Assembly: GCF_004358105.1 (NCBI RefSeq)
Contig: NZ_SMYL01000002.1
Coordinates: 434,001-498,000, forward strand
From: Sapientia aquatica
GTDB taxonomy: Bacteria > Pseudomonadota > Gammaproteobacteria > Burkholderiales > Burkholderiaceae_D
DNA: 64,000 bases
Direction: 5' to 3'
Shown: one piece after another, positions 1 to 64,000 of the stretch
Layout of the letters: every line of letters begins with the position of its first letter
How positions within the stretch are numbered: the stretch's first letter is position 1
Notes under the pieces: generated by a model
What the model was told of the DNA's origin: nothing
The model's database searches: none
Seen by the model: only the letters and a program-made list of their open reading frames with translations
Position numbers and translations under genes: made by a program

Positions 1-926
1 GGATTGTTTCCACTGTCACGGCAACCCGTGCGGCCAGCGAAGCGCAATTGTTAGCCCAAAGCAGTGTGCGGGTTAAGCGCCTGTTGCAAGAAGGCGTAAC
101 CACTTTGGAATGCAAATCGGGCTACGGCTTAAATCTGGATACGGAAGCCAAGATTTTGCGCGTGGCGCGCCAGTTAGGAGAACATTTTCCGGTACGCATT
201 AGCACCACGTTTTTAGGCGCCCATGCTTTGCCGCCTGAATACGCAGGTCAAGCAGACGCGTATATTGAGTTGGTCTGTGAGGTGATGTTGCCGGCTTTGG
301 TTGAGCAAGGCTTGGTTGATGCGGTCGATGCGTTTTGCGAAAAAATAGGCTTTAGTGCCGCGCAAACGGAACGGGTTTTTCAAGCCGCTAAGCGTCATGG
401 GTTGCCCGTAAAACTGCATGCCGAGCAATTATCCGATCAAGGTGGAGCTGCTTTAACAGCGCGCTACCAAGGTTTATCGGCGGATCATTTGGAATATTTA
501 TCCGATGACGGTATCGCAGCGATGGCTGAAGCGGGAACCGTAGCGGTGTTATTGCCGGGCGCGTATTACTTTTTGCGCGAAACCAAATTGCCGCCCTTAG
601 CCGGACTGCGCGCAGCGGGAGTGCCGATTGCGATTTCTACGGACTGTAATCCGGGTACCTCGCCCATGACGTCGATTTTATTGGCGATGAATATGGCTTG
701 CACGTTATTCAAAATGACGCCACTCGAAGCCTTGCAAGGCACGACCTGCAAGGCTGCAAAAGCATTAGGCTTGTCGCATTCGGTGGGGCAGTTAGCGCTC
801 GGAATGCAAGCAGATTTCGCGCTTTGGCAAGTTGATCGACCCGCGGATTTATCCTACGCAATTGGAGCGAATCCTTGTTCTGGCGTGGTGTTTGGTGGGA
901 AGCTAGTTGCATCAAACCGTTATTGA
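1..926 (+). CDS. hutI: Imidazolonepropionase, 3' part (5' end outside window)
   Basis: This enzyme hydrolyses 4-imidazolone-5-propanoate to N-formimino-L-glutamate, the third step of histidine degradation, in the cytoplasm. The open frame runs in from the left edge (first full codon at base 3), so about the first 100 residues of a roughly 405-residue protein are missing. A TTG at 48 is an internal codon, not the start: upstream codons already match the family (TATRAASE). Amidohydrolase features are visible: [13 protein letters not shown], the metal-site HAEQ within [19 protein letters not shown], and [12 protein letters not shown] with the late metal-binding Asp. It is probably the last gene of a hut operon lying upstream, and a strong hairpin follows it. 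The family call is secure. Confidence 0.95.
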
Positions 927-983
927 TTTTGCTGATGGATTGACCAATCTGTAGGGCGCTCGATAAAGCGCCGCGGCAAAGAA

Positions 984-1014
984 AAAGGAGCTTGATTCCA
1001 AATCAAGCTCCTTT
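984..1014. terminator. Bidirectional intrinsic terminator between hutI and parC
   Basis: A perfect 14-bp stem (AAAGGAGCTTGATT at 984-997, its complement at 1001-1014) closes a 3-nt loop. It is A-rich on the left and T-rich on the right, so it can end hutI transcripts on the plus strand and parC transcripts on the minus strand. It is 57 nt after the hutI stop and 23 nt after the parC stop. Confidence 0.9.
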
Positions 1015-1037
1015 AATTTTTACTGCTCTTGCTTCGA

Positions 1038-3395
1038 TCAATTGGCGCGCAAACTGACCGGTTTCAATTTAGATTCCAACGCCTTACCTTTACGCGCACG
1101 TTTGTTGATATGCGGCGCAAGATTGCTTGCTGATAAGCTGACTTCCTGCGGCTTGGCGGCGCGTCCTATACCGGACACTGTTACGCCTTTTTGTGAAATT
1201 GCTTGCACAGCGATTAATTTTTCGCCTTTTTCCAATTCCATCAAAATCACGCCTTTACCGCCGCTGGCTAAATGTTTGCATTCGGTCAAACCAAATACCA
1301 GCAATCGACCTTTTTCCGACAAACAAGCAACCGCGCTGCTATCCGGAGCGACTTTACTTGGCGCGATTAATTCATCGCCTTCATCAAAGTTGATAAACGA
1401 TTTGCCGGCTTTCATGCGACCAACCATATCACCCACGGCGGCAGTGAAGCCCATGCCGTTTTGGCTGGCTAATAACAGGACCGTTGCAGCGTCGCCAGCA
1501 AAGTAATGCAGAATTCGGCTACCGCTGGCGAGGTCAATCAAACTGGTAATCGGTGCGCCGTCGCCACGCGCGCCGGGCAGGGAGGCAACTGGTACGGAGT
1601 ACACGCGCCCGTTGGAGCCGAAGGCCAATAAATTATCGACGCTGCGGCATTCAAACGTGCCATGCATCGCGTCACCGGCTTTGAAGGCAAACTGCGCTGG
1701 ATCGTGGCCGTGACCAGTTCGGGCGCGTAACCAGCCTTTTTGCGAAATGACGACAGTGATTGGTTCGTCGATGACTTTTTGCTCGATCGCAGCGCGCTCA
1801 GCGACTTCGATTAAAGTGCGGCGCGCATCGCCAAATTGCTTTTGATCGGCTTCGATTTCTTTGATGATTTTGCGTTTCATCGAGGAAGGGTTTTCGAGCA
1901 AATCTTTTAAGCCAGCCTGCTCGGTGCGCAATGCCGCCAATTCTTGCTCAATCTTGATCGCTTCTAAACGAGCTAATTGGCGCAAACGGATTTCTAAAAT
2001 ATCTTCAGCCTGACGATCCGATAAGCTAAACGCTTCAATCAGCGCAGGTTTCGGTTCGTCCGATTCGCGGATGATGCGGATGACTTCATCAATATTCAAC
2101 AAGACCGCAATCCGACCTTCCAGAATATGAATCCGATCTTCGACTTTTTTGAGCTTGAACTCGGAGCGGCGAGTGACGGTAGTAAAGCGGAAGCTAATCC
2201 ATTCAGAAAGAATCTCGATCAAGCCTTTTTGGCGCGGGCGACCATCGCCACCGATCATCACCAAGTTCATCGACGCATTGGTTTCCAGCGAAGTATGCGA
2301 GAGCAAAATCTGCATTAACTCGGCGCTGCTTTGATTTTTTGATTTGGGTTCAAACACCAAGCGCACCGGCGCATCTTTGCCCGATTCATCGCGGATGGTA
2401 TCGAGCACACCCAACATCAATTGCTTGAGATTTTGCTGTTCTGGCGTGAGCGTTTTCTTACCTAATTTGATTTTAGGATTGGTGCATTCTTCGATTTCTT
2501 CCAGAATTTTTTGGCTTGATGTTCCGGGTGGCAACTCGGTAATGATCACTTGCCACTGGCCGCGCGCTAACTCTTCAATCTTCCAACGCGCGCGCACTTT
2601 TAAGCTGCCGCGTCCCGTTTGGTAAATCTCTGAAATAGTCGATGCTGGACTAATAATTTGCCCACCGCCCGGGAAGTCTGGGCCTGGAACGATCTCCATG
2701 ACTTCTGCATGGGATAACGAAGGATTCTTGATTAACGCAATCGCCGCTTGCGCGATTTCGGTCAAATTATGGGAAGGAATTTCGGTCGCTAAACCAACCG
2801 CAATACCGGACGCGCCATTCAATAACACCATAGGCAAACGGGCTGGCAGCAAGCGCGGTTCATCGCTGGAACCATCGTAGTTAGGTTGGAAATCAACCGT
2901 ACCCAGATCAATTTCATCCATCAACAAGCCGGCAATCGGCGTCAACCGCGCTTCGGTATACCGCATCGCTGCCGCGCCGTCGCCATCGCGTGAGCCGAAG
3001 TTACCTTGGCCGTCGATTAATGGGTAGCGCAGCGAGAAATCTTGCGTCATACGCACCAGCGCGTCGTAGACCGATTGATCGCCGTGCGGGTGCAATTTAC
3101 CGAGCACTTCACCGACGACTAACGCGGATTTGCGCGGCTTGGCTGTGGCGGTCAAGCCTAATTCATTCATCGCGTACAAAATGCGGCGCTGCACTGGTTT
3201 TTGACCATCGCACACATCGGGCAAGGCGCGGCCTTTGACCACAGAAATGGCGTAATCCAAGTAAGCGCGTTCAGCAAAACTAGCGAGCGTAATCGTTTCG
3301 CCGTCAGAAGGCGGTACCGGTGGAGCGGCAACCGCAACGGGTGGTGTTGGAGGTTTGCCGCCGTCGTCGCTAAATAAATCGGTTTGTACTGGCAT
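1038..3395 (-). CDS. parC: DNA topoisomerase IV subunit A
   Basis: This is the breakage-reunion subunit of topoisomerase IV, which decatenates daughter chromosomes as a ParC2ParE2 complex. At 785 residues it has the usual length. The N-terminal winged-helix region carries [18 protein letters not shown], the resistance-determining stretch [13 protein letters not shown] (about 102-114) and the catalytic Tyr146 in [10 protein letters not shown]. The C-terminal part is the DNA-wrapping propeller. The N-terminal 30 residues are Pro/Ala-rich and unlike the rest. The residue aligned with E. coli Ser80, changed in quinolone resistance, is Gln107, and Asp111 aligns with Glu84. It lies 68 nt downstream of parE, so co-transcription is likely. 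No clear Shine-Dalgarno sequence precedes the ATG. Confidence 0.96.
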
Positions 3396-3463
3396 GGTTT
3401 CTAATAAATTTATAAGGTTGACTAATGAGTGATGATCAAATCGAGATACCTAACCAGAGGCGG

Positions 3464-5434
3464 TTAAATATCGGCCTCAACTTCATTACCGTGTTCTTCA
3501 ATCCACGAGCGCCGTGCTGCAGCCTCGCCTTTGCCCATGAGCATGGTGAATCGTTCTTCGGAGCCGAGTTGATCGACTTCGCCGAGCGCTACTGGCAACA
3601 AGCGGCGGGTATCGGGATTCATCGTGGTTTCCCATAACTGCTCTGCATTCATTTCACCCAGACCCTTGAATCGGGCAATGCTCCAGCTTCCGTCTTTGGC
3701 ACCTTCTTTGCGCAGCTTGTCTTCAATCGCGGTCAATTCACCGGCATCTAAGGCATAGATTTTTTGCGCTAATTTTTTGCCGCGCGGCGGAGCATCTACA
3801 CGGAACAGCGGAGGACGGGCGATGCAGATGTGACCGGTTTCGATCAGTTTGGGGAAATGCTTGAAGAACAAAGTCAGCAGCAAAACTTGAATGTGCGAGC
3901 CATCCACGTCCGCATCTGACAAGATGCAAATTTTGCCGTAGCGCAGTCCAGATAAATCGGGCGAATCGTTTAAGCTGTGCGGATCAACGCCGATTGCTAC
4001 AGCGATATCGTGAATTTCATTATTGGCAAATAAACGATCACGGTCGGTTTCCCACGTGTTGAGGACTTTACCGCGCAGGGGCAGAATCGCTTGGAATTCT
4101 TTATCGCGCCCCATTTTAGCTGAGCCGCCGGCAGAATCACCTTCGACCAAAAACAGCTCATTGCGGCTGATATCGTTCGATTCGCAATCGGTTAATTTGC
4201 CGGGTAACACCGCCACGCCGGAGGATTTTTTCTTCTCAACTTTTTGGGCTGAACGCAAACGCGATTGCGCTTGTTTGATGACCAATTCCGCCAGTTTTTT
4301 GCCGTAATCAACGTGTTGATTGAGCCATAATTCCAACGGCGATTTGCTTAAAGTGGAGACCAAACGCACCGCATCGCGTGAATTTAGCCGTTCTTTAATT
4401 TGACCCTGGAATTGCGGATCTAGCACTTTGGCTGACAACACAAACGAAGCGCGGGCGAACACGTCTTCAGGTAATAATTTGACGCCTTTTGGTAGCAGCG
4501 CGTGCAGTTCGACAAAGTTTTTGATTGCGCCAAACAAGCCATCGCGCAAACCGGATTCGTGCGTTCCGCCAGCAGGAGTAGGAATCAGATTGACATACGA
4601 TTCGCGCACCACATTACCTTCTTCGCACCACGCTACCACCCACGCTGCGCCTTCACCTTCGGCGAAGCCATCGGATTCCGCGCTGGCGTATTGCGCGCCT
4701 TCAAATAAAGGAATGAGTGTTTCGCTAGTGAGTGATTCGGTTAAATAGCCGCGCAAACCTTGGTCGTATTGCCATTCCAAGGTTTCTTTAGGTGCGTGCA
4801 GTGTGACTTTAACGCCGGGCAGTAGCACCGCTTTGGAGCGCAGCAAACGTTGCAATTCGCTTTGCGCCAGATTCGGTGAATCGAAATATTTCGGGTTAGG
4901 CCAAATGGTGACGCGGGTACCGGATTTTTTGTCGCCACGCGCTTGCGGTTGCGATACCAGTGGAACAACCACATCGCCGTCGGCAAATGTTAATGTGTGA
5001 ATTCCACCATCGCGCCACACGGTGATTTCTAATTTGCTCGATAACGCATTGGTTACCGACACGCCCACGCCATGCAAACCGCCGGAAAAGGAATACGCGC
5101 CGCCTGAGCCTTTATCAAATTTACCGCCCGCATGTAGGCGGGTGAAGACGATTTCCACGGTCGGCACTTGTTCTTCTGGATGCAAGCCCACGGGAATCCC
5201 GCGACCATCGTCTTCCACCGTGACGCTGCCGTCAGGATTTTGCGTGACGATGATGTGTTTGCAATAGCCGCCCAAGGCTTCATCGGAAGCATTGTCGATA
5301 ACCTCTTGAATGATGTGCAGTGGGTTTTCGGTGCGGGTGTACATCCCCGGTCGTTGTTTGACTGGTTCCAATCCTTTTAATACGCGTATGGATGATTCGC
5401 TATAAGTGGCAGGTGCAGGTTTTTTAGTCGACAT
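3464..5434 (-). CDS. parE: DNA topoisomerase IV subunit B
   Basis: This is the ATPase subunit of topoisomerase IV and the partner of ParC. The chosen start gives 656 residues beginning MSTKKPAPATYSESS, which fits family N-termini; the frame stays open a further 37 codons upstream, but that extension is Cys-rich and unlike the family. GHKL ATPase features are EVIDNASDEALGG, VEDDGRGIPVG and GGLHGVGVSVTNAL. The toprim region has LVEGDSAGGSAKMGRD and DADVDGSHI. The C-terminus has RFKGLGEMN. Just upstream of the ATG the mRNA reads ATCACCTCC, which resembles the anti-Shine-Dalgarno tail of 16S rRNA, and no normal ribosome site is visible. It is the first gene of a parE-parC pair. Confidence 0.96.
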   Translation of the reverse strand: MSTKKPAPATYSESSIRVLKGLEPVKQRPGMYTRTENPLHIIQEVIDNASDEALGGYCKHIIVTQNPDGSVTVEDDGRGIPVGLHPEEQVPTVEIVFTRLHAGGKFDKGSGGAYSFSGGLHGVGVSVTNALSSKLEITVWRDGGIHTLTFADGDVVVPLVSQPQARGDKKSGTRVTIWPNPKYFDSPNLAQSELQRLLRSKAVLLPGVKVTLHAPKETLEWQYDQGLRGYLTESLTSETLIPLFEGAQYASAESDGFAEGEGAAWVVAWCEEGNVVRESYVNLIPTPAGGTHESGLRDGLFGAIKNFVELHALLPKGVKLLPEDVFARASFVLSAKVLDPQFQGQIKERLNSRDAVRLVSTLSKSPLELWLNQHVDYGKKLAELVIKQAQSRLRSAQKVEKKKSSGVAVLPGKLTDCESNDISRNELFLVEGDSAGGSAKMGRDKEFQAILPLRGKVLNTWETDRDRLFANNEIHDIAVAIGVDPHSLNDSPDLSGLRYGKICILSDADVDGSHIQVLLLTLFFKHFPKLIETGHICIARPPLFRVDAPPRGKKLAQKIYALDAGELTAIEDKLRKEGAKDGSWSIARFKGLGEMNAEQLWETTMNPDTRRLLPVALGEVDQLGSEERFTMLMGKGEAAARRSWIEEHGNEVEADI

Positions 5435-5488
5435 GCGGAGGTGATGGAATATTGGAAAAAAGCAAGTTAATGGGAATTTAGAGGCGCT

Positions 5489-5494
5489 AGTATA
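5489..5494 (-). promoter_or_regulatory. Possible -10 element for parE-parC
   Basis: On the minus strand TATACT lies about 55 nt upstream of the parE start, a 5 of 6 match to the sigma-70 -10 consensus. No convincing -35 hexamer is at the right distance, so this is a weak call. Confidence 0.3.
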
Positions 5495-5800
5495 GCAGGG
5501 CACAACTGAAATGCACTGTGTTTTTATACAGCTTGTTGCGTTCAATCAGCATAGGCAATTCAGTTTGCGCCGCTAGTTGTTTGGTTGAATACCATTTTTA
5601 CTTCTGTTTTAGTTAAGAATCGCTTGATCTAGAAAATTTTATTAATTTTTAAGCATTAATTTCATTAGATTTTTATTGCTTTCAATAATCATATCTGAAG
5701 CTTACTGCGAAATTGTGACGGATTTGGTTTATTAAATAGCGAATTTAATTTTTTGTAGGCAACAAATTAGTCAGTTTTTGTTAACTTTGTTGAGATTACT

Positions 5801-5819
5801 AATTTACTTTTTGTAAATT
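5801..5819. promoter_or_regulatory. Inverted repeat, possible operator
   Basis: AATTTAC, a 5-nt T spacer and GTAAATT form a perfect 7-bp inverted repeat in the promoter region of the glycoside uptake cluster. The size fits a dimeric repressor site, but the AT-rich background makes chance palindromes fairly likely. Confidence 0.3.
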
Positions 5820-5878
5820 TTATGTTGAGGAAATAAAAAAACGCCAGTATGATCGGTCTCAAATGATATTTAAATGAC

Positions 5879-5895
5879 ATGTAAATTTATTACAT
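5879..5895. promoter_or_regulatory. 17-bp palindrome, possible repressor site for the uptake cluster
   Basis: ATGTAA-ATTTA-TTACAT is a perfect 6-bp inverted repeat with a 5-nt spacer, 33 nt before the symporter ATG. The position suits a repressor operator overlapping the promoter or leader. The TGTAA/TTACA halves recall LacI-family half-sites, but the central CG usual for that family is absent. No regulator gene is adjacent. Confidence 0.4.
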
Positions 5896-5928
5896 TTCTT
5901 CAACTAACTCACTTGAGACGAGACAACG

Positions 5929-7350
5929 ATGGCACTTTCATTACGCGAAAAAATTTGCTACGGACTGGGCGACGCGGGTTGTAACTTGGTGTTTACAACC
6001 ATTTTGAGCTTCATGATGTTCTTCTACACCGATATTTTTAAGATTCCAGCAGCTCAAGTCGGGCTGCTTTTTTTATTTTCGCGTGTGTTGGATGGTTTTT
6101 TTGATTTCTCCATGGGGGCGATTGCCGATCGGACGCGCAGCCGCTTTGGTAGTTTTCGGCCGTATATTTTATGGATGGCGCTGCCGTTCACGATTTTTTT
6201 CATCTTAGCGTTCTCAACGCCCGACCTCAGTGAGCGCGGACGAATCATTTATGCCTGGATCACCTATAACGCCTTAATGATTGCTTATACCGCGATCAAT
6301 ATTCCGTACTCGGCCTTGTCGGGCGTGATGACCGATGATCCGAAGGAGCGCAACGATTTAGCGTCGTTCCGGATCGCCTTATCCCAAGTCGGTGCCTTAA
6401 TTATTAATGGCTGCACTTTGCCGCTGGTGAATTTTTTCGCCAATGGCGACTTGGCGCAGGGTTATCAAATGGCGGTCATTATTTTTGCTACCTTGGCCTT
6501 CGTGATGTTCATGGTCACGTTCTTAAACACCCGGGAGCGTATCGCACCTTTACCGCAGCAAAAATCCACCATCGTGCAAGACGTCTTATTGTTGTTTAAA
6601 AGCGGGCCGTGGTGCGTGATGACGTTCGCGTCGATTTTTATGTTCGTGGCCTTGATTCTTCGCATCGGTTCGGTTTTGTACTATTTCAAATATGTCGTCA
6701 CACCAGATGCTATTCAAAATAATTCTATCCTGGCCGCGTTGGGCTGGTCTGGATGGGACGGTAATGGATTGGCGACCTTGTTTATGGCGGGTGGCAGCAT
6801 TGCCGGCATTTTGGGCGGTGCTTCGGCATCTTTTTTTGCGCAACATGTTGGCAAATTAAATAGCTTTATTTTCAGCCTGCTATTGAGTTGCGTTGTGATG
6901 GTCTTGTTTTACTTCACGCCAGTTACCCGTTTGGAACTGCTATTCCTTGAACACCTCGTTGTGACGGGAATTACCTTCGTCGCTGCCGCCTTGTATTTCT
7001 CGATGTTGGCGGACGTGGCTGATTATGGTGAATGGAAGTTTGAAGTACGCATGACCGGTTTGATCTTCGCCAGCGGTACATGCTCGGCCAAAATCGGCAT
7101 GGGAATTGGTGGCGCTCTCTCGGGTTGGTTGCTCGGCTATTTCGGCTACGTGGCCAACCAAGTGCAAACGGCCCAAGCGGCTCACGGTATTACGATGATG
7201 CTAAGCATTTTCCCTGCGTTGATTCTGCTTTGCATTGCTGCCTTATTGTTTTTTACCTACAAACTCGACGCTGCGATGCTGGCCCAAATTAAGCAAGGTT
7301 TGCAGCAACGTCGCCAAGCGTCTTCTTCTGAAGTTTCGCACACAGTTTGA
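5929..7350 (+). CDS. GPH-family (MelB-like) sugar:cation symporter
   Basis: This is an inner-membrane secondary transporter of the glycoside-pentoside-hexuronide family, probably importing a glycoside with Na+ or H+. It has 473 residues and about 12 hydrophobic segments. Family features are visible: GLGDAGCNL near residue 12, RVLDGFFDFSMGAIADRT with Asp55 and Asp59 (the same spacing and numbering as the cation-site Asp pair of E. coli MelB), and the loop SRFGSFRPYI. It is first in a same-strand cluster followed after 74 nt by a cytoplasmic GH3 hydrolase and then two porins, so its substrate is probably the glycoside that hydrolase cuts. The exact sugar cannot be read from the sequence. Confidence 0.85.
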   Translation: MALSLREKICYGLGDAGCNLVFTTILSFMMFFYTDIFKIPAAQVGLLFLFSRVLDGFFDFSMGAIADRTRSRFGSFRPYILWMALPFTIFFILAFSTPDLSERGRIIYAWITYNALMIAYTAINIPYSALSGVMTDDPKERNDLASFRIALSQVGALIINGCTLPLVNFFANGDLAQGYQMAVIIFATLAFVMFMVTFLNTRERIAPLPQQKSTIVQDVLLLFKSGPWCVMTFASIFMFVALILRIGSVLYYFKYVVTPDAIQNNSILAALGWSGWDGNGLATLFMAGGSIAGILGGASASFFAQHVGKLNSFIFSLLLSCVVMVLFYFTPVTRLELLFLEHLVVTGITFVAAALYFSMLADVADYGEWKFEVRMTGLIFASGTCSAKIGMGIGGALSGWLLGYFGYVANQVQTAQAAHGITMMLSIFPALILLCIAALLFFTYKLDAAMLAQIKQGLQQRRQASSSEVSHTV

Positions 7351-7424
7351 TCTTCGTACTTTGTTTTTCCCTCGTGGTTATTCCCTTTGTTTGTACCTCA
7401 CATATTTCAATTTAAAGGAACCTT

Positions 7425-9062
7425 ATGAACAATTCCGCACTGATTAAGTCGTTTGCGCTAGCCCCATTCAATTTAAATGAACAGCGTTTGCAATGGGTGC
7501 AAAGCACGTTTGATACGCTCAATAATGACGAAAAAATCGGCCAAACTTTGCTGCCGCTGGTTTTGGATTTAGATCAAGATGACTTGGACGCAGCATTAAA
7601 AATTCCGGTCGGTGGTGTATTTCGAATCCACAACGGACCGCTCGATTCATTGCAACGCTCAGCCCAGTATTTGCAGTCGCACAGTAAATTGCCGTTGTTG
7701 ATGGCAGGCGATTTGGAGTACGTGGAAAACGGTGCCATCGGACATGGCACGATGTTGACTAATCAGTTGACGATCGCAGCGACTGGAAGTACTCAAGCCG
7801 CTGCCGATGCGGCTCGTATTGCAGCAATTGAAGGTCGCAATGCGGGATATAACTGGTCGTACAGTCCCATCGTTGATATCAGTATTAATCCACGCAATCC
7901 CATCGTCTGCACACGCTCGTTCGGTAGCTACCCAGAGCAAATCGCTGACCTGGGCGCAGCCTATATTCAAGCGATGCAAGAAAACGGCATGGCCGCTTGC
8001 GCAAAGCATTGGCCGGGTGATGGCATGGACGACAAAGACCAGCACTTATCCTTGAGTGAAAACTCACTCTCGTTCGAGCGCTGGAAACAAACCTACGGCA
8101 TGATTTACCAGCGCATGATTGATGCCGGCGTACAAACAATTATGAGCGCCCACATTAATCTGCCAAGCTACGATGCCAGCGGCGCGCCTGCGAGTTTATC
8201 GGCGCGATTAAATCTTGATTTGCTGCGCGATCAACTTGGGTTCGCTGGGTTAATCGTCTCTGACGCATCCATGATGGCGGGCATGACCTCGCAAGCTGAT
8301 CGTGCTCAATTGGTGGCCGATTGTATTGAAAACGGATGCGACATTTTATTGTTCCCCGAAGACATCGAAGGCGATTTTAATCATTTAAAAAATGCCTTAA
8401 ACAGCGGGCGCTTAAGTCAACAGCGTTTAGATGAATCGGTGTTGCGTATTCTTGCCTTGAAGGCGTCGTTAGGTTTAGCTGAAGCACGCTTCCAACCCGT
8501 ACCGTTTGATGCGCAAGCGCATGCAAAAACTGCGCGGGATATTGCACAAAGCTGCGTTACTTTGTTGCGTGATAACGCACAACTTCTGCCCATTTCTCCC
8601 GCTAAACATCAGCGCGTTTTGTTAATCGAACCGCAAAAGCGCGAGTCGATTTTAGGCACTAAAGAAAAACTTCAATTTGAAGAACTACTGCAAGCGCAAG
8701 GTTTTTCAGTCACCACATTAACTGCCGGTTTAGCGATTAATTCGGATCTCTTTGATTTGGTCGTTATCGTTACCGCCGATGAAGCGGCGTTCTGTAAAGG
8801 GTTTATCGGGATTAATTGGCAAAACTTGCAGCCCGGTTTATTCCACGTAATGCAGCGCTTCTGGCATCTCATCCCGACAGTGTTTGTGTCGCTCGGCAAT
8901 CCTTATCAAGTCCACGAAATCGAGCAATGTCAGACGGTTATTTTTGGCTACTGCCCAAGTTTGCCAATTCAAGAAGCGGTGGTGCAAGCGATGGTCGGTA
9001 AAACACCATTCTTGGGCCAAAACCCCGTGCGCCTCGACATTAAACCCAGAATTGATTTCTGA
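7425..9062 (+). CDS. Glycoside hydrolase family 3 protein, NagZ-type subgroup
   Basis: This is a predicted beta-glycosidase of 545 residues with no signal peptide, so it should act in the cytoplasm on imported glycosides. The GH3 barrel is recognised by KHWPGDGMDDKDQH at 194-207 and by the nucleophile Asp280 in IVSDASMM. The Asp205-x-His207 pair matches the Asp-His dyad of NagZ-like enzymes, which supports beta-N-acetylhexosaminidase (or phosphorylase) chemistry rather than a plain beta-glucosidase. The usual PGH is PGD here. A second domain (about 360-545) follows the barrel, so it is longer than NagZ itself (about 340). A good ribosome site, AAAGGA, precedes the ATG. It lies between the symporter and porin genes. 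Confidence 0.82.
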   Translation: MNNSALIKSFALAPFNLNEQRLQWVQSTFDTLNNDEKIGQTLLPLVLDLDQDDLDAALKIPVGGVFRIHNGPLDSLQRSAQYLQSHSKLPLLMAGDLEYVENGAIGHGTMLTNQLTIAATGSTQAAADAARIAAIEGRNAGYNWSYSPIVDISINPRNPIVCTRSFGSYPEQIADLGAAYIQAMQENGMAACAKHWPGDGMDDKDQHLSLSENSLSFERWKQTYGMIYQRMIDAGVQTIMSAHINLPSYDASGAPASLSARLNLDLLRDQLGFAGLIVSDASMMAGMTSQADRAQLVADCIENGCDILLFPEDIEGDFNHLKNALNSGRLSQQRLDESVLRILALKASLGLAEARFQPVPFDAQAHAKTARDIAQSCVTLLRDNAQLLPISPAKHQRVLLIEPQKRESILGTKEKLQFEELLQAQGFSVTTLTAGLAINSDLFDLVVIVTADEAAFCKGFIGINWQNLQPGLFHVMQRFWHLIPTVFVSLGNPYQVHEIEQCQTVIFGYCPSLPIQEAVVQAMVGKTPFLGQNPVRLDIKPRIDF

Positions 9063-9118
9063 GATTCCCATAACAAGAAACAGCCTTGAAGCTGTTCATT
9101 TCGATTCGGAGACAAAGC

Positions 9119-10456
9119 ATGAAAAAGGGTGTATTTGGCGTTGGCACAATCGCGAGCGCGTTGATGTTTAGTGCAAGCGGTTACGCCTTCGCTGGAATTT
9201 TGCCAGACGAAAAATCGCTATTCCAAGAGGCAGCCGATTGGCGCCACAGCATGAGCGATAAAGGGTATCAAATGGAGGCTGGTTATGTGAACCAAGCCGC
9301 CCATTTGGTGGATGGTGGTTATAGCGGCGAGCATCCTACCAAATTCATTGATCAGTTTCATTTCAAATTTAATGTTGATTTAGCCAAGATAGCCGGCATT
9401 GAAGATGCGGTTTTTGAGGCTTTATTCGTCAATCGTAATCACGACGAAAACTTAAGTAATAGCGACATTTATGACCCGGGCGCACCGCGCCTGAATTCAA
9501 CCCAAGAAAGTCACGGACGCGGATCGATTTGGCGATTAGGTTTGTTTTCTTACCGCCAGTCTTTCCTCGATAAAAAACTAAAAATTCGCGCTGGATTAAT
9601 TAATAAAGTCTGGGACTTTGATAACGCAACGCCGTGCGATTTTCAAAGCTCATTGCTATGCGCAGGTAAGTCCGGCAGATCGGCGATTTGGTACAACTGG
9701 AATGTGGCGCAGTGGGGCGTCAGTGCGCAGTATCAGCTCTCACCCCAATGGATTATTAAAACTGGTCTGTACGATCAAAACCCCAGTCGGCAAGAGCGCA
9801 GCCAAGCATTTTCCTTCTCTACTTCTGGTAGCCAAGGAATTATCGTACCGCTAGAGCTGGAATATCGACCAACCTTTGCCAATGGCAAGCTGCATGGCAT
9901 TTATGAGATCGGCACGACTTACAGCAACGCCGATAGCAAAGATGTGTATTTAGCCTCCAACGATCAACCACACGCTTTGTTCCCGCAGTTGGATTACAAG
10001 ATTCATCACGATCAGCAATATATCTATTGGAACTTCACCCAGCAGATTAGTCAGAAAGGCGCGAGCGCCAACGACGGAATGCATCTATTTTTTACCGGTG
10101 GCATAGGCGGACGGACTAAGCACGTCAAAGCAAACATGTCGGCTGGATTGCGCTATCCAGGGATTCTCTCGCAACGTCCTAAGGACTCATTTGGTATTGG
10201 CGTTTCCTATTCTCGGCTCAATAAAGACTATGTCAGTAATGCCCATTTAATGAATCAAGTGAACGCTGGCATTGAAGGATTTTCGCCTTTGCCGATACGC
10301 GATTCGGTCGAGATGGTGAGCGAAGTTTATTACAACGTGCAGGTAACGCCAGCGATCAGCATTCAACCGGGATTGCAATATTGGCGCAAGCCAGCTGGCC
10401 TTGCGGAGACACCGAATGCGGTGGTGCTCGGACTAAAAATGATGGCGCTGTTTTAA
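9119..10456 (+). CDS. OprB-like carbohydrate porin, first copy
   Basis: This is a predicted outer-membrane beta-barrel that lets sugars into the periplasm. The ATG at 9119 is chosen because GGAGA lies just upstream and because it begins a signal peptide (MKKGVFGVGT, hydrophobic core, cleavage near GYAFA); an upstream in-frame start would add a charged 11-residue leader. The mature protein is rich in alternating aromatic strands and ends in Phe (LKMMALF), as outer-membrane barrels do. The motif FQSSLLCAGKS suggests a disulfide loop with CDF just before it. It closely resembles the next gene along its whole length, a tandem duplication. The spacing of 56 nt after the GH3 gene suggests one transcript. 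Confidence 0.82.
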   Translation: MKKGVFGVGTIASALMFSASGYAFAGILPDEKSLFQEAADWRHSMSDKGYQMEAGYVNQAAHLVDGGYSGEHPTKFIDQFHFKFNVDLAKIAGIEDAVFEALFVNRNHDENLSNSDIYDPGAPRLNSTQESHGRGSIWRLGLFSYRQSFLDKKLKIRAGLINKVWDFDNATPCDFQSSLLCAGKSGRSAIWYNWNVAQWGVSAQYQLSPQWIIKTGLYDQNPSRQERSQAFSFSTSGSQGIIVPLELEYRPTFANGKLHGIYEIGTTYSNADSKDVYLASNDQPHALFPQLDYKIHHDQQYIYWNFTQQISQKGASANDGMHLFFTGGIGGRTKHVKANMSAGLRYPGILSQRPKDSFGIGVSYSRLNKDYVSNAHLMNQVNAGIEGFSPLPIRDSVEMVSEVYYNVQVTPAISIQPGLQYWRKPAGLAETPNAVVLGLKMMALF

Positions 10457-10601
10457 AAGGAAATTTTAATTTAAAGCAGATTCTACGAAACAGTTCCTTA
10501 AAGGTTGAAGCTGGAAAGGATACAGCGTCACATCCATCGCGATGTTAAAGGCGGTATCGCGTCGCAAACCGAAGTAATAGAGAGCAGTGGTTGAGATAAG
10601 C

Positions 10602-10649
10602 ATTAGTAGCAGCAGTAGCAACATTAGTAGAAGTAGTAACAGTAGCAGG
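10602..10649. repeat. Degenerate AGY trinucleotide repeat upstream of second porin
   Basis: About sixteen consecutive triplets, mostly AGT, AGC and AAC, begin with two related blocks starting ATTAGTAG at 10602 and 10623. The tract lies 28-75 nt upstream of the second porin start in a 220-nt gap. Read on the plus strand it is purine-rich and probably unstructured. The repeat is imperfect, which lowers slippage rates. Confidence 0.75.
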
Positions 10650-10676
10650 TGATTCACAATTTACAGGAGACAAGGT

Positions 10677-12029
10677 ATGAAAAAAAGTACAGTTAGCGCG
10701 GGTCTTAATGCGATTAGCGCATTGGGTGCAATGGTTTTATTCGTCGCAAGCGCCAATGCTTTTGCTGAAGGTTCGTCAGAACAAAAGTCGGTATTAGATA
10801 ACGTCTCTGACTGGCGTCAAAGTATGCAAGACAAAGGATATAAATTGGATTTTGGCTATGTCAGCCAAACCGCCTACCTCGCCAAAGGCGGCTATACCGA
10901 CGATCGCGCCACAAAATACATTGATCAATTCCATTTCAAATTTAATTTTGATCTCAATAAAATCGCCGGTATTCAGGATGCAGAAATTGATGCCCTAATC
11001 GTCAATCGCAATCACGACGATAACTTGACCTACTCCGATCTGTACGACCCGCAAGCGCCGTTTGTCAATTCGACCCAAGAAAGCCACGGGCGCGGCTCAA
11101 TTTGGCGTTTAGGTTTATTGTCTTACCGTCAGGCGTTTTTTGATCAAAAATTAAAAATTCGGGCTGGCTTGATCAATAAAGTTTGGGACTTCGACAACGC
11201 GACGCCGTGCGATTTTCAAACCTTGATGCTGTGCGGTGGGAAATCGGCCAACAACGGTATTTGGTATAACTGGAACGTTGGACAGTGGGGCGTGAGCGCT
11301 CAATACAAGTTCGCACCCGAATGGACTGTTAAGACTGGTTTGTACGATCAAAACCCACGACGCGAAGATCGTAATCAGGCTTTCTCATTATTTACCTCAG
11401 GCAGCAAAGGAACAGTTATTCCGTTGGAATTGGAATATCGCCCGGTTTTCGGCAATGGCAAATTACCTGGGATTTACCAACTCGGCGCAACCTACAGCAA
11501 TGCCGATTACAACGATTTGTATTTGGCGTCCAATAATCAACCGCAAGCCTTATTTCCCCATTTAGCGCCTAAGGTTCATAGTGATCAGGAATTTTTATAC
11601 TGGAATTTCACCCAGCAAATCACCCAGCAAGGCGCAGCCAGCACCGATGGCATGCATTTGTTCTTTACCGGCGGGATCGGAGACCGCAGCAAGATTGTGA
11701 AGTACAACTATTCAGCAGGGATTCGGTATCCCGGGATTTTTTCTCAACGCCCTAAGGATTCATTTGGTATCGGCGTGTCGTACGCAAAATTGAATAACGA
11801 CTACATTAATAACGCGCGATTAAGCAATCAACTAGGCGCGGGCGTTGCTGGATTCAATCCCGTATTAATTCGCGATTCAGCCGAAGTGGTGGGTGAGGTG
11901 TACTACAACTTCCAAGTTACTCCAGCCATTAGCATTCAACCTGGTTTGCAATACTGGACCAATCCTGCTGGCGTGTCGCAGACAGAGGATGCCTATGTTG
12001 TGGGTTTGAAGTTGATGGCTAATTTTTAA
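10677..12029 (+). CDS. OprB-like carbohydrate porin, second copy
   Basis: This is a second outer-membrane sugar porin of 450 residues, a close paralogue of the gene before it. Many blocks are shared, such as RGSIWRLGL, LINKVWDFDNATPCDF, GLYDQNP and SQRPKDSFGIGVSY. It has a signal peptide (MKKSTVSAGLNAI, cleavage near ANAFAEG) and the C-terminal Phe of barrel proteins (LMANF). The leader AGGAGACAAGGT is almost the same as in the first copy, so the duplication included the ribosome site. A 220-nt gap with an AGY repeat separates the two and may let them be expressed differently. Divergence is concentrated in short loop-like stretches, which could mean different sugar preference (inference). Confidence 0.83.
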   Translation: MKKSTVSAGLNAISALGAMVLFVASANAFAEGSSEQKSVLDNVSDWRQSMQDKGYKLDFGYVSQTAYLAKGGYTDDRATKYIDQFHFKFNFDLNKIAGIQDAEIDALIVNRNHDDNLTYSDLYDPQAPFVNSTQESHGRGSIWRLGLLSYRQAFFDQKLKIRAGLINKVWDFDNATPCDFQTLMLCGGKSANNGIWYNWNVGQWGVSAQYKFAPEWTVKTGLYDQNPRREDRNQAFSLFTSGSKGTVIPLELEYRPVFGNGKLPGIYQLGATYSNADYNDLYLASNNQPQALFPHLAPKVHSDQEFLYWNFTQQITQQGAASTDGMHLFFTGGIGDRSKIVKYNYSAGIRYPGIFSQRPKDSFGIGVSYAKLNNDYINNARLSNQLGAGVAGFNPVLIRDSAEVVGEVYYNFQVTPAISIQPGLQYWTNPAGVSQTEDAYVVGLKLMANF

Positions 12030-12111
12030 TTAGCTAATTGAATCGGCAAATTTGACTGCCAAGTGATTTGCTGTTGCGCCCTTCTCGGAGGACGCAACAG
12101 TTTTAAAACGA

Positions 12112-13233
12112 TTACAGCTTTTTAACTACCACGCAGCCTATTGAATAACCCGCGCCAAACGAGCAAATCACGCCGTGCGCGCCAGCAGCTAAGTCATCTT
12201 GGTGTTTGTGGAAGGCAATGATCGAACCAGCCGAGGACGTATTGGCGTAGGTATCGAGAATCGTTGGGGATTCTTCCGGTGTCGCGTCGCGTCCCAAAAT
12301 CATGCGGATAATCAGCAAATTCATATTTAAATTCGCTTGATGCAGCCAGAAACGGTTGATGTTAGTGATCGACAGTTGCGCATGTTGCACAGTGTCGGCA
12401 ATCATGGCCGCGGCCATCGGGCAGACTTCTTTAAATACCTTGCGGCCTTGTTGGCGGAATAATTTGTCGGGCTTACCAACGCCGGATTCATCGGCGCGGT
12501 TTAAGAAACCAAAGTTGTTGCGGATGTTGTTGGAGAACTGGGTCTTGAGTTTGACATCAACTACCGCGAACTGATGCTTGGATGTGGCCAAGTCTGCGCG
12601 CTCTAACAAAATCGCAGTACATGCATCACCAAAAATAAAATGGCTGTCGCGATCACGCCAATTTAAGTGGCCGCTAGTGATTTCAGGATTGAGCACTAAC
12701 ACCGCGCGGGCTTGACCACTTTGAATTGCGCTGACCGCTGCCTGAATGCCGAAAGTCGCTGATGAGCAAGCGACGTTCATATCAAAGCCGTAACCTTCGA
12801 TTCCCAACGCAGTTTGTACTTCAACAGCAATGGCTGGATAAGCGCGTTGCATGTTGCTGCATGCGACGATGACCGCATCGACATCGTGGGCGGTTTTGCC
12901 GGCACGTTCCAAGGCTTGGTGCGCCGCATTGACTGCCATTTCGCACATGATCGAGGGTGCGTCGTCGGAGCGTTCTGGGATATGCGGAACCATGCGGGTT
13001 GGATCGAGTACGCCGGATTTTTCGACCACATAGCGCGCTTTGATGCCCGAGGCTTTTTCGATAAAGCCAACACTGGATTCTTCGAGTGCGGTGACTTCAC
13101 CAGCTGCAATCGCGGCGGCATTGTCGCTATTAAATTGTTGAACGTAGCTATTAAAACAAGTAATTAATTCTTCGTTGGAGATGGAAAACGGCGGCGTATA
13201 TAGCCCTGTACCGCTAATGACGACTTGATTCAT
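12112..13233 (-). CDS. Beta-ketoacyl-ACP synthase III family protein (PA3286-like)
   Basis: This thiolase-fold enzyme condenses an acyl-CoA with malonyl-ACP. The ATG at 13233 ([15 protein letters not shown]) is chosen because the family begins there and AAGAAAG lies upstream; a further 12 codons are open. It has 373 residues, longer than housekeeping FabH (about 320). The catalytic triad is present: Cys156 in [10 protein letters not shown], His in WLHQANLN, and Asn in [10 protein letters not shown]. Length and the N-terminal insertion (about 20-60) resemble the Pseudomonas PA3286 type, which feeds beta-oxidation products into fatty acid synthesis. No fatty acid genes adjoin it, so it is probably monocistronic. 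Family secure, exact substrate inferred. Confidence 0.85.
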
Positions 13234-13374
13234 GCATAACTTTCTTAAAGTATCGAGCAGAACGCTCATTTTAAGCGGCAGATTCTACCGCTTTGCCTTG
13301 GGGACTAAGGAAAGAAAATAGCTGAATTGGAATGATAACTCTAAACTTATTTTAGGACAATTTTGTGACAAATT

Positions 13375-13401
13375 AAGGTTATTTGGTTAAAAAATAACCT
13401 T
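13375..13401. other. Hairpin between transporter and ketoacyl synthase genes
   Basis: AAGGTTATTT and its complement AAATAACCTT form a 10-bp stem with a 7-nt loop. It lies downstream of the minus-strand transporter and upstream of the ketoacyl synthase. It could be a weak terminator or an operator, but there is no good T-run on either side. Confidence 0.4.
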
Positions 13402-13442
13402 ATTTGGAGTGGGCGTAAGTTAAATCAGGATGATTTCAATCT

Positions 13443-14732
13443 TTAGCGCATCTTCAGGCGGTAGCGCGCTGCCAACGTGGCGCCAACACTGACAAGCGCC
13501 GCCGCAATCACGTAGAAGGCAATCGCTAACTTGTTCTGCGTGACGGCGATAAGCCAAGTAATGATCATCCCGGCGAAGCCGCCAAAAATCATCACGCCGA
13601 TGTTGTAGCTCAGTGACATTCCCGTTCCGCGTGTTTGTACTGGAAAGATGTCGGACAACAAAGCGGGCATCGAAGCGAAATACATCGTCATTAATAGTCC
13701 CAGCACTCCTTGAATTAATAGCAGGTTGGCGAAGCTGGGATTGTTGGTTAGGTATTGATAGAGCGGGTAGGTAAGGAAGGCAAATAACACACTGCTGACC
13801 AACATAAACGGCGTGCGGCCGATCTTGTCGCTGAAATGACCAACGATGGGTGAGCACGTCATCATAATGAGGCCCGCCAAGATCATGGTAGAAAACGCAT
13901 CAGTCGAGCTCATGCCAAGCTGCTTCACCGCAAAGGTGGGCATGTACATGATGGTGTACACCGAGACGGTCGCCATGACTACGCAGCCCGATCCAATTAA
14001 TAGGCGTTCTTTTTGTTCGGCAAAAATGTCTTTCAATGGTGATGCGGTGGAACCGACTTCAGAAAATTCTGGCGATTCATCGAGATGTTGGCGGATGTAA
14101 TAACCGGCTGGGCCAATTAATAAGCCAAAGATAAACGGCAAACGCCAGCCCCAGCTTTCTAACTGTTCAACGGTCAGCTGCGAAGACAAAACTGCGCCAA
14201 AAACGGCGGCCAACCACATTGCGATGCCTTGACTGGCGACTTGCCAACTTGAAAAAAAGCCACGTCGATGCGGGGCATGTTCGACTAAAAAAGCGGTAGA
14301 GCTTCCGAATTCACCGCCCGCTGAAAAGCCTTGAATCAAGCGCGCCAACACAATCGCAGCGGGCGCCCATAAGCCTATCGATTTGTAAGTTGGCATGATG
14401 GCGATGATTAGGGTTCCTATCATCATTAACAGAATCGACAAGGTCAACGCCGCTTTACGTCCGACTTTGTCGGAGTAGGAGCCGAGTAGGACCGCGCCCA
14501 ATGGACGCATAAAAAACGATACGCCGAAAGTAGCGAAGGTAATGAGCAATGAGATCGCTGGATCGTCGGTAGGAAAAAATAGTTTAGAAATCGTGACCGC
14601 AAAAGCGCCATAGATTAGGATGTCGAACCATTCCAAGGCATTACCAATCGAGGACGAAATCACGGCGCGCCAAGTTTGTGGATGCGGGTGTTGATTGGGC
14701 TGAATGTGCTGAGCTTTTTTCGGTGCAGACAT
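13443..14732 (-). CDS. MFS transporter, metabolite:H+ symporter type
   Basis: This is an inner-membrane carrier of 429 residues with about 12 hydrophobic segments. The start of the first helix (VISSSIGNALEWFDILIYGAF), RPLGAVLLGSYSDKVGRK after helix 2, and GEFGSSTAFLVEH in the middle are typical of the MHS group (relatives of KgtP, ProP and ShiA), which take up organic acids or zwitterions with a proton. The substrate cannot be told from sequence. A two-component system starts on the opposite strand 239 nt away. LytS/LytTR pairs often control a neighbouring carrier, so this transporter is one candidate target (inference). Confidence 0.82.
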   Translation of the reverse strand: MSAPKKAQHIQPNQHPHPQTWRAVISSSIGNALEWFDILIYGAFAVTISKLFFPTDDPAISLLITFATFGVSFFMRPLGAVLLGSYSDKVGRKAALTLSILLMMIGTLIIAIMPTYKSIGLWAPAAIVLARLIQGFSAGGEFGSSTAFLVEHAPHRRGFFSSWQVASQGIAMWLAAVFGAVLSSQLTVEQLESWGWRLPFIFGLLIGPAGYYIRQHLDESPEFSEVGSTASPLKDIFAEQKERLLIGSGCVVMATVSVYTIMYMPTFAVKQLGMSSTDAFSTMILAGLIMMTCSPIVGHFSDKIGRTPFMLVSSVLFAFLTYPLYQYLTNNPSFANLLLIQGVLGLLMTMYFASMPALLSDIFPVQTRGTGMSLSYNIGVMIFGGFAGMIITWLIAVTQNKLAIAFYVIAAALVSVGATLAARYRLKMR

Positions 14733-14971
14733 CGTGGTCCTTAGATTGAAAACAAGGGAAAGAATAATAAATCAAAACGCATATTAATTGTAAATTTTGC
14801 ATTTAAATGCGCCAAATTCCACCTTTACCGACGGGCAGAATACGATCGGCTATTGCGCAAAAAGCCAAGTTCATCGCCAAATCTAAGTCGTTCGCCACAT
14901 TATTACTTGCGCGTGAGAAAAATAAGTAGAATTTGAAAATAAACAGACCACCGAATCAAGAAACGCAAAGC

Positions 14972-16255
14972 ATGAAAAAATTAGCCTCAGCAAAACCTCT
15001 CGTTGAAGTCGAACCAGCGATCGATTCAGAATTGCCCGCTCCTTTCTGGACGCGCTACGGCGGATGGGGCGCGCGTGCACAGAAGTATCCGATTTTTAGC
15101 CAAACTTGGTTTAAATATCGGGTGCGTTCATTTGTGCTGCCCGTGGCAACGTTTTTGTTATTAATGTCGGTTAGTGTCTTTGTCATGCCACCGGGCATGC
15201 AGTGCTATATGCTGGCCAATTTCCTGTATCTCTGCGTCTGTATTGTGTATTCATTGCTGATCGGACGCTGGCTGGCTGTATTGGTTTGCAAGCGAAAGCT
15301 GACTGAAAAAATAAAACTCGTCGCCTTAATTGCTGTGCTGGTCTTTGGTGTCGCTAGCTCGTTTGGAATTAAACGAATTGGTGACCGCATGGAAAAGGAA
15401 TGGTGGGTCGAGCATTTGCACGAAATGGATCAAGACAGTATTAAGTATTTTGAAGCGACTCAACGAGGCATGAATAATTCTGCGGTAACAGGAATCAATC
15501 TTCTTTTTTCTATCGCGTTATTTACTTGGCTCGGTGGTGCGTTAGATTTTGTCGCTTATTTCCGCCAGCAGCGCCACATGAAAGAAGAATTGGTCGCTAA
15601 AAAAGTCGCTCGCTATAAACAGGAGCGCAATGAAGCCGAATTACGCTTATCGGTATTAGCTAGCCAAATTGAACCCCACTTTTTATTCAATACTTTAGCT
15701 GGCGTGCGCTCGGCAATTTCTAGCGACCCGCAAATGGGCGTGGCGTTGATCGACAATTTAGTTGAGTACTTGCGTGCCACGATTCCACAGATTCGTGAAG
15801 ATGGCACCTGTTCGCAAGTGAAATTAACCTCGCAACTGCAAGCGATTCAAGCGTATTTGGGCGTCATTAAATTCCGCATTCCACGTATGAGTTTTCGCGT
15901 GGAATGCGATCCGGCCTTGCGTGAGCAATTCATTCCACCGTTAATGTTGATTTCACTGGTCGAGAATGCCGTGAAACACGGCATCGAGCTAAAAAAAGGG
16001 CCTGTACATATCGATGTTATTGCCGAACAAAAAGAGATAGACGCTGAACCAAAATTAGTCCTCTCGGTGATTGATAACGGACTCGGTTTGGCCGGCGTCA
16101 CAACGGGCACTGGCATTGGTTTAGCCAACATACGCGAGCGTCTCATGCAACTCTATGGTGACCAAGCTGCGCTAAGTTTAGTCGAGCGCGACGAAGGCGG
16201 TGTTTGCGCCAGTATTGTGATGCCGCTTTCCGATCAATCTACACTTTCACTCTAA
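14972..16255 (+). CDS. LytS/AlgZ-type sensor histidine kinase
   Basis: This is a membrane sensor kinase that phosphorylates the response regulator encoded 11 nt downstream. The ATG at 14972 gives 427 residues; a TTG 39 nt earlier is also open but less likely. Four hydrophobic segments lie at about 52-72, 82-105, 114-132 and 175-197, followed by a basic helix and the kinase core. His236 in SQIEPHFLFN is the phospho-acceptor of the His_kinase (PF06580) family; LVENAVKHG and DNGLGLAG form the ATP site. No known extracellular sensor domain is visible, only a loop of about 40 residues between helices 3 and 4. Confidence 0.87.
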   Translation: MKKLASAKPLVEVEPAIDSELPAPFWTRYGGWGARAQKYPIFSQTWFKYRVRSFVLPVATFLLLMSVSVFVMPPGMQCYMLANFLYLCVCIVYSLLIGRWLAVLVCKRKLTEKIKLVALIAVLVFGVASSFGIKRIGDRMEKEWWVEHLHEMDQDSIKYFEATQRGMNNSAVTGINLLFSIALFTWLGGALDFVAYFRQQRHMKEELVAKKVARYKQERNEAELRLSVLASQIEPHFLFNTLAGVRSAISSDPQMGVALIDNLVEYLRATIPQIREDGTCSQVKLTSQLQAIQAYLGVIKFRIPRMSFRVECDPALREQFIPPLMLISLVENAVKHGIELKKGPVHIDVIAEQKEIDAEPKLVLSVIDNGLGLAGVTTGTGIGLANIRERLMQLYGDQAALSLVERDEGGVCASIVMPLSDQSTLSL

Positions 16256-16266
16256 CAAGGCCAGCG

Positions 16267-17025
16267 ATGCCAACTGCAATTATTGCCGATGACGAGTATT
16301 TACAGCGCGAAGAATTACGCCGCATGCTGCAGCAGGCGTGGCCGGAGCTAACGATTTTGGCCGAGTGCGAAGACGGCTGCGACGCGCTTGATGCAATTGT
16401 GGCGCATCAGCCGGACGTAGCGTTTTTGGATATTCGTATGCCTGGTTTAAGTGGCTTGGACGTGGCGCGCGTGTCGAACGGAAAATGCAATGTCGTCTTT
16501 GTTACCGCCTACGATGCGTATGCGATTGATGCCTTTAATTTGGCGGCTTGCGATTATTTGCTAAAACCAATTCAGAACGAACGATTAGCTCAATCGGTGG
16601 AGCGCGTGCAAGCACGACTGAGTCGCGGCAGCAAATCGGAAGAATTACTGCAAATGATGGATTTGGTGGAAAAGCGATTGAGCGAGCAATCCAACAAAGA
16701 ACGTTTGCGTTGGATTAGCGCCAGTTCGGGCAAGTCCATTCAAATTTTCCCAATTGATGAGATTCTATTTTTTGAATCCGATACGCGTTATACCCGCGTC
16801 GTCAGCGCTTCCGATGAAGGCTTAATTCGGACCGCAATTAAGGATTTGCAGAAAGGGTTAGATCCTGAGCAGTTCTGGCAAATCAATCGCGGGATACTCG
16901 TCAATATGAACGCCATTGCGCGGGCGCATCGGGATGAATTGGGTGGAATCAAAGTTGAAATTAAAGGCAGCAAAGAACAATTAAAAGTCAGCCAAACGTA
17001 TGCTTGGCGTTTTAAGGGTAACTAA
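16267..17025 (+). CDS. LytTR-family response regulator
   Basis: This is a DNA-binding regulator of 252 residues paired with the kinase before it. The ATG at 16267 is preceded by AAGG and begins the receiver domain (MPTAIIADDEYLQRE); an open extension overlapping the kinase gene is unlikely to be used. The receiver carries Asp55 (AFLDIRMPG) and the Lys in LLKPI. The C-terminal LytTR domain runs from about 150 (FFESDTRYTRVV) to the end, with QINRGILVNM as its hallmark. A strong terminator follows, so the pair forms a two-gene operon. Confidence 0.9.
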   Translation: MPTAIIADDEYLQREELRRMLQQAWPELTILAECEDGCDALDAIVAHQPDVAFLDIRMPGLSGLDVARVSNGKCNVVFVTAYDAYAIDAFNLAACDYLLKPIQNERLAQSVERVQARLSRGSKSEELLQMMDLVEKRLSEQSNKERLRWISASSGKSIQIFPIDEILFFESDTRYTRVVSASDEGLIRTAIKDLQKGLDPEQFWQINRGILVNMNAIARAHRDELGGIKVEIKGSKEQLKVSQTYAWRFKGN

Positions 17026-17055
17026 GCTTTGCCGTTAGATGTAATTGGGGCCCAA

Positions 17056-17092
17056 AAAAACGCGCCAAATCGACTGCATTTGGCGCGTTTTT
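17056..17092. terminator. Bidirectional intrinsic terminator
   Basis: A 15-bp stem (AAAAACGCGCCAAAT at 17056-17070, its complement at 17078-17092) has a 7-nt loop and T or A tails on both sides. It serves the converging response regulator and NCS1 permease genes. Confidence 0.92.
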
Positions 17093-17102
17093 CTTAGTAA
17101 AG

Positions 17103-18539
17103 CTAACTCGGTAACATCAATTTGTCGGGAATCGACTTGGGCCAAATTTTGCAAGCGAAGTAATACATCACTCCGGGAACCAGCAATCCAATAATCCAAG
17201 AAATATCGGTTCCGCCTAGTTTTTCGACTAACGGCCCGGTATAAAAACTAGTCGCCAAAAATGGCATCTGCACCGTGACACCGACGACGTAAGTACTAAT
17301 CCCCGCGATGTTCCATCGACCGTAACGACCATTCGGATCGGAGAGAGCCACCAAATCATAGCGACCTTTGGTCACAAAATAATAATCGACCAAATTGATT
17401 GCGCTCCATGGTGTGAAAAAGGCGAGCAAGAATAGGATGAAGGATTTAAATAGTTTTAAGAATGCCCCTTGTCCAGTCAGTGCCACCGCTGCCGCTACGC
17501 CAACAATCAAGACGATGTAAATAAAACGTGCGACGGGAGAGAAACGTTGCTGGCGTTTAAATCCACTTAATATCGTTGCGATCGACATAAAGCTGCCGTA
17601 GGTGTTAAGTGTGGTTGCCATCACTTTGCCGAGAATAATACTCAAATATAAAAAGCTAGCGATGATACCGGTTCCGCCCAAGCCGACAATAAAATTGACT
17701 TCATGTCCGACGAATTGATCTCCCGCCAAGGCGGCAGCAAAGACGCCCAAGCTCATCGAAATTTGCGAGCCAATGGCGGAGCCGCCACCGACGGCTAAAA
17801 ACGTTTTCAAGGGCGAAATAGCGCTAGGTAGGTAACGCGAATAATCAGCGACATAAGGTCCATAGGCGATTTGCCACGAAGCGCCCAACGATATCGCTAA
17901 TAGGAAGTTCGGCAAAGTGAAATGGCGATTAGCTTCAAGCAAGGCGGCTAAATCGTATTTAAACACCAGCGAAGTGTATAAATAAATGAAGGCGATAATC
18001 CCGATTAAGCTAGCAAATCGACCGAGCACGTGGATCACGCGGTAACCAAAAATCGTCACGCCAATAATGAACAAACTAAAGACAACAATACCCACGGTGC
18101 TGCTGGTATTGAGTAAGCTGCCCAGAGATTGACCTGCCAGCACGATGCCGGTCGCTGAGAATCCCAAGTACAAAATACAAACCAGCACAATCGGGATCAC
18201 CGCGCCAAACACACCAAATTGCACTCGGCTCGAAATCATTTGCGGCAAGCCCAGTTGCGGCCCTTGCGCGGCGTGCAATGCCATGACAGTACCGCCGAAA
18301 ATTTGACCTACAAATAATCCAATTAATGACCAAAAAACATCGCCGCCTAAAATCACGGCGAGCGCGCCAGTAACGATAGACGTGATTTGCAAATTAGTGC
18401 CAAACCAGAGCGTAAATTGGCTCCACAGTCGTCCGTGCCGCTCTGCTTCGGGGATGTAATCGATGGAACGTGTTTCAATGAATTTACTGCTTGATTGCGA
18501 GTTTGAATCCAGCGGACTGTGCGCCGAGTTTTGTGCCAT
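17103..18539 (-). CDS. NCS1-family permease (purine/cytosine/allantoin-like)
   Basis: This is an inner-membrane transporter of 478 residues with about 12 hydrophobic segments. The N-terminal ETRSIDYIPEAERHGR, then LWFGTNLQITS, and NLVDYYFVTKGRYD near the end mark the nucleobase:cation symporter-1 family, whose substrates include cytosine, purines, allantoin, hydantoins and thiamine-like compounds. A strong ribosome site (GGAGG) precedes the ATG. No nucleobase catabolic genes adjoin it, so the substrate stays open. It ends at a terminator shared with the LytTR regulator and is probably monocistronic. Confidence 0.83.
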   Translation of the reverse strand: MAQNSAHSPLDSNSQSSSKFIETRSIDYIPEAERHGRLWSQFTLWFGTNLQITSIVTGALAVILGGDVFWSLIGLFVGQIFGGTVMALHAAQGPQLGLPQMISSRVQFGVFGAVIPIVLVCILYLGFSATGIVLAGQSLGSLLNTSSTVGIVVFSLFIIGVTIFGYRVIHVLGRFASLIGIIAFIYLYTSLVFKYDLAALLEANRHFTLPNFLLAISLGASWQIAYGPYVADYSRYLPSAISPLKTFLAVGGGSAIGSQISMSLGVFAAALAGDQFVGHEVNFIVGLGGTGIIASFLYLSIILGKVMATTLNTYGSFMSIATILSGFKRQQRFSPVARFIYIVLIVGVAAAVALTGQGAFLKLFKSFILFLLAFFTPWSAINLVDYYFVTKGRYDLVALSDPNGRYGRWNIAGISTYVVGVTVQMPFLATSFYTGPLVEKLGGTDISWIIGLLVPGVMYYFACKIWPKSIPDKLMLPS

Positions 18540-18699
18540 ATTGCCTCCGTAGTTGTAGTTATTTCAGCGGGCAATACTATAGTAATTTTGGTAAATGAAG
18601 TTTAGATATTTGTTCTCGTATTTCAGAGCAAAAATGAGAATCAATGTTGGAAGGCACGCTGTCAGCAATGGGGGAGGGGCAGGTTATTTGATAACGGCT

Positions 18700-19188
18700 T
18701 TATTTGTACTGCATCAATAAGTCTTGGTACAAAATACCTTGAATTTTATCGATCTTCAGTTGCTTATTGAGTTGGTCTTTGAGCTGGGTTTGAATCGCTT
18801 GGCAACCGTCATGATTGCGAAAATCATCGGTATCGACTTCTTGAACCGCTTCTTTAAAAACTTGATTGATTTTTGATTTATTGGTTTGTACCCAATCACC
18901 GTCTTTGCCGTCGACTTCGATGGCGACCTTGAGCCGGACAACTTGGGTGTCGGAGTCGATCACCATTTCGGGCAAAGTTAGATAACTATCAGACACTGGT
19001 TTTTTATTGGCGTTATGCCAGTAAAAATAAATGGAAATCGCTACGCCAATTAATGTGACGAAAGCAAACGCAACCAAGAAGGGAACAAATTTATCGCGTT
19101 GACTAACCACGGCTCTGGCTTTAGCTGGAGCGGCCTTGACGGGCGCGGCCTTTGCAGGCACAGGCTTTTTCGCAGGAGTTGGCTTCAT
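18700..19188 (-). CDS. FliL-like membrane protein, orphan
   Basis: This 162-residue protein starts with a Lys/Ala/Pro-rich cytoplasmic stretch (1-30), has one membrane helix (about 34-56) and a periplasmic domain. The domain pattern of VVRLKVAIEVDG, a long helix, and a final ILYQDLLMQ resembles the flagellar basal-body protein FliL, which supports the stator around the motor. The match is by overall pattern rather than a strict motif. It stands alone between a permease and the VWA gene, far from the motility cluster, so it may be a FliL paralogue or another single-pass stomatin-partner-like protein. Confidence 0.6.
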   Translation of the reverse strand: MKPTPAKKPVPAKAAPVKAAPAKARAVVSQRDKFVPFLVAFAFVTLIGVAISIYFYWHNANKKPVSDSYLTLPEMVIDSDTQVVRLKVAIEVDGKDGDWVQTNKSKINQVFKEAVQEVDTDDFRNHDGCQAIQTQLKDQLNKQLKIDKIQGILYQDLLMQYK

Positions 19189-19487
19189 TGCTGTTAAGAC
19201 GTTACTCGTTAGATGTGGATTTGCGCTTAGTGGTGCTGAGTACCGGACGGATGCACTGCCAAGATTCTAAGACAAGATAATAGCGAGCTTGAGTCTAGGA
19301 TAGTTGACGAACTTTTCAAGCGTTGAATTGAATTTAGTGCGAAATGAAATTAATTGTTTTGATTAGCAAAAAAGGCATATGAAATTGAATTTTTCAGATG
19401 GCATTAAGCATTAATTAAAAACCATGTTACTCGTCGCTGTCATTTGTCTGCTGCGCTTTTGTCAGGGAAGCGGACGTGGTTGGCTCG

Positions 19488-20657
19488 TTATTTGCTGAGC
19501 AAGCGCATGCCGCGTTCTAATCCCTCAATCGTGACAGGGAACATGCGGTTATTTATTAATTGCCGAATCACGGCAATCGACTGACGGTATTCCCATAAAC
19601 CTTCTGGTTCGGGATTGAGCCAGATGGATTTTGGGAACGCGGTCGTGAAACGCTGCAGCCATGTAGCCCCGGCTTCCTCGTTGTTGTACTCAACTGAGCC
19701 GCCCGGTTGTAATACTTCATATGGACTCATGGTCGCGTCGCCAACGAAAATTAATTTGGTATCGGGTGGATATTTGCGTAATACATCCCAGGTTGGCATT
19801 TTCTCGGAATGGCGACGTTGATTGTTTTTCCACAAATAGTCGTACACGCAATTATGAAAATAAAAGAACTCCATATTTTTAAATTCAGTTTTTGCGGCAG
19901 AAAATAATTCTTCGGTTTGCGCGATGTGGTCATCCATCGTGCCGCCAACGTCGAGCAACATCAACACCTTGATATTGTTCTTGCGCTCAGGTTGCATCTT
20001 GATGTCGAGATAACCGGCATTGGTGGCCGTGGCCTTGATCGTGGCATCTAACGCCAATTCTTCTTCGGCTCCTTGACGGGCAAATTTGCGTAAGCGGCGC
20101 AGTGCAACTTTGATATTGCGCGTGCCGAGTTCACGCTCAGAGTCGTAATCGCGGTAAGCGCGGGCCTCCCAAACTTTGACAGCGGTGCGATTGCCGCCTT
20201 TGCCGCCAATGCGGATACCTTCAGGATTGCTGCCGCCATTCCCAAAGGGGGAGGTTCCGCCAGTGCCTATCCATTTGCTGCCGCCTTCGTGGCGCTCTTT
20301 TTGTTCTTTGAGCAGTTCGGCTAAACGATCCATTAATTTGTCGTAGCCAAACTTTTCGATTGCCGCTTTTTGCTCGTCGGTTAGCTCGCGTTCTAGCCGC
20401 TTTTTTAACCAATCCAGCGGAATATCTGGATGCTTCTCAAAAATAGCGTCAACGCCTTTGAAATACATTCCAAAGGCTTTGTCGAATTTATCGAAATGGG
20501 CTTCGTCCTTCACCATAATGAGACGCGACAAAAAATAAAAATCATCCAGCGTAGTGGAGGCAATATTTTTTTGTAGTGCTTCAAGTAGCACCAAAAATTC
20601 CTTAATCGAGACAGGAATTTTGGCATCTTTTAAGGTGAAGAAAAATCCAATTAACAT
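19488..20657 (-). CDS. VWA-domain protein, CoxE-like
   Basis: This 389-residue cytoplasmic protein belongs to the VWA CoxE-like family that works with MoxR AAA+ ATPases, often to mature or insert cofactors into enzymes. An N-terminal helical part includes an acidic/basic stretch (about 85-125) and a Gly-rich linker (SPFGNGGSNPEGIRIGGKGG). The VWA domain starts near KVLMLLDVGGTMDDH, where the metal site reads DxGxT instead of the classic DxSxS; this variant is common in the family. FVGDATMSPYE is the later metal-site loop. Its ATG overlaps the stop codon of the GNAT gene by one base, so translation is coupled, and the MoxR gene is two genes upstream. Confidence 0.85.
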   Translation of the reverse strand: MLIGFFFTLKDAKIPVSIKEFLVLLEALQKNIASTTLDDFYFLSRLIMVKDEAHFDKFDKAFGMYFKGVDAIFEKHPDIPLDWLKKRLERELTDEQKAAIEKFGYDKLMDRLAELLKEQKERHEGGSKWIGTGGTSPFGNGGSNPEGIRIGGKGGNRTAVKVWEARAYRDYDSERELGTRNIKVALRRLRKFARQGAEEELALDATIKATATNAGYLDIKMQPERKNNIKVLMLLDVGGTMDDHIAQTEELFSAAKTEFKNMEFFYFHNCVYDYLWKNNQRRHSEKMPTWDVLRKYPPDTKLIFVGDATMSPYEVLQPGGSVEYNNEEAGATWLQRFTTAFPKSIWLNPEPEGLWEYRQSIAVIRQLINNRMFPVTIEGLERGMRLLSK

Positions 20658-21244
20658 TATTCAGTCGGTCTTTCGAGCTTGAAGGTTAAGTTCTGTCGCA
20701 CGCCATTCCATTCGCTATCGAGAATGCTATAGACGACCGTATCGCGCACGCGGCCATTTGGCAAAATGGTGTGGTTGCGTAATACGCCATCGCGCTTTGC
20801 GCCCAAACGCTCAATGGCGCGTTGCGAAGGTTGATTGAACCAATCGGTGCGGAATTCGACAGCGTTGCAATGCAGATCCTCAAACGCATGCCGCAAAAGC
20901 ATTAATTTGCACTCGGTGTTAATTGCAGTGCGTTGCACTCGTTTTGCGTACCAAGTGTAGCCAATTTCTAGTCGCTTGTTGGCGGCATCGACATTGCAGT
21001 AACGGGTCGATCCGACGATGTTGCCAGAGAAGTTTTCTCGAATCACAAAGGGCAATGCTTTGCCTTCTTTTTGTAATCCGATAGCGATATCAAACCAAGT
21101 TTGAATATTGTCGGGATTGGGGACGGTAGTAAAAAATAAAGTCCATAATTTGCCGTCCGAGGCCGCTTCAATTAAGCCGGGTAAATGATGCTGTTCTAAC
21201 GGTTCTAAGGTCGCAAAGCGACCGGATAAGGTAATAGGTTGCAT
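20657..21244 (-). CDS. GNAT-family N-acetyltransferase (RimJ/RimL-like)
   Basis: This 195-residue enzyme of the GNAT superfamily transfers acetyl from acetyl-CoA to an amine, often a protein N-terminus in the RimJ/RimL group. The ATG at 21244 begins MQPITLSGRFATLEPLE; a TTG three codons earlier is possible. Family features are GNIVGSTRYCNVD, the strand-helix LEIGYTWYAKRVQRTAINTE, and NQPSQRAIERLGAKRDGVL, which is the usual RimL C-terminal block. It sits between the MoxR ATPase gene (26 nt upstream) and the VWA gene (1-base overlap). Whether it modifies those partners is unknown. Confidence 0.85.
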   Translation of the reverse strand: MQPITLSGRFATLEPLEQHHLPGLIEAASDGKLWTLFFTTVPNPDNIQTWFDIAIGLQKEGKALPFVIRENFSGNIVGSTRYCNVDAANKRLEIGYTWYAKRVQRTAINTECKLMLLRHAFEDLHCNAVEFRTDWFNQPSQRAIERLGAKRDGVLRNHTILPNGRVRDTVVYSILDSEWNGVRQNLTFKLERPTE

Positions 21245-21270
21245 AGATATCAAATGGTTGAAAAACGAGG

Positions 21271-22128
21271 TTAGCGGTTATGGCGCGACATCATGACGAT
21301 GCGCTCAAACAAATGCACGTCTTGTTCGTTCTTGAGCAACGCGCCATGCAATGGAGGGACAATTGCTTTTTGATCCTTGCTACGCAAGGCTTCGGCAGGA
21401 ATGTCTTCCGCTAGTAGGAGTTTTAACCAATCGAGTAGTTCGGACGTGGATGGCTTTTTCTTAATGCCAGCGACTTCGCGCACTTCATAAAAACTCGTTA
21501 ATGCTTGAGTCAGTAAATCATTTTTCAGATGAGGGAAATGCACGCGCACGATCTCTTGCATCGTTTGCGCATCGGGGAATTTGATGTAGTGAAAAAAGCA
21601 GCGACGCAGGAACGCATCGGGTAATTCTTTTTCGTTATTCGAGGTAATGATCACCAAAGGTCGATGAACGGCGCGCACCATTTCGCGCGTTTCATAGACG
21701 TAAAATTCCATGCGATCTAATTCGCGCAGCAAGTCATTGGGGAATTCGATATCGGCTTTATCAATTTCGTCGATCAGCAATACCACTGGCTTGTCGGCGG
21801 TAAATGCTTGCCACAACACGCCTTTGACGATGTAGTTGTGAATGTCTTTGACGCGCTCATCGCCGAGCTGTGAATCGCGCAAACGTGAGACCGCATCGTA
21901 TTCGTATAAGCCTTGCTGAGCCTTGGTGGTGGACTTGATATGCCATTGCATCAACGGCATGCCGAGCGCGGCAGCAACCTCTTCGGCCAACATGGTTTTA
22001 CCAGTGCCGGGTTCGCCTTTAATCAACAAAGGACGCTGTAACGTTAATGCTGCATTGACTGCAAGTTTTAGGTCAGCGGTTGCAACGTAGCTGTCGGAAC
22101 CTTCGAAACGGGTAGGAGATGTTTGCAT
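21271..22128 (-). CDS. MoxR-family AAA+ ATPase
   Basis: This 285-residue AAA+ ATPase is thought to remodel or activate partner enzymes together with a VWA protein. The ATG at 22128 (MQTSPTRFEGSDSYVA) fits the family start; a TTG 13 codons earlier is open but less likely. Walker A is GEPGTGKTMLAEEVA (about 38-52), Walker B is VVLLIDEIDKAD, sensor 1 is IITSNNEKELPDAFLRRC with the Arg finger. The mRNA just before the ATG reads GACCTCCTATCC, with no Shine-Dalgarno sequence. It is first of a three-gene operon with the GNAT and VWA genes. Confidence 0.92.
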   Translation of the reverse strand: MQTSPTRFEGSDSYVATADLKLAVNAALTLQRPLLIKGEPGTGKTMLAEEVAAALGMPLMQWHIKSTTKAQQGLYEYDAVSRLRDSQLGDERVKDIHNYIVKGVLWQAFTADKPVVLLIDEIDKADIEFPNDLLRELDRMEFYVYETREMVRAVHRPLVIITSNNEKELPDAFLRRCFFHYIKFPDAQTMQEIVRVHFPHLKNDLLTQALTSFYEVREVAGIKKKPSTSELLDWLKLLLAEDIPAEALRSKDQKAIVPPLHGALLKNEQDVHLFERIVMMSRHNR

Positions 22129-22543
22129 AGTCGGATAGGAGGTCAGCGAGAAAGAAAATGGGGTCAAGTATAAACGCTTGTTTTAACTAGCGTGAAGTCG
22201 AATGACTGCAAGCTTGCTTGCGAAATTGACGTACTATTTTTGTCCCAATTCTGAGTTTGTTAGATGGTAATGTTATCGAGATTGACTACACTGAGGTTGT
22301 GTCGTTTGAGCAGTTGCGTTATAAAGGGTTAAATTATTTGTAATGTGGTGTGAGAAATTACCTATATGCCACAGATTTAATTGTCTATATTGATTCATAT
22401 CATCAGTAATAGACTGAAACATTGTCTTCGGGTAAAATTAATCGTTTCTTGGGCGCAAGCTTAGGCTGAAAGTGTCACTAAAAGTCGCTATCTTCCTGAT
22501 TGCATTCAACTTTTGCACAATTATCGCCAACTTATCTCTTATC
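22129..22543. other. Divergent promoter region, MoxR operon and cytochromes
   Basis: No gene is seen here. The region must hold promoters for the minus-strand MoxR operon and the plus-strand cytochrome pair. An FNR-like box (22390-22403) and a possible -10 element TAAAAT (22433-22438) lie on the cytochrome side. An open frame extends 24 codons upstream of the first cytochrome start, but its residues do not look like a signal peptide start. Confidence 0.5.
22390..22403. promoter_or_regulatory. FNR/Anr-like box upstream of cytochromes c
   Basis: TTGAT-TCAT-ATCAT matches the FNR/Anr consensus TTGAT-N4-ATCAA at 9 of 10 fixed positions. It lies about 140 nt upstream of the first cytochrome start. 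The nearest TAAAAT -10 candidate places it near -48, which is not the classic -41.5, so the exact promoter is uncertain. Confidence 0.45.
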
Positions 22544-22873
22544 ATGAAAAAAATTATTGCACTCGCTGCGTTGACAGCACTTGTAAGCATGGTTGATGTC
22601 GCTGCGGCGGCGGACGTCGTTGGTAACCCTAAAGCGGCGGAAAATAAAATTGCAATGTGCATCGGTTGCCATGGCATTCCAGGTTACAAAGCCACTTTCC
22701 CTGAAGTTTATGCCGTACCAATGTTGGGCGGACAAAACGCTAAATATTTGGAAAACGCCTTAAATGCGTACAAAAAAGGTGATCGTAAGCATCCAACTAT
22801 GCACGGTATCGCTGCAAGTTTGACGGATCAAGACATTGCTGATTTGGCCGCTTACTATTCCCAACAAAAATAA
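22544..22873 (+). CDS. Small class I cytochrome c, exported
   Basis: This is a periplasmic mono-haem electron carrier of 109 residues. The ATG at 22544 begins a clear signal peptide (MKKIIALAALTAL, cleavage near VAAAA). The haem-binding motif is CIGCH, with Met as likely sixth ligand in HPTMHGIAASL, and YLENALNAYKKGDR is typical of the c4/c553-like group. No Shine-Dalgarno is evident. It is followed after 18 nt by a second small cytochrome of the same type. The two single-haem genes together recall the two halves of di-haem cytochrome c4, which passes electrons to terminal oxidases. Confidence 0.88.
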   Translation: MKKIIALAALTALVSMVDVAAAADVVGNPKAAENKIAMCIGCHGIPGYKATFPEVYAVPMLGGQNAKYLENALNAYKKGDRKHPTMHGIAASLTDQDIADLAAYYSQQK

Positions 22874-22891
22874 CGCATTCGAAAGATTCCA

Positions 22892-23245
22892 ATGAAAAAA
22901 TTATTCTTATTAGCTGGAGCAGCGTTGTCGTTATCAGTGGCTGCTAATTCTTGGGCGGGTGGCGATATTAATGCAGGAAAAGCGGCGGTAGAAAAATACG
23001 GCTGCGTTGCTTGCCACGGTGCGGATTTAAATTCCCCAATCGATCCAACCTATCCACGTTTAGCGGGTCAACCAGAAACGTATTTAAAACATGCGTTAGT
23101 TTCATATCAACGCGGTGCTGACGTCGCTAACGGTCGCGTTAATGCGATCATGAATGGTCAAGCCAAGGCTTTGTCGGCGAAAGATATCGAAAACATCGCC
23201 GCTTATGCGCACAGCCTGCCAAGTAGCTTAGTGCTGAAAAAATAA
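22892..23245 (+). CDS. Small class I cytochrome c, exported (second)
   Basis: This is a periplasmic mono-haem cytochrome of 117 residues, with signal peptide MKKLFLLAGAALSL and cleavage near NSWAGG. The haem motif is CVACH; PRLAGQPETYLKHALVSYQRG is the c4/c553-type segment and IMNGQAKAL probably provides the axial Met. It lies 18 nt after the first cytochrome, and an intrinsic terminator follows, so the two form one transcript. Its partners are probably a quinol-cytochrome c reductase and an oxidase encoded elsewhere (inference). Confidence 0.88.
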   Translation: MKKLFLLAGAALSLSVAANSWAGGDINAGKAAVEKYGCVACHGADLNSPIDPTYPRLAGQPETYLKHALVSYQRGADVANGRVNAIMNGQAKALSAKDIENIAAYAHSLPSSLVLKK

Positions 23246-23267
23246 GCCATTTGCAGCGTAGTTAATG

Positions 23268-23297
23268 AAAAAGCCATGTTAAACATGGCTTTTTTGT
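23268..23297 (+). terminator. Intrinsic terminator after cytochrome pair
   Basis: AAAAAGCCATG and CATGGCTTTTTT form the stem around a short AT loop, with a run of T after it, starting 22 nt past the second cytochrome stop. The A-rich left arm could also serve the minus-strand DUF1841 gene that ends at 23345. Confidence 0.85.
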
Positions 23298-23344
23298 TTT
23301 TAACTGACAAGTTAATTCAGTTCTCGTGGCCGGGAAAACTGCGC

Positions 23345-23773
23345 CTAGCGAACCTTCTGCCGAATCGCTTCAACATAACCTTCGGTATCAAACGGAATCC
23401 CATTGCGTTGCGAATCCCAAATCATCGCTCCTAAACAATCCATCATCACATGATGCGCTTCATGCTCGGATTGCAGCCGTTGTGCCAAAGCGGTGTAGGC
23501 GGGCGCAATCCCGATTGGCTGATTAATCGAGATTTGCTCGGCGATCGATAAGTGCATGGACAAATGTAGGAACGGATTGGTTTTGCCTTGCTCGACCGAA
23601 TAGTGTGCGTCTAAAGCGGCATTGACATCGCGCAGATCAGCCTCGTATTCGGGATGCTGCATGATCCAATCGGCGGCGATGGATTCGAGTGGCGTTAAAA
23701 TTTCACGCGCTAATGTTTTGCGGTAGGTCTCGCAAAAAAAGCGCCGTACATCGTGCTGCGTAGGATTAAACAT
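23345..23773 (-). CDS. DUF1841 family protein
   Basis: This is a 142-residue protein of unknown function found mainly in beta-proteobacteria. It begins MFNPTQHDVRRFFCETYRK and has the conserved NPFLHLSMHLSIAEQ and HHVMMDCLGAMIWDSQRNG, rich in His, Asp and Glu, which would suit a helical, possibly metal-binding fold (inference). No signal peptide or membrane segment is seen. It stands alone between converging and diverging neighbours. Confidence 0.82.
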   Translation of the reverse strand: MFNPTQHDVRRFFCETYRKTLAREILTPLESIAADWIMQHPEYEADLRDVNAALDAHYSVEQGKTNPFLHLSMHLSIAEQISINQPIGIAPAYTALAQRLQSEHEAHHVMMDCLGAMIWDSQRNGIPFDTEGYVEAIRQKVR

Positions 23774-23918
23774 GGGTGGCGGGTTAGTGTTTTTGTGAGC
23801 CGCTATTTTACTTGGATTTGCTGCTATTGATGGACTGTTGGTATGCAGCGAGAATGAATTTGCTCTGCTATCATCCCAATTTCTCAGGCTGTCATTTCAT
23901 TAATTAATAGGAGCACAT

Positions 23919-24500
23919 ATGTTAGACCAATCCGCCCTCGATACTTTATTCAATAACGCTCGCACCCATAACGCTTGGCAAGACAAGCCAGTGAGCGATG
24001 AGTTACTGCATCAAATTTATGATTTGACCAAATGGGCTCCTACCTCGGCCAACACATCACCTGCTCGGATTGTGTTTGTCAAAAGCGCCGCTGAAAAAGA
24101 AAAGCTAGTCGCCTGCATGGCGCCCGGTAATCAGGAAAAAACCAAAACGGCACCAGTTACCGCGATTATTGCGATGGATTTCGAATTTTACGAGCAGTTG
24201 CCAAAGTTATTTCCGCACGCCGATGCAAAATCGTGGTTTGTCGGCAATCAAGCCAACATTGATGCAACCGCGTTCCGCAACGGCTCTTTGCAAGGCGGTT
24301 ATTTCATTCTAGCGGCGCGTGCCTTAGGCTTGGATTGCGGCCCGATGTCGGGTTTTGATGCCGATAAAGTCAACGCGACTTTTTTTGCGGGCACTAACGT
24401 GAAAGTAAACTTTATCTGTAACTTGGGTTATGGCGATGTGGCTCACTTATACCCACGTTCACCACGTTTAACGTTTGACGAGGCTTGCAAGATTGTTTGA
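23919..24500 (+). CDS. rutE: Nitroreductase-fold malonic semialdehyde reductase-like protein
   Basis: This FMN-dependent protein of 193 residues is like RutE/HadB, which reduces malonic semialdehyde to 3-hydroxypropionate in pyrimidine breakdown. Features are the N-terminal [33 protein letters not shown] (FMN phosphate loop), the insert [20 protein letters not shown], and [12 protein letters not shown] near the C-terminus. No other rut genes are near, so it may have a general reductase role here. A good ribosome site (AGGAGCACAT) precedes the ATG. It is monocistronic, ending at a hairpin that lies inside the end of nth. Confidence 0.85.
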
Positions 24501-24532
24501 TTAATTCACCAGCAAGCTAGTTAGTGCAGTGA

Positions 24533-25183
24533 CTAAACCCCTTTGTCTGGCAAAGGGGTTTTTTCTTTGAAGGCGCACAAATCGGCTTCGATACAATTCC
24601 AGCACTGTGGTTGGCGTGCTTTGCAAATATAGCGGCCGTGCAAAATTAGCCAGTGATGGGCGTTGAGTTTAAATTGATCGGGGACGTTTTTGATGAGCAG
24701 TTGTTCGACCTTTTCAACTGTATTTCCCACTGCCAAACCAGTACGATTGGATACGCGAAAAATATGGGTATCGACGGCAATTGTTGGTTCCCCGAAAGCG
24801 CTGTTCAAGACCACGTTAGCGGTTTTTCGTCCCACTCCCGGCAAGGCTTCTAGTGCTTCCCGCGCGCGCGGCACTTGGCCGTGATGCTGCTCCAACAGTA
24901 TTTTGCAGGTCGCAATCACGTGCTTGGCCTTGGTTTTATATAAGCCGATGCTGGAGATATAGGGGATCAGTTTCTCTTCGCCCAAGGCTAGAATTTGCGC
25001 CGGTGTATTGGCCACCAAATATAGGCGGCGGGTGGCTAAATTGACCGACACATCCGTGGCCTGCGCCGACAATAATACCGCGATCAACAATTCAAACGGT
25101 GTGGTGTATTCCAATTCGGTTGCAGGATGCGGATTGGCTTTTTGTAAGCGCTCGAAGAACGTGACACGGTCGGCTAGTTTCAT
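24533..25183 (-). CDS. nth: Endonuclease III
   Basis: This is a base-excision repair enzyme that removes oxidised pyrimidines and nicks abasic sites. It has 216 residues. The helix-hairpin-helix [20 protein letters not shown] carries the catalytic Lys, the Asp is in [16 protein letters not shown], and the [4Fe-4S] site C-x6-C-x2-C-x5-C is near the C-terminus ([17 protein letters not shown]). Its start overlaps the rnfB stop by 4 bases, so translation is coupled. The last codons (DKGV) form part of the terminator hairpin for the converging rutE gene. Confidence 0.95.
24536..24564 (+). terminator. Intrinsic terminator of rutE inside the 3' end of nth
   Basis: AACCCCTTTG (24536-24545), a 5-nt loop and CAAAGGGGTT (24551-24560) are followed by T-rich sequence. 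It lies 36 nt after the rutE stop, within the last codons of the opposite-strand nth gene. Confidence 0.85.
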
Positions 25184-25872
25184 GGCGTTGGTTTCGGTTT
25201 GTTGGCCATTGCACGCGCGATGGCGGCGCTGATAATCGCTTTTTTGCGGGCTTGTTCGGTGTATTCGTCCGCGGAGGCGGCAATTTCTTGCTGAATCACG
25301 GTCAGCTTTTCTTGCGCTTTGGCTAGCAGGCGTTCTTCATTCTCACGCTTTTCGCGCTCCAAGCGTTGGATTCTAAAATCGTGTTGAACGCGCGCTGCAT
25401 CGGCTTGTTGCTGACTCCATGCGTCCCAACCAGTTGCTGTGCCGCTGACATTTTCCATCGTGATACAGTCAATTGGACAGGGTGGAATGCATAAATCGCA
25501 GCCGGTACACAGCTCGGTAATGACGCTATGCATCTGTTTAGGCGCGCCGACTATCGCGTCGACGGGGCAAGCTTGTATGCACAGCGTGCAGCCGATACAA
25601 ACGGACTCATCAATTAGCGCGACTGCACGCGGATGTTCGCTGCCATTTTGGGGATTTAACGCAAGAATTGGGTGTTGCAGAAGTTGCGCTAGTCGCTCAA
25701 TGCCCTGCGCGCCGCCGGGTGGGCATTGATTGTACAGCGCAGCGCCTTCAGCGATCGCTTGGGCGTACTGGCGACATGCGGGGTAGCCGCATTTGGTGCA
25801 TTGGGTTTGCGGCAGTATTTGGTCGATTCGGTCGGCCAAGCTTGGAATGGATGGAGCGGAGCAGTTTGACAC
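25180..25872 (-). CDS. rnfB: RnfB/RsxB-type ferredoxin
   Basis: This 230-residue iron-sulfur protein is related to the RnfB subunit of the Rnf/Rsx electron transport complex. A CxxC-x4-C Fe-S domain comes first ([16 protein letters not shown], then CPPGG), followed by two 4Fe-4S motifs ([12 protein letters not shown] and [12 protein letters not shown]) and a C-terminal coiled coil of about 80 charged residues. The membrane helix that starts canonical RnfB is absent, and no rnfACDGE genes adjoin it, so it is probably a soluble electron donor. The nth-rnfB overlap keeps the link known from E. coli, where nth follows the rsx operon. Confidence 0.85.
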
Positions 25873-25976
25873 GGCGAGTTGGAAAAAAGCAAAACCGTAT
25901 TATCGCTTGAATAGACAACGCCGATGTAATTCTCTTAGGAAAAATTACATCGGCGTTGGAAGGTGGCTAACTAGGA

Positions 25977-27212
25977 TTAACCGTTTTTCTGGATAAATTC
26001 GGCAATCTTAGGGCAAATAATTTCACGCCAGCGACGACCCGAGAAAATCCCGTAGTGGCCGCATTTAGGGGCAACGAAATCTTGTTTTTTGCTCGCTGGA
26101 ATGCCAGAACAAATATCGTGCGCAGCCTGAGTTTGACCGGGGCCAGAAATATCATCGAGCTCGCCTTCCACGGTAAATAACGCCACCGTTTTAATGTCTT
26201 GCGGACGCACTAATTTGCCTTCAACTTCCCAAGTTCCCATCGGCAGTCTAAATTCTTGGAACACTGTTTTGATGGTTTCGAGGTAGTAATCAGCGGGCAT
26301 ATCTAAAACCGCATTGTATTCATCGTAAAACTGACGATGCGCTTCGGCTGGATCGTCATCGCCTTTGATTAAATGCTGGTAGAAATCCCAATGACTTTGT
26401 GCGTGACGGCGCGGATTCATGGCCACAAAACCGGTATGTTGTAAAAAGCCCGGATACACCTTGCGCCCAACGCCTGGGAAGTTAGGCGGCACGCTGTAGA
26501 TCACGTTATTTTCAAACCAAGAAAATGGCTTTTCGACCGCGAGATTATTGACTTGGGTTGGCGACTTGCGCGGATCAATTGGCCCGCCCATCATGGTCAT
26601 GGTTTTCGGCAGCTTCGGATCTTTGTCGGTCGCCATCAGGGCGATCGCCGCCAACACCGGCACAGTCGGCTGGCAGACCGAAATAACATGCAGATTGGGG
26701 GCTAAATGGCGGATGAAATCTTGCACGTAATAGATGTAATCGTGCAGATGAAATGCGCCTTCGGATTCGGGCACCATGCGCGCATCAATCCAGTCGGTGA
26801 TATAGACGTCATGTTGCGAGAGCAGGGCGCGCACTGTGTCGCGCAATAAAGTTGAGTGATGGCCGGAAAGGGGCGCCACCAACAACACTTTCGGTTGATC
26901 GAGTTGCTTGATCTCTCTAGCGCTCAGATCTTTTTTGAAGTGAATTAGGCGGCAAAAGCTTTTTAACACTTCAGTTTCTTCGACGATGCCAACTTCTACA
27001 TCGTTGACTGGGACGGACGTGATGCCAAATTCAGGCTTTTCGTAATTCTTTCCCAGTCGAAACATTAATTCGTAACCAGCGGCAATACGTTGCGAAAATG
27101 GTGTGTGCGCTAACGGTGAAATCGGGTTACTGAAAATTTTGGAGGAGGCTTCGGCCCAGTTGGTCAACGGGGTCATCAAAGCACGATTCATCTCATGTAG
27201 GTGGTAAAGCAT
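25977..27212 (-). CDS. phaZ: Intracellular polyhydroxyalkanoate depolymerase
   Basis: This 411-residue enzyme mobilises stored polyhydroxybutyrate granules in the cytoplasm. The alpha/beta-hydrolase nucleophile is Cys180 in VISVCQPTVPVLAA, which is the Cys-type box known from Cupriavidus PhaZ rather than a Ser lipase box. The acid is in VEGELDDISGPGQT and the His in APKCGHYGIFSG. No signal peptide is present, as expected for an intracellular enzyme. A phasin gene lies about 3.4 kb away, supporting an active polyester cycle. It has its own upstream region of about 450 nt and seems monocistronic. Confidence 0.92.
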   Translation of the reverse strand: MLYHLHEMNRALMTPLTNWAEASSKIFSNPISPLAHTPFSQRIAAGYELMFRLGKNYEKPEFGITSVPVNDVEVGIVEETEVLKSFCRLIHFKKDLSAREIKQLDQPKVLLVAPLSGHHSTLLRDTVRALLSQHDVYITDWIDARMVPESEGAFHLHDYIYYVQDFIRHLAPNLHVISVCQPTVPVLAAIALMATDKDPKLPKTMTMMGGPIDPRKSPTQVNNLAVEKPFSWFENNVIYSVPPNFPGVGRKVYPGFLQHTGFVAMNPRRHAQSHWDFYQHLIKGDDDPAEAHRQFYDEYNAVLDMPADYYLETIKTVFQEFRLPMGTWEVEGKLVRPQDIKTVALFTVEGELDDISGPGQTQAAHDICSGIPASKKQDFVAPKCGHYGIFSGRRWREIICPKIAEFIQKNG

Positions 27213-27600
27213 AATTTTCTTTCAAATGAGTTACTGCTGGAATTACGTTTAAGCTTATTACACGACATTATCAGCTAATTTCATTTTTGCTGCACTGCGT
27301 CATTTACTTTATGCTTTTTCGAACCCAAAGCCAAGGTAAAAGCGCTCAATGAGAGTAAAAAAACAATAAATTAACAATCTTTATCAATCGCAAGTAGCAG
27401 TTTCGATGACAAGAACGTTAGAACAACTTCATAAAGCAAATAAATTACGAAAACCTTACTGACCTAATTTTAGTGTAGTTTAAATCCAAAAAAGTTGCTG
27501 TAAATAACTAAATGCAAAATTAAGGTATAAATTTAGCGCAATTGGATGACCTTGCTAAGATGGCTAATGTGAAATTGCATGGTGAGATTGATTGAAAACA
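27213..27600. other. AT-rich non-coding gap upstream of phaZ
   Basis: No gene is visible. The stretch is AT-rich and must contain the phaZ promoter on the minus strand. I see no clear operator, repeat or RNA gene in it apart from the terminator of the reductase gene listed next. Confidence 0.5.
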
Positions 27601-27638
27601 AAAATAGCGCTGAATCGGTATGATTGAGCGCTATTTTT
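27601..27638 (-). terminator. Intrinsic terminator of the ferredoxin reductase operon
   Basis: AAAATAGCGCT and AGCGCTATTTT form an 11-bp stem around a 15-nt loop, flanked by A and T runs. It starts 27 nt after the reductase stop on the minus strand. Confidence 0.85.
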
Positions 27639-27664
27639 ATTGTTTTACTACAAATTAACTAGAT

Positions 27665-28735
27665 TTAATCAAATACAGGTGTTTCCACGCCAAGAATTTT
27701 GTGTAACTTCGGCGACGTTGTGGTGTATTGCATATGAATTTTCTTTTCAGGGAAAATATACGGTGCCGCACCAAATGCTGCCAACGCTGCTTCGTGGAAG
27801 CCAGACAAAATCAGTTTCTTTTTGCCTGGATAAGTATTGATATCGCCCACGGCAAAAATGCCCGGAACGTTGGTTTCAAACTTCTCGGTATCAACGACTT
27901 TCAATTGCTTACGCTCAATATCCAAGCCCCAATCTGCGATGGGACCTAACTTAGGTGACAAACCGTAGAACACCAAAATATCATCCAGCGGCAAGCGGCG
28001 GGTTACGCCATCGGGGCCAGTGACTTTGATTTCGGATAACAAATCATCCTTGGTTTCAATGCCGGTCACCTGGCCGATCAACAATTGCATTTCGTATTGT
28101 TCGCACAATTCACGCATTTTTGCCACAGACGCAGGAGCGGCGCGGAAATCATCGCGGCGATGCAGCAGCACTACGGATTCTGCTTTGCCAACCAAATTCA
28201 AGGCCCAATCCAAGGCCGAGTCACCGCCACCGCAAATTACGATGTTTTTGCCGTAGAAGCGGGAAGGATCTTTGACTCGGTAGAACAATTGTTTGCCTTC
28301 AAAGGCTTCGATGCCTTCGACTTTTAAGGTGCGCGGTTGGAACGAACCAACGCCCGCAGCGATGAAAATCGTTTTGGTAATAAAACGTGTTCCCGTGGAC
28401 GTTTCCAAATCAAAGCGACCGTCTTCGCGACGTGCAACCAAAGTCACTTCTTGACCCAAATGGAAAGTTGGAGAGAATGGTTCGATTTGTTTGAGTAAGT
28501 TGTCGGTCAATTCCTGGCCGGTGCAGACTGGCACAGCAGGGATATCGTAAATCGGTTTGTCTGGATACAGTTCCACGCATTGACCGCCAACGACGGCGAG
28601 CGAATCGATTACGTGTGCTTTAATTTCTAACAGACCTAATTCAAATACCTGAAACAGTCCAACAGGACCGGCGCCAACGATAACGGCGTCAGCGATGATA
28701 GGGGCCGATGAATCAGCGGCGAGATTGGTTTCCAT
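27665..28735 (-). CDS. Ferredoxin--NADP+ reductase, thioredoxin-reductase-like type
   Basis: This FAD flavoprotein of 356 residues moves electrons between NADPH and ferredoxin. The FAD site is [19 protein letters not shown], followed by [17 protein letters not shown], where thioredoxin reductase would show its later CxxC but this group does not. The NADPH site is [17 protein letters not shown], and [24 protein letters not shown] closes the FAD domain. It lies 88 nt downstream of a 7Fe ferredoxin gene on the same strand, its probable redox partner. Together they can supply reducing power for Fe-S assembly or monooxygenases (inference). Confidence 0.92.
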
Positions 28736-28823
28736 ACTAGGGATTATTTCCTATAAAAAGAGATGCTTCGGTCAGAGCACGCGAAGCATCTTTTGAGGCG
28801 TAATGCGTGACGATTCTGGCTCA

Positions 28824-29147
28824 TTAGCGCTGCAAATATTGCAGCTTGTCTTTCACATCTTTCCATTCATCGGCATCCGGTAACGGGGCGATAGTTTTAG
28901 TAATGGAAGGCCAGCTACGTGATAAATCGGCGTTGAGCTTGGTATAGCTTTGTTGATCGGCCGGAACATCTTCTTCCGCGTAAATCGCATTGACTGGGCA
29001 CTCGGCGACGCAGACTGCGCAGTCGATGCATTCATCTGGGTCGATCGCCAAAAAATTTGGTCCAACGCGGAAACAATCTACCGGACAGACATCAACGCAA
29101 TCTGTGTAGCGGCAGCGGATGCAGGATTCGGTGACAACGTGGGTCAT
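28824..29147 (-). CDS. fdxA: 7Fe-type ferredoxin FdxA
   Basis: This 107-residue soluble ferredoxin carries one [3Fe-4S] and one [4Fe-4S] cluster. The ATG at 29147 (MTHVVTESCIRCRYTDC) is chosen because the family starts there; an open frame of 32 more codons upstream is not protein-like. Cluster ligands are visible as CIRCRYTDCVDVCPVDCF and CIDCAVCVAECPVNAI. The C-terminal extension of about 45 residues is usual for FdxA. It is the first gene of a pair with the ferredoxin-NADP reductase. Confidence 0.93.
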   Translation of the reverse strand: MTHVVTESCIRCRYTDCVDVCPVDCFRVGPNFLAIDPDECIDCAVCVAECPVNAIYAEEDVPADQQSYTKLNADLSRSWPSITKTIAPLPDADEWKDVKDKLQYLQR

Positions 29148-29463
29148 AACTTGCCTATCTGAAAAAATCGAAATGTGGGCGTGTTTGCGCGATCGGAAAT
29201 GGGCAGGACTAACTATTAAACCGCGACGCAAATCACAAAGCACTGTATTTTAAGGTAATTTCGAGCTTCCTACAAATCAACCTTATATAAAATAGGTATA
29301 AGCAAATTCGTATTTTGACCCGCGAAATTGGCCGCTTGGGCAAAATTATTCGATTGCTGTTAGGCTAATTTCCTTGGTCAAGCTCGCTTGCCGTGCTTTT
29401 CATTGTTAAATATTTATCGTGTCGGCGGGCGGTTGCCCCGCCAATTTTTTACCGAAAGTTATT
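29148..29463. other. Divergent promoter region, fdxA and hydroxyacid dehydrogenase
   Basis: No gene is supported. The region separates divergently transcribed fdxA and the dehydrogenase. AT-rich TATAAAATAGGTATAAG near 29283-29299 offers -10-like sequences. I see no clear operator. Confidence 0.4.
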
Positions 29464-30447
29464 ATGTCATCGTCCGCTAAACCTGCCATTTTGGTGACCT
29501 GTCCTACTTTTCCCGCTATTTTTGAACAGCTAACTACCCATTTTGAAATAGAAGATAACCAGCAAGACCAGATTTTTTCGGAAGACGAATTGATCGCCCA
29601 TTTACAGGGCAAAGATGCGGCTTTCACCTCAGGTAATACGCGCTTTACCGCCAAAGTGATTGAAAATTGTCCTCAGCTAAAGTTGATTTGCGCCATGAGT
29701 GTGGGCTACGACAACATCGATATTAACGCTTGCGCCCAACGCGGGATCGTCGTCACCAATGCGCCGGATGTATTGAATCAAACCACGGCGGATTTTGCGT
29801 GGGCTTTGTTGTTAGCGACCGCGCGGCGCGTCACTGAGTCTGAACATTGGCTGCGCGCAGGACATTGGAATCGCTGGGAATTGCGCGGATTTTTAGGTGC
29901 CGACGTGCACGGCAAAACGCTCGGGATTTTGGGAATGGGGCGCATAGGTCAAGCGATTGCGCGTCGTTCGATGGGCTTCGATATGAAGGTGATTTATCAC
30001 AATCGTTCGCGCCTAGGCCCAGACCAAGAAGCACACGCCAACAATGCTAAGTTGGTTTCGAAACAAGAATTACTCGCGCAATCCGATCACTTGATTTTGA
30101 TGCTGCCTTATTCGGCGCAAACGCGGCATTGTATGGGAGCGCCTGAGTTTGCTCAGATGCGTAAAACGGCAACGTTAATTAACGTGGCGCGCGGCGGGGT
30201 GGTGGATGATGCGGCATTAATAACGGCGCTGAAAACCAAGCAAATTGCCGCAGCAGGATTGGACGTGTTTGAAAACGAGCCGCGCTTAAATCCTGAGTTT
30301 TTAACCTTGCCCAATGTTGTGCTGACTCCGCACATTGCGAGTGCTTCGGAAGCTACGCGCCAAGCGATGCAGCAATGTGCTTTTGATAATTTGCGCTCGT
30401 ATTTTGAGCGCGGCATCGTGCTGACGCCTGTGGCGATGAATAAATGA
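29464..30447 (+). CDS. D-2-hydroxyacid dehydrogenase (glyoxylate/hydroxypyruvate reductase-like)
   Basis: This NAD(P)-dependent enzyme of 327 residues reduces 2-keto acids such as glyoxylate or hydroxypyruvate. The ATG at 29464 (MSSSAKPAILVTCPTF) is preceded by GAAAG; an extra 15 open codons upstream are unlikely to be used. The Rossmann motif is LGILGMGRIGQAIARR, preceded by NAPDVLNQTTADFAWALLL. The catalytic Arg, Glu and His appear in INVARGGVVDD, LDVFENEP and LTPHIASAS. The cofactor-choosing residue region reads YHNRSR, whose Arg residues suit NADPH. It appears monocistronic. Confidence 0.85.
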   Translation: MSSSAKPAILVTCPTFPAIFEQLTTHFEIEDNQQDQIFSEDELIAHLQGKDAAFTSGNTRFTAKVIENCPQLKLICAMSVGYDNIDINACAQRGIVVTNAPDVLNQTTADFAWALLLATARRVTESEHWLRAGHWNRWELRGFLGADVHGKTLGILGMGRIGQAIARRSMGFDMKVIYHNRSRLGPDQEAHANNAKLVSKQELLAQSDHLILMLPYSAQTRHCMGAPEFAQMRKTATLINVARGGVVDDAALITALKTKQIAAAGLDVFENEPRLNPEFLTLPNVVLTPHIASASEATRQAMQQCAFDNLRSYFERGIVLTPVAMNK

Positions 30448-30576
30448 TGCGCGAAGTTGGCGCCAAGCCTATAGTTGAGCTGTATCAATGGATGAATACT
30501 TGGTCGCGCTATAGTTGGTTCATGTAGGCGGCTAGTTCGGTAGCAAAAATGTATGTCCACCCCAAAGGAGAACGAT

Positions 30577-31125
30577 ATGTCGGAATCTGCTCAAGAAAAA
30601 ATGGCCCAAGCATTACAAGAACAGCAAGCGCAATGGACGGCAATCGGTTCAAAGCTGCTGGAAAGCTCGATGAAGCTAATGGAATTGAATGTGCGTGTGG
30701 TGAAGCAATCGATCGAAGAATCTACTCAGTCGGCGCAACATTTATTAGCCTCTAAATCACCCGAAGCGATGTTCTCGGTGGATCAAGCTAAATTGCAAGA
30801 AAAATTAAATCAGGCATTGGCTTATGCCAATGAAATTAACGCGATTACTTCTGAGCTGACCTCCGAATTCACCCACTCGACTCAAGAGAAATTATCCGAG
30901 GCGGTATCGAAGGCCAATCAATTTGTCGCCGGTATCCAACCAAGTGCGCCAGCGTTTTCTAATAAACCGTTGGAACAAATTTTCTCGCAATTTAGTAACC
31001 CGCAATTCGGTTATGAACAGTGGGTAGAGGCGAGTAAAAAGTTTGCTGATTCGATGGGCGTGAAGTTGCCTTCAATGCCGGAAGCGGCGCCAGAAAAGAA
31101 ACGCACGACAAAATCGACGCGTTAA
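30577..31125 (+). CDS. Phasin family protein
   Basis: This 182-residue amphipathic helical protein coats polyhydroxyalkanoate granules. The ATG at 30577 (MSESAQEKMAQALQEQ) follows a strong AAGGAGAA ribosome site; an ATG eight codons earlier is open but would lack one. The helix-rich core (about 1-115) includes QSAQHLLASKSPEAMF, a typical phasin segment, and FGYEQWVEASKKFAD. The Lys/Arg-rich C-terminus (KKRTTKSTR) could bind DNA or granule lipids (inference). A strong terminator follows. PhaZ is encoded nearby, but no phaC polymerase is in the window. Confidence 0.85.
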   Translation: MSESAQEKMAQALQEQQAQWTAIGSKLLESSMKLMELNVRVVKQSIEESTQSAQHLLASKSPEAMFSVDQAKLQEKLNQALAYANEINAITSELTSEFTHSTQEKLSEAVSKANQFVAGIQPSAPAFSNKPLEQIFSQFSNPQFGYEQWVEASKKFADSMGVKLPSMPEAAPEKKRTTKSTR

Positions 31126-31145
31126 GTTGTTGAGTGGTTGAATGC

Positions 31146-31186
31146 AAAAAAGGAGCAAAACAGATAGCTTGTTTTGCTCCTTTTTT
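31146..31186. terminator. Bidirectional intrinsic terminator after phasin
   Basis: A 16-bp stem (AAAAAAGGAGCAAAAC at 31146-31161, its complement at 31171-31186) has a 9-nt loop and A/T tails. It serves converging phasin and acyl-CoA-binding protein genes. Confidence 0.92.
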
Positions 31187-31207
31187 ATCGCCTTGAAGAG
31201 TCGGGAT

Positions 31208-31459
31208 TTATTTCAATTCTTCGATCAAATCAATATATTGTTGCTGCGCTTGTTCTTGGGTCGTGCCTGCTAGTGCGTGCCACGCATCCCATTTGGCGCG
31301 ACCGATCATGTCGGTAAAGCCCGGACGCTCGCCAGTCGCATCGCCGCTGCTGGCTTGTTTAAACAAGGCGTAAATCTTCAGCAAGGTCATATTATCTGGA
31401 CGTTCCGATAAGTTTTTGGAATCTAATTGTGCTTGGGCGAACTGGTCAGCTAAACTCAT
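31208..31459 (-). CDS. Acyl-CoA-binding protein
   Basis: This is an 83-residue four-helix protein that binds long-chain acyl-CoA esters in the cytoplasm. The ATG at 31459 follows GAGGAAAAATC; the open frame extends 30 codons further but without family similarity. Family residues include LADQFAQAQ, the LLKIYALFKQASSGDATGER segment with the conserved Tyr and Lys, and AKWDAWHALAGTTQEQAQQQYI. Such proteins are common in eukaryotes and scattered in beta-proteobacteria. Its place beside phasin and phaZ fits lipid and polyester metabolism. Confidence 0.9.
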   Translation of the reverse strand: MSLADQFAQAQLDSKNLSERPDNMTLLKIYALFKQASSGDATGERPGFTDMIGRAKWDAWHALAGTTQEQAQQQYIDLIEELK

Positions 31460-31702
31460 GATTTTTCCTCGTTGATAAGATGGGGTAAATAAATAATGTA
31501 ACAGTTGAGTGGGCGTTAAATTACCACGGAACGAACCTGATAGAGCCAATATTGCTTAGAGTTATTGTTCGATTCGCGCTATTTTTAGCCAAACTCAATG
31601 GCTGCTGGAAAATTGCTTCCGAACCAGCTATGGTGTGGTCCTCTTTCTCGCAGCATTTTTTCAAACCAACTTCTACCCAACACTTCATTAGATTGGAACC
31701 GC

Positions 31703-32131
31703 ATGAGCACTTTTGCTAACGATATTGAAAAATTTAATTCGATCTACAAGCTGCCAGTAAATAAAGTCCCGACCACCAATGTCGGTGTGCCGATGGCCGA
31801 GCGACTCAAGGCATTCAAAGATATTTTGTTGGAAGAAGTATCTGAAATCGACGAGATTATTAGCGCTGCTGAAGGTGGCTCCGATGAGTTGGCAACCTTG
31901 ACTATGCTGGCTGATTTACTGGGTGATTTGCAAGTCTATTGCGCTTCTGAAATGGCTAAATTTGGCTTGCCGTTGGACGGTGTTTTAGAAGTGATTATGC
32001 AATCGAATTTTTCAAAACTGGGCGCTGATGGAAAACCCATTTACGACGAGCGCGGCAAGGTTATGAAGGGCCCGAATTACTGGAAGCCTGAGCCAAAAAT
32101 TAGCGAGTTATTGCAATCGTTGAAGAAGTGA
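31703..32131 (+). CDS. MazG-like nucleotide pyrophosphohydrolase
   Basis: This is a 142-residue all-alpha NTP-pyrophosphatase-like protein. The ATG at 31703 (MSTFANDIEKFNSIYKLP) is chosen by residue composition, since the longer open frame upstream looks non-coding. The metal-binding pattern of the superfamily is visible: LLEEVSEIDEI followed about 30 residues later by ADLLGDLQVYCASE. The tail GPNYWKPEPKISELL is typical of HisE/MazG-like proteins that dispose of unusual nucleotides. The true substrate is unknown. It stands alone, ending at a terminator. Confidence 0.78.
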   Translation: MSTFANDIEKFNSIYKLPVNKVPTTNVGVPMAERLKAFKDILLEEVSEIDEIISAAEGGSDELATLTMLADLLGDLQVYCASEMAKFGLPLDGVLEVIMQSNFSKLGADGKPIYDERGKVMKGPNYWKPEPKISELLQSLKK

Positions 32132-32152
32132 GCTGACTAAGCGGCACAATAC

Positions 32153-32190
32153 AAAAAGCCTGCTGCAACATCGATTGCAACAGGCTTTTT
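32153..32190. terminator. Bidirectional intrinsic terminator
   Basis: AAAAAGCCTGCTGCAA and TTGCAACAGGCTTTTT pair over 16 positions with one mismatch around a 6-nt loop. It serves the converging pyrophosphohydrolase and FKBP genes. Confidence 0.92.
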
Positions 32191-32221
32191 TAACGTCGTA
32201 GCGTTTAACTGTTTAGCCGAA

Positions 32222-32578
32222 TTACACGCCTAACAATTCCACTTCAAAAATCAATGTCGCGTTAGGAGGAATCACACCACCCGCGCCGCGTGGACCGTAG
32301 CCTAGGGACGATGGAATGATGAGCGTGCGTGCGCCGCCAACTTTCATGCCTTGAACGCCTTCGTCCCAGCCCTTTATCACGTGACCAGCAGCTAATGGAA
32401 ACGAAAACGCTTCATTACGATCTTTGCTCGAATCGAATTTGCTGCCTTTGCTGCCGTCTGGGTTTTGCAACCAGCCGGTGTAGTGCACGCTCACGTGTTG
32501 ACCCGCTTCGGCCGTTGCGCCTTCGCCGATGATGGTGTCTTCGTATTGCAAACCGCTTGCTGTCATGGTTGTTGTCAT
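32222..32578 (-). CDS. FKBP-type peptidyl-prolyl isomerase
   Basis: This is a single-domain cytoplasmic proline isomerase of 118 residues that speeds protein folding. FKBP features are [23 protein letters not shown] with the active-site Tyr and Asp, [18 protein letters not shown], and [26 protein letters not shown]. The family pocket residues (Tyr, Phe, Asp, Trp, Tyr) appear intact. No insert-in-flap domain (as in SlyD) and no signal peptide are present. It has its own upstream region of about 250 nt and a shared terminator, so it is monocistronic. Confidence 0.93.
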
Positions 32579-32827
32579 TTCAATCTCTCAAAATAAAAAA
32601 TAGTGGCGAGATTGTAGACTAAATTGCGATTGAATTTTAAATTTTGATCTGGCTTGCGGGCTCAATTTAGTGTTAATCGCTACTGGCTAGGCGATCGGTG
32701 CAGGTGCTTTGGGTTATCATGCGGGCACAGATTTTTGCGCAATTATTGTCATTAAATTAGCAAAACAGAGTTTGCCTGCCGAGCGAGTCCGTTTAATGCC
32801 GCAGCAGGCGTATTTTCCGGAGAGTAA

Positions 32828-33661
32828 ATGAAGATTGTTTTAAAGTCGTACGGGCGTGCATTTTTGATGCAATTTAATATCGGTATGCTGTTGTTGTCAC
32901 TGCTGCCGAGCTTGTTCGCGCTCGGCTTGTGGGCGGTGGTGTTGTATTACAGTTTGCAGCCATTGATTGATTTTTTGCAGCAGCTTTTTTTGGAAAATAA
33001 CGGCTTTCAACTCGCTGGTGATGTGCTCAACTTTTTAGGATTGATCGCCTTAAAAGCGGTGATTGTGCCATTGATTGCGATGTGGTTGTTGCTGCCGTTT
33101 ATGCTGCTTACAGCCTTGCTGTTTGTCGCTTTTATTGCGATGCCGCTGATAAATCGCAAGGTGAGCAAACGTTACTACCCGGATTTAGAAAAATTAAAAG
33201 GCGGTGGTTGGTTGAGCAGTATTTGGTTCGCGCTATTGTGTTTGGTGATTTTTATTTTGCTGTGGTTAATCAGTTTGCCGCTGACCTTATTTATGCATTT
33301 AGGTCTTGTCATTCAGCCGCTGTTGCTCGGTTGGATTACCTATCGAATTATGGCTTATGACGCGCTAGCACATCATGCGAGTGCGGACGAGCGCCACCAG
33401 ATTTTGCGTCAACATCGCTGGCAATTGTGGAGCGTCGGCGTTGTGACTGGCTTACTCGGTGCATTGCCCGGCATGATGTGGATGGGCGGTGTTTTATCGA
33501 TCGTGTTTTTACCGGTATTGGCGGCAATAGCGATTTGGTTGTACGTATTAGTTTTTATGTTTTCAGGATTGTGGTTTCAGTTTTTTTGCCTCGATGCATT
33601 ACAACAATTGCGCCAACAGTCGGTGCTTGTGAATGCGCCGCTGGTTGCTGATCCAATCTAA
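32828..33661 (+). CDS. EI24/CysZ-like integral membrane protein
   Basis: This is a 277-residue inner-membrane protein with about 5-6 hydrophobic segments, matching the EI24 (PF07264) pattern shared with the sulfate channel CysZ. The start YGRAFLMQFNIGMLLLSLLPS, the segment AFIAMPLINRKVSKRYYPDLEKLKGG and the LLGWITYRIMAYDALAHHAS block are typical of beta-proteobacterial members. A role in sulfate uptake is possible but no cys genes adjoin it. It is followed after 23 nt by the CinA-like gene, so the two are probably co-transcribed. Confidence 0.78.
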   Translation: MKIVLKSYGRAFLMQFNIGMLLLSLLPSLFALGLWAVVLYYSLQPLIDFLQQLFLENNGFQLAGDVLNFLGLIALKAVIVPLIAMWLLLPFMLLTALLFVAFIAMPLINRKVSKRYYPDLEKLKGGGWLSSIWFALLCLVIFILLWLISLPLTLFMHLGLVIQPLLLGWITYRIMAYDALAHHASADERHQILRQHRWQLWSVGVVTGLLGALPGMMWMGGVLSIVFLPVLAAIAIWLYVLVFMFSGLWFQFFCLDALQQLRQQSVLVNAPLVADPI

Positions 33662-33684
33662 TTTTGTAGAGAAAGTGGAACATC

Positions 33685-34470
33685 ATGGCGATAGGTTTAA
33701 TTATTATTGGTGATGAAATTTTATCGGGCAAGCGTAGCGATAAACATTTTTCAAAAGTCGTTGAATTGTTGACTGCGCGCGGCTTACAGCTCGATTGGGC
33801 GGAAATTATTGGCGATGATCCAGCACGCATTACCGCGACCTTGAGCCGCACGATGGCGAGCAAAGACATTGTGTTTTGCTGTGGTGGAATCGGCGCAACG
33901 CCCGACGACCATACGCGCCAATGCGCTGCGGCAGCGATGAATGTGGATTTGGAATTGCACCCAGAAGCGAAAGTATTAATCCAGCGTCGCATCACCCAAA
34001 CGGCCGAGGCTGCGGGGCAAGAAGTGGATTTAAATACGGCCGATAATTTGCATCGCTTAAAAATGGGCGAGTTCCCCAAAGGTGCGCAAATTATTCCGAA
34101 CTCGTTTAATTTGATTCCGGGTTTTTCGGTTTTTAATCACTACTTCGTGCCAGGTTTTCCGGTGATGGCCGAACCGATGATTACTTGGGTACTGGATACG
34201 CATTACTCGCATTTATTCCACCAGCATGAGCGCGCAGAAAAATCGGTTTTAGTGTTTGAAATTGCCGAATCATTGCTCACACCGATGATGGAACAATTGG
34301 AAGCGGATTTCCCATTAATTAAAGTATTCAGTTTGCCCAGCGTAGGCAATCATCAAATTCGACGTCACATCGAACTCGGCGTCAAAGGCGATCCTGCTCA
34401 AGTTGAGCAAGCCTTTGCCGTGCTGGAGCAAGGATTGCAGAAATTTAATGCCGAGTATGTTGCGGCTTAA
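33685..34470 (+). CDS. CinA-type molybdopterin-binding domain protein
   Basis: This 261-residue protein has the MoCF-biosynthesis (molybdopterin-binding) fold that forms the N-terminal part of CinA. GLIIIGDEILSGKRSDKH, then CCGGIGATPDDHTRQCAAAA and GFPVMAEPMITWVL are diagnostic. The C-terminal nicotinamide-mononucleotide deamidase (PncC) domain of full CinA is missing, so it is the short, stand-alone type. In related enzymes this domain acts as an ADP-ribose pyrophosphatase. It lies 23 nt behind the EI24 gene and converges on a rhodanese gene. Confidence 0.85.
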   Translation: MAIGLIIIGDEILSGKRSDKHFSKVVELLTARGLQLDWAEIIGDDPARITATLSRTMASKDIVFCCGGIGATPDDHTRQCAAAAMNVDLELHPEAKVLIQRRITQTAEAAGQEVDLNTADNLHRLKMGEFPKGAQIIPNSFNLIPGFSVFNHYFVPGFPVMAEPMITWVLDTHYSHLFHQHERAEKSVLVFEIAESLLTPMMEQLEADFPLIKVFSLPSVGNHQIRRHIELGVKGDPAQVEQAFAVLEQGLQKFNAEYVAA

Positions 34471-34525
34471 TGGATGTTTGAAGCAGGTCACGTGATTGCC
34501 AGCGCGACCTGCTGATGTTGACGAT

Positions 34526-34975
34526 TTACGCGCCGCGCCAAGGTAGGCCAGCGTGGCACCAACCACCCACCGTTTTGCGATGACCATTTTGGTCTTTATC
34601 GCCCTCAAATCCCTCCAAAATATCGTAGCACTGGCTGTAGCCATGTTCGGTGGCGAGTGTCGCTGCTGAGCGTGAACGCACGCCGGAACGGCATAAAAAT
34701 AGCAGAACCGAATCTTTGCTCGCCACTTGCGCTAATTGCGCTAAAAAATCGGGATTGGATTTGGTGGGATATAAATTCCATTGCACGGCAAAGGATTGCG
34801 CCGGATTGATCTCGACCTTGCCGACCCAATCGCGTTCTGCATCGGTGCGTACATCGATTAACAAGATGGCGGGATTTGCTTGCAATAATTCAAACGCCTC
34901 TTGTGGGGTTACGGCACCTGCATACGGTAGGCCAGCGGAGCGCTGCTGAATTTGTTCAAAAATAGCTTTGGTCAT
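34526..34975 (-). CDS. Rhodanese-like sulfurtransferase
   Basis: This is a single-domain rhodanese of 149 residues. AILLIDVRTDAERDWVGKV is the typical first half, and the active-site loop LCRSGVRSRSAA contains the catalytic Cys, so sulfur transfer is plausible. GHRKTVGGWCHAGLPW at the C-terminus is typical of a beta-proteobacterial subgroup. No signal peptide is present, so it should be cytoplasmic. It is transcribed away from the long glnA regulatory region and stops 55 nt short of the CinA-like gene. Confidence 0.88.
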   Translation of the reverse strand: MTKAIFEQIQQRSAGLPYAGAVTPQEAFELLQANPAILLIDVRTDAERDWVGKVEINPAQSFAVQWNLYPTKSNPDFLAQLAQVASKDSVLLFLCRSGVRSRSAATLATEHGYSQCYDILEGFEGDKDQNGHRKTVGGWCHAGLPWRGA

Positions 34976-35207
34976 GGGAAGTCTCGGTAAGGTTGGCCGC
35001 CGTTGGAAATGGTTTGGCTTGGCCGGTTTTTAATTGCTGAAAGGATTAAATAGTATTTTTCCTGTGCAAGTCAATAAACCACTAACTCTGTTGGTCGCAC
35101 TCGTATAAAATCAGCGAAGTTTTCCCGAATGCAAAAATAGACCTGATCGGTTACCGCAAAATGGATGCGCTCCATTTTGATGCGCGTTTGGTGTTCGAAA
35201 ACAGTTT

Positions 35208-35224
35208 TGCACCAATTTGGCAAT
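35208..35224 (+). promoter_or_regulatory. NtrC-like binding site (distal, weaker)
   Basis: TGCACCAATTTGGCAAT matches the NtrC consensus TGCACC-N4-TGGTGCA well in its left half and partly in its right. It starts exactly 31 nt upstream of the better site, so both lie on the same face of the helix. Its centre is near -150 from the predicted start. Confidence 0.6.
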
Positions 35225-35238
35225 TCCGTCAGTTTATT

Positions 35239-35255
35239 TGCACTATTTTGGTGCT
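35239..35255 (+). promoter_or_regulatory. NtrC-like binding site (proximal, stronger)
   Basis: TGCACTATTTTGGTGCT fits the 17-bp NtrC consensus TGCACC-N4-TGGTGCA at most fixed positions. Its centre is near -119 from the predicted sigma-54 start. E. coli glnAp2 has sites at about -108 and -140, so the arrangement is similar. Confidence 0.72.
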
Positions 35256-35339
35256 TAGTTGGCTGGCTTACTGAATATGTTCACTTCGGCTTGGTGTGAA
35301 ATGTGACAGTTTTGCTTAAAAAAGTAGCGGTTGGTAATG

Positions 35340-35355
35340 TGGCATGAAATATGCT
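35340..35355 (+). promoter_or_regulatory. Sigma-54 promoter of glnA
   Basis: TGGCATGAAATATGCT matches the -24/-12 consensus TGGCAC-N5-TTGCW, with GG at 35341-35342 and GC at 35353-35354, which is the required 10-nt spacing. Transcription would start near 35366, giving an 87-nt leader before the glnA ATG. Confidence 0.8.
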
Positions 35356-35452
35356 TATTTTTGGTGCGCGACGGAACGAGTCTGGCTTTCTTGGTAGTAA
35401 GTACAGCCTTGGTTCTCAACAATTCTAGTTGTTTTTTTTAAAGGAGTTTGGC

Positions 35453-36868
35453 ATGGCAAGGACAGCGGCAGAAGTATTGAAAATGGCAACAGACAACGAA
35501 GTGAAATTCGTTGATTTCCGTTTTACTGACACACGCGGCAAAGAACAGCACGTAACTGTGCCTGTGTCGCAATTCAGTATTGATAAATTTGAATCCGGCC
35601 ACGCCTTTGACGGTTCTTCTATTGCAGGTTGGAAGGGTATCGAAGCATCAGACATGTTGTTGATCCCAGATCCAGATACAGCCAATATCGATCCATTTAT
35701 GGAAGAAACCACATTGTTTATGCAATGTGACGTTATCGAGCCATCCGATGGAAAAGGTTACGACCGCGATCCACGTTCGATCGCTAAGCGCGCTGAAGCG
35801 TATTTGAAATCATCCGGTTTGGGTGACACCGCTTACTTTGGTCCAGAACCAGAATTCTTCATTTTTGACGGCGTACGTTGGAAAATCGACATGTCTGGCT
35901 GCTTCGTGAAGATTGATTCTGATGAAGCGTCATGGTCAACCGATGCAAAAACCGAAGGCGGCAATTCAGGCCACCGTCCAACAGTTAAAGGCGGCTACTT
36001 CCCAGTACCACCAGTCGACAGCTTCCAAGATATGCGTTCCGAAATGTCCTTGATTTTGGAAAGCTTGGGCATCCCAGTTGAAGTGCATCACCATGAAGTT
36101 GCTGGTGCTGGCCAAAACGAAATCGGTACTAAATTCTCTACTTTGGTGGAACGTGCTGACTGGACTCAAAACTTGAAATACGTGGTTTGGAACGTTGCGC
36201 ACACCTATGGCAAAACAGCGACATTTATGCCAAAACCTATCGTTGGCGACAACGGTTCCGGTATGCACGTGCATCAATCCGTTTGGAAAGATGGCAAAAA
36301 CTTGTTCGCTGGCGACGGCTATGCAGGTTTGTCTGAATTCGCGTTGTACTACATCGGCGGTATCATCAAGCACGCACGTGCCTTGAATGCGATTACTAAC
36401 CCAGGTACTAACTCGTACAAACGTTTGGTTCCAGGTTTTGAAGCCCCAGTTAAATTGGCTTACTCAGCACGTAACCGTTCTGCTTCGATCCGTATTCCTT
36501 ACGTTGCGAATCCAAAAGGTCGCCGTGTTGAAGCGCGCTTCCCAGATCCACTGGCTAACCCATACTTGTGCTTCGCTGCCTTGTTGATGGCTGGTTTGGA
36601 TGGCGTGCAAAACAAGATTCATCCGGGTGAAGCAGCATCGAAAGATCTGTACCATTTGCCACCAGAAGAAGATGCATTGATCCCAACAGTATGCGAATCG
36701 TTGGAACAAGCATTGGATTATTTGGATAAAGACCGTGAATTCTTGACACGCGGTGGTGTATTTAGCGACACCATGATCGATGCGTACATTGAATTGAAGA
36801 AGAAAGAAGTTGAGCGTTTGAACATGACAACTCACCCAGTTGAGTTTGACATGTACTACTCTTTGTAA
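35453..36868 (+). CDS. glnA: Glutamine synthetase type I
   Basis: This enzyme makes glutamine from glutamate, ammonia and ATP as a dodecamer. It has 471 residues; the ATG at 35453 follows a strong AAAGGAG site, and an open 8-codon extension is ignored. Hallmarks are [43 protein letters not shown] (catalytic loops) and NRSASIRIP. The Tyr in [10 protein letters not shown] near residue 400 is the adenylylation site, so GlnE control is expected. Transcription should depend on sigma-54 and phosphorylated NtrC, given the sites upstream. An intrinsic terminator follows, ahead of the DUF4124 gene and ntrBC. Codon choice is strongly biased, as in a highly expressed gene. Confidence 0.97.
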
Positions 36869-36981
36869 TGTTGTTAATGTAGCTTGAGTTAAGCTGACGC
36901 GATTCCAGTTGGTCGAAGTAAAGCTGGCTGGAATCGGTAAAGTTGATTTAATTTGGTTACATTTGACTTACAAAAAATGTT

Positions 36982-37011
36982 AAAAAAAGCGAGCTTAGTC
37001 TCGCTTTTTTT
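36982..37011 (+). terminator. Intrinsic terminator after glnA
   Basis: AAAAAAAGCGAG and CTCGCTTTTTTT form a 12-bp stem with a 6-nt loop and a T-run. It lies 113 nt after the glnA stop, so most glnA transcripts should end before ntrBC. Confidence 0.9.
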
Positions 37012-37089
37012 ATGTTTTCTCTTGGTAATGTTGTCGTTCTTGTTTTAAACTAACAATCCGATTTGATGATTTGAAATCAGAACCAATCT

Positions 37090-37545
37090 ATGAAACAACT
37101 CTTGATCCCGGCATTGATGTTAATCAGCGTTGGCTTGGCACATGCCGATTCGGACATCTATGTCTGTACCGATGCGAACGGCGTCAAAACCTACGGAAAT
37201 GTTGGTGATGCCAAAGGTTGTAAGAAAGTAGATTTGCCCGGTTTGACCACTTTCCCAGCACCGGCAGCCAAGAAAGTCACCAAAGCTCCTGGCGATTTTC
37301 CGAAAGTAGACGATTACACCCAAAAGAAACGCGAAGCCGATCGTAAGCAAATTTTGACCGATGAATTAAAAGCCGAGCAAAAGAAATACGACGAATTAAG
37401 CGCTGAATACAAAAATGGCGAACCAGATCGCCAAGGTGGCGAACGTAATTACGCCAAGTACCAAGAACGCACCCAAGAATTGAAAGAAAGCTTAAACCGC
37501 TCACAGCAAAACATTGATGCGTTACAACGCGAGTTAGGTAATTAG
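37090..37545 (+). CDS. DUF4124 domain protein, exported
   Basis: This 151-residue protein of unknown function has a signal peptide (MKQLLIPALMLISVGLAHA) and a short DUF4124 domain just after it, seen as IYVCTDANGVKTYGN with a Cys pair (CTD and GCKK) that may form a disulfide. The second half is a charged coiled coil (about 75-150) of the kind QKKYDELSAEYK and QNIDALQRELGN. It should be periplasmic. Its position between glnA and ntrB is common in Burkholderiales (from memory), but no link to nitrogen control is known to me. Confidence 0.82.
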   Translation: MKQLLIPALMLISVGLAHADSDIYVCTDANGVKTYGNVGDAKGCKKVDLPGLTTFPAPAAKKVTKAPGDFPKVDDYTQKKREADRKQILTDELKAEQKKYDELSAEYKNGEPDRQGGERNYAKYQERTQELKESLNRSQQNIDALQRELGN

Positions 37546-37632
37546 AATAAATACCGGCTAACCAACATCATGCGTGTACACTGAATCGCGATCTTCAATG
37601 TCGGCATACAACTAACTTAGTTAATGAAGTGC

Positions 37633-37655
37633 GGCTGCCTTGGCAGCCTTTTTTT
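37633..37655 (+). terminator. Intrinsic terminator or attenuator just before ntrB
   Basis: GGCTGCC-TT-GGCAGCC is followed directly by seven T residues, a textbook intrinsic terminator. It ends only 10 nt before the ntrB ATG. Either ntrB transcripts read through it, or it works as an attenuator in the ntrB leader. Confidence 0.85.
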
Positions 37656-37665
37656 ATGGTGAAGT

Positions 37666-38742
37666 ATGGACAATACTGCGATTGGTTCTTTTGATGGATT
37701 AGACTTGCTGGCCTCCAGCGTGCTGGTATTTGATGGGCAAGGTTGCATCCGCTATGCCAACGCAGCGGCAGAGGATTTATTTAAGACTTCGCTAAAGTCT
37801 CTCATCAACCAAAAGCTGACCGATTTATTTATCAACGGTGAGGAGCTACAGAATTTATTTGAGCAAGCCTTGCAATATCAGTTTTCGGATAAGCGCCAAG
37901 ATTTTGTTCTAGAGCGCGTCGGCTTTGAGCCCCTGCAAGTGCACACCACCTTTACGGTGCTGGACAATCCGATTACTCCGGTTTTGATCGAAATGCGGGA
38001 AAACGTCAAACAAATCAAGCAAGATCGGGAAGATCGCATGCTCGATCACAGTCAGGCCAATAAAGAATTAATCCGCAACCTAGCCCATGAAATCAAAAAT
38101 CCGTTGGGTGGCATCCGCGGCGCAGCCCAATTGTTGGAGCTGGAATTGCCCGAGCGTGACGCCAAAGAGTTGCGTGAATATACGCAAGTCATTATCAAAG
38201 AGGCGGATCGCCTGCAAACTCTGGTGGATCGGTTATTAGCGCCACACCGTTATCCGCATATTGTCAGTGACGTCAACATCCACGAAGTCTGTGAGCGTGT
38301 GCGTAGCCTAATCATGGCTGAATTTCCGCGTGGATTAACGATACAGCGCGACTACGATTTGTCTATTCCAGACTTCCGTGGTGACTTGGAACAGTTGATT
38401 CAAAGCGTGTTAAATATTGCGCATAACGCCGCACAAGCTTTGTCCGAGCGGATAGAGCAGGGTGATGCCGAGTTAATATTTAAGACCAGAATTCTGCGCC
38501 AAGTCACCGTTGCCAAGGTGCGCTACAGGCTGGCATTAGACTTGCATATCATTGACAATGGACCGGGTATCCCGTCCGATATTGTTGATCGTATTTTTTT
38601 TCCTTTAGTGTCTGGGCGTGATGGCGGTAGTGGTTTAGGTTTAACCTTAGCGCAAACCTTTGTGCAGCAACATCTAGGCGTAATTGAATGCGAAAGTCGG
38701 CCGGGTTATACGGATTTTAGAGTGTTAATTCCGCTTCCTTAA
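37666..38742 (+). CDS. ntrB: Nitrogen regulation sensor histidine kinase NtrB
   Basis: This is a soluble kinase/phosphatase of 358 residues that controls NtrC according to nitrogen status through PII protein. An N-terminal PAS domain (about 10-110) is followed by the H-box with His141 in NLAHEIKNPLGG, then the ATP-binding domain with HNAAQAL, DNGPGIP and GGSGLGL. No membrane segment is present, as expected. It starts only 10 nt after a terminator-like hairpin. A GGTGA sequence just before the ATG may act as ribosome site. It is followed after 26 nt by ntrC. Confidence 0.95.
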   Translation: MDNTAIGSFDGLDLLASSVLVFDGQGCIRYANAAAEDLFKTSLKSLINQKLTDLFINGEELQNLFEQALQYQFSDKRQDFVLERVGFEPLQVHTTFTVLDNPITPVLIEMRENVKQIKQDREDRMLDHSQANKELIRNLAHEIKNPLGGIRGAAQLLELELPERDAKELREYTQVIIKEADRLQTLVDRLLAPHRYPHIVSDVNIHEVCERVRSLIMAEFPRGLTIQRDYDLSIPDFRGDLEQLIQSVLNIAHNAAQALSERIEQGDAELIFKTRILRQVTVAKVRYRLALDLHIIDNGPGIPSDIVDRIFFPLVSGRDGGSGLGLTLAQTFVQQHLGVIECESRPGYTDFRVLIPLP

Positions 38743-38768
38743 CATGGAACAAGGACGAGAAAATAAAT

Positions 38769-40295
38769 ATGAAGCCTATCTGGTTAGTTGATGATGATGA
38801 ATCAATCCGCTGGGTACTGGAAAAAGCGTTAGCCCGACAAAATTTGGTGACACGTAGTTTTAGCAATGCGCGTGATGCGCTTGCCGCTTTGGAGTCCGAA
38901 ACTCCACAAGTGCTGGTATCTGATATTCGCATGCACGGCATTTCCGGTTTAACCTTGCTGCAAAAAGTAAAAGAATTGCATCCGGGCCTGCCCGTGATTG
39001 TCATGACGGCGTTCTCGGATTTGGATTCCGCGGTTGCCGCGTTCCAAGGTGGTGCATTTGATTACTTGGCTAAGCCTTTTGATCTCGATAAGGCAGTGGA
39101 ATTAATCCGCCGTGCACTAGAAGAGAGCTTGCGCGAGATCAATGTGGAGCAAGTCTCGTCGGAGACGCCCGAAATTCTCGGTCAAGCCGCCGCCATGCAA
39201 GATGTTTTCCGCGCCATTGGCCGTTTGGCACAATCTAATGTCACCGTGCTCATTACTGGTGAATCAGGAACAGGTAAAGAACTAGTCGCAAGAGCATTGC
39301 ACAAACACAGCCCGCGTTCGGCCCAGCCGATGATTTCTCTCAACACAGCGGCAATTCCCAAAGATTTATTGGAGTCTGAATTATTCGGGCACGAACGTGG
39401 TGCCTTTACCGGTGCACAAACCGCGCGCCGTGGACGCTTTGAGCAAGCCGAAGGCGGCACCTTATTTTTAGATGAAATCGGCGACATGCCGTTTGATTTG
39501 CAAACACGCTTGTTGCGCGTTCTGTCCGACGGTCATTTTTACCGCGTCGGTGGGCACCAGCCGATTAAATCTAACGTGCGCGTGATTGCAGCCACTCATC
39601 AAAATTTAGAAAGCCGCGTGCAGCAAGGTTTGTTTCGCGAAGACTTGTATCACCGTTTAAACGTCATTCGCTTGCGTATTCCGAGTCTGCGCGAACGGCG
39701 CGACGACATCCCGATTTTGACGCGCCACTTTTTGATGCAAAGCGCCCAGCAATTGGGTGTTGAGAGCAAGCGCATGAGCGAATCGGCCATGCAGTTCTTA
39801 AGCCAACTAAATTTGCCCGGCAATGTTCGTCAGCTAGAAAATCTGTGTAACTGGATTGTCGTCATGGCACCCGGGCAAACGGTCGAAATCAAAGATTTAC
39901 CGCCCGAATTATTAGAGTCTGCCGATGCCAGCGCCATGATCTTAAGTGCCCAAACTGTGGCCAATAATGACAGCGTTGCAGCGCCGGTCGATCTAAAAAA
40001 TGGCCTAACTCCGCTGTCTTCGATGGTCGAATCGCATGAGCCAAATGTGACGTCTGCGATAGGAGCTGGCGCTGCCAGTTGGGTGGAATTATTGGAGCAA
40101 GAAGCATCGAGTCTGCTGGAAGCGAATCGGCCAGAAATTATGGACGACTTGAGCAAACAATTTGAAACGATATTGATAAAAACGGCGTTAAAGTTCACTC
40201 ACGGACGAAAAAACGATGCCGCGATTCGTTTAGGTATCGGGCGAAATACCATTACCCGAAAGTTGGCGGAACTGGGAATCGATAGCAAGGAATAA
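38769..40295 (+). CDS. ntrC: Nitrogen regulation response regulator NtrC
   Basis: This is a sigma-54-dependent activator of 508 residues. The receiver domain (1-120) has Asp52 as phospho-acceptor. The AAA+ domain carries Walker A GESGTGKELVARAL, the sigma-54 contact loop GAFTGA and Walker B LFLDEIGDM. A Fis-type helix-turn-helix closes the protein (KNDAAIRLGIGRNTITRKL). The loop after Asp52 reads DIRMHGISG, with His where receivers nearly always have Pro; this is odd and may affect activation. A linker of about 60 residues between the AAA+ and DNA-binding parts is longer than in E. coli. AAGGACGAG precedes the ATG. Likely targets include the glnA sites in this window. Confidence 0.95.
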   Translation: MKPIWLVDDDESIRWVLEKALARQNLVTRSFSNARDALAALESETPQVLVSDIRMHGISGLTLLQKVKELHPGLPVIVMTAFSDLDSAVAAFQGGAFDYLAKPFDLDKAVELIRRALEESLREINVEQVSSETPEILGQAAAMQDVFRAIGRLAQSNVTVLITGESGTGKELVARALHKHSPRSAQPMISLNTAAIPKDLLESELFGHERGAFTGAQTARRGRFEQAEGGTLFLDEIGDMPFDLQTRLLRVLSDGHFYRVGGHQPIKSNVRVIAATHQNLESRVQQGLFREDLYHRLNVIRLRIPSLRERRDDIPILTRHFLMQSAQQLGVESKRMSESAMQFLSQLNLPGNVRQLENLCNWIVVMAPGQTVEIKDLPPELLESADASAMILSAQTVANNDSVAAPVDLKNGLTPLSSMVESHEPNVTSAIGAGAASWVELLEQEASSLLEANRPEIMDDLSKQFETILIKTALKFTHGRKNDAAIRLGIGRNTITRKLAELGIDSKE

Positions 40296-40326
40296 TTAAA
40301 TTACATCGAATTGTGTTTTGGCGATG

Positions 40327-40362
40327 AAAAAAGGCGTGCTGAACTTCAGTGCGCCTTTTTTT
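40327..40362 (+). terminator. Intrinsic terminator after ntrC
   Basis: AAAAAAGGCG and CGCCTTTTTT pair, with an inner CTGAA/TTCAG stem separated by a TG/TG mismatch, followed by T residues. It begins 32 nt after the ntrC stop. Confidence 0.88.
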
Positions 40363-40747
40363 ATGCTTCGCGCCGAATAGAATTTTATTGTGCCGACAGT
40401 TCGATGCGTGAAAATTCATTGCAGCGCAATAGCAGTTTTTATTGCTTTATTGAAGCGCTTATCCTAAAACTGAATCGTGAGGAATTGCTTTGCAGTGCGG
40501 CTTAAACTTTGTCCTGACTGGATTTTTAAGCCACTTCGCGCGCAACTGAGCGTACAACTAAGCCCACCAACAAGCGGGCAACTAAGTGGGCGATTCAGTG
40601 CGCCACTAAATTTTTAAACGTAAAGAATAAAATTGAAAATTGGTATTTTTTGACATATTTTGGATAGACAGAGTGATCAATTGCGGCGCGGTTCCTGCCC
40701 GCCCGAGCGAGAACGCTTAACAACGAATTCTAATAAAGGGGAAAGTG
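40363..40747. other. Non-coding gap between ntrC and HDOD gene
   Basis: No gene is supported. The notable content is a degenerate 12-bp tandem repeat (40532-40603), listed separately. Downstream of it the DNA is AT-rich and then turns GC-rich just before the HDOD ribosome site AAGGGGAAAG. The HDOD promoter must lie here, but I cannot fix it. Confidence 0.5.
40532..40603. repeat. Degenerate 12-bp tandem repeat, six units
   Basis: Six adjacent 12-nt units follow the loose pattern NAMTNAGYGNRC: CACTTCGCGCGC, AACTGAGCGTAC, AACTAAGCCCAC, CAACAAGCGGGC, AACTAAGTGGGC and GATTCAGTGCGC. The next unit starts CACTAA and then decays. One plus-strand frame is open across it but has no start codon. GCCCAC (40562-40567) and GTGGGC (40586-40591) inside it can also pair. 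Confidence 0.7.
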
Positions 40748-41575
40748 ATGAACTTCGACGCATTATTTTTACAACAACACGCATTACCTACAATCCCTAA
40801 AGTGGTTCAGGAAGTGATTGAAAGTTTTAATAATGATCACGTTTCGGTCGAAGAGATTTCTAAGAAGTTGGCTGCCGACCAAGTGTTGAGCGCCAAAATT
40901 CTGCGCTTAGCTAATTCATCTTATTACCACGTCTCGCGCAGTATTGGCACGGTGGACGATGCCGTGTTGATGCTCGGTTTTATGACGGTTCGCACTTTGG
41001 TCGTGAGCACCGGTTTGACCAATGGCTTTAAAAATGTGCCAGGTTTTGATTTGAAGAAGTTTTGGCGGTACAGCATGCACACTGCGGTGGTGTCGAAATG
41101 GTTGGCCAAACATAAAAAAACCAATTCGGATTTTGCCTTTACCGTCGGAATGATGCATGGCATCGGTCAATTGGTGATGCATGCCGCGATGCCAGAAGAA
41201 ATGTTAGAAGTCGATAAAATTGCCGGCCCCTTGGATGCGCGCCGTTTTGATGTGGAGAGCAATTCGTTTGGTTATAACTTCGCTAACGTGGGCGCGGAAT
41301 TGGCGACTCGTTGGAAATTTCCGGTCGATTTTGCGACGACGATACGCGCGTTTCCCCACCCTTTAGAGCATGACAAATTTGACCAAATGGCCGCCATCAT
41401 CCACATCGGTGCATGGCGCGCGCGGGCGTTTGAGCATGAACTGTCAGTGGACGAATTACGCGCGACTTTCCCAATCGATCTGGCAGCCAAACTTGGCATC
41501 TCGGCTGACACAATCTTGACGGAAATGCCGCCGTTATCGGAATTGACGGAAGGTCTAGAAAGCTTAATTAGTTGA
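40748..41575 (+). CDS. HDOD domain protein
   Basis: This 275-residue cytoplasmic signalling protein contains an HDOD domain, a relative of HD phosphohydrolases that usually lacks catalytic metal residues and acts in regulatory protein contacts. ALPTIPKVVQEVIESF, then KLAADQVLSAKILRLANSSYY and DAVLMLGFMTVRTLVVS are diagnostic, and GMMHGIGQLVMHAAMP is the middle block. A GTG one codon earlier is possible; AAGGGGAAAG precedes both. It stands alone between ntrC and dnaX. A second HDOD protein, fused to a degenerate EAL domain, ends the chemotaxis cluster. Confidence 0.88.
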   Translation: MNFDALFLQQHALPTIPKVVQEVIESFNNDHVSVEEISKKLAADQVLSAKILRLANSSYYHVSRSIGTVDDAVLMLGFMTVRTLVVSTGLTNGFKNVPGFDLKKFWRYSMHTAVVSKWLAKHKKTNSDFAFTVGMMHGIGQLVMHAAMPEEMLEVDKIAGPLDARRFDVESNSFGYNFANVGAELATRWKFPVDFATTIRAFPHPLEHDKFDQMAAIIHIGAWRARAFEHELSVDELRATFPIDLAAKLGISADTILTEMPPLSELTEGLESLIS

Positions 41576-41800
41576 CTATTTTTAGGCGTAGTTAAAGTCA
41601 GCGGCCTTAAAGCAACATGACGCAAGAATAGGCAATATTGAAATTTATTATTCATTTTGCATTAGTCTGTGCTGGTGAATTTTTTAAATTAGCCAACTTA
41701 AATGGTCGAATTTAAAAAAATCGCTAGCGGCAGACTAATTTCACTTTAACCCCTCTGTTTTGCCGCGGTTAAACCTGGTTTTTAGGTTAGAATCACGGCC

Positions 41801-43936
41801 ATGTCATATCAAGTCCTCGCCCGCAAATACCGCCCCAAAAGTTTCCAAACTTTAGTTGGCCAAGAACACGTGGTACGTGCCTTAACGCATGCCCTTGAGC
41901 AGCAGCGGCTGCATCACGCCTATTTATTTACCGGAACGCGCGGTGTCGGTAAAACCACCTTATCGCGTATCTTGGCGAAGTCGCTCAATTGCGAGACCGG
42001 AATTACCGCAACGCCATGCGGTGTCTGCGAAGCTTGCGTGGCCATCGATGCAGGGCGTTTTGTTGACTACATCGAGATGGATGCGGCGTCGAATCGCGGT
42101 GTGGATGAGATGGCGCAGTTGTTGGAGCAAGCGGTTTATGCCCCGAGTAATGCGCGTTTTAAAGTCTATATGATTGATGAGGTGCACATGCTCACCAATC
42201 ATGCGTTTAATTCGATGTTAAAAACGCTGGAAGAGCCGCCACCGCATGTCAAATTTATTTTGGCGACCACCGATCCACAAAAAATTCCCGTCACCGTGTT
42301 ATCGCGTTGCTTGCAGTTTAATCTCAAGCAAATGCCAATGACCTCCATCATCGGGCATCTCGAAAACATCCTCGGCCAAGAACAAATCAATTTTGAATTG
42401 CCCGCGCTGCGTTTGTTAGCGCAAGGTGCGCAAGGCTCCATGCGCGACGCGTTGTCGTTGACCGATCAAGCGATTGCCTACGCCGCGGGCACAGTCAGTT
42501 TAGAAGCCGTGCAGGGCATGTTGGGTGCCTTGGATCAAACCTATTTAATCCAAATTTGCGATGCCTTGGCTGCTCAAGATGGCGCTGCTTTATTGGCGGT
42601 AGCTGATCAAATGGCGACCCGCAGTTTGTCGTACAAAGCGGCGCTGCAAGATTTAGCGACCTTGTTGCATCAATTAACGATTGCTCAATTAGTCCCCGCA
42701 GCGATTGCCGATGATTTGCCAGAACGCGCTGAAATTCTGCGTTTGGCGGGTTTGTTTGATGCCGAACAAATTCAACTGTTTTATCAAATTGCTGTTCACG
42801 GTCGCAATGAGCTGGGTTTAGCACCGGACGAATACGCTGGTTTTAGCATGACATTGTTGCGCATGTTGGCGTTTAGACCAGTAACGGGCGAATCGACTGG
42901 ATTGCTCAATGCTCCGGCCACCAATTCTGGGCCGAGCGCGCGATCTGCAACGCCAGCGGCAAGGCCTTCGGCTGCTGCAGCAATGGCAGCGGTAACCAAG
43001 CCAACCGCTCCGGTGCGCTCCGCTCCAGCGGCGATTGCTGAGGCGCCTCCAGTCAACGCGGCTGTGCCTGTGCCGCCAGTGCAGATCAATGTCGCGGCGG
43101 AATGGAGTGCGGATGGAACCACAAACGCAAACGCGAACTCCGCTCCTAACTCAGCTAGCCCAACCAAGCTCAGCCCTGCGATGGCGGCTTTGCAAGCCTT
43201 AAATGGTAAGCGGGGAATGCCGCGTAATACGGAAACAACTCCCGCGCCGACGGCATCAGTTGCAGCACCAATAAGCTCCGCTCCTGCGCCAAGTTCTGCA
43301 TCGACACCGCCTTGGGAAGAATTAGATCTAGCGACCGATCAAGAATTTTCGGCTGAAAAAAAAACTGAATTAATTCCGCAAGCGCTGCCAGAAGATGCTT
43401 TTCCGCCCGCATCGACTGAGTCATCATCGAGCCAGTCAACGCAAGAAAATAAAGCAGCCACAAGTCCGGCGGCGAGTGCGCCAGCCAAACCAGCTCCCGT
43501 TGTAATCCCGCCGCCTGACGTCACCGGTGCGCTGCTTAGCAATGGTCAGCAGTGGGATGGCGATTGGCCTATTTTGTCTGCCAGTTTGCCATTGCGCGGC
43601 GTCGCCCAACAATTGGCGCAGCAAAGCGAATTAGTATCGTGCGAAGTCACGCCTAACGTTATTACGCTGGGAATGCGCGTTCCGCTGGAAACGCTGTTGG
43701 CTTCGGGAAGCGCCGACAAACTGGCCGTTGCGTTGACAGACTTATTTAGCGTTCCTGTTAAGGTCACCACCGACATCGGCAACGTTCAACGCACAGCGCA
43801 TGCCGCCGCAATTGTGGAGCGCGCCGCACGCTTGGATGCCGCAGAAATTGCCATTAAAGATGATTTGTTGGTGCAAGGTCTGATGCGTCAATTTGGCGCA
43901 ACGATAGTGCCCGGTTCGATTAAACCGCTGCACTAA
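41801..43936 (+). CDS. dnaX: DNA polymerase III subunits gamma/tau
   Basis: This is the clamp-loader subunit of 711 residues that ties the loader to polymerase cores and helicase. Walker A is GTRGVGKTT (45-53), zinc ligands are Cys64, Cys73, Cys76 and Cys79, and MIDEVHMLT with LEEPPPHVKF follows. After the third domain (to about 365) comes a Pro/Ala/Ser-rich linker of more than 200 residues and then the tau-specific C-terminal domain. The linker contains nine A residues in a row at 43356-43364, where a -1 or +1 slip stops within two codons and would give a gamma-like protein of about 522 residues. A possible -10 (TAGAAT, 41788-41793) lies only 7 nt before the ATG. Confidence 0.96.
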   Translation: MSYQVLARKYRPKSFQTLVGQEHVVRALTHALEQQRLHHAYLFTGTRGVGKTTLSRILAKSLNCETGITATPCGVCEACVAIDAGRFVDYIEMDAASNRGVDEMAQLLEQAVYAPSNARFKVYMIDEVHMLTNHAFNSMLKTLEEPPPHVKFILATTDPQKIPVTVLSRCLQFNLKQMPMTSIIGHLENILGQEQINFELPALRLLAQGAQGSMRDALSLTDQAIAYAAGTVSLEAVQGMLGALDQTYLIQICDALAAQDGAALLAVADQMATRSLSYKAALQDLATLLHQLTIAQLVPAAIADDLPERAEILRLAGLFDAEQIQLFYQIAVHGRNELGLAPDEYAGFSMTLLRMLAFRPVTGESTGLLNAPATNSGPSARSATPAARPSAAAAMAAVTKPTAPVRSAPAAIAEAPPVNAAVPVPPVQINVAAEWSADGTTNANANSAPNSASPTKLSPAMAALQALNGKRGMPRNTETTPAPTASVAAPISSAPAPSSASTPPWEELDLATDQEFSAEKKTELIPQALPEDAFPPASTESSSSQSTQENKAATSPAASAPAKPAPVVIPPPDVTGALLSNGQQWDGDWPILSASLPLRGVAQQLAQQSELVSCEVTPNVITLGMRVPLETLLASGSADKLAVALTDLFSVPVKVTTDIGNVQRTAHAAAIVERAARLDAAEIAIKDDLLVQGLMRQFGATIVPGSIKPLH
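43356..43364 (+). other. A9 slippery run in dnaX
   Basis: The reading frame is GAA AAA AAA ACT (codons 519-522). A -1 shift or one extra A gives AAC then TGA; one missing A gives CTG AAT TAA. Both alternatives end at once, producing a tau-less protein of about 522-523 residues. No strong downstream stem or upstream Shine-Dalgarno stimulator is evident. Confidence 0.6.
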
Positions 43937-44018
43937 GTTCGCGTGAACTAAGCACCCAAGAGCAGCGTATTTTGTACAGTTTTAGTTAATCCATCAGTGT
44001 GAAATCAGGAGAAATAAA

Positions 44019-44345
44019 ATGATGAAGGGTCAATTAGCAGGTTTGATGAAGCAAGCGCAAGCCATGCAAGACAACATGAAAAAAGCGCAGGATCAACTCG
44101 CCTTGATCGAAGTAGAAGGCCAGTCCGGCGCGGGTTTGGTCAAGGTTGTAATGACCTGCAAACACGACGTAAAACGTGTCACGATCGATCCGTCTTTATT
44201 CGGTGACGATAAAGATATGCTGGAAGATTTAGTAGCCGCCGCAATCAACGATGCGGTACGCAAAGCCGAAGCAACCTCGCAAGAAAAAATGGCTGGTTTG
44301 ACTGCCGGCATGCCATTGCCACCTGGTTTTAAACTTCCGTTTTAA
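44019..44345 (+). CDS. ybaB: YbaB/EbfC family nucleoid-associated protein
   Basis: This 108-residue DNA-binding protein is made with the recombination mediator RecR and the clamp loader. The family pattern is clear: [20 protein letters not shown], then VEVEG-like [16 protein letters not shown], and the C-terminal [13 protein letters not shown] good AGGAG site lies before the ATGATG start. It lies 82 nt after dnaX, and its stop overlaps the recR start by one base, so the dnaX-ybaB-recR order and translational coupling known in other proteobacteria are kept. Confidence 0.95.
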
Positions 44346-44941
44346 TGAAAAAACAGGCCAGTTTAGAAGTCTTAGTTGAAGCATTGCGCCGCTTGCCGGG
44401 AGTAGGCCCTAAGTCGGCGCAGCGCATGGCCTATCATCTTTTGCAGCATGACCGCGATGGCTTAGCTGCCTTGGGTCACGCATGCAGTAATGCTGACGCA
44501 CAAATCCATCATTGCGAGCTGTGCAATAACTTCACCGAATCGACTGTGTGCGAAACCTGTGTCAACAGCGACCGCGATGGCGAGTTATTGTGCATAGTTG
44601 AAACCCCCGCCGATTTGTTGATGATCGAGCAAACCATGACGTTTAAGGGTTTGTACTTTGTTTTGATGGGGCGACTCTCGCCACTCGATGGCGTTGGCCC
44701 GCAAGATATTCACTTAAGCAAACTCGTGCAACGTGCCACTAACGGTGTGGTGCGCGAAGTGATATTAGCCACTAATTTCACTAACGAAGGCGAAGCGACT
44801 GCGCATTATTTAGGTGAGACATTAAAAGCCCAAGGCCTCGCCGTTACACGCTTAGCGCGTGGTGTGCCGCTTGGTGGTGAATTGGAATATGTTGATCCGG
44901 GTACGATTGCCCGCGCCATGTTAGATCGTCGTTCAACTTAA
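44345..44941 (+). CDS. recR: Recombination protein RecR
   Basis: This 198-residue recombination mediator acts with RecF and RecO to load RecA on gapped DNA. The helix-hairpin-helix [16 protein letters not shown] is at 15-30, the zinc finger is [16 protein letters not shown], and the Toprim domain has [15 protein letters not shown]. The C-terminal [15 protein letters not shown] is typical. Its start overlaps the ybaB stop by one base. It is followed after 10 nt by a CoA-transferase gene, which may share the transcript. Confidence 0.96.
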
Positions 44942-44951
44942 TTTTGTTGCT

Positions 44952-46205
44952 ATGAGTTCCTCGGAAAATACCACCGGATTCGGTCCGCTCAATGGCATTA
45001 AAGTGCTGGAATTAGGCACCTTAATCGCCGGTCCTTTTTGTTCCCGCATGTTGGCTGAATTTGGTGCGTCGGTAATTAAAATCGAAGCGCCCGAGCAGGG
45101 CGATCCGCTGCGTCAATGGCGGGTATTAAAAGACGGAACATCGCTGTGGTGGAGCGTGCAGGCGCGCAATAAGCAAAGCCTCACGCTCAATATGAAAGAC
45201 CCGCAGGCGCAAGAAATTGCGCGTCAGTTGGCGCTCGATGCCGACATTATTATTGAAAATTATCGCCCCGGTGTTTTAGAAAAATGGCAGCTCGGATTCG
45301 AGCAATTGCAGGCTATTAATCCAGCCTTGATTATGGTGCGTTTATCGGGTTACGGACAAACCGGCCCGCTAAGCGGCTTACCCGGTTTCGGTGCGATAGG
45401 CGAATCCATGGGCGGATTGCGTTATGTGTCTGGTCATCCCGATCGACCTCCAGTGCGCGTCGGTATTTCTATCGGTGATTCGTTAGCGGCCTTGCACGGT
45501 GTGATCGGTGCGATGATGGCGCTGCGCCATCGTGATGTAACCGGTGGTCGTTGGAACGGAAAGGCCGGTGCTGAATGTGTTGCGGGCGTTGGGCAAATGG
45601 TGGACGTGGCGTTGTACGAATCGGTCTTTAATGTGATGGAATCGTTAGTGCCAGAATACGACTATGCCGGTGTTAAGCGCGAACGCACAGGCGGCGCCTT
45701 ACCCGGCATCGTGCCATCCAACACCTACACTTGCGCGGACAATGAAAACATTGTGATTGCTGGGAATGGCGACGCAATTTTTAAACGCTTGATGCAGGCA
45801 ATTGAACGCGACGATTTAGCTAACGATCCAGCGCTGGCGAAGAACGATGGGCGTGTGCCCCGCACCGCTGAAATCGACGCGGCGATCCAAGATTGGTGTT
45901 CGACCAAAAACATTAGCGAAGCATTAGCAATACTCAATCAAGCCGATGTGCCGGTCGGCAAAATTTATTCGGTGGCCGACATGCTAAGCGATCCGCATTT
46001 CTTGGCGCGTCGTATGTTTGAGCAGCACCATTTTAACGATGGCACGCCGGTGAAACTTCCCGCGATCTCGCCCAAGATGTCGGTAACGCCGGGCAAAACA
46101 AATTGGTTGGGCCCTGAGTTAGGCCAACATAATCACGCGATTTTGCGCGGTTTGGGTTACACCGAAGAACAGATCGCCGAGTTGCGCGCACATAAAATTA
46201 TTTAA
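44952..46205 (+). CDS. CaiB/BaiF-type CoA-transferase (class III)
   Basis: This enzyme of 417 residues moves CoA between carboxylic acids. GIKVLELGTLIAGPFCSRMLA and FGASVIKIEAPEQGDPLR start the fold; the catalytic Asp is in GISIGDSLAALHG, and GYGQTGPLS is the usual loop. Between ALRHRDVTGG and GQMVDVALYE there is an insert of about 14 residues (RWNGKAGAECVAGV) that I do not expect in this family. The DNA stays in frame there. The substrate pair cannot be told. It lies 10 nt after recR and 41 nt before dnaQ. Confidence 0.88.
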   Translation: MSSSENTTGFGPLNGIKVLELGTLIAGPFCSRMLAEFGASVIKIEAPEQGDPLRQWRVLKDGTSLWWSVQARNKQSLTLNMKDPQAQEIARQLALDADIIIENYRPGVLEKWQLGFEQLQAINPALIMVRLSGYGQTGPLSGLPGFGAIGESMGGLRYVSGHPDRPPVRVGISIGDSLAALHGVIGAMMALRHRDVTGGRWNGKAGAECVAGVGQMVDVALYESVFNVMESLVPEYDYAGVKRERTGGALPGIVPSNTYTCADNENIVIAGNGDAIFKRLMQAIERDDLANDPALAKNDGRVPRTAEIDAAIQDWCSTKNISEALAILNQADVPVGKIYSVADMLSDPHFLARRMFEQHHFNDGTPVKLPAISPKMSVTPGKTNWLGPELGQHNHAILRGLGYTEEQIAELRAHKII

Positions 46206-46246
46206 CTTGGTTCGACCTAATTACCTCTCAATTAAAGACTAACATC

Positions 46247-46942
46247 ATGCGACAAATCGTTTTAGATACCGAAACCACAGGACTGAATCCGCGCAATGGC
46301 GATCGGGTAATTGAAATCGGTTGCGTGGAATTAATCGATCGCAAATTGACCGGCAATAATTTTCACGAATACATTAATCCCGAGCGTGATTCCGATCCGC
46401 GCGCCTTGGAAGTTCACGGATTAACGACGGAATTTTTGTCCGACAAACCTAAGTTTGCCGAGGTGGCGGGGCGCTTGAGTGAGTATTTGCAAGGCGCAGA
46501 ATTGATCATTCATAACGCCTCATTTGATATGGGTTTTTTGGATGCAGAATACGAAAAATTAAATCTGCCGACCTTAACCAGCCAAGTCAGCAATGTGATT
46601 GACACCTTGGCGACGGCCAAAGAAATTCATCCGGGTAAACGTAATTCGCTCGACGCCTTATGTGACCGCTACGGTATCTCCAATTCACACCGCGTTTTGC
46701 ACGGCGCGTTACTCGATTCGGAACTATTGGCTGACGTGTATTTAGCCATGTCGCGCGGTCAGAACAGTTTTTTGATTGAGGAAGAAGAAAGTTCAAACTC
46801 CTCCGCAGCTAGCACCAATATCGACCAGCCGATTGCGTCAGTAATCGTATTGAGCGCCACAGAGCAAGAACTTGATGCTCATGGGCAATTGTTGTCCGGG
46901 TTGGATAAAGCTGTTCGCGGCACTTGCATCTGGAACAGCTAG
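46247..46942 (+). CDS. dnaQ: DNA polymerase III epsilon subunit (3'-5' exonuclease)
   Basis: This is the proofreading exonuclease of the replicative polymerase, 231 residues long. Exonuclease motif I is VLDTETTGLNP (Asp7, Glu9), motif II is IHNASFDMGFLDAEY, and motif III is HGALLDSELLADVYL with the DEDDh His. The C-terminal tail (about 180-231) would bind the polymerase alpha subunit. It sits in a replication-rich neighbourhood with dnaX. A long non-coding region of about 545 nt follows, leading into flhD. Confidence 0.95.
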   Translation: MRQIVLDTETTGLNPRNGDRVIEIGCVELIDRKLTGNNFHEYINPERDSDPRALEVHGLTTEFLSDKPKFAEVAGRLSEYLQGAELIIHNASFDMGFLDAEYEKLNLPTLTSQVSNVIDTLATAKEIHPGKRNSLDALCDRYGISNSHRVLHGALLDSELLADVYLAMSRGQNSFLIEEEESSNSSAASTNIDQPIASVIVLSATEQELDAHGQLLSGLDKAVRGTCIWNS

Positions 46943-47020
46943 CCCCACATCCTTTTGGTTCGCTCAAATTTCTCTGCGGTAATTGTAATGTGTAAGTAAA
47001 TGTTTCATTTGCGTGACAAT

Positions 47021-47047
47021 TAAAGTCGCGCATTTTGATGCCGTTAA
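47021..47047 (+). promoter_or_regulatory. Sigma-28 (FliA)-like promoter P1 upstream of flhD
   Basis: TAAAGTCG - 11 nt - GCCGTTAA matches the FliA consensus TAAAGTTT-N11-GCCGATAA with 6 of 8 and 7 of 8 positions and the exact spacing. It lies about 440 nt upstream of the flhD start. Confidence 0.6.
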
Positions 47048-47152
47048 TAAACTATCGGCAGGAAATCAGCGCTGATATTAGTTGCTGAAATTGAACTTAG
47101 CGCGGACTTCGGGCTAGGGACAAAGAAATTTAGGATTATTTTTAAATTTCGC

Positions 47153-47179
47153 TAAAGTCAGCGGTTTGAATGCCGATAA
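47153..47179 (+). promoter_or_regulatory. Sigma-28 (FliA)-like promoter P2 upstream of flhD
   Basis: TAAAGTCA - 11 nt - GCCGATAA has a perfect -10 and 6 of 8 in the -35 of the FliA consensus. The predicted start is near 47187, about 300 nt before flhD. A weak hairpin AAAAAGC/GCTTTTT (47197-47223) and a T-run follow, so a very short transcript is also possible. Confidence 0.72.
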
Positions 47180-47339
47180 CAACAGGAGATCAGGGGAAAA
47201 AGCACATATTTATTTGGCTTTTTACCGATTTTTTGTAGGTTTATTTTGTCAGTCTCAGACAAATAAATAGTTAAAATTTTGTTTTTATTGCTGCCTTGCG
47301 TTAATTTCTTAATGCATTTCAGGAACCGTTTGCCGGATG

Positions 47340-47394
47340 TAGGATAATCTCCTATGTGCGGCTATGCGTCGTCTCCTACGCCAAATACCTCCTA
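47340..47394 (+). promoter_or_regulatory. flhD leader with three anti-Shine-Dalgarno repeats
   Basis: TCTCCTA at 47348 and 47372, and CCTCCTA at 47388, can each pair with the flhD ribosome site TGGGAGA (47475-47481), the first two over 7 bases with one G-U pair. TAGGA at 47340 can instead pair with the first TCCTA to form a competing small hairpin. This suggests control of flhD translation by leader folding (inference). Confidence 0.45.
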
Positions 47395-47487
47395 GAGCCT
47401 ATTCTCAGTATTTTTACAAAGTCTCACAATGTTTCTCACTGGCTACAAATTCGTTGTGGCGAGGACAAACTTTCTGGGAGAACTAAC

Positions 47488-47805
47488 ATGACACCGAACG
47501 ACATGATGGCGGAAATTCGTGATTCCAATCTAAGTTATTTGATGTTGGCGCAACAAATGATCCGTTCCGACAAAGTTACTGCAATTTTCCGTCTCGGCAT
47601 TGGAAAAGAAATTGCTGACTTAATCGAAGGCTTAAACAATGCTCAAATTTTAAAACTGGCTGGTTCCAACATGATGTTGGCGCGCTTCCGTTTTGATGAC
47701 AGCTCCATCCTTTGCATGCTCACTAACTACAACAAAGACCGCGCTTTAGCTCAATCGCACGCAGCGATTTTGATGGCTGGCCAAGCGGTTGAAGAAATTC
47801 ATTAA
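47488..47805 (+). CDS. flhD: Flagellar master regulator subunit FlhD
   Basis: FlhD and FlhC form the FlhD4C2 activator that turns on early flagellar genes. The ATG at 47488 (MTPNDMMAEIRDSNL) is chosen because it follows GGGAG and gives the usual 105 residues; the frame is open 44 codons further upstream without family similarity. Conserved parts are DSNLSYLMLAQQMIRSDK, AIFRLGIGKEIADLI and ARFRFDDSSI, and one Cys (CMLTN) may form the intersubunit disulfide seen in E. coli. It is followed after 63 nt by flhC. Confidence 0.95.
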   Translation: MTPNDMMAEIRDSNLSYLMLAQQMIRSDKVTAIFRLGIGKEIADLIEGLNNAQILKLAGSNMMLARFRFDDSSILCMLTNYNKDRALAQSHAAILMAGQAVEEIH

Positions 47806-47868
47806 TCAATTTGTGTAAAAGATACGTGATTTTAATTGTGATAAAAATGGTGCATAACGGAGCTAATC

Positions 47869-48426
47869 ATGGGTAAGAAGAGTGTTATTACAGAAGCGCA
47901 TGAAATCCAATTAGCAATTGAGTTAGTCAACCTTGGTGCGCGGTTGCAATTATTAGAATCAGAAACTTCCTTATCGAGGGAGCGTTTGCTCAAACTCTAC
48001 AAAGAGTTAAAAGGGGTATCCCCACCAAAAGGCATGTTGCCGTTTTCAACCGACTGGTTTTTAACCTGGCAGCCCAATATCCATGCCTCTTTGTTCATGA
48101 ACATCCATAAATACCTCGTCGATCACGCAGGTGTTAAGGGCATCGAAGCCACAGTCAAAGCCTATAAATTGTATTTGGAACAGGTGCCCAATAATCCGAA
48201 CCAAGAGAGCGTGTTGTCGCTCACCCGCGCGTGGACTTTGGTGCGTTTTTTTGAGAGCAAAATGTTGTCGTTGGCCTGTTGCAGCAAATGTGGCGGTCAT
48301 TTTGTGTCGTACAAATACGATCTGCATAAGAACTATGCTTGCGGTCTGTGCCACATGCCATCGCGTGCTGGGAAGCTCAAGAAAGCCAAAGAATCGGATA
48401 AATCCGATTATGAATTAGTCGCTTGA
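47869..48426 (+). CDS. flhC: Flagellar master regulator subunit FlhC
   Basis: This is the DNA-contacting partner of FlhD, 185 residues long. The zinc site is seen as Cys138, Cys141, Cys158 and Cys161 (LACCSKCGGHF and YACGLCHMP). LARAW-like SLTRAWTLVRF precedes it. The N-terminus (SVITEAHEIQLAIELVNLGARLQ) and FSTDWFLTWQPNIHASLF match beta-proteobacterial FlhC. Together with FlhD it should activate the downstream mot/che genes or other class II operons. The TAACGGAG site precedes the ATG. Confidence 0.95.
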   Translation: MGKKSVITEAHEIQLAIELVNLGARLQLLESETSLSRERLLKLYKELKGVSPPKGMLPFSTDWFLTWQPNIHASLFMNIHKYLVDHAGVKGIEATVKAYKLYLEQVPNNPNQESVLSLTRAWTLVRFFESKMLSLACCSKCGGHFVSYKYDLHKNYACGLCHMPSRAGKLKKAKESDKSDYELVA

Positions 48427-48544
48427 GTAGCTAGTTAATTGAGTAAGTTGTAGTGGGGTTAAAAGTCCGATCGAGTTGGATCGACGTTAGAAGTAAATCC
48501 GTGTTGTACGATAGTTTGAGCAAATTCTTGAATTCAGGTGCCTA

Positions 48545-49345
48545 TTGTCTGACACACCAAATCACTGGTCGCGTAAATTAAACGATGCCCCACCGGCAGT
48601 GATTGCTTTGCTGATTCAACTTCTTGCTGTGGCGGTGGTTGCGACGGCGCTCACGATTTTGTGGCGTGCACACAATGTACGCTTGAGTTTGCCGACGACA
48701 TTGGTCGTGCAAGCGGCGTTGGTGTTGGCGCTCACGCGCTGGTGCAATCTGGCATGGTGGTGGTTGCTTATTCAAGCGGTATTCCCTTTGGCGATTGTGG
48801 CGACACTGATGTTGCCGATTCCGTCGCTAGCCTATTTCGGCATTTTTGCCTTCCTATTTTTCTTTTACTGGTCAACTTTTCGGACCCAAGTTCCCTATTT
48901 TCCTTCCACCAAAAAGGTGTGGAAAACGGTTGAGCGTTATTTGCCCGCCGAGCGCTCGATCTCGTTCATCGATATCGGTAGTGGATTGGGCGGATTGTCG
49001 CTTTACTTAGGCCAGCGCCGTCCTGAGAGTCAGTTTATTGGCGTCGAGATTGCCCCGTTACCTTGGGTGTTGAGTCACTTGCGCACCGTATTCACTTCGA
49101 CCCAGGTGCGTTTTTTACGACGCAATTATCACAGCTTAGATTTTGCTGAATTTGATGTGGTGTTTGCGTACTTATCGCCCGCCGCGATGCCCGATTTATG
49201 GGAAAAAGCGTCGCGCGAAATGCGACCTGGCTCCATGTTAATTAGCTATGAATTTCCGATTGTCGGTAGCGAGCCTGATCTAATCGTCTGTCCTGACGAT
49301 GTAGCCAACCACGGTCCCCAGTTATATTTCTGGTATCTGAAATAA
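48545..49345 (+). CDS. Membrane-anchored SAM-dependent methyltransferase
   Basis: This 266-residue protein joins a membrane part of about three or four hydrophobic segments (20-110) to a class I methyltransferase domain. The SAM site is SISFIDIGSGLGGLSLYLG, followed by FIGVEIAPLP and FDVVFAYLSPAAMPDLWE, and it ends SMLISYEFPI-YFWYLK. It probably starts at the TTG at 48545, which has AGGTG just upstream; no ATG gives a complete domain. The substrate is unknown. It sits between flhC and motA on the same strand, so a role in motility is suggested by position only. Confidence 0.75.
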   Translation: MSDTPNHWSRKLNDAPPAVIALLIQLLAVAVVATALTILWRAHNVRLSLPTTLVVQAALVLALTRWCNLAWWWLLIQAVFPLAIVATLMLPIPSLAYFGIFAFLFFFYWSTFRTQVPYFPSTKKVWKTVERYLPAERSISFIDIGSGLGGLSLYLGQRRPESQFIGVEIAPLPWVLSHLRTVFTSTQVRFLRRNYHSLDFAEFDVVFAYLSPAAMPDLWEKASREMRPGSMLISYEFPIVGSEPDLIVCPDDVANHGPQLYFWYLK

Positions 49346-49778
49346 CGCTCGCTATGTTTTCCCTTCGTCTTGATTAAATGAACTGCGACGCTTGAGCGCT
49401 GCGCTTGGATTGTTGCAAGGCGTATGGCGATTTCAACAAGGTGTCTGACTCCCAATGTTGGTCTTTGCATCCTAAGCCGCGGTTCAACCCACTTGCGATG
49501 AACCATCAAGCGTCATGAAATCGGCTCATCGTGACAAAGCTATTGCTAATTGTTTACGACTATTCATTCGAACCGATTCTGCGGTGCGATCACAATTTGC
49601 ACGATACGTGCAAAAACACTAATTGAACGCGCAATAATTTCACGAACTTGCCAAAAATTTAGGCAATAAGTCTTTCTGTAATGGAATATTTAAATTAAAT
49701 AGAATTTTTTTATGGAAACACGGCGATTTTTAGACTAACTTAAAGTTGGTGATATATAACGTTTAAGGGAGCGCACTT
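49346..49778. other. Non-coding gap between methyltransferase gene and motA
   Basis: No gene is supported over 433 nt. It contains a perfect 19-bp palindrome (49596-49614) and, near 49742, TAAAGTTG followed about 10 nt later by ACGTTTAA, a poor sigma-28-like match just before motA. The motA promoter should be in the AT-rich right half. Confidence 0.45.
49596..49614. promoter_or_regulatory. Perfect 19-bp palindrome upstream of motA
   Basis: TTTGCACG-ATA-CGTGCAAA is a perfect inverted repeat of 8 bp with a 3-nt centre, 165 nt before motA. Its symmetry and size fit a dimeric regulator site. I do not recognise the regulator. Confidence 0.5.
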
Positions 49779-50639
49779 GTGCTAGTCATTGTTGGTTACG
49801 TCATTGTAGTGGGTGCTGTGTTTGGCGGGTTCGCCATGGCCGGTGGCCACTTGGCCGCACTTTTCCAACCACTCGAGTTATTGATGATCGGCGGCGCAGC
49901 GCTAGGTGCTTCGTTTGTTGGTAATAATGCAAAAACGTTAAAAGCCTCGATCAAGGCTTTGCCCGGCGCATTAAAAGGCTCCAAATACAGCAAGGCCATG
50001 TACATGCAATTAATGACCATGCTGTTTGATGTGCTCTCCAAAGTACGTAAAGAAGGCTTGATGTCGATTGAGGGTGACATTGAGAAGCCTGACGAGAGTC
50101 CGCTATTTAGCAAATACGACCTCGTTGTACACGACCATCATCTGATGGAATTCATTTGCGATTATTTGCGCTTGATGGTGTCCGGCAATATGGACGCGAT
50201 GCAGATCGAAAATTTGATGGACAACGAGATTGAAACTCATCACGTCGAAGCACACGCGCCGGTGCATTTCGTGGCCAAACTCGGTGACGGTTTGCCGGCT
50301 TTCGGGATTGTGGCGGCGGTGATGGGCGTGGTGCATACCATGGAATCTGTCGGTATTCCACCGAATGAATTAGGCGAATTGATCGCCCACGCGTTGGTGG
50401 GAACCTTCCTCGGTATTTTGCTGGCTTACGGTTTCGTCGGCCCAATTTCCAGTTTGCTCGAACAGCAGTTGGACGAATCGTCTAAAACGTTCCAATGCGT
50501 CAAAGTCACATTGCTCGCCAGCTTAAACGGCTTCGCCCCAGCTTTGGCGGTGGAATTTGGCCGCAAAGTGCTGTACTCGACCGAGCGTCCGACCTTTAGC
50601 GAGTTGGAAGACCACATTAAGCAAAGTAAATCAAAATAA
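49779..50639 (+). CDS. motA: Flagellar motor stator protein MotA
   Basis: MotA forms the proton channel of the flagellar stator with MotB in the inner membrane. It has 286 residues and four hydrophobic segments, two near the N-terminus and two in the second half (LPAFGIVAAVMGVVHTMES and LVGTFLGILLAYGFVGPI). The cytoplasmic loop between carries charged residues for rotor contact. The start is GTG, supported by GGGAG 8 nt upstream. It is 49 nt before motB and heads the mot-che operon. Confidence 0.95.
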   Translation: MLVIVGYVIVVGAVFGGFAMAGGHLAALFQPLELLMIGGAALGASFVGNNAKTLKASIKALPGALKGSKYSKAMYMQLMTMLFDVLSKVRKEGLMSIEGDIEKPDESPLFSKYDLVVHDHHLMEFICDYLRLMVSGNMDAMQIENLMDNEIETHHVEAHAPVHFVAKLGDGLPAFGIVAAVMGVVHTMESVGIPPNELGELIAHALVGTFLGILLAYGFVGPISSLLEQQLDESSKTFQCVKVTLLASLNGFAPALAVEFGRKVLYSTERPTFSELEDHIKQSKSK

Positions 50640-50688
50640 TTTCGAACTACCTGTTTGCCTAACCTCAAGCGATATTGACTAGAACATC

Positions 50689-51609
50689 ATGGCTAACGAA
50701 GAAGTAAGACCGATAATTGTAAAGCGCATCAAAAAGGTGGCCGGTGGCCATCATGGCGGCGCGTGGAAAATTGCGTACGCCGACTTTGTGACAGCGATGA
50801 TGGCGTTTTTCTTGTTGATGTGGTTGCTCGGCTCCACCACCAAAGGAACCTTGCAAGGGATTGCCGAATATTTTCAGACACCGTTAAAAGTCGCTTTGGC
50901 TGGCGGTGAAGGCTCAGGCGATAGTTCGTCGGTCATCAAAGGCGGCGGTAAAGATTTAACTATGTCCGAAGGGCAGGTTAAAAAAAGTGACGCCGAAAAA
51001 AATAAAAAGAATTACAGCTTAAAAGACGCCGAAGCCGCCTTAGCGTTAGCCGATTCTGCACGCTTAAAAGCGTTAAAAGAAAAGATCGAAGCGGTGATCG
51101 ACTCCAATCCGACATTGAAACAATACAAAAAACAGCTATTACTAGATATGACCACCGATGGTTTGCGAATTCAAATTGTGGATGAGCAAAATCGTCCCAT
51201 GTTTGCTTCCGCCAAAGCCGACTTGCAACCCTATACCAAAGAAATTTTGCACGAAATTGGATTGTCCTTAAACGAGGTCCCTAACCACATTAGTCTGTCG
51301 GGTCACACCGATGCCGCGCCCTACTCAAGCGGGGATCGCGGCTACAGCAATTGGGAATTGTCGTCCGATCGCGCCAATGCGTCGCGCCGCGAATTGATTC
51401 TTGGTGGTATGGACGAAGGCAAAGTGTTACGTGTGGTTGGCTTGTCTTCCGCGGTGTTGTTTAACAAAGACGATCCGTATGACCCCATCAATCGACGCAT
51501 CAGCATTATCGTGATGAACAAGGCGGCCGAAATATCAGCCTCGCAAGACGGCGGATCGATAGATGTGGGCGAATCGAATGTACAAGCAGAAGAACCTGCG
51601 AGTAAATAA
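50689..51609 (+). CDS. motB: Flagellar motor stator protein MotB
   Basis: MotB anchors the stator to peptidoglycan and provides the proton-binding Asp. It has 306 residues with one membrane helix (about 29-50) carrying Asp32 in AYADFVTAMMAFFLLMWLL, as in E. coli. The periplasmic plug region is followed by an OmpA-like domain with SGHTDAAPYSSGDRGYSNWELSSDRANASRR split over about 205-240 and a conserved NRRISI-type end. The N-terminal PIIVKRIKKVAGGHHGGAWK is typical. Confidence 0.95.
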   Translation: MANEEVRPIIVKRIKKVAGGHHGGAWKIAYADFVTAMMAFFLLMWLLGSTTKGTLQGIAEYFQTPLKVALAGGEGSGDSSSVIKGGGKDLTMSEGQVKKSDAEKNKKNYSLKDAEAALALADSARLKALKEKIEAVIDSNPTLKQYKKQLLLDMTTDGLRIQIVDEQNRPMFASAKADLQPYTKEILHEIGLSLNEVPNHISLSGHTDAAPYSSGDRGYSNWELSSDRANASRRELILGGMDEGKVLRVVGLSSAVLFNKDDPYDPINRRISIIVMNKAAEISASQDGGSIDVGESNVQAEEPASK

Positions 51610-51667
51610 ACATTGGCAATAATCAGCTTAGTAGATGAAACATTAAAGAGACTAAGACAGGGTAATC

Positions 51668-52216
51668 ATGACTAGTAAACAAGAGTTAGGGTCTCAAGTT
51701 AAGCGCCTGCTGTCGGGTGTGTCAGATCATGGCAAACAACATTTAATCGAAGTTGAAACTGATCTGGTGCAAACCGCATTTTTGCTGGGCGAAGCGATTG
51801 AAAAATTAGGCGCCAGTTTTTTTGCATTACATGGCGCGGTCATCGCACAACAAAATGAGGTCGATTTATTGTTGACCGATTTGGATGGCGACGATCCAAA
51901 AATGCAGCGCCTGCGCATGATTCAAGAAGAAATCGTGCAACACACGAACAGCGCAGTGACCGGTTTGCAATTTCAGGATTTAACCAGCCAGTTGTTGGCC
52001 AGAACGGTACAACGCATTATTGGCCTGCGTAACGTATTGAGCTCGCTGGCCGCTGATGGAGTGGATTTGCCTAACGACGGTGAAGAAGACGAAATTGTGT
52101 TGAAGTTGAATTCGATCAATAAACATCTTGAAGCACAAAGTAGTGAATTAAAAGATTTGTTGCGTAAAGCCGTGCATCAAAAAGACATGGATAGCGGCGA
52201 CATCGAAGTGTTTTAA
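51668..52216 (+). CDS. CheZ-like chemotaxis protein with DxxxQ motif
   Basis: This is a 182-residue, almost fully helical cytoplasmic protein. LQFQDLTSQLLARTVQRI contains Asp104 and Gln108 in the same DxxxQ spacing as the CheZ phosphatase site; the true CheZ in this cluster has FQDLTGQVIKKI. It therefore may dephosphorylate CheY. It lacks the longer C-terminal part of CheZ and ends GDIEVF, close to the CheD tail GEIDLF. It sits between motB and the first cheY. It could also be a scaffold rather than a phosphatase; the family name is not one I can fix. Confidence 0.65.
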   Translation: MTSKQELGSQVKRLLSGVSDHGKQHLIEVETDLVQTAFLLGEAIEKLGASFFALHGAVIAQQNEVDLLLTDLDGDDPKMQRLRMIQEEIVQHTNSAVTGLQFQDLTSQLLARTVQRIIGLRNVLSSLAADGVDLPNDGEEDEIVLKLNSINKHLEAQSSELKDLLRKAVHQKDMDSGDIEVF

Positions 52217-52277
52217 CGGTTTAAAAGCGTTGTCGGTTAACTGGGTAAAACCCATAAATATGAATGTTGGAGTAATG

Positions 52278-52643
52278 ATGGCAAAGACGATACTAGCAGT
52301 TGATGATTCAGGTTCCTTACGACAAATGTTGGCATTTAGTTTGAAGGCAGCTGGATATCAGGTTATTGAAGCCGTGGATGGACAAGACGGCTTGGATAAA
52401 GCTAAAGCGCAGGTAGTCGATTTGGTATTGACGGATCAAAACATGCCGCGCATGGATGGCTTAACGTTGATCAAAGCGTTGCGCGATTTACCGAGTTATC
52501 AAAAGATTCCGATCTTGATGCTGACCACCGAATCGGGCGACGAAATGAAATCCAAAGGCAGAGCCGCTGGCGCTAACGGCTGGCTGGTAAAACCTTTTGA
52601 TCCACAAAAACTGACTGAAGTAGTAAAAAAAGTGATTGGTTAA
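52278..52643 (+). CDS. cheY: CheY-like single-domain response regulator (first)
   Basis: This is a lone receiver domain of 121 residues. ILAVDDSGSLRQM starts it, Asp53 is in LVLTDQNMPRMDG, Thr is in LMLTTES and Lys in WLVKPFDP, so phosphorylation by CheA is expected. The ATG at 52278 has GGAG 5 nt before it; an ATG one codon earlier is also present. It differs from the second CheY in this cluster ([17 protein letters not shown]), which is the motor-binding type. This copy may be a phosphate sink or signal to another target (inference). Confidence 0.85.
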   Translation: MAKTILAVDDSGSLRQMLAFSLKAAGYQVIEAVDGQDGLDKAKAQVVDLVLTDQNMPRMDGLTLIKALRDLPSYQKIPILMLTTESGDEMKSKGRAAGANGWLVKPFDPQKLTEVVKKVIG

Positions 52644-52721
52644 TCAATCAAGTTGTGCGCAGCGCAACGTAACACGAATGCATAGACATTCTAAGGATTA
52701 ATCCAATCAGGGAGCCGGGTA

Positions 52722-54812
52722 ATGACGATTGATATGAGTCAGTTCTATCAAGTATTTTTTGATGAGGCTGAAGAACTGTTAGCTGAAATGGAGAAACTGC
52801 TTTTAGCGGTCAATATCTCCGATCCAGACAGTGAAGACTTAAACGCGATTTTTAGAACTGCTCATTCAATTAAGGGCGGTGCGTCGACGTTTGGCATTTC
52901 CGATATGGCCGACGTGACCCATTTCTTAGAATCGTTACTCGACAATATTCGTAAAGGGGAAATGGCGCTCACCGCAGAGCACGTCGATGCATTTTTGGTC
53001 GCTAAAGACATTTTAAAAATGCAGTTGAACGGACATCGTACCGGAGCAGAAGTCGATCAAGAAGCGGTTGCTGATGTGCGTATGATGTTGCAATCGTTGG
53101 CGCAACATTCCACTACCCAAATTGCCCCTCCACCCAAGGTTGAGAGTTACGCACAAAAGGAAAATACCGAACAATACAAACGCTGCTTCCGGGTTGAATT
53201 TCCTAAAGTATCCGATATCGATTTAGAAGCAATTGGCGAAGAGCTGGGTTTGCTGGGCGATAACCAAAAAGAAAAATTAGACGACAACCGTTTTGCCTTT
53301 GTCCTCAACACCAATGCTACGCCCGACGACATCATCGCGATTTGCTCCTTTATTCTGAATCCAGAAGATTTATTTATCACCGAAATCCCGATTCATGCCA
53401 TTCCAGAGCGTGAAAATAACGAAGACGAATTAGGCTACGGATTCTTTGACCCGATCGATAAACCCGATGAAGCCAAGCTCGGCTATGGGTTTTTTGAGCC
53501 ACTCAATGCAGCGCATGCGCTAGATCGCACGCCAGAAGAATTAATGAAAGGCGTTCCCGCCAAATCGGATAAGGCTGCCGCAGCGCAGGCTGTTCAGGCC
53601 GAAGTGAAAGCGGCTGCTAAAAAAGATCCAGACAAAACACACGCCAATCAAGAATCCACCACGATACGCGTCGGTATTGAAAAGGTCGATCAACTCATTA
53701 ATTTGATCGGCGAATTAGTCATTACCCAAGCGATGTTGGAGCAACGCACCAATGATCTTGACCCGCTCGAACACGAACGTCTGTTGAGCAGCGTTGGCCA
53801 ATTAACGCGCAATACCCGCGATCTGCAAGAAGCGGTGATGTCGATTCGTATGATGCCGATGGATTATGTGTTCTCGCGCTTCCCGCGTATGGTGCGCGAC
53901 TTGGCGTCCAAGCTGGGTAAAAAGGTGGAATTCGTCACTTATGGCGCGTCTACCGAATTGGATAAAGGTTTGATCGAACGTATCGTCGATCCGCTGACCC
54001 ACTTGGTGCGTAACAGTATCGATCACGGTATCGAAATGCCACAAGTGCGTAAGGATGAAGGCAAATACGAAGCTGGCCGTTTGTCCTTATCCGCGGCGCA
54101 CCAAGGCGGCAATATCGTCATTGAAGTCAGTGACGATGGCGGTGGTTTAAATCGTGAAAAAATCCTCGCTAAAGCCAAAGAAAACGGTTTGGCCGTGGCC
54201 GACAATATGTCCGATGCCGATGTTTGGCAACTGATTTTCGCGCCCGGTTTTTCGACGGCAGAAATCGTCACCGACGTCAGTGGTCGCGGTGTCGGGATGG
54301 ATGTGGTGAAACGGAATATCACTAACATGGGCGGCGTGGTTGATATTCGCTCTGCGCGTGGATTTGGCACCACGATTGTGATTTCCTTGCCGTTGACCTT
54401 GGCCATTTTGGACGGTATGTCGATTCGGGTAGGCGAAGAAGTGTATATCTTGCCGCTCAGTTGCGTGGTCGAATCGCTGCAACCAGAACCAGAAGACATT
54501 AAAGACATTAGCGGCAAAGGCACGGTCGTCAAAGTGCGCGAAGAATATCTGCCGTTGATTGCGTTGCACAACGTTTTTGGAATTACGCCGCGCTTTAGTA
54601 ATCCGTGTGAAGGCATCTTGGTGATCTTGGAAGTGGAAGGCAAACGCGCTGCCTTGTTTATCGATGAACTAGTCGGTCAGCAACAAGTTGTCGTAAAAAA
54701 TATTGAATCGAATTATAAAAAAGTGCCTGGCGTGTCAGGCGCAACAATTCTTGGCGATGGTTGTGTCGCATTGATTTTGGATGTTGCCGCGTTGTTGCGG
54801 ACGACTCGGTAA
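52722..54812 (+). CDS. cheA: Chemotaxis histidine kinase CheA
   Basis: This kinase links receptors to CheY and CheB. It has 696 residues. The P1 domain has the phospho-acceptor His48 in RTAHSIKGG. The P2/linker region contains a repeated LGYGFF-D/E-P block (about 239-262). P3 dimerisation starts near [19 protein letters not shown]. The P4 ATP site shows [22 protein letters not shown] and [13 protein letters not shown]. The C-terminal P5 domain ([12 protein letters not shown] onward) resembles CheW. A GGGAG site precedes the ATG. It is 25 nt before cheW. Confidence 0.96.
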
Positions 54813-54837
54813 TTTTTTTGTTTTAGGAGCACGAACC

Positions 54838-55350
54838 ATGTTGCAAAGTACTCAGAGTGAATACACCGGCACTCACACCAAACCAGGTAGTGAAATCGCT
54901 GGTAGTGAATTTTTAGCCTTTACCTTGGGTAAAGAAGAATACGGCATCGATATTTTAAAAGTGCAAGAAATCCGTGGTTACGAAGCTGTCACTCGGATTG
55001 CCAATGCACCCGTGTTCGTTAAAGGCGTGATTAATCTGCGCGGCATTATTGTGCCGGTGGTTGATATGCGGATTAAGTTTAATCTCGGAACGCCCACTTA
55101 CGATCAATTTACGGTGGTCATTATTCTCAATATCAATTCGCGCATCGTCGGCATGGTGGTCGATAGCGTCTCGGATGTGACGACGCTGATTCCAGACCAA
55201 ATTAAACCGCCGCCGGAAATGGATACTACGTTCAATTCGGACTATCTAATTGGTTTGGGAACAATCGATGAGCGCATGTTAATTTTGGTCGATATCGATA
55301 AATTGATGTCCAGCCCCGACATGGGTTTGGTTGATCATCAAGTCAATTAG
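54838..55350 (+). CDS. cheW: Chemotaxis coupling protein CheW
   Basis: CheW couples receptors to CheA. It has 170 residues; the ATG at 54838 follows TTAGGAGC, and the open frame before it is the 3' end of cheA in another frame. The fold is seen in [45 protein letters not shown] and [13 protein letters not shown]. The first 20 residues are a polar extension. It is 14 nt before cheR in the mot-che operon. Confidence 0.95.
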
Positions 55351-55364
55351 GAAGAACGCTGACT

Positions 55365-56210
55365 ATGGCTAACGGAGCGGAATTTGTGAAATCAGAGTCT
55401 TCAAAAGAATTTGATTTCACGCCCAAAGATTTTGAACGTGTGCGTGGATTGATTTATCAGCGCGCCGGTATTTCGCTCACCGCTAGCAAACAAGAAATGG
55501 TGTACAGCCGTTTGGCGCGTCGGTTACGCGCCACGCAGATCACCAGTTTTCAACAATATTTAGATGAGTTGGAGCGCAATCAAGACCCAGAAGAGTGGGA
55601 AGCATTCACCAATGCGCTGACCACCAATTTGACGTCGTTTTTTAGAGAAGAACATCACTTCCCAGTCTTAGCCGAATTTGCCCAGCACCTAAGAGATCCG
55701 ATCACCGTGTGGTGCTCGGCTAGCTCCACCGGCGAAGAACCGTATTCGATTGCGATGACCTTGTGCGAAGCCTATGGAACATTGACGCCGCCAGTCAAAA
55801 TCATCGCCACCGATATTGATACCAATGTGTTGAATACCGCTGAGCGCGGTGTATATAGCTTAGATCGAATTGAAAAATTATCGACCGAACGGGCCAAAAA
55901 ATTCTTCTTACGCGGTAAAGGCCAAAACGATGGCCAAGTGCGGGTGCGTAATGAATTGCGTAATTTAATCGAATTTAAACAGCTTAATTTGTTGGCCGAT
56001 AGCTGGCCGATTAGCGGGACGTTTGATGTGATTTTTTGCCGCAATGTGATGATTTATTTTGATAAGCCAACTCAGAAAAAAATCCTACATCGCTTCGCTC
56101 CCATGTTGAAACCGCATGGTTTGTTATTTGTAGGTCACTCAGAGAATTTTTCGTATCTAACCGAGTTATTTCATTTAAAAGGGAAAACGGTGTATGAGTT
56201 ATCCCGTTAA
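55365..56210 (+). CDS. cheR: Chemotaxis methyltransferase CheR
   Basis: CheR methylates glutamates of chemoreceptors with SAM. It has 281 residues. The N-terminal helical part (FDFTPKDFERVRGLIYQRAGI) precedes the catalytic domain with NLTSFFREEHHFPVLA, WCSASSTGEEPYSIAMTL as SAM site and FDVIFCRNVMIYFDKPTQ. The C-terminal GHSENFSYLTELF is usual. AGGAAG lies about 12 nt before the ATG. No pentapeptide-binding tail is visible. Confidence 0.95.
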   Translation: MANGAEFVKSESSKEFDFTPKDFERVRGLIYQRAGISLTASKQEMVYSRLARRLRATQITSFQQYLDELERNQDPEEWEAFTNALTTNLTSFFREEHHFPVLAEFAQHLRDPITVWCSASSTGEEPYSIAMTLCEAYGTLTPPVKIIATDIDTNVLNTAERGVYSLDRIEKLSTERAKKFFLRGKGQNDGQVRVRNELRNLIEFKQLNLLADSWPISGTFDVIFCRNVMIYFDKPTQKKILHRFAPMLKPHGLLFVGHSENFSYLTELFHLKGKTVYELSR

Positions 56211-56273
56211 TTTTTTGGCGATGATGTCGCTAGTTGTGGGCACGTTTGCTGCGCTGACGCAAAAGGGTAAGCC

Positions 56274-56885
56274 ATGAGTCAAATGAGCGTAGAGCATTTA
56301 GCCAGCAACCTGTATTTTGACCGCACCTTTGATTGCGAAGCGGCCAAGATTTTGCCGGGCGAATATTATTATTCCAATAAAGATATGGTGATTGTCACGG
56401 TGCTGGGATCGTGCGTTTCAGCCTGTATTCGAGATCGCGTCTCTGGCGTGGGTGGAATGAATCATTTTATGTTGCCCGACGGTGGCGACGCGGATAGTCC
56501 GGTTTCTGCCTCCATGCGCTACGGCACGTATGCGATGGAAATTTTGATTAATGAATTACTGAAAGCTGGTGCAAAGCGCGAAAACTTTGAAGCTAAAGTG
56601 TTCGGCGGCGGTAACGTGCTGCGCGGTTTTACCGCGATTAATGTCGGCGAGCGTAACGCCAAATTTGTCAAAGATTATTTGAAGACAGAACATATTCGGA
56701 TCACGGCGGAAGACTTGATCGATATTCATCCGCGCAAGGTATATTTTTTCCCGCGTACCGGAAAAGTATTAGTTAAAAAATTAAAAGTAGTTCACAACGA
56801 GACCTTAACGCAACGCGAAATTGATTACGCCAACAAACTCAAAAGCGAAAGCGCTGGCGGTGGTGGTGAAATTGATTTGTTTTGA
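56274..56885 (+). CDS. cheD: Chemoreceptor deamidase CheD
   Basis: CheD deamidates receptor glutamines. It has 203 residues. The active-site Cys is in VTVLGSCVSACIRD and the His in GGMNHFMLPDGG; Thr follows in the fold around YGTYAMEILINEL, and KVFGGGNVLRG is conserved. The C-terminus extends to GGGGEIDLF, an acidic tail ending in Phe that resembles the tail of the CheZ-like protein in this operon. It lies between cheR and cheB, as usual in beta-proteobacteria. Confidence 0.95.
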   Translation: MSQMSVEHLASNLYFDRTFDCEAAKILPGEYYYSNKDMVIVTVLGSCVSACIRDRVSGVGGMNHFMLPDGGDADSPVSASMRYGTYAMEILINELLKAGAKRENFEAKVFGGGNVLRGFTAINVGERNAKFVKDYLKTEHIRITAEDLIDIHPRKVYFFPRTGKVLVKKLKVVHNETLTQREIDYANKLKSESAGGGGEIDLF

Positions 56886-56939
56886 TGTGTTGGTTGATAA
56901 AAATAATGAGACGAGCTACTTAGGATTGGGGGATTGGTC

Positions 56940-58013
56940 GTGAAAATCAAAGTCTTTATTGTGGATGATTCTGCGTTAATTCGTAGCATCTTGACTGAGA
57001 TCATTTCTAGCCAACCCGATATGGAAGTCGTCGGCGTTGCGCCCGATCCGCTGGTGGCGCGCGAACTGATTAAAAAAACCAATCCCGACGTCTTAACGCT
57101 TGACGTTGAGATGCCCAAAATGGACGGGCTGGAGTTTTTAGAAAAACTCATGCGCTTGCGTCCGATGCCGGTGTTGATGATTTCTTCCTTAACGGAGCGC
57201 GGTTCTGAGATCACCATGCGCGCTTTGGAATTGGGCGCGGTCGATTTTGTGACTAAACCAAAAATCTCGATTCAAAGCGGGATGATGGAATACGAAGAAC
57301 TCATTACCGACAAGCTGCGCATCGTAGCGCGGGCGCGGGTGCGGACTAGGGCGCAGGTGCTGGCTGACGCTAGCAAAAAAGGCGGGCCATTGCCGTCAAT
57401 GCGTAGTCCGTTAATTAGTAGTGAAAAATTAATTATTGTCGGCGCGTCGACGGGTGGAACAGAAGCGATTAAAACCTTTTTGATGAAAATGCCAGCCGAT
57501 TGTCCGGGCATCTTGATTACTCAGCATATGCCTGAAGGGTTCACCAAATCGTTTGCTAAACGCTTGGATAGTTTGTGCCAGATTTCGGTGAGTGAAGCCG
57601 AAGGTGGTGAGCGCATTTTGCCCGGCCACGCCTATATCGCGCCAGGGCATTCGCATTTGCTATTAACCCGCAGCGGTGCCAACTACGTCACTGAATTGAG
57701 CAAAGCCGAACCGGTAAATCGTCATCGCCCATCGGTGGATGTGCTGTTTCGTTCGGCGGCGCAATATGCCGGTAAGAATGCGGTGGGCGTAATTTTGACC
57801 GGCATGGGCAAGGATGGTGCAGCGGGGATGCTAGCCATGCGCGACGCCGGTTCGTACAACTTTGCCCAAGATGAGGCGAGCTGTGTGGTCTTTGGTATGC
57901 CGCGTGAAGCCATCGCGATAGGCGCAACCAATGAAGTGGCGTCGATCAATGATTTATCTGAATTGGTTCTGAATTATTTGGCAACACAAGGTGGTCGTGC
58001 GTTACGCGTTTAA
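56940..58013 (+). CDS. cheB: Chemotaxis methylesterase/response regulator CheB
   Basis: CheB demethylates and deamidates chemoreceptors when phosphorylated by CheA. The GTG at 56940 is chosen because GGGGGA lies 7 nt upstream; a TTG two codons earlier is also open. The protein has 357 residues. The receiver has Asp55 in [12 protein letters not shown]. The esterase triad is Ser in GASTGGTEA, His in TQHMPEGFT and Asp in [10 protein letters not shown]. The linker between domains is basic ([16 protein letters not shown]). Confidence 0.95.
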
Positions 58014-58143
58014 CAGCCAATTACAAAAAAAATGAAAAAAACATGAGAAAAAGTTAGCAAATAGTGCAATTAAGAACTAAATTAAATTCAAGCAGTGTTC
58101 CAACCACATTTTTTTACAGCAGTTAAGACAACACGGAGTAATC

Positions 58144-58533
58144 ATGGCTGATCCAAATATGAAGTTTCTGGTAGTGGACGATTTTTCCACTATGCGTCGT
58201 ATCGTTAGGAATTTATTAAAAGAATTGGGTTACACCAATGTGGATGAAGCTGAGGATGGCGCAATGGGTTTATCTAAGTTGCGTAGCGCGCAATTTGATT
58301 TTGTGATTTCTGACTGGAATATGCCCAACATGGATGGCTTGACCATGTTGCAGCAAATTCGTGCTGATCCAGCATTGGCTAAATTGCCAGTATTAATGGT
58401 GACCGCCGAAGCGAAGAAAGAAAACATCATCGCCGCCGCCCAAGCTGGTGCGAACGGCTATGTGGTTAAACCATTTACCGCCGCAACTCTGGACGAAAAG
58501 CTAGGGAAAATCTTTGAGAAGTTAGGTAAATAG
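58144..58533 (+). CDS. cheY: Chemotaxis response regulator CheY (motor type)
   Basis: This is the motor-switch regulator, 129 residues long. [25 protein letters not shown] is close to E. coli CheY over its length, with Asp57 in [11 protein letters not shown], Thr in [12 protein letters not shown] and Lys in [15 protein letters not shown]. Upstream there are 130 nt of AT-rich sequence, long enough for its own promoter. It is followed after 9 nt by cheZ, and the two are surely co-translated as an adaptation pair. Confidence 0.96.
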
Positions 58534-58542
58534 GAGTATTAA

Positions 58543-59202
58543 ATGAGCAGCTTATCTGATCAAACCGGGGGAGCTAAAAAAGGTGAGCCTGCTTTAGTCC
58601 ATGACGAGGTATTAAATCGTATCGGGCAGATGACGCGCACGCTGCATGACAGCTTACGCGGATTGGGATTAGATAAGTTACTAATGACAGCTGCTGAAGA
58701 CATTCCTAATGCGCGGGATCGTCTGGATTATGTGGCGAAGAAATCGGAAGAAGCAGCGCAAAAAGTATTAAACGCAACCGACGCAGCCATTCCTTTGCAA
58801 GAAAAGATCGACGAGGGCGCAAAGGGGTTAGGCATTCAATGGACGGCCACGTTGCAAGGTCAATTTGATGAAGCGGCTTATCGCAGTTTGGCGCAGCAAA
58901 CCTTGGCTTACCTAGCGGCCACCGGACAAGATACGTCGAGTACCAAAAGCCATTTGATGGACATCATGATGGCGCAGGATTTTCAAGATTTGACTGGTCA
59001 AGTGATTAAAAAAATCACCGAATTAGCGCAAAACATTGAGCAGCAATTGATTCAGATTTTGATCGATTACTCGCCCAATGAAGTCAAACGCAGCACTGGT
59101 GATGGATTGATGAACGGCCCGCAAATTAATCCGCACAACAAAATTGATGTGGTCGCAGGACAAGAACAGGTGGATGATTTACTAGATAGTCTGGGCTTTT
59201 AA
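58543..59202 (+). CDS. cheZ: CheY-P phosphatase CheZ
   Basis: CheZ removes phosphate from CheY-P. It has 219 residues and forms a long helical hairpin. The catalytic motif AQDFQDLTGQVIKKI holds Asp149 and Gln153, matching Asp143 and Gln147 of E. coli. The C-terminal QVDDLLDSLGF is the classic CheY-binding tail. It lies 9 nt after cheY. A second, shorter CheZ-like protein is encoded before cheA. Confidence 0.95.
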   Translation: MSSLSDQTGGAKKGEPALVHDEVLNRIGQMTRTLHDSLRGLGLDKLLMTAAEDIPNARDRLDYVAKKSEEAAQKVLNATDAAIPLQEKIDEGAKGLGIQWTATLQGQFDEAAYRSLAQQTLAYLAATGQDTSSTKSHLMDIMMAQDFQDLTGQVIKKITELAQNIEQQLIQILIDYSPNEVKRSTGDGLMNGPQINPHNKIDVVAGQEQVDDLLDSLGF

Positions 59203-59252
59203 ATAAAACTGCTGTTTCGCTTATTAACACTAACAACAAAATCGGTATAGCC

Positions 59253-60479
59253 ATGACGCACGACGCTCATTTCATTTTAAGAGAACCCTTACTCAATCCT
59301 AAGCAGCAAGTGATTGGTTATGAATTAAGCTGGCAACAAAAAAATGCCGATGCCTTGAGCGACGACGAGTTGAACTCGTTGCTCGAATTTGTCGCGGCAC
59401 AATTCAATAACGAAGACACCGGTTGGCAATTGGCCGACAGCCTGATTTTTTTGGAAACAGCACCGGCATTATTCAAAGCACCCGCATTAAAGTTACTCCC
59501 ACCTGAGCACATTGTGCTGACGATTCGTCGGTCTTATTTGGCAGACGAATCGACCTTAGAAGCGGTCAAAGAATTACGTGCTCAAGGTTACGGAATTTGC
59601 CTGCGCGGCGCTGACATTAATCGCTTAGATAAAACAATTTTAGGGTTAATTTCGCACATCGAAGTACGTCTCAGCGCCAGCGATTTTGCGTCGCAAGCCA
59701 AGATGTACGCCGTATTTAAACAATCCTCAATTCGCATGGTGGCGCGCCAAGTCACGACTTGGCAGGATTTTGATGCTTGCGCTGCATTGGGATTGGATGC
59801 CTTCGTAGGCAAACTGCATTTAACGCCGCGACCAGAACAAGCAAATCAACCCAAAGGTATTAATGCCGCGCAAACGGTGATTTTGCAATTGATGGAATTG
59901 GTGAGAAAGAATGCCGATTTATCGGCCCTAGAAGCAGTGCTGCGCCGCGATGCGGGCTTGTCGTATAAATTGCTGCAATATATTAATTCCGCCGGATTTG
60001 GTCTGCGTACCCCAATTCAGTCACTCAAACATGCGGTGCAATTGTTGGGCTACAGCCCGCTGTATCGATGGTTGTCGGTGTTGTTGGCAACAGCTAGTAG
60101 CAGTGGCTATTCGCCAGTTTTAATGGAAACCGCCATTGTGCGTGGTCGTTTCGCTGAATTATTGGGAATCGACAGTTTGCCAAAAGGCGAAGCCGAAAAC
60201 TTATTCGTTGCCGGTATGTTTTCCCTGCTAGATCGGCTGTTAAACGTGCCAATGGAGCGGGTCTTGGCGACGGTGCAATTACCCGAACAAGTTACCCAAG
60301 CGTTGTTGGGACGCGAAGGTTTGTACGGTCCTTATCTGTCGCTGGCAGAAGCGTGTGAGCTCAACAGCGCGCTGGCTGGCTCGTTAGCCGAATCACTGCA
60401 CATTTCTACGGCAGACGTCAATCAAGCCCATTTAAGTGCCTTAGTGTGGGCCAAAAATGTGGCGGCTTCTACCAAGTAA
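59253..60479 (+). CDS. EAL-HDOD signalling protein (degenerate EAL)
   Basis: This 408-residue protein joins an EAL-like domain (1-200) to an HDOD domain (about 205-400), the CdgJ/YuxH arrangement. The EAL domain begins REPLLNPKQQVIGYELSW, where active phosphodiesterases would carry EALxR, and later metal-binding signatures are not seen, so cyclic di-GMP hydrolysis is unlikely. The HDOD part has VLRRDAGLSYKLLQYINSAGFG and HAVQLLGYSPLYRWLSVL. In Vibrio such proteins affect motility, and its place at the end of the che cluster supports that here (inference). Confidence 0.85.
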   Translation: MTHDAHFILREPLLNPKQQVIGYELSWQQKNADALSDDELNSLLEFVAAQFNNEDTGWQLADSLIFLETAPALFKAPALKLLPPEHIVLTIRRSYLADESTLEAVKELRAQGYGICLRGADINRLDKTILGLISHIEVRLSASDFASQAKMYAVFKQSSIRMVARQVTTWQDFDACAALGLDAFVGKLHLTPRPEQANQPKGINAAQTVILQLMELVRKNADLSALEAVLRRDAGLSYKLLQYINSAGFGLRTPIQSLKHAVQLLGYSPLYRWLSVLLATASSSGYSPVLMETAIVRGRFAELLGIDSLPKGEAENLFVAGMFSLLDRLLNVPMERVLATVQLPEQVTQALLGREGLYGPYLSLAEACELNSALAGSLAESLHISTADVNQAHLSALVWAKNVAASTK

Positions 60480-60861
60480 ATCTGAGCTAATTCGCGTTTT
60501 GGATTGCGCCCACGTCCTTCGTGACGGCAGGGCGCAATTTGCTTGTTGCCACCACGACGAGCAATCCAGAGCAAGCCCCTCATCGGCCTTGCTATCGTCA
60601 GAAATCCATCTAATATAAATAGATAGCTGTTGCATCATTAGGTAGCCGATCCGCACTCAGGTCTGCCCGCGTTGCGGCAACCATTTATCGTCCACCTAGC
60701 TGGTAATTATTAAAACTACATGTTGTCTAATCTAAACTGTGCACTCACGAGCTGTATAGCTACCTTGCCAATGAGCGCATTATTTCTAAGTTCATTCTTG
60801 CTTAGTCTGCTTGAACGACCTCTAAAAATCCGTGGGAACATGGTGTCCTCGTGGATTGCCC
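60480..60861. other. Non-coding gap after the che cluster
   Basis: No gene is supported. It opens with a hairpin (60503-60538), listed next. The rest is unremarkable; the receiver gene promoter must be here but I cannot place it. Confidence 0.4.
60503..60538 (+). terminator. Possible terminator of the che cluster
   Basis: ATTGCGCCC (60503-60511) and GGGCGCAAT (60530-60538) form a 9-bp stem with an 18-nt loop, 23 nt after the EAL-HDOD stop. Only a short T stretch follows, so it may be weak or Rho-assisted. Confidence 0.5.
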
Positions 60862-61275
60862 ATGTTGATTGAAATGAGCGGCGATGAGCAACGCTTATCC
60901 GAACCGGTACTGAATGTGCTGGTGGTGGATGATGACGAGCTTATGCAGCACACGTTGAGCGTCTATCTTTCTAGTTTGGGGCATTCCGACGTGATTGCCA
61001 GCAACGGTCAGCAAGCGCTCGATTGTCTGCGCGATGAACATTTCGATGTCATCCTGTTGGACATCAACATGCCCGTGATGAACGGCTCAGAAGTCTTGGC
61101 CGCCATCCGCAAGCAAGAACAGCAAACCGGCATTCACCAGATCATCATTATGGTGACGGGTTATGCCGAAACCGATGACCTGCGTAAATTAACCGAAGCG
61201 GGCGCCGATGGTTATGTTGTTAAACCGGTTGACCCAATCAAGCTTGAATTTGAATTGATTCGACTCACTCGTTAG
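60862..61275 (+). CDS. Single-domain response regulator
   Basis: This is a receiver-only protein of about 137 residues. LNVLVVDDDELMQHTLS begins the domain, the acceptor Asp is in VILLDINMPVMNG, and VMVTGYAETDD-like and YVVKPVDPIKL follow. The start is unsure: a GTG at 60832, ATG at 60862 or ATG at 60874 are all open and none has a strong ribosome site. No kinase adjoins it. It could take phosphate from CheA of the neighbouring cluster or from an unlinked kinase. A terminator-like hairpin lies about 160 nt downstream. Confidence 0.78.
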   Translation: MLIEMSGDEQRLSEPVLNVLVVDDDELMQHTLSVYLSSLGHSDVIASNGQQALDCLRDEHFDVILLDINMPVMNGSEVLAAIRKQEQQTGIHQIIIMVTGYAETDDLRKLTEAGADGYVVKPVDPIKLEFELIRLTR

Positions 61276-61431
61276 CACACCAATTCGCCAGTTCACTTAC
61301 GCGGCAAACAATCAAAACTCCCGTTGCGCTGCTAAAACGTCTATCTTAGTTCTCATCATGTCATCGAAGAATGTGCTTGTCTTCAACGTCGCAGCGCGTC
61401 GTTAAGGCGTTGCAACCAGCTCCTGACAATA

Positions 61432-61456
61432 AAATGCAAGTGAACTTGCATTTTTT
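61432..61456 (+). terminator. Intrinsic terminator-like hairpin upstream of puuB
   Basis: AAATGCAAGT and ACTTGCATTT form a 10-bp stem with a very short loop, followed by more T residues. It lies about 157 nt after the receiver gene and 40 nt before puuB, so it could end the former or act in the leader of the latter. Confidence 0.65.
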
Positions 61457-61495
61457 GGAAATTATTGTCTGCAAGAACCAAAGTTAAAATGCAGC

Positions 61496-62782
61496 ATGAC
61501 TACCAGAACCCCCTCCTACTATACCGCCACCATTGGCGAAGAATCGGCCTATCCCACTTTGCAAGGTACGCATAGTGTTGATGTGGTGATTATTGGCGCC
61601 GGATTTACCGGTATTGCGACCGCTGTGGAGCTTGCCGAGCGCGGCCTAAAGGTGGCTGTGGTGGAAGCCAATAAAGTTGGCTGGGGCGCTTCCGGGCGTA
61701 ATGGTGGGCAGATTACCGGCAGCCTGTCGGGCGACGCTGCCATGCGCAAACAACTGCAAAAGCGGGTGGGTGCCGAGGCCGAGGATTTTATTTGGCACTT
61801 GCGTTGGCGCGGCCATGAAATCATTAAAAACCGTGTTGCTAAATACGGTATTCAATGCGATTTAAAACACGGCCATTTGCATGCTGCTTTCCAGCCATCG
61901 CATCTGAACGAATTACGTTCCACCTATGAGGAAGCCGTTGCCCGTGGCATGGGCGACGATGTGAGCTTGTTAGACCAGCAGCAAGTGCATGCCATGCTCG
62001 ATACGCCGCTGTATTTTGGTGCGTTGCACAATAAACGCAATATGCACGTGCATCCGCTCAATTTATGCTTAGGCGAAGCGCGTGCGGCGGCATCGTTGGG
62101 CGCATTGATTTTTGAAAATTCTCACGTTACCGAAATTATCCACGGTGCCAAACCTTCCGTGATTACCGCCGAAGGACGCATCAACGCGGCAACGGTGTTG
62201 TTGGCTGGCGACGCTTATCACAAGCTGGAGCAAAAACAATTAGGCGGCAAATTATTTCCCGCCACCGGTGGCATCGTCACGACCGCCGAATTACCTGACC
62301 ATATTGTGCAAAAAATTAATCCGCACGATGTCGCGGTGTACGACACCCGTTTTGTGTTGGATTACTACCGCCTGACTGCCGACAAACGTTTGCTATTCGG
62401 CGGCGGTGCAAATTACTCCGGCAAAGAATCACGCGACATTGCCGCTGAATTACGCCCAGCAATTGAACGTACTTTCCCCTGCTTAAAAGATGTGCCGATC
62501 GAGTTTAAGTGGAGCTGCATCATGGGCATCGTGGTCAACCGTATCCCGCAATTGGGCAAGCTGTCGGACAACGTTTATTATTGCCAAGGCTATTCTGGCC
62601 ATGGCGTTGCAACCACGCATATCATGGGCGAAATCATGGCCAATGCCATTACCGGCGTGATGCAAAAATTCGACACCTTCGCCAAGTTCAAACACATCCG
62701 CGTGCCTGCTGGCGACCTGCTGGGCAATCCTTTGTTAGCGGTTGGCATGTGGTACTACCAACTGTTAGAAAAATTACGCTGA
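61496..62782 (+). CDS. puuB: Gamma-glutamylputrescine oxidase-like FAD oxidoreductase
   Basis: This FAD enzyme of 428 residues probably oxidises gamma-glutamylputrescine to the aldehyde in putrescine breakdown. The FAD-binding motif is DVVIIGAGFTGIATAVELAERG split at the start, followed by VVEANKVGWGASGRNGGQI, which is typical of the DAO/PuuB (OrdL) group. The C-terminal YCQGYSGHGVATTHIMGEIMA closes the FAD site. Its partner puuA begins 83 nt downstream, which supports the pathway call. Related enzymes act on sarcosine or glycine, so the substrate is inferred from context. Confidence 0.87.
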   Translation: MTTRTPSYYTATIGEESAYPTLQGTHSVDVVIIGAGFTGIATAVELAERGLKVAVVEANKVGWGASGRNGGQITGSLSGDAAMRKQLQKRVGAEAEDFIWHLRWRGHEIIKNRVAKYGIQCDLKHGHLHAAFQPSHLNELRSTYEEAVARGMGDDVSLLDQQQVHAMLDTPLYFGALHNKRNMHVHPLNLCLGEARAAASLGALIFENSHVTEIIHGAKPSVITAEGRINAATVLLAGDAYHKLEQKQLGGKLFPATGGIVTTAELPDHIVQKINPHDVAVYDTRFVLDYYRLTADKRLLFGGGANYSGKESRDIAAELRPAIERTFPCLKDVPIEFKWSCIMGIVVNRIPQLGKLSDNVYYCQGYSGHGVATTHIMGEIMANAITGVMQKFDTFAKFKHIRVPAGDLLGNPLLAVGMWYYQLLEKLR

Positions 62783-62865
62783 AATTACTACGTCGCATCT
62801 CAGGCTGGTTGAATGTAACGTTGACCAGCCCAAGCAACCCAACCCTATCGAGAATTTAAACCACT

Positions 62866-64000
62866 ATGTTTACGCCCGAGATCTTAGCTAACGAACCCTT
62901 CGCACGTTTTGCCGTCACCGACATCGATGGCGTTTGCCGCGGCAAACATCTCTCTGGCGCTAAGGTCGCCAGCATGCTCGAAGGCGGCGGCACAATCGCT
63001 TCGGCCATGTTTGGTTGGGATATCGCCGATGAGTTGTACGACAACGTTAGTTTTACGGGTTTTCATACTGGCTATCCGGATGTCGGCTTAGCGTTAGATG
63101 CCAGCACCGCGCGCCAACTGCCGTGGGACGATAATCGCTTTTTGATTTTGGGCGAACTGACCAAAACCGACGGTAGCCCGCTGCCGATTTGCCCGCGCCA
63201 AGTGCTGAAAAAAGTATTACGTAAAGCCGATAGCTTGGGCTTGTCGGCACAAGTTGGTATGGAGTTTGAATGGTTTGTGCTCAAAGAAACCGAATTATCG
63301 GTGCGCGAAAAAAACTACCGCAATTTAGAAACCGCGACCCAAGGATTGACCAACTATTCACCGTTCCGCATCGACGGACAGCACGATTTTGTGCGCGACC
63401 TGTTCAATTATTTACCCGCCATTGATGTGCCGCTCGAAGCGCTGCATACCGAAGCGGGGCCGGGTAATTTTGAAGCGGCAATTCGCTATGGTGATGCGCT
63501 GCAAGCGGCGGATCGTGCTGTCATTTTTAAGCAAGCCGTACGTGAAATTGGTCGCCGTCATGGTTTGCTCAACACGTTTATGGCGAAGTTTTCCATGGAC
63601 TACGCCGGCTGCGGCGGACACATGCACCAAAGCTTGTGGAAAGATGGTAAAAACGTTTTCCACGATGACAGCAAACCGCACGGCATTAGCGATACGATGC
63701 GTCATTTTATTGCCGGCCAATTGCATTGCTTGCCGCAATTATTCCCCTTGTACGCGCCATTCATTAATAGCTATAAACGATTAGTCGATGGCAATCTCGC
63801 GCCAGTAAAACCAACTTGGGCGATCGACAATCGCAATTCATCCTTGCGCGTCATTCCTGGCTCAGCCAGCGCCACTCGCTTAGAGACTCGCACCCCAGGC
63901 GCAGACGCCAATCCTTACCTGGCAATTGCAGCGGCTTTAGCTTCTGGTTTATACGGTATTGAGCACAAATTAGAACTCGACCAAGCACCGGTTGAAGGAG
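62866..64000 (+). CDS. puuA: Gamma-glutamylputrescine synthetase-like, partial (3' end outside window)
   Basis: This glutamine-synthetase-family enzyme ligates glutamate to putrescine (or another amine) in polyamine breakdown. It opens with ATG at 62866 (MFTPEILANEPFARF) and stays open to the right edge, about 378 codons of an expected 450 or so. Family motifs are GMEFEWFV, HTEAGPGNFEAAI, GCGGHMHQSLW and NSYKRLVDG with IDNRNSSLRVIPG. The N-terminus is short compared with GlnA, and the adenylylation region is beyond the window. No clear ribosome site precedes the start. Gene order with puuB supports the role; other GS-like amine ligases remain possible. Confidence 0.85.
   Translation, partial: MFTPEILANEPFARFAVTDIDGVCRGKHLSGAKVASMLEGGGTIASAMFGWDIADELYDNVSFTGFHTGYPDVGLALDASTARQLPWDDNRFLILGELTKTDGSPLPICPRQVLKKVLRKADSLGLSAQVGMEFEWFVLKETELSVREKNYRNLETATQGLTNYSPFRIDGQHDFVRDLFNYLPAIDVPLEALHTEAGPGNFEAAIRYGDALQAADRAVIFKQAVREIGRRHGLLNTFMAKFSMDYAGCGGHMHQSLWKDGKNVFHDDSKPHGISDTMRHFIAGQLHCLPQLFPLYAPFINSYKRLVDGNLAPVKPTWAIDNRNSSLRVIPGSASATRLETRTPGADANPYLAIAAALASGLYGIEHKLELDQAPVEG

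Follow-up and report, generated by a model that had tools for sequence, protein, structure and literature searches.

A conserved pair of predicted FliA-type promoters preceding flhDC, the flagellar master operon, in Oxalobacteraceae

Background

In the textbook view of the flagellar cascade, FlhDC occupies the top and the sigma factor FliA (sigma-28) the last regulatory tier. An effect of FliA on the expression of flhD in Salmonella was reportedly described by Kutsukake in 1997. The flhDC operon of Escherichia coli is the sole class-1 unit (PMC4183435), and a sigma-28 promoter located within flhC serves both the small RNA MotR and motA (PMC10578931). In Salmonella, fliAZ, an operon of an earlier class, possesses an additional FliA-dependent promoter, which gives rise to a regulatory loop (PMC4173784). 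The flhDC operon of Salmonella has several transcription starts and receives feedback from the flagellar programme (PMC3946378), with RflM and HilD described as acting on flhDC transcription and FliZ, YdiV, and FliT as acting on FlhDC activity (PMC3946378, PMC5809477). No report of sigma-28 promoters upstream of flhDC was found in the open-access literature searched, including that on Herbaspirillum, Janthinobacterium, and the family Oxalobacteraceae, a body of work that leaves most subscription journals outside.

The flhDC locus of Sapientia aquatica

The window considered here is a stretch of 64,000 nucleotides from Sapientia aquatica. Among named organisms, the closest relative is Solimicrobium silvestre, which shares a genus group with uncultured Oxalobacteraceae. 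On its forward strand, a dnaQ-type exonuclease gene (46247–46942; Pfam RNase_T) is followed by 545 nt of non-coding DNA, flhD (47488–47805; Pfam FlhD, 8.7e-44), flhC (47869–48426; Pfam FlhC, 3.8e-88), a methyltransferase-like open reading frame (ORF) with weak Pfam matches (48545–49345), motA, and motB. An ORF occupies the same position between flhC and motA in most relatives examined.

The motif TAAAGTC(G/A)-N11-GCCG(T/A)TAA, which a sequence-only reading had placed twice, 132 bp apart, ahead of flhD, is indeed present in two copies on the forward strand of the non-coding gap, and these are the only copies in the 4.43-Mb genome. The distal copy (P1; 47021–47047, forward strand) consists of a −35 element TAAAGTCG (47021–47028), a spacer of 11 nt, and a −10 element GCCGTTAA (47040–47047), with a predicted transcription start at ~47054. 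The proximal copy (P2; 47153–47179, forward strand) has the same spacing between TAAAGTCA (47153–47160) and GCCGATAA (47172–47179), with a predicted start at ~47186. The looser motif TAAAG-N14-GCCGNTAA occurs exactly ten times in the genome, including the two copies before flhD. The motif alone does not make a sufficient case, because loose matches are common: with at most one mismatch, the genome contains 83 matches, compared with 100 for the reversed control.

P1 overlaps a terminator-like hairpin 3′ of the exonuclease gene (47010–47032, forward strand; dG −11.4), whose loop and 3′ arm contain the −35 element and whose T run falls into the spacer. The same kind of overlap is present at six other loci, and a distal −35 element inside the hairpin of the upstream gene is encountered in the genus of the window and in several Undibacterium. 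P2 is preceded by an A+T-rich tract that may function like an UP element (47120–47151, forward strand), and A+T-rich positions precede both sites across the family.

Similarity to class-3 promoters

The resemblance to FliA-dependent promoters was assessed with a weight matrix trained solely on 27 sites that precede flagellin genes in the family, many of which carry CCC ahead of TAAA and are spaced like P1 and P2. With the full matrix, which includes the spacer positions, P2 ranks fifth in the window and P1 falls outside the top twelve, because the training set has T-rich spacers, unlike the spacer found in this genus. When scoring was restricted to the boxes, a choice adopted after the full-matrix result was known, P2 (19.9) and P1 (15.3) rank first and second among all positions on the two strands of the window. 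The next-best sites, at 29454 on the forward strand (14.7) and at 8829 on the reverse strand (14.1; antisense within an ORF), score close to P1, which is therefore not outstanding without its conservation; the small lead of P1 over these two sites argues against a FliA input at this site.

Elsewhere in the same genome, the matrix identifies a site 190 bp upstream of fliC (score 25.1), which belongs to the training set, and two sites outside it, namely 68 bp upstream of fliD (23.3) and in the flgA–flgN interval, oriented like flgM (20.1). The genes called fliD, flgA, flgM, and flgN are presumed to be such from their position and the start of their sequence. The fliA gene itself is encoded in the genome (G000:C11:403206–403871, above the cut-off) and was found in each of the five genomes representing the genus.

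P1 and P2 share the boxes and the spacing of the sigma-28 class-3 promoters of fliC, fliD, and flgM, with a TAAA(G)-type −35 element, a (G)CCGATAA-type −10 element, and 11 nt between them, but differ from these promoters in being paired and in lying upstream of a class-1 master operon. The proposal that both are FliA-type promoters is now strongly supported by the flagellin-trained matrix, by conservation centered on the boxes (see below), and by the matching architecture of fliC, fliD, and flgM; both sites presumably depend on FliA.

The closest parallels in other bacteria are partial. The MotR promoter of E. coli is likewise a sigma-28 promoter in the flhDC region but lies within flhC (PMC10578931), whereas P1 and P2 precede flhD, and no such site was found between flhC and motA at the loci tested. 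The fliAZ operon of Salmonella resembles flhDC of S. aquatica in that an operon of an earlier class has an additional FliA-type promoter; however, the loop in Salmonella acts on fliA and fliZ (PMC4173784), whereas here it would act on flhDC. Multiple starts, predicted here, and feedback from the flagellar programme, proposed here, are further similarities to flhDC of Salmonella, where the feedback described operates via RflM and HilD, with no sigma-28 start mentioned in that description (PMC3946378).

Conservation in Oxalobacteraceae and other families

Conservation was examined upstream of flhD at 80 loci of Oxalobacteraceae, a set made up of the window and 79 of the 80 top FlhD matches, with a score above 8 as the threshold for a site. 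On the strand of flhD, 99% of the loci have at least one site and 94% have at least two, compared with 7% and 0% on the opposite strand and 5% and 0% after dinucleotide shuffling, although these counts are not independent because the genomes are related and were picked by FlhD similarity. It is the comparison with the reverse strand and the shuffled sequences that excludes chance and bears out the claim that such a pair is unlikely to arise fortuitously. The sites recur upstream of flhD in close relatives; the sequence-only reading, against which a lack of such conservation would have spoken, is not refuted by this check.

The conservation is concentrated in the boxes. Mean information amounts to 1.6–1.9 bits at CCCTAAAGTT and to 1.5–1.6 bits at the −10 element but to only 0.3–0.7 bits in the spacer and flanks, where the DNA has diverged. 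The −35 element reads TAAAGTC in the genus of the window and TAAAGTT in most relatives. The distal site is conserved in relatives, and P2 can be aligned in each of the four genus members and throughout most of the family. Among 36 representatives across the GTDB family, which partly overlap with the 80 loci, 86% have one site and 64% have two. The sites are absent or weak in five genera, probably including Herbaspirillum, which weighs against a FliA input to flhDC.

Members of five further families within the order likewise have strong sites upstream of flhD, with full-matrix scores of 18–33. Their recurrence suggests either an older origin or repeated gain. Outside Oxalobacteraceae, most upstream regions lack such sites, and the excess on the forward strand is modest (31% vs. 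14% on the reverse strand); some of the sites are located 500–690 bp from flhD and may serve other genes.

Possible roles of the promoter pair

The sequence-only reading had offered either a positive loop on flhDC or a small RNA as the consequence of the two promoters. The interpretation preferred here, with a probability of roughly 0.55, is that P1 and P2 are genuine FliA promoters whose transcripts read through into flhDC, such that late success in flagellar assembly reinforces or sustains the master regulator. FlhDC would switch on fliA, and FlgM, its anti-sigma factor, would be exported; RNA polymerase carrying FliA would then initiate at ~47054 and ~47186, and the transcripts would cross a leader of ~300–430 nt with two hairpins before entering flhDC. 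Read-through is favored because the promoters are on the strand of flhDC, no gene intervenes, and the window yielded no terminator-like site in the P2–flhD interval; a positive sign of the feedback is presumed. A folding signal in the leader, described next, also speaks for this interpretation.

The leader contains three elements that stand out. The first is a hairpin (H1; TGCGTTAA-TTTC-TTAATGCA; 47297–47316, forward strand), whose position retains a low folding energy over 34 loci (mean z −1.96) despite differing sequence; since inverted repeats may also be DNA elements, H1 does no more than suggest a transcribed region. The second is a palindrome, TGTAGGATAATCTCCTAT (TGTAGGA-N5-TCCTAT; 47338–47355, forward strand), which is conserved in place across alignments (mean z of folding −2.8) and resembles either a regulator site with two halves, RcsB-like in appearance, or an RNA hairpin. 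A role as a general regulator site was rejected, as the palindrome has a single exact copy in the genome and shows no excess over the control. In Duganella and Janthinobacterium, TGTTTGTCAGACAAACACC stands where the window has the palindrome. The third element is a block, CACAATGTTTCTCACTGGCTAC / CACAATGTNTCTCACTGGC (47425–47446, forward strand), conserved in alignments across genera and located ~40–65 nt before flhD. A FNR/ANR-like box, TTGATTCTGATCAA, is present at three Janthinobacterium loci, ~30–45 nt 3′ of the proximal −10 element.

A comparison of the leader with Rfam yielded no match near the gathering score. In the region of H1 and the palindrome, RNAalifold returned either the palindrome alone, with almost no covariation, or nothing, so that H1 was not confirmed; MAFFT failed to align H1. 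The predicted leader RNA has a folding signal at two places, without a covarying consensus structure.

That folding is conserved at H1 and at the palindrome, together with the FliA-type character of the promoters, would also fit a different product. Known flagellar small RNAs include some that depend on sigma-28, one of them from the flhC promoter (PMC10578931), and P1 and P2 might yield a small RNA dependent on FliA, or a leader RNA that is then processed, resembling MotR, FliX, or UhpU of E. coli, with little flhDC mRNA. This explanation, the strongest of the alternatives but nevertheless doubtful, is plausible in many Undibacterium, where the palindrome takes the form of a terminator-like hairpin near −118, between P2 and flhD. 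Its T-rich tail suggests that it could terminate a short transcript or serve as an attenuator, which counts against the read-through preferred above. However, no terminator-like hairpin is present at that place in the Duganella and Janthinobacterium loci tested or after P2 in the window, and the presumptive RNA body varies between genera, with a mean of 0.35 bits over the 40 nt after P2.

A length of several hundred nucleotides and its structure could also make the leader an impediment, in which case P1 and P2 would lower the output of flhDC, by poor translation or by interference with a sigma-70 promoter proximal to flhD, and the feedback would be negative. A start by FliA need not raise the level of FlhDC protein, because the class-3 transcript of fliA in Salmonella is inefficiently translated (PMC4173784). 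Such negative feedback is nevertheless unlikely, and a simple scan found no sigma-70-like promoter site.

The genes downstream of flhC point to one more possible function. At the loci tested, no FliA-type site was found within 2.8 kb past the start of flhD, including the region upstream of motA, and P1 and P2 therefore possibly supply motAB as well; in E. coli, by contrast, the site in flhC serves MotR and motA (PMC10578931). That the pair serves, at class-3 level, a long flhDC-motAB-che operon in which flhDC is carried passively is quite improbable, given that ~1.35 kb and one ORF separate flhC from motA, that some relatives have terminator-like hairpins after flhC, and that a separate conserved block precedes motA in the genus of the window.

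Least probable are chance matches or sites of a factor other than FliA, because conservation on one strand throughout the family and recovery by a flagellin-trained matrix outweigh the poor discrimination by the motif itself, whose near matches are no more common than those of the reversed control.

Implications for the flagellar hierarchy

As a sequence feature, the predicted pair of FliA-type promoters is real, conserved, and in an unexpected place, and a consequence for the expression of flhDC is plausible. Whether, in Oxalobacteraceae and perhaps in other families of the order, FliA transcribes flhDC from a conserved tandem pair of promoters via a structured leader is an evenly balanced question; with the hierarchy closed in this manner, completion of the hook-basal body would lock in or tune the motile state. 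The conserved pair suggests that, in members of this family, the last stage of the flagellar programme acts back on the first. If true, a conserved direct input of FliA to flhDC would convert the cascade into a loop and would bear on bistable motility and on the continued production of flagella.
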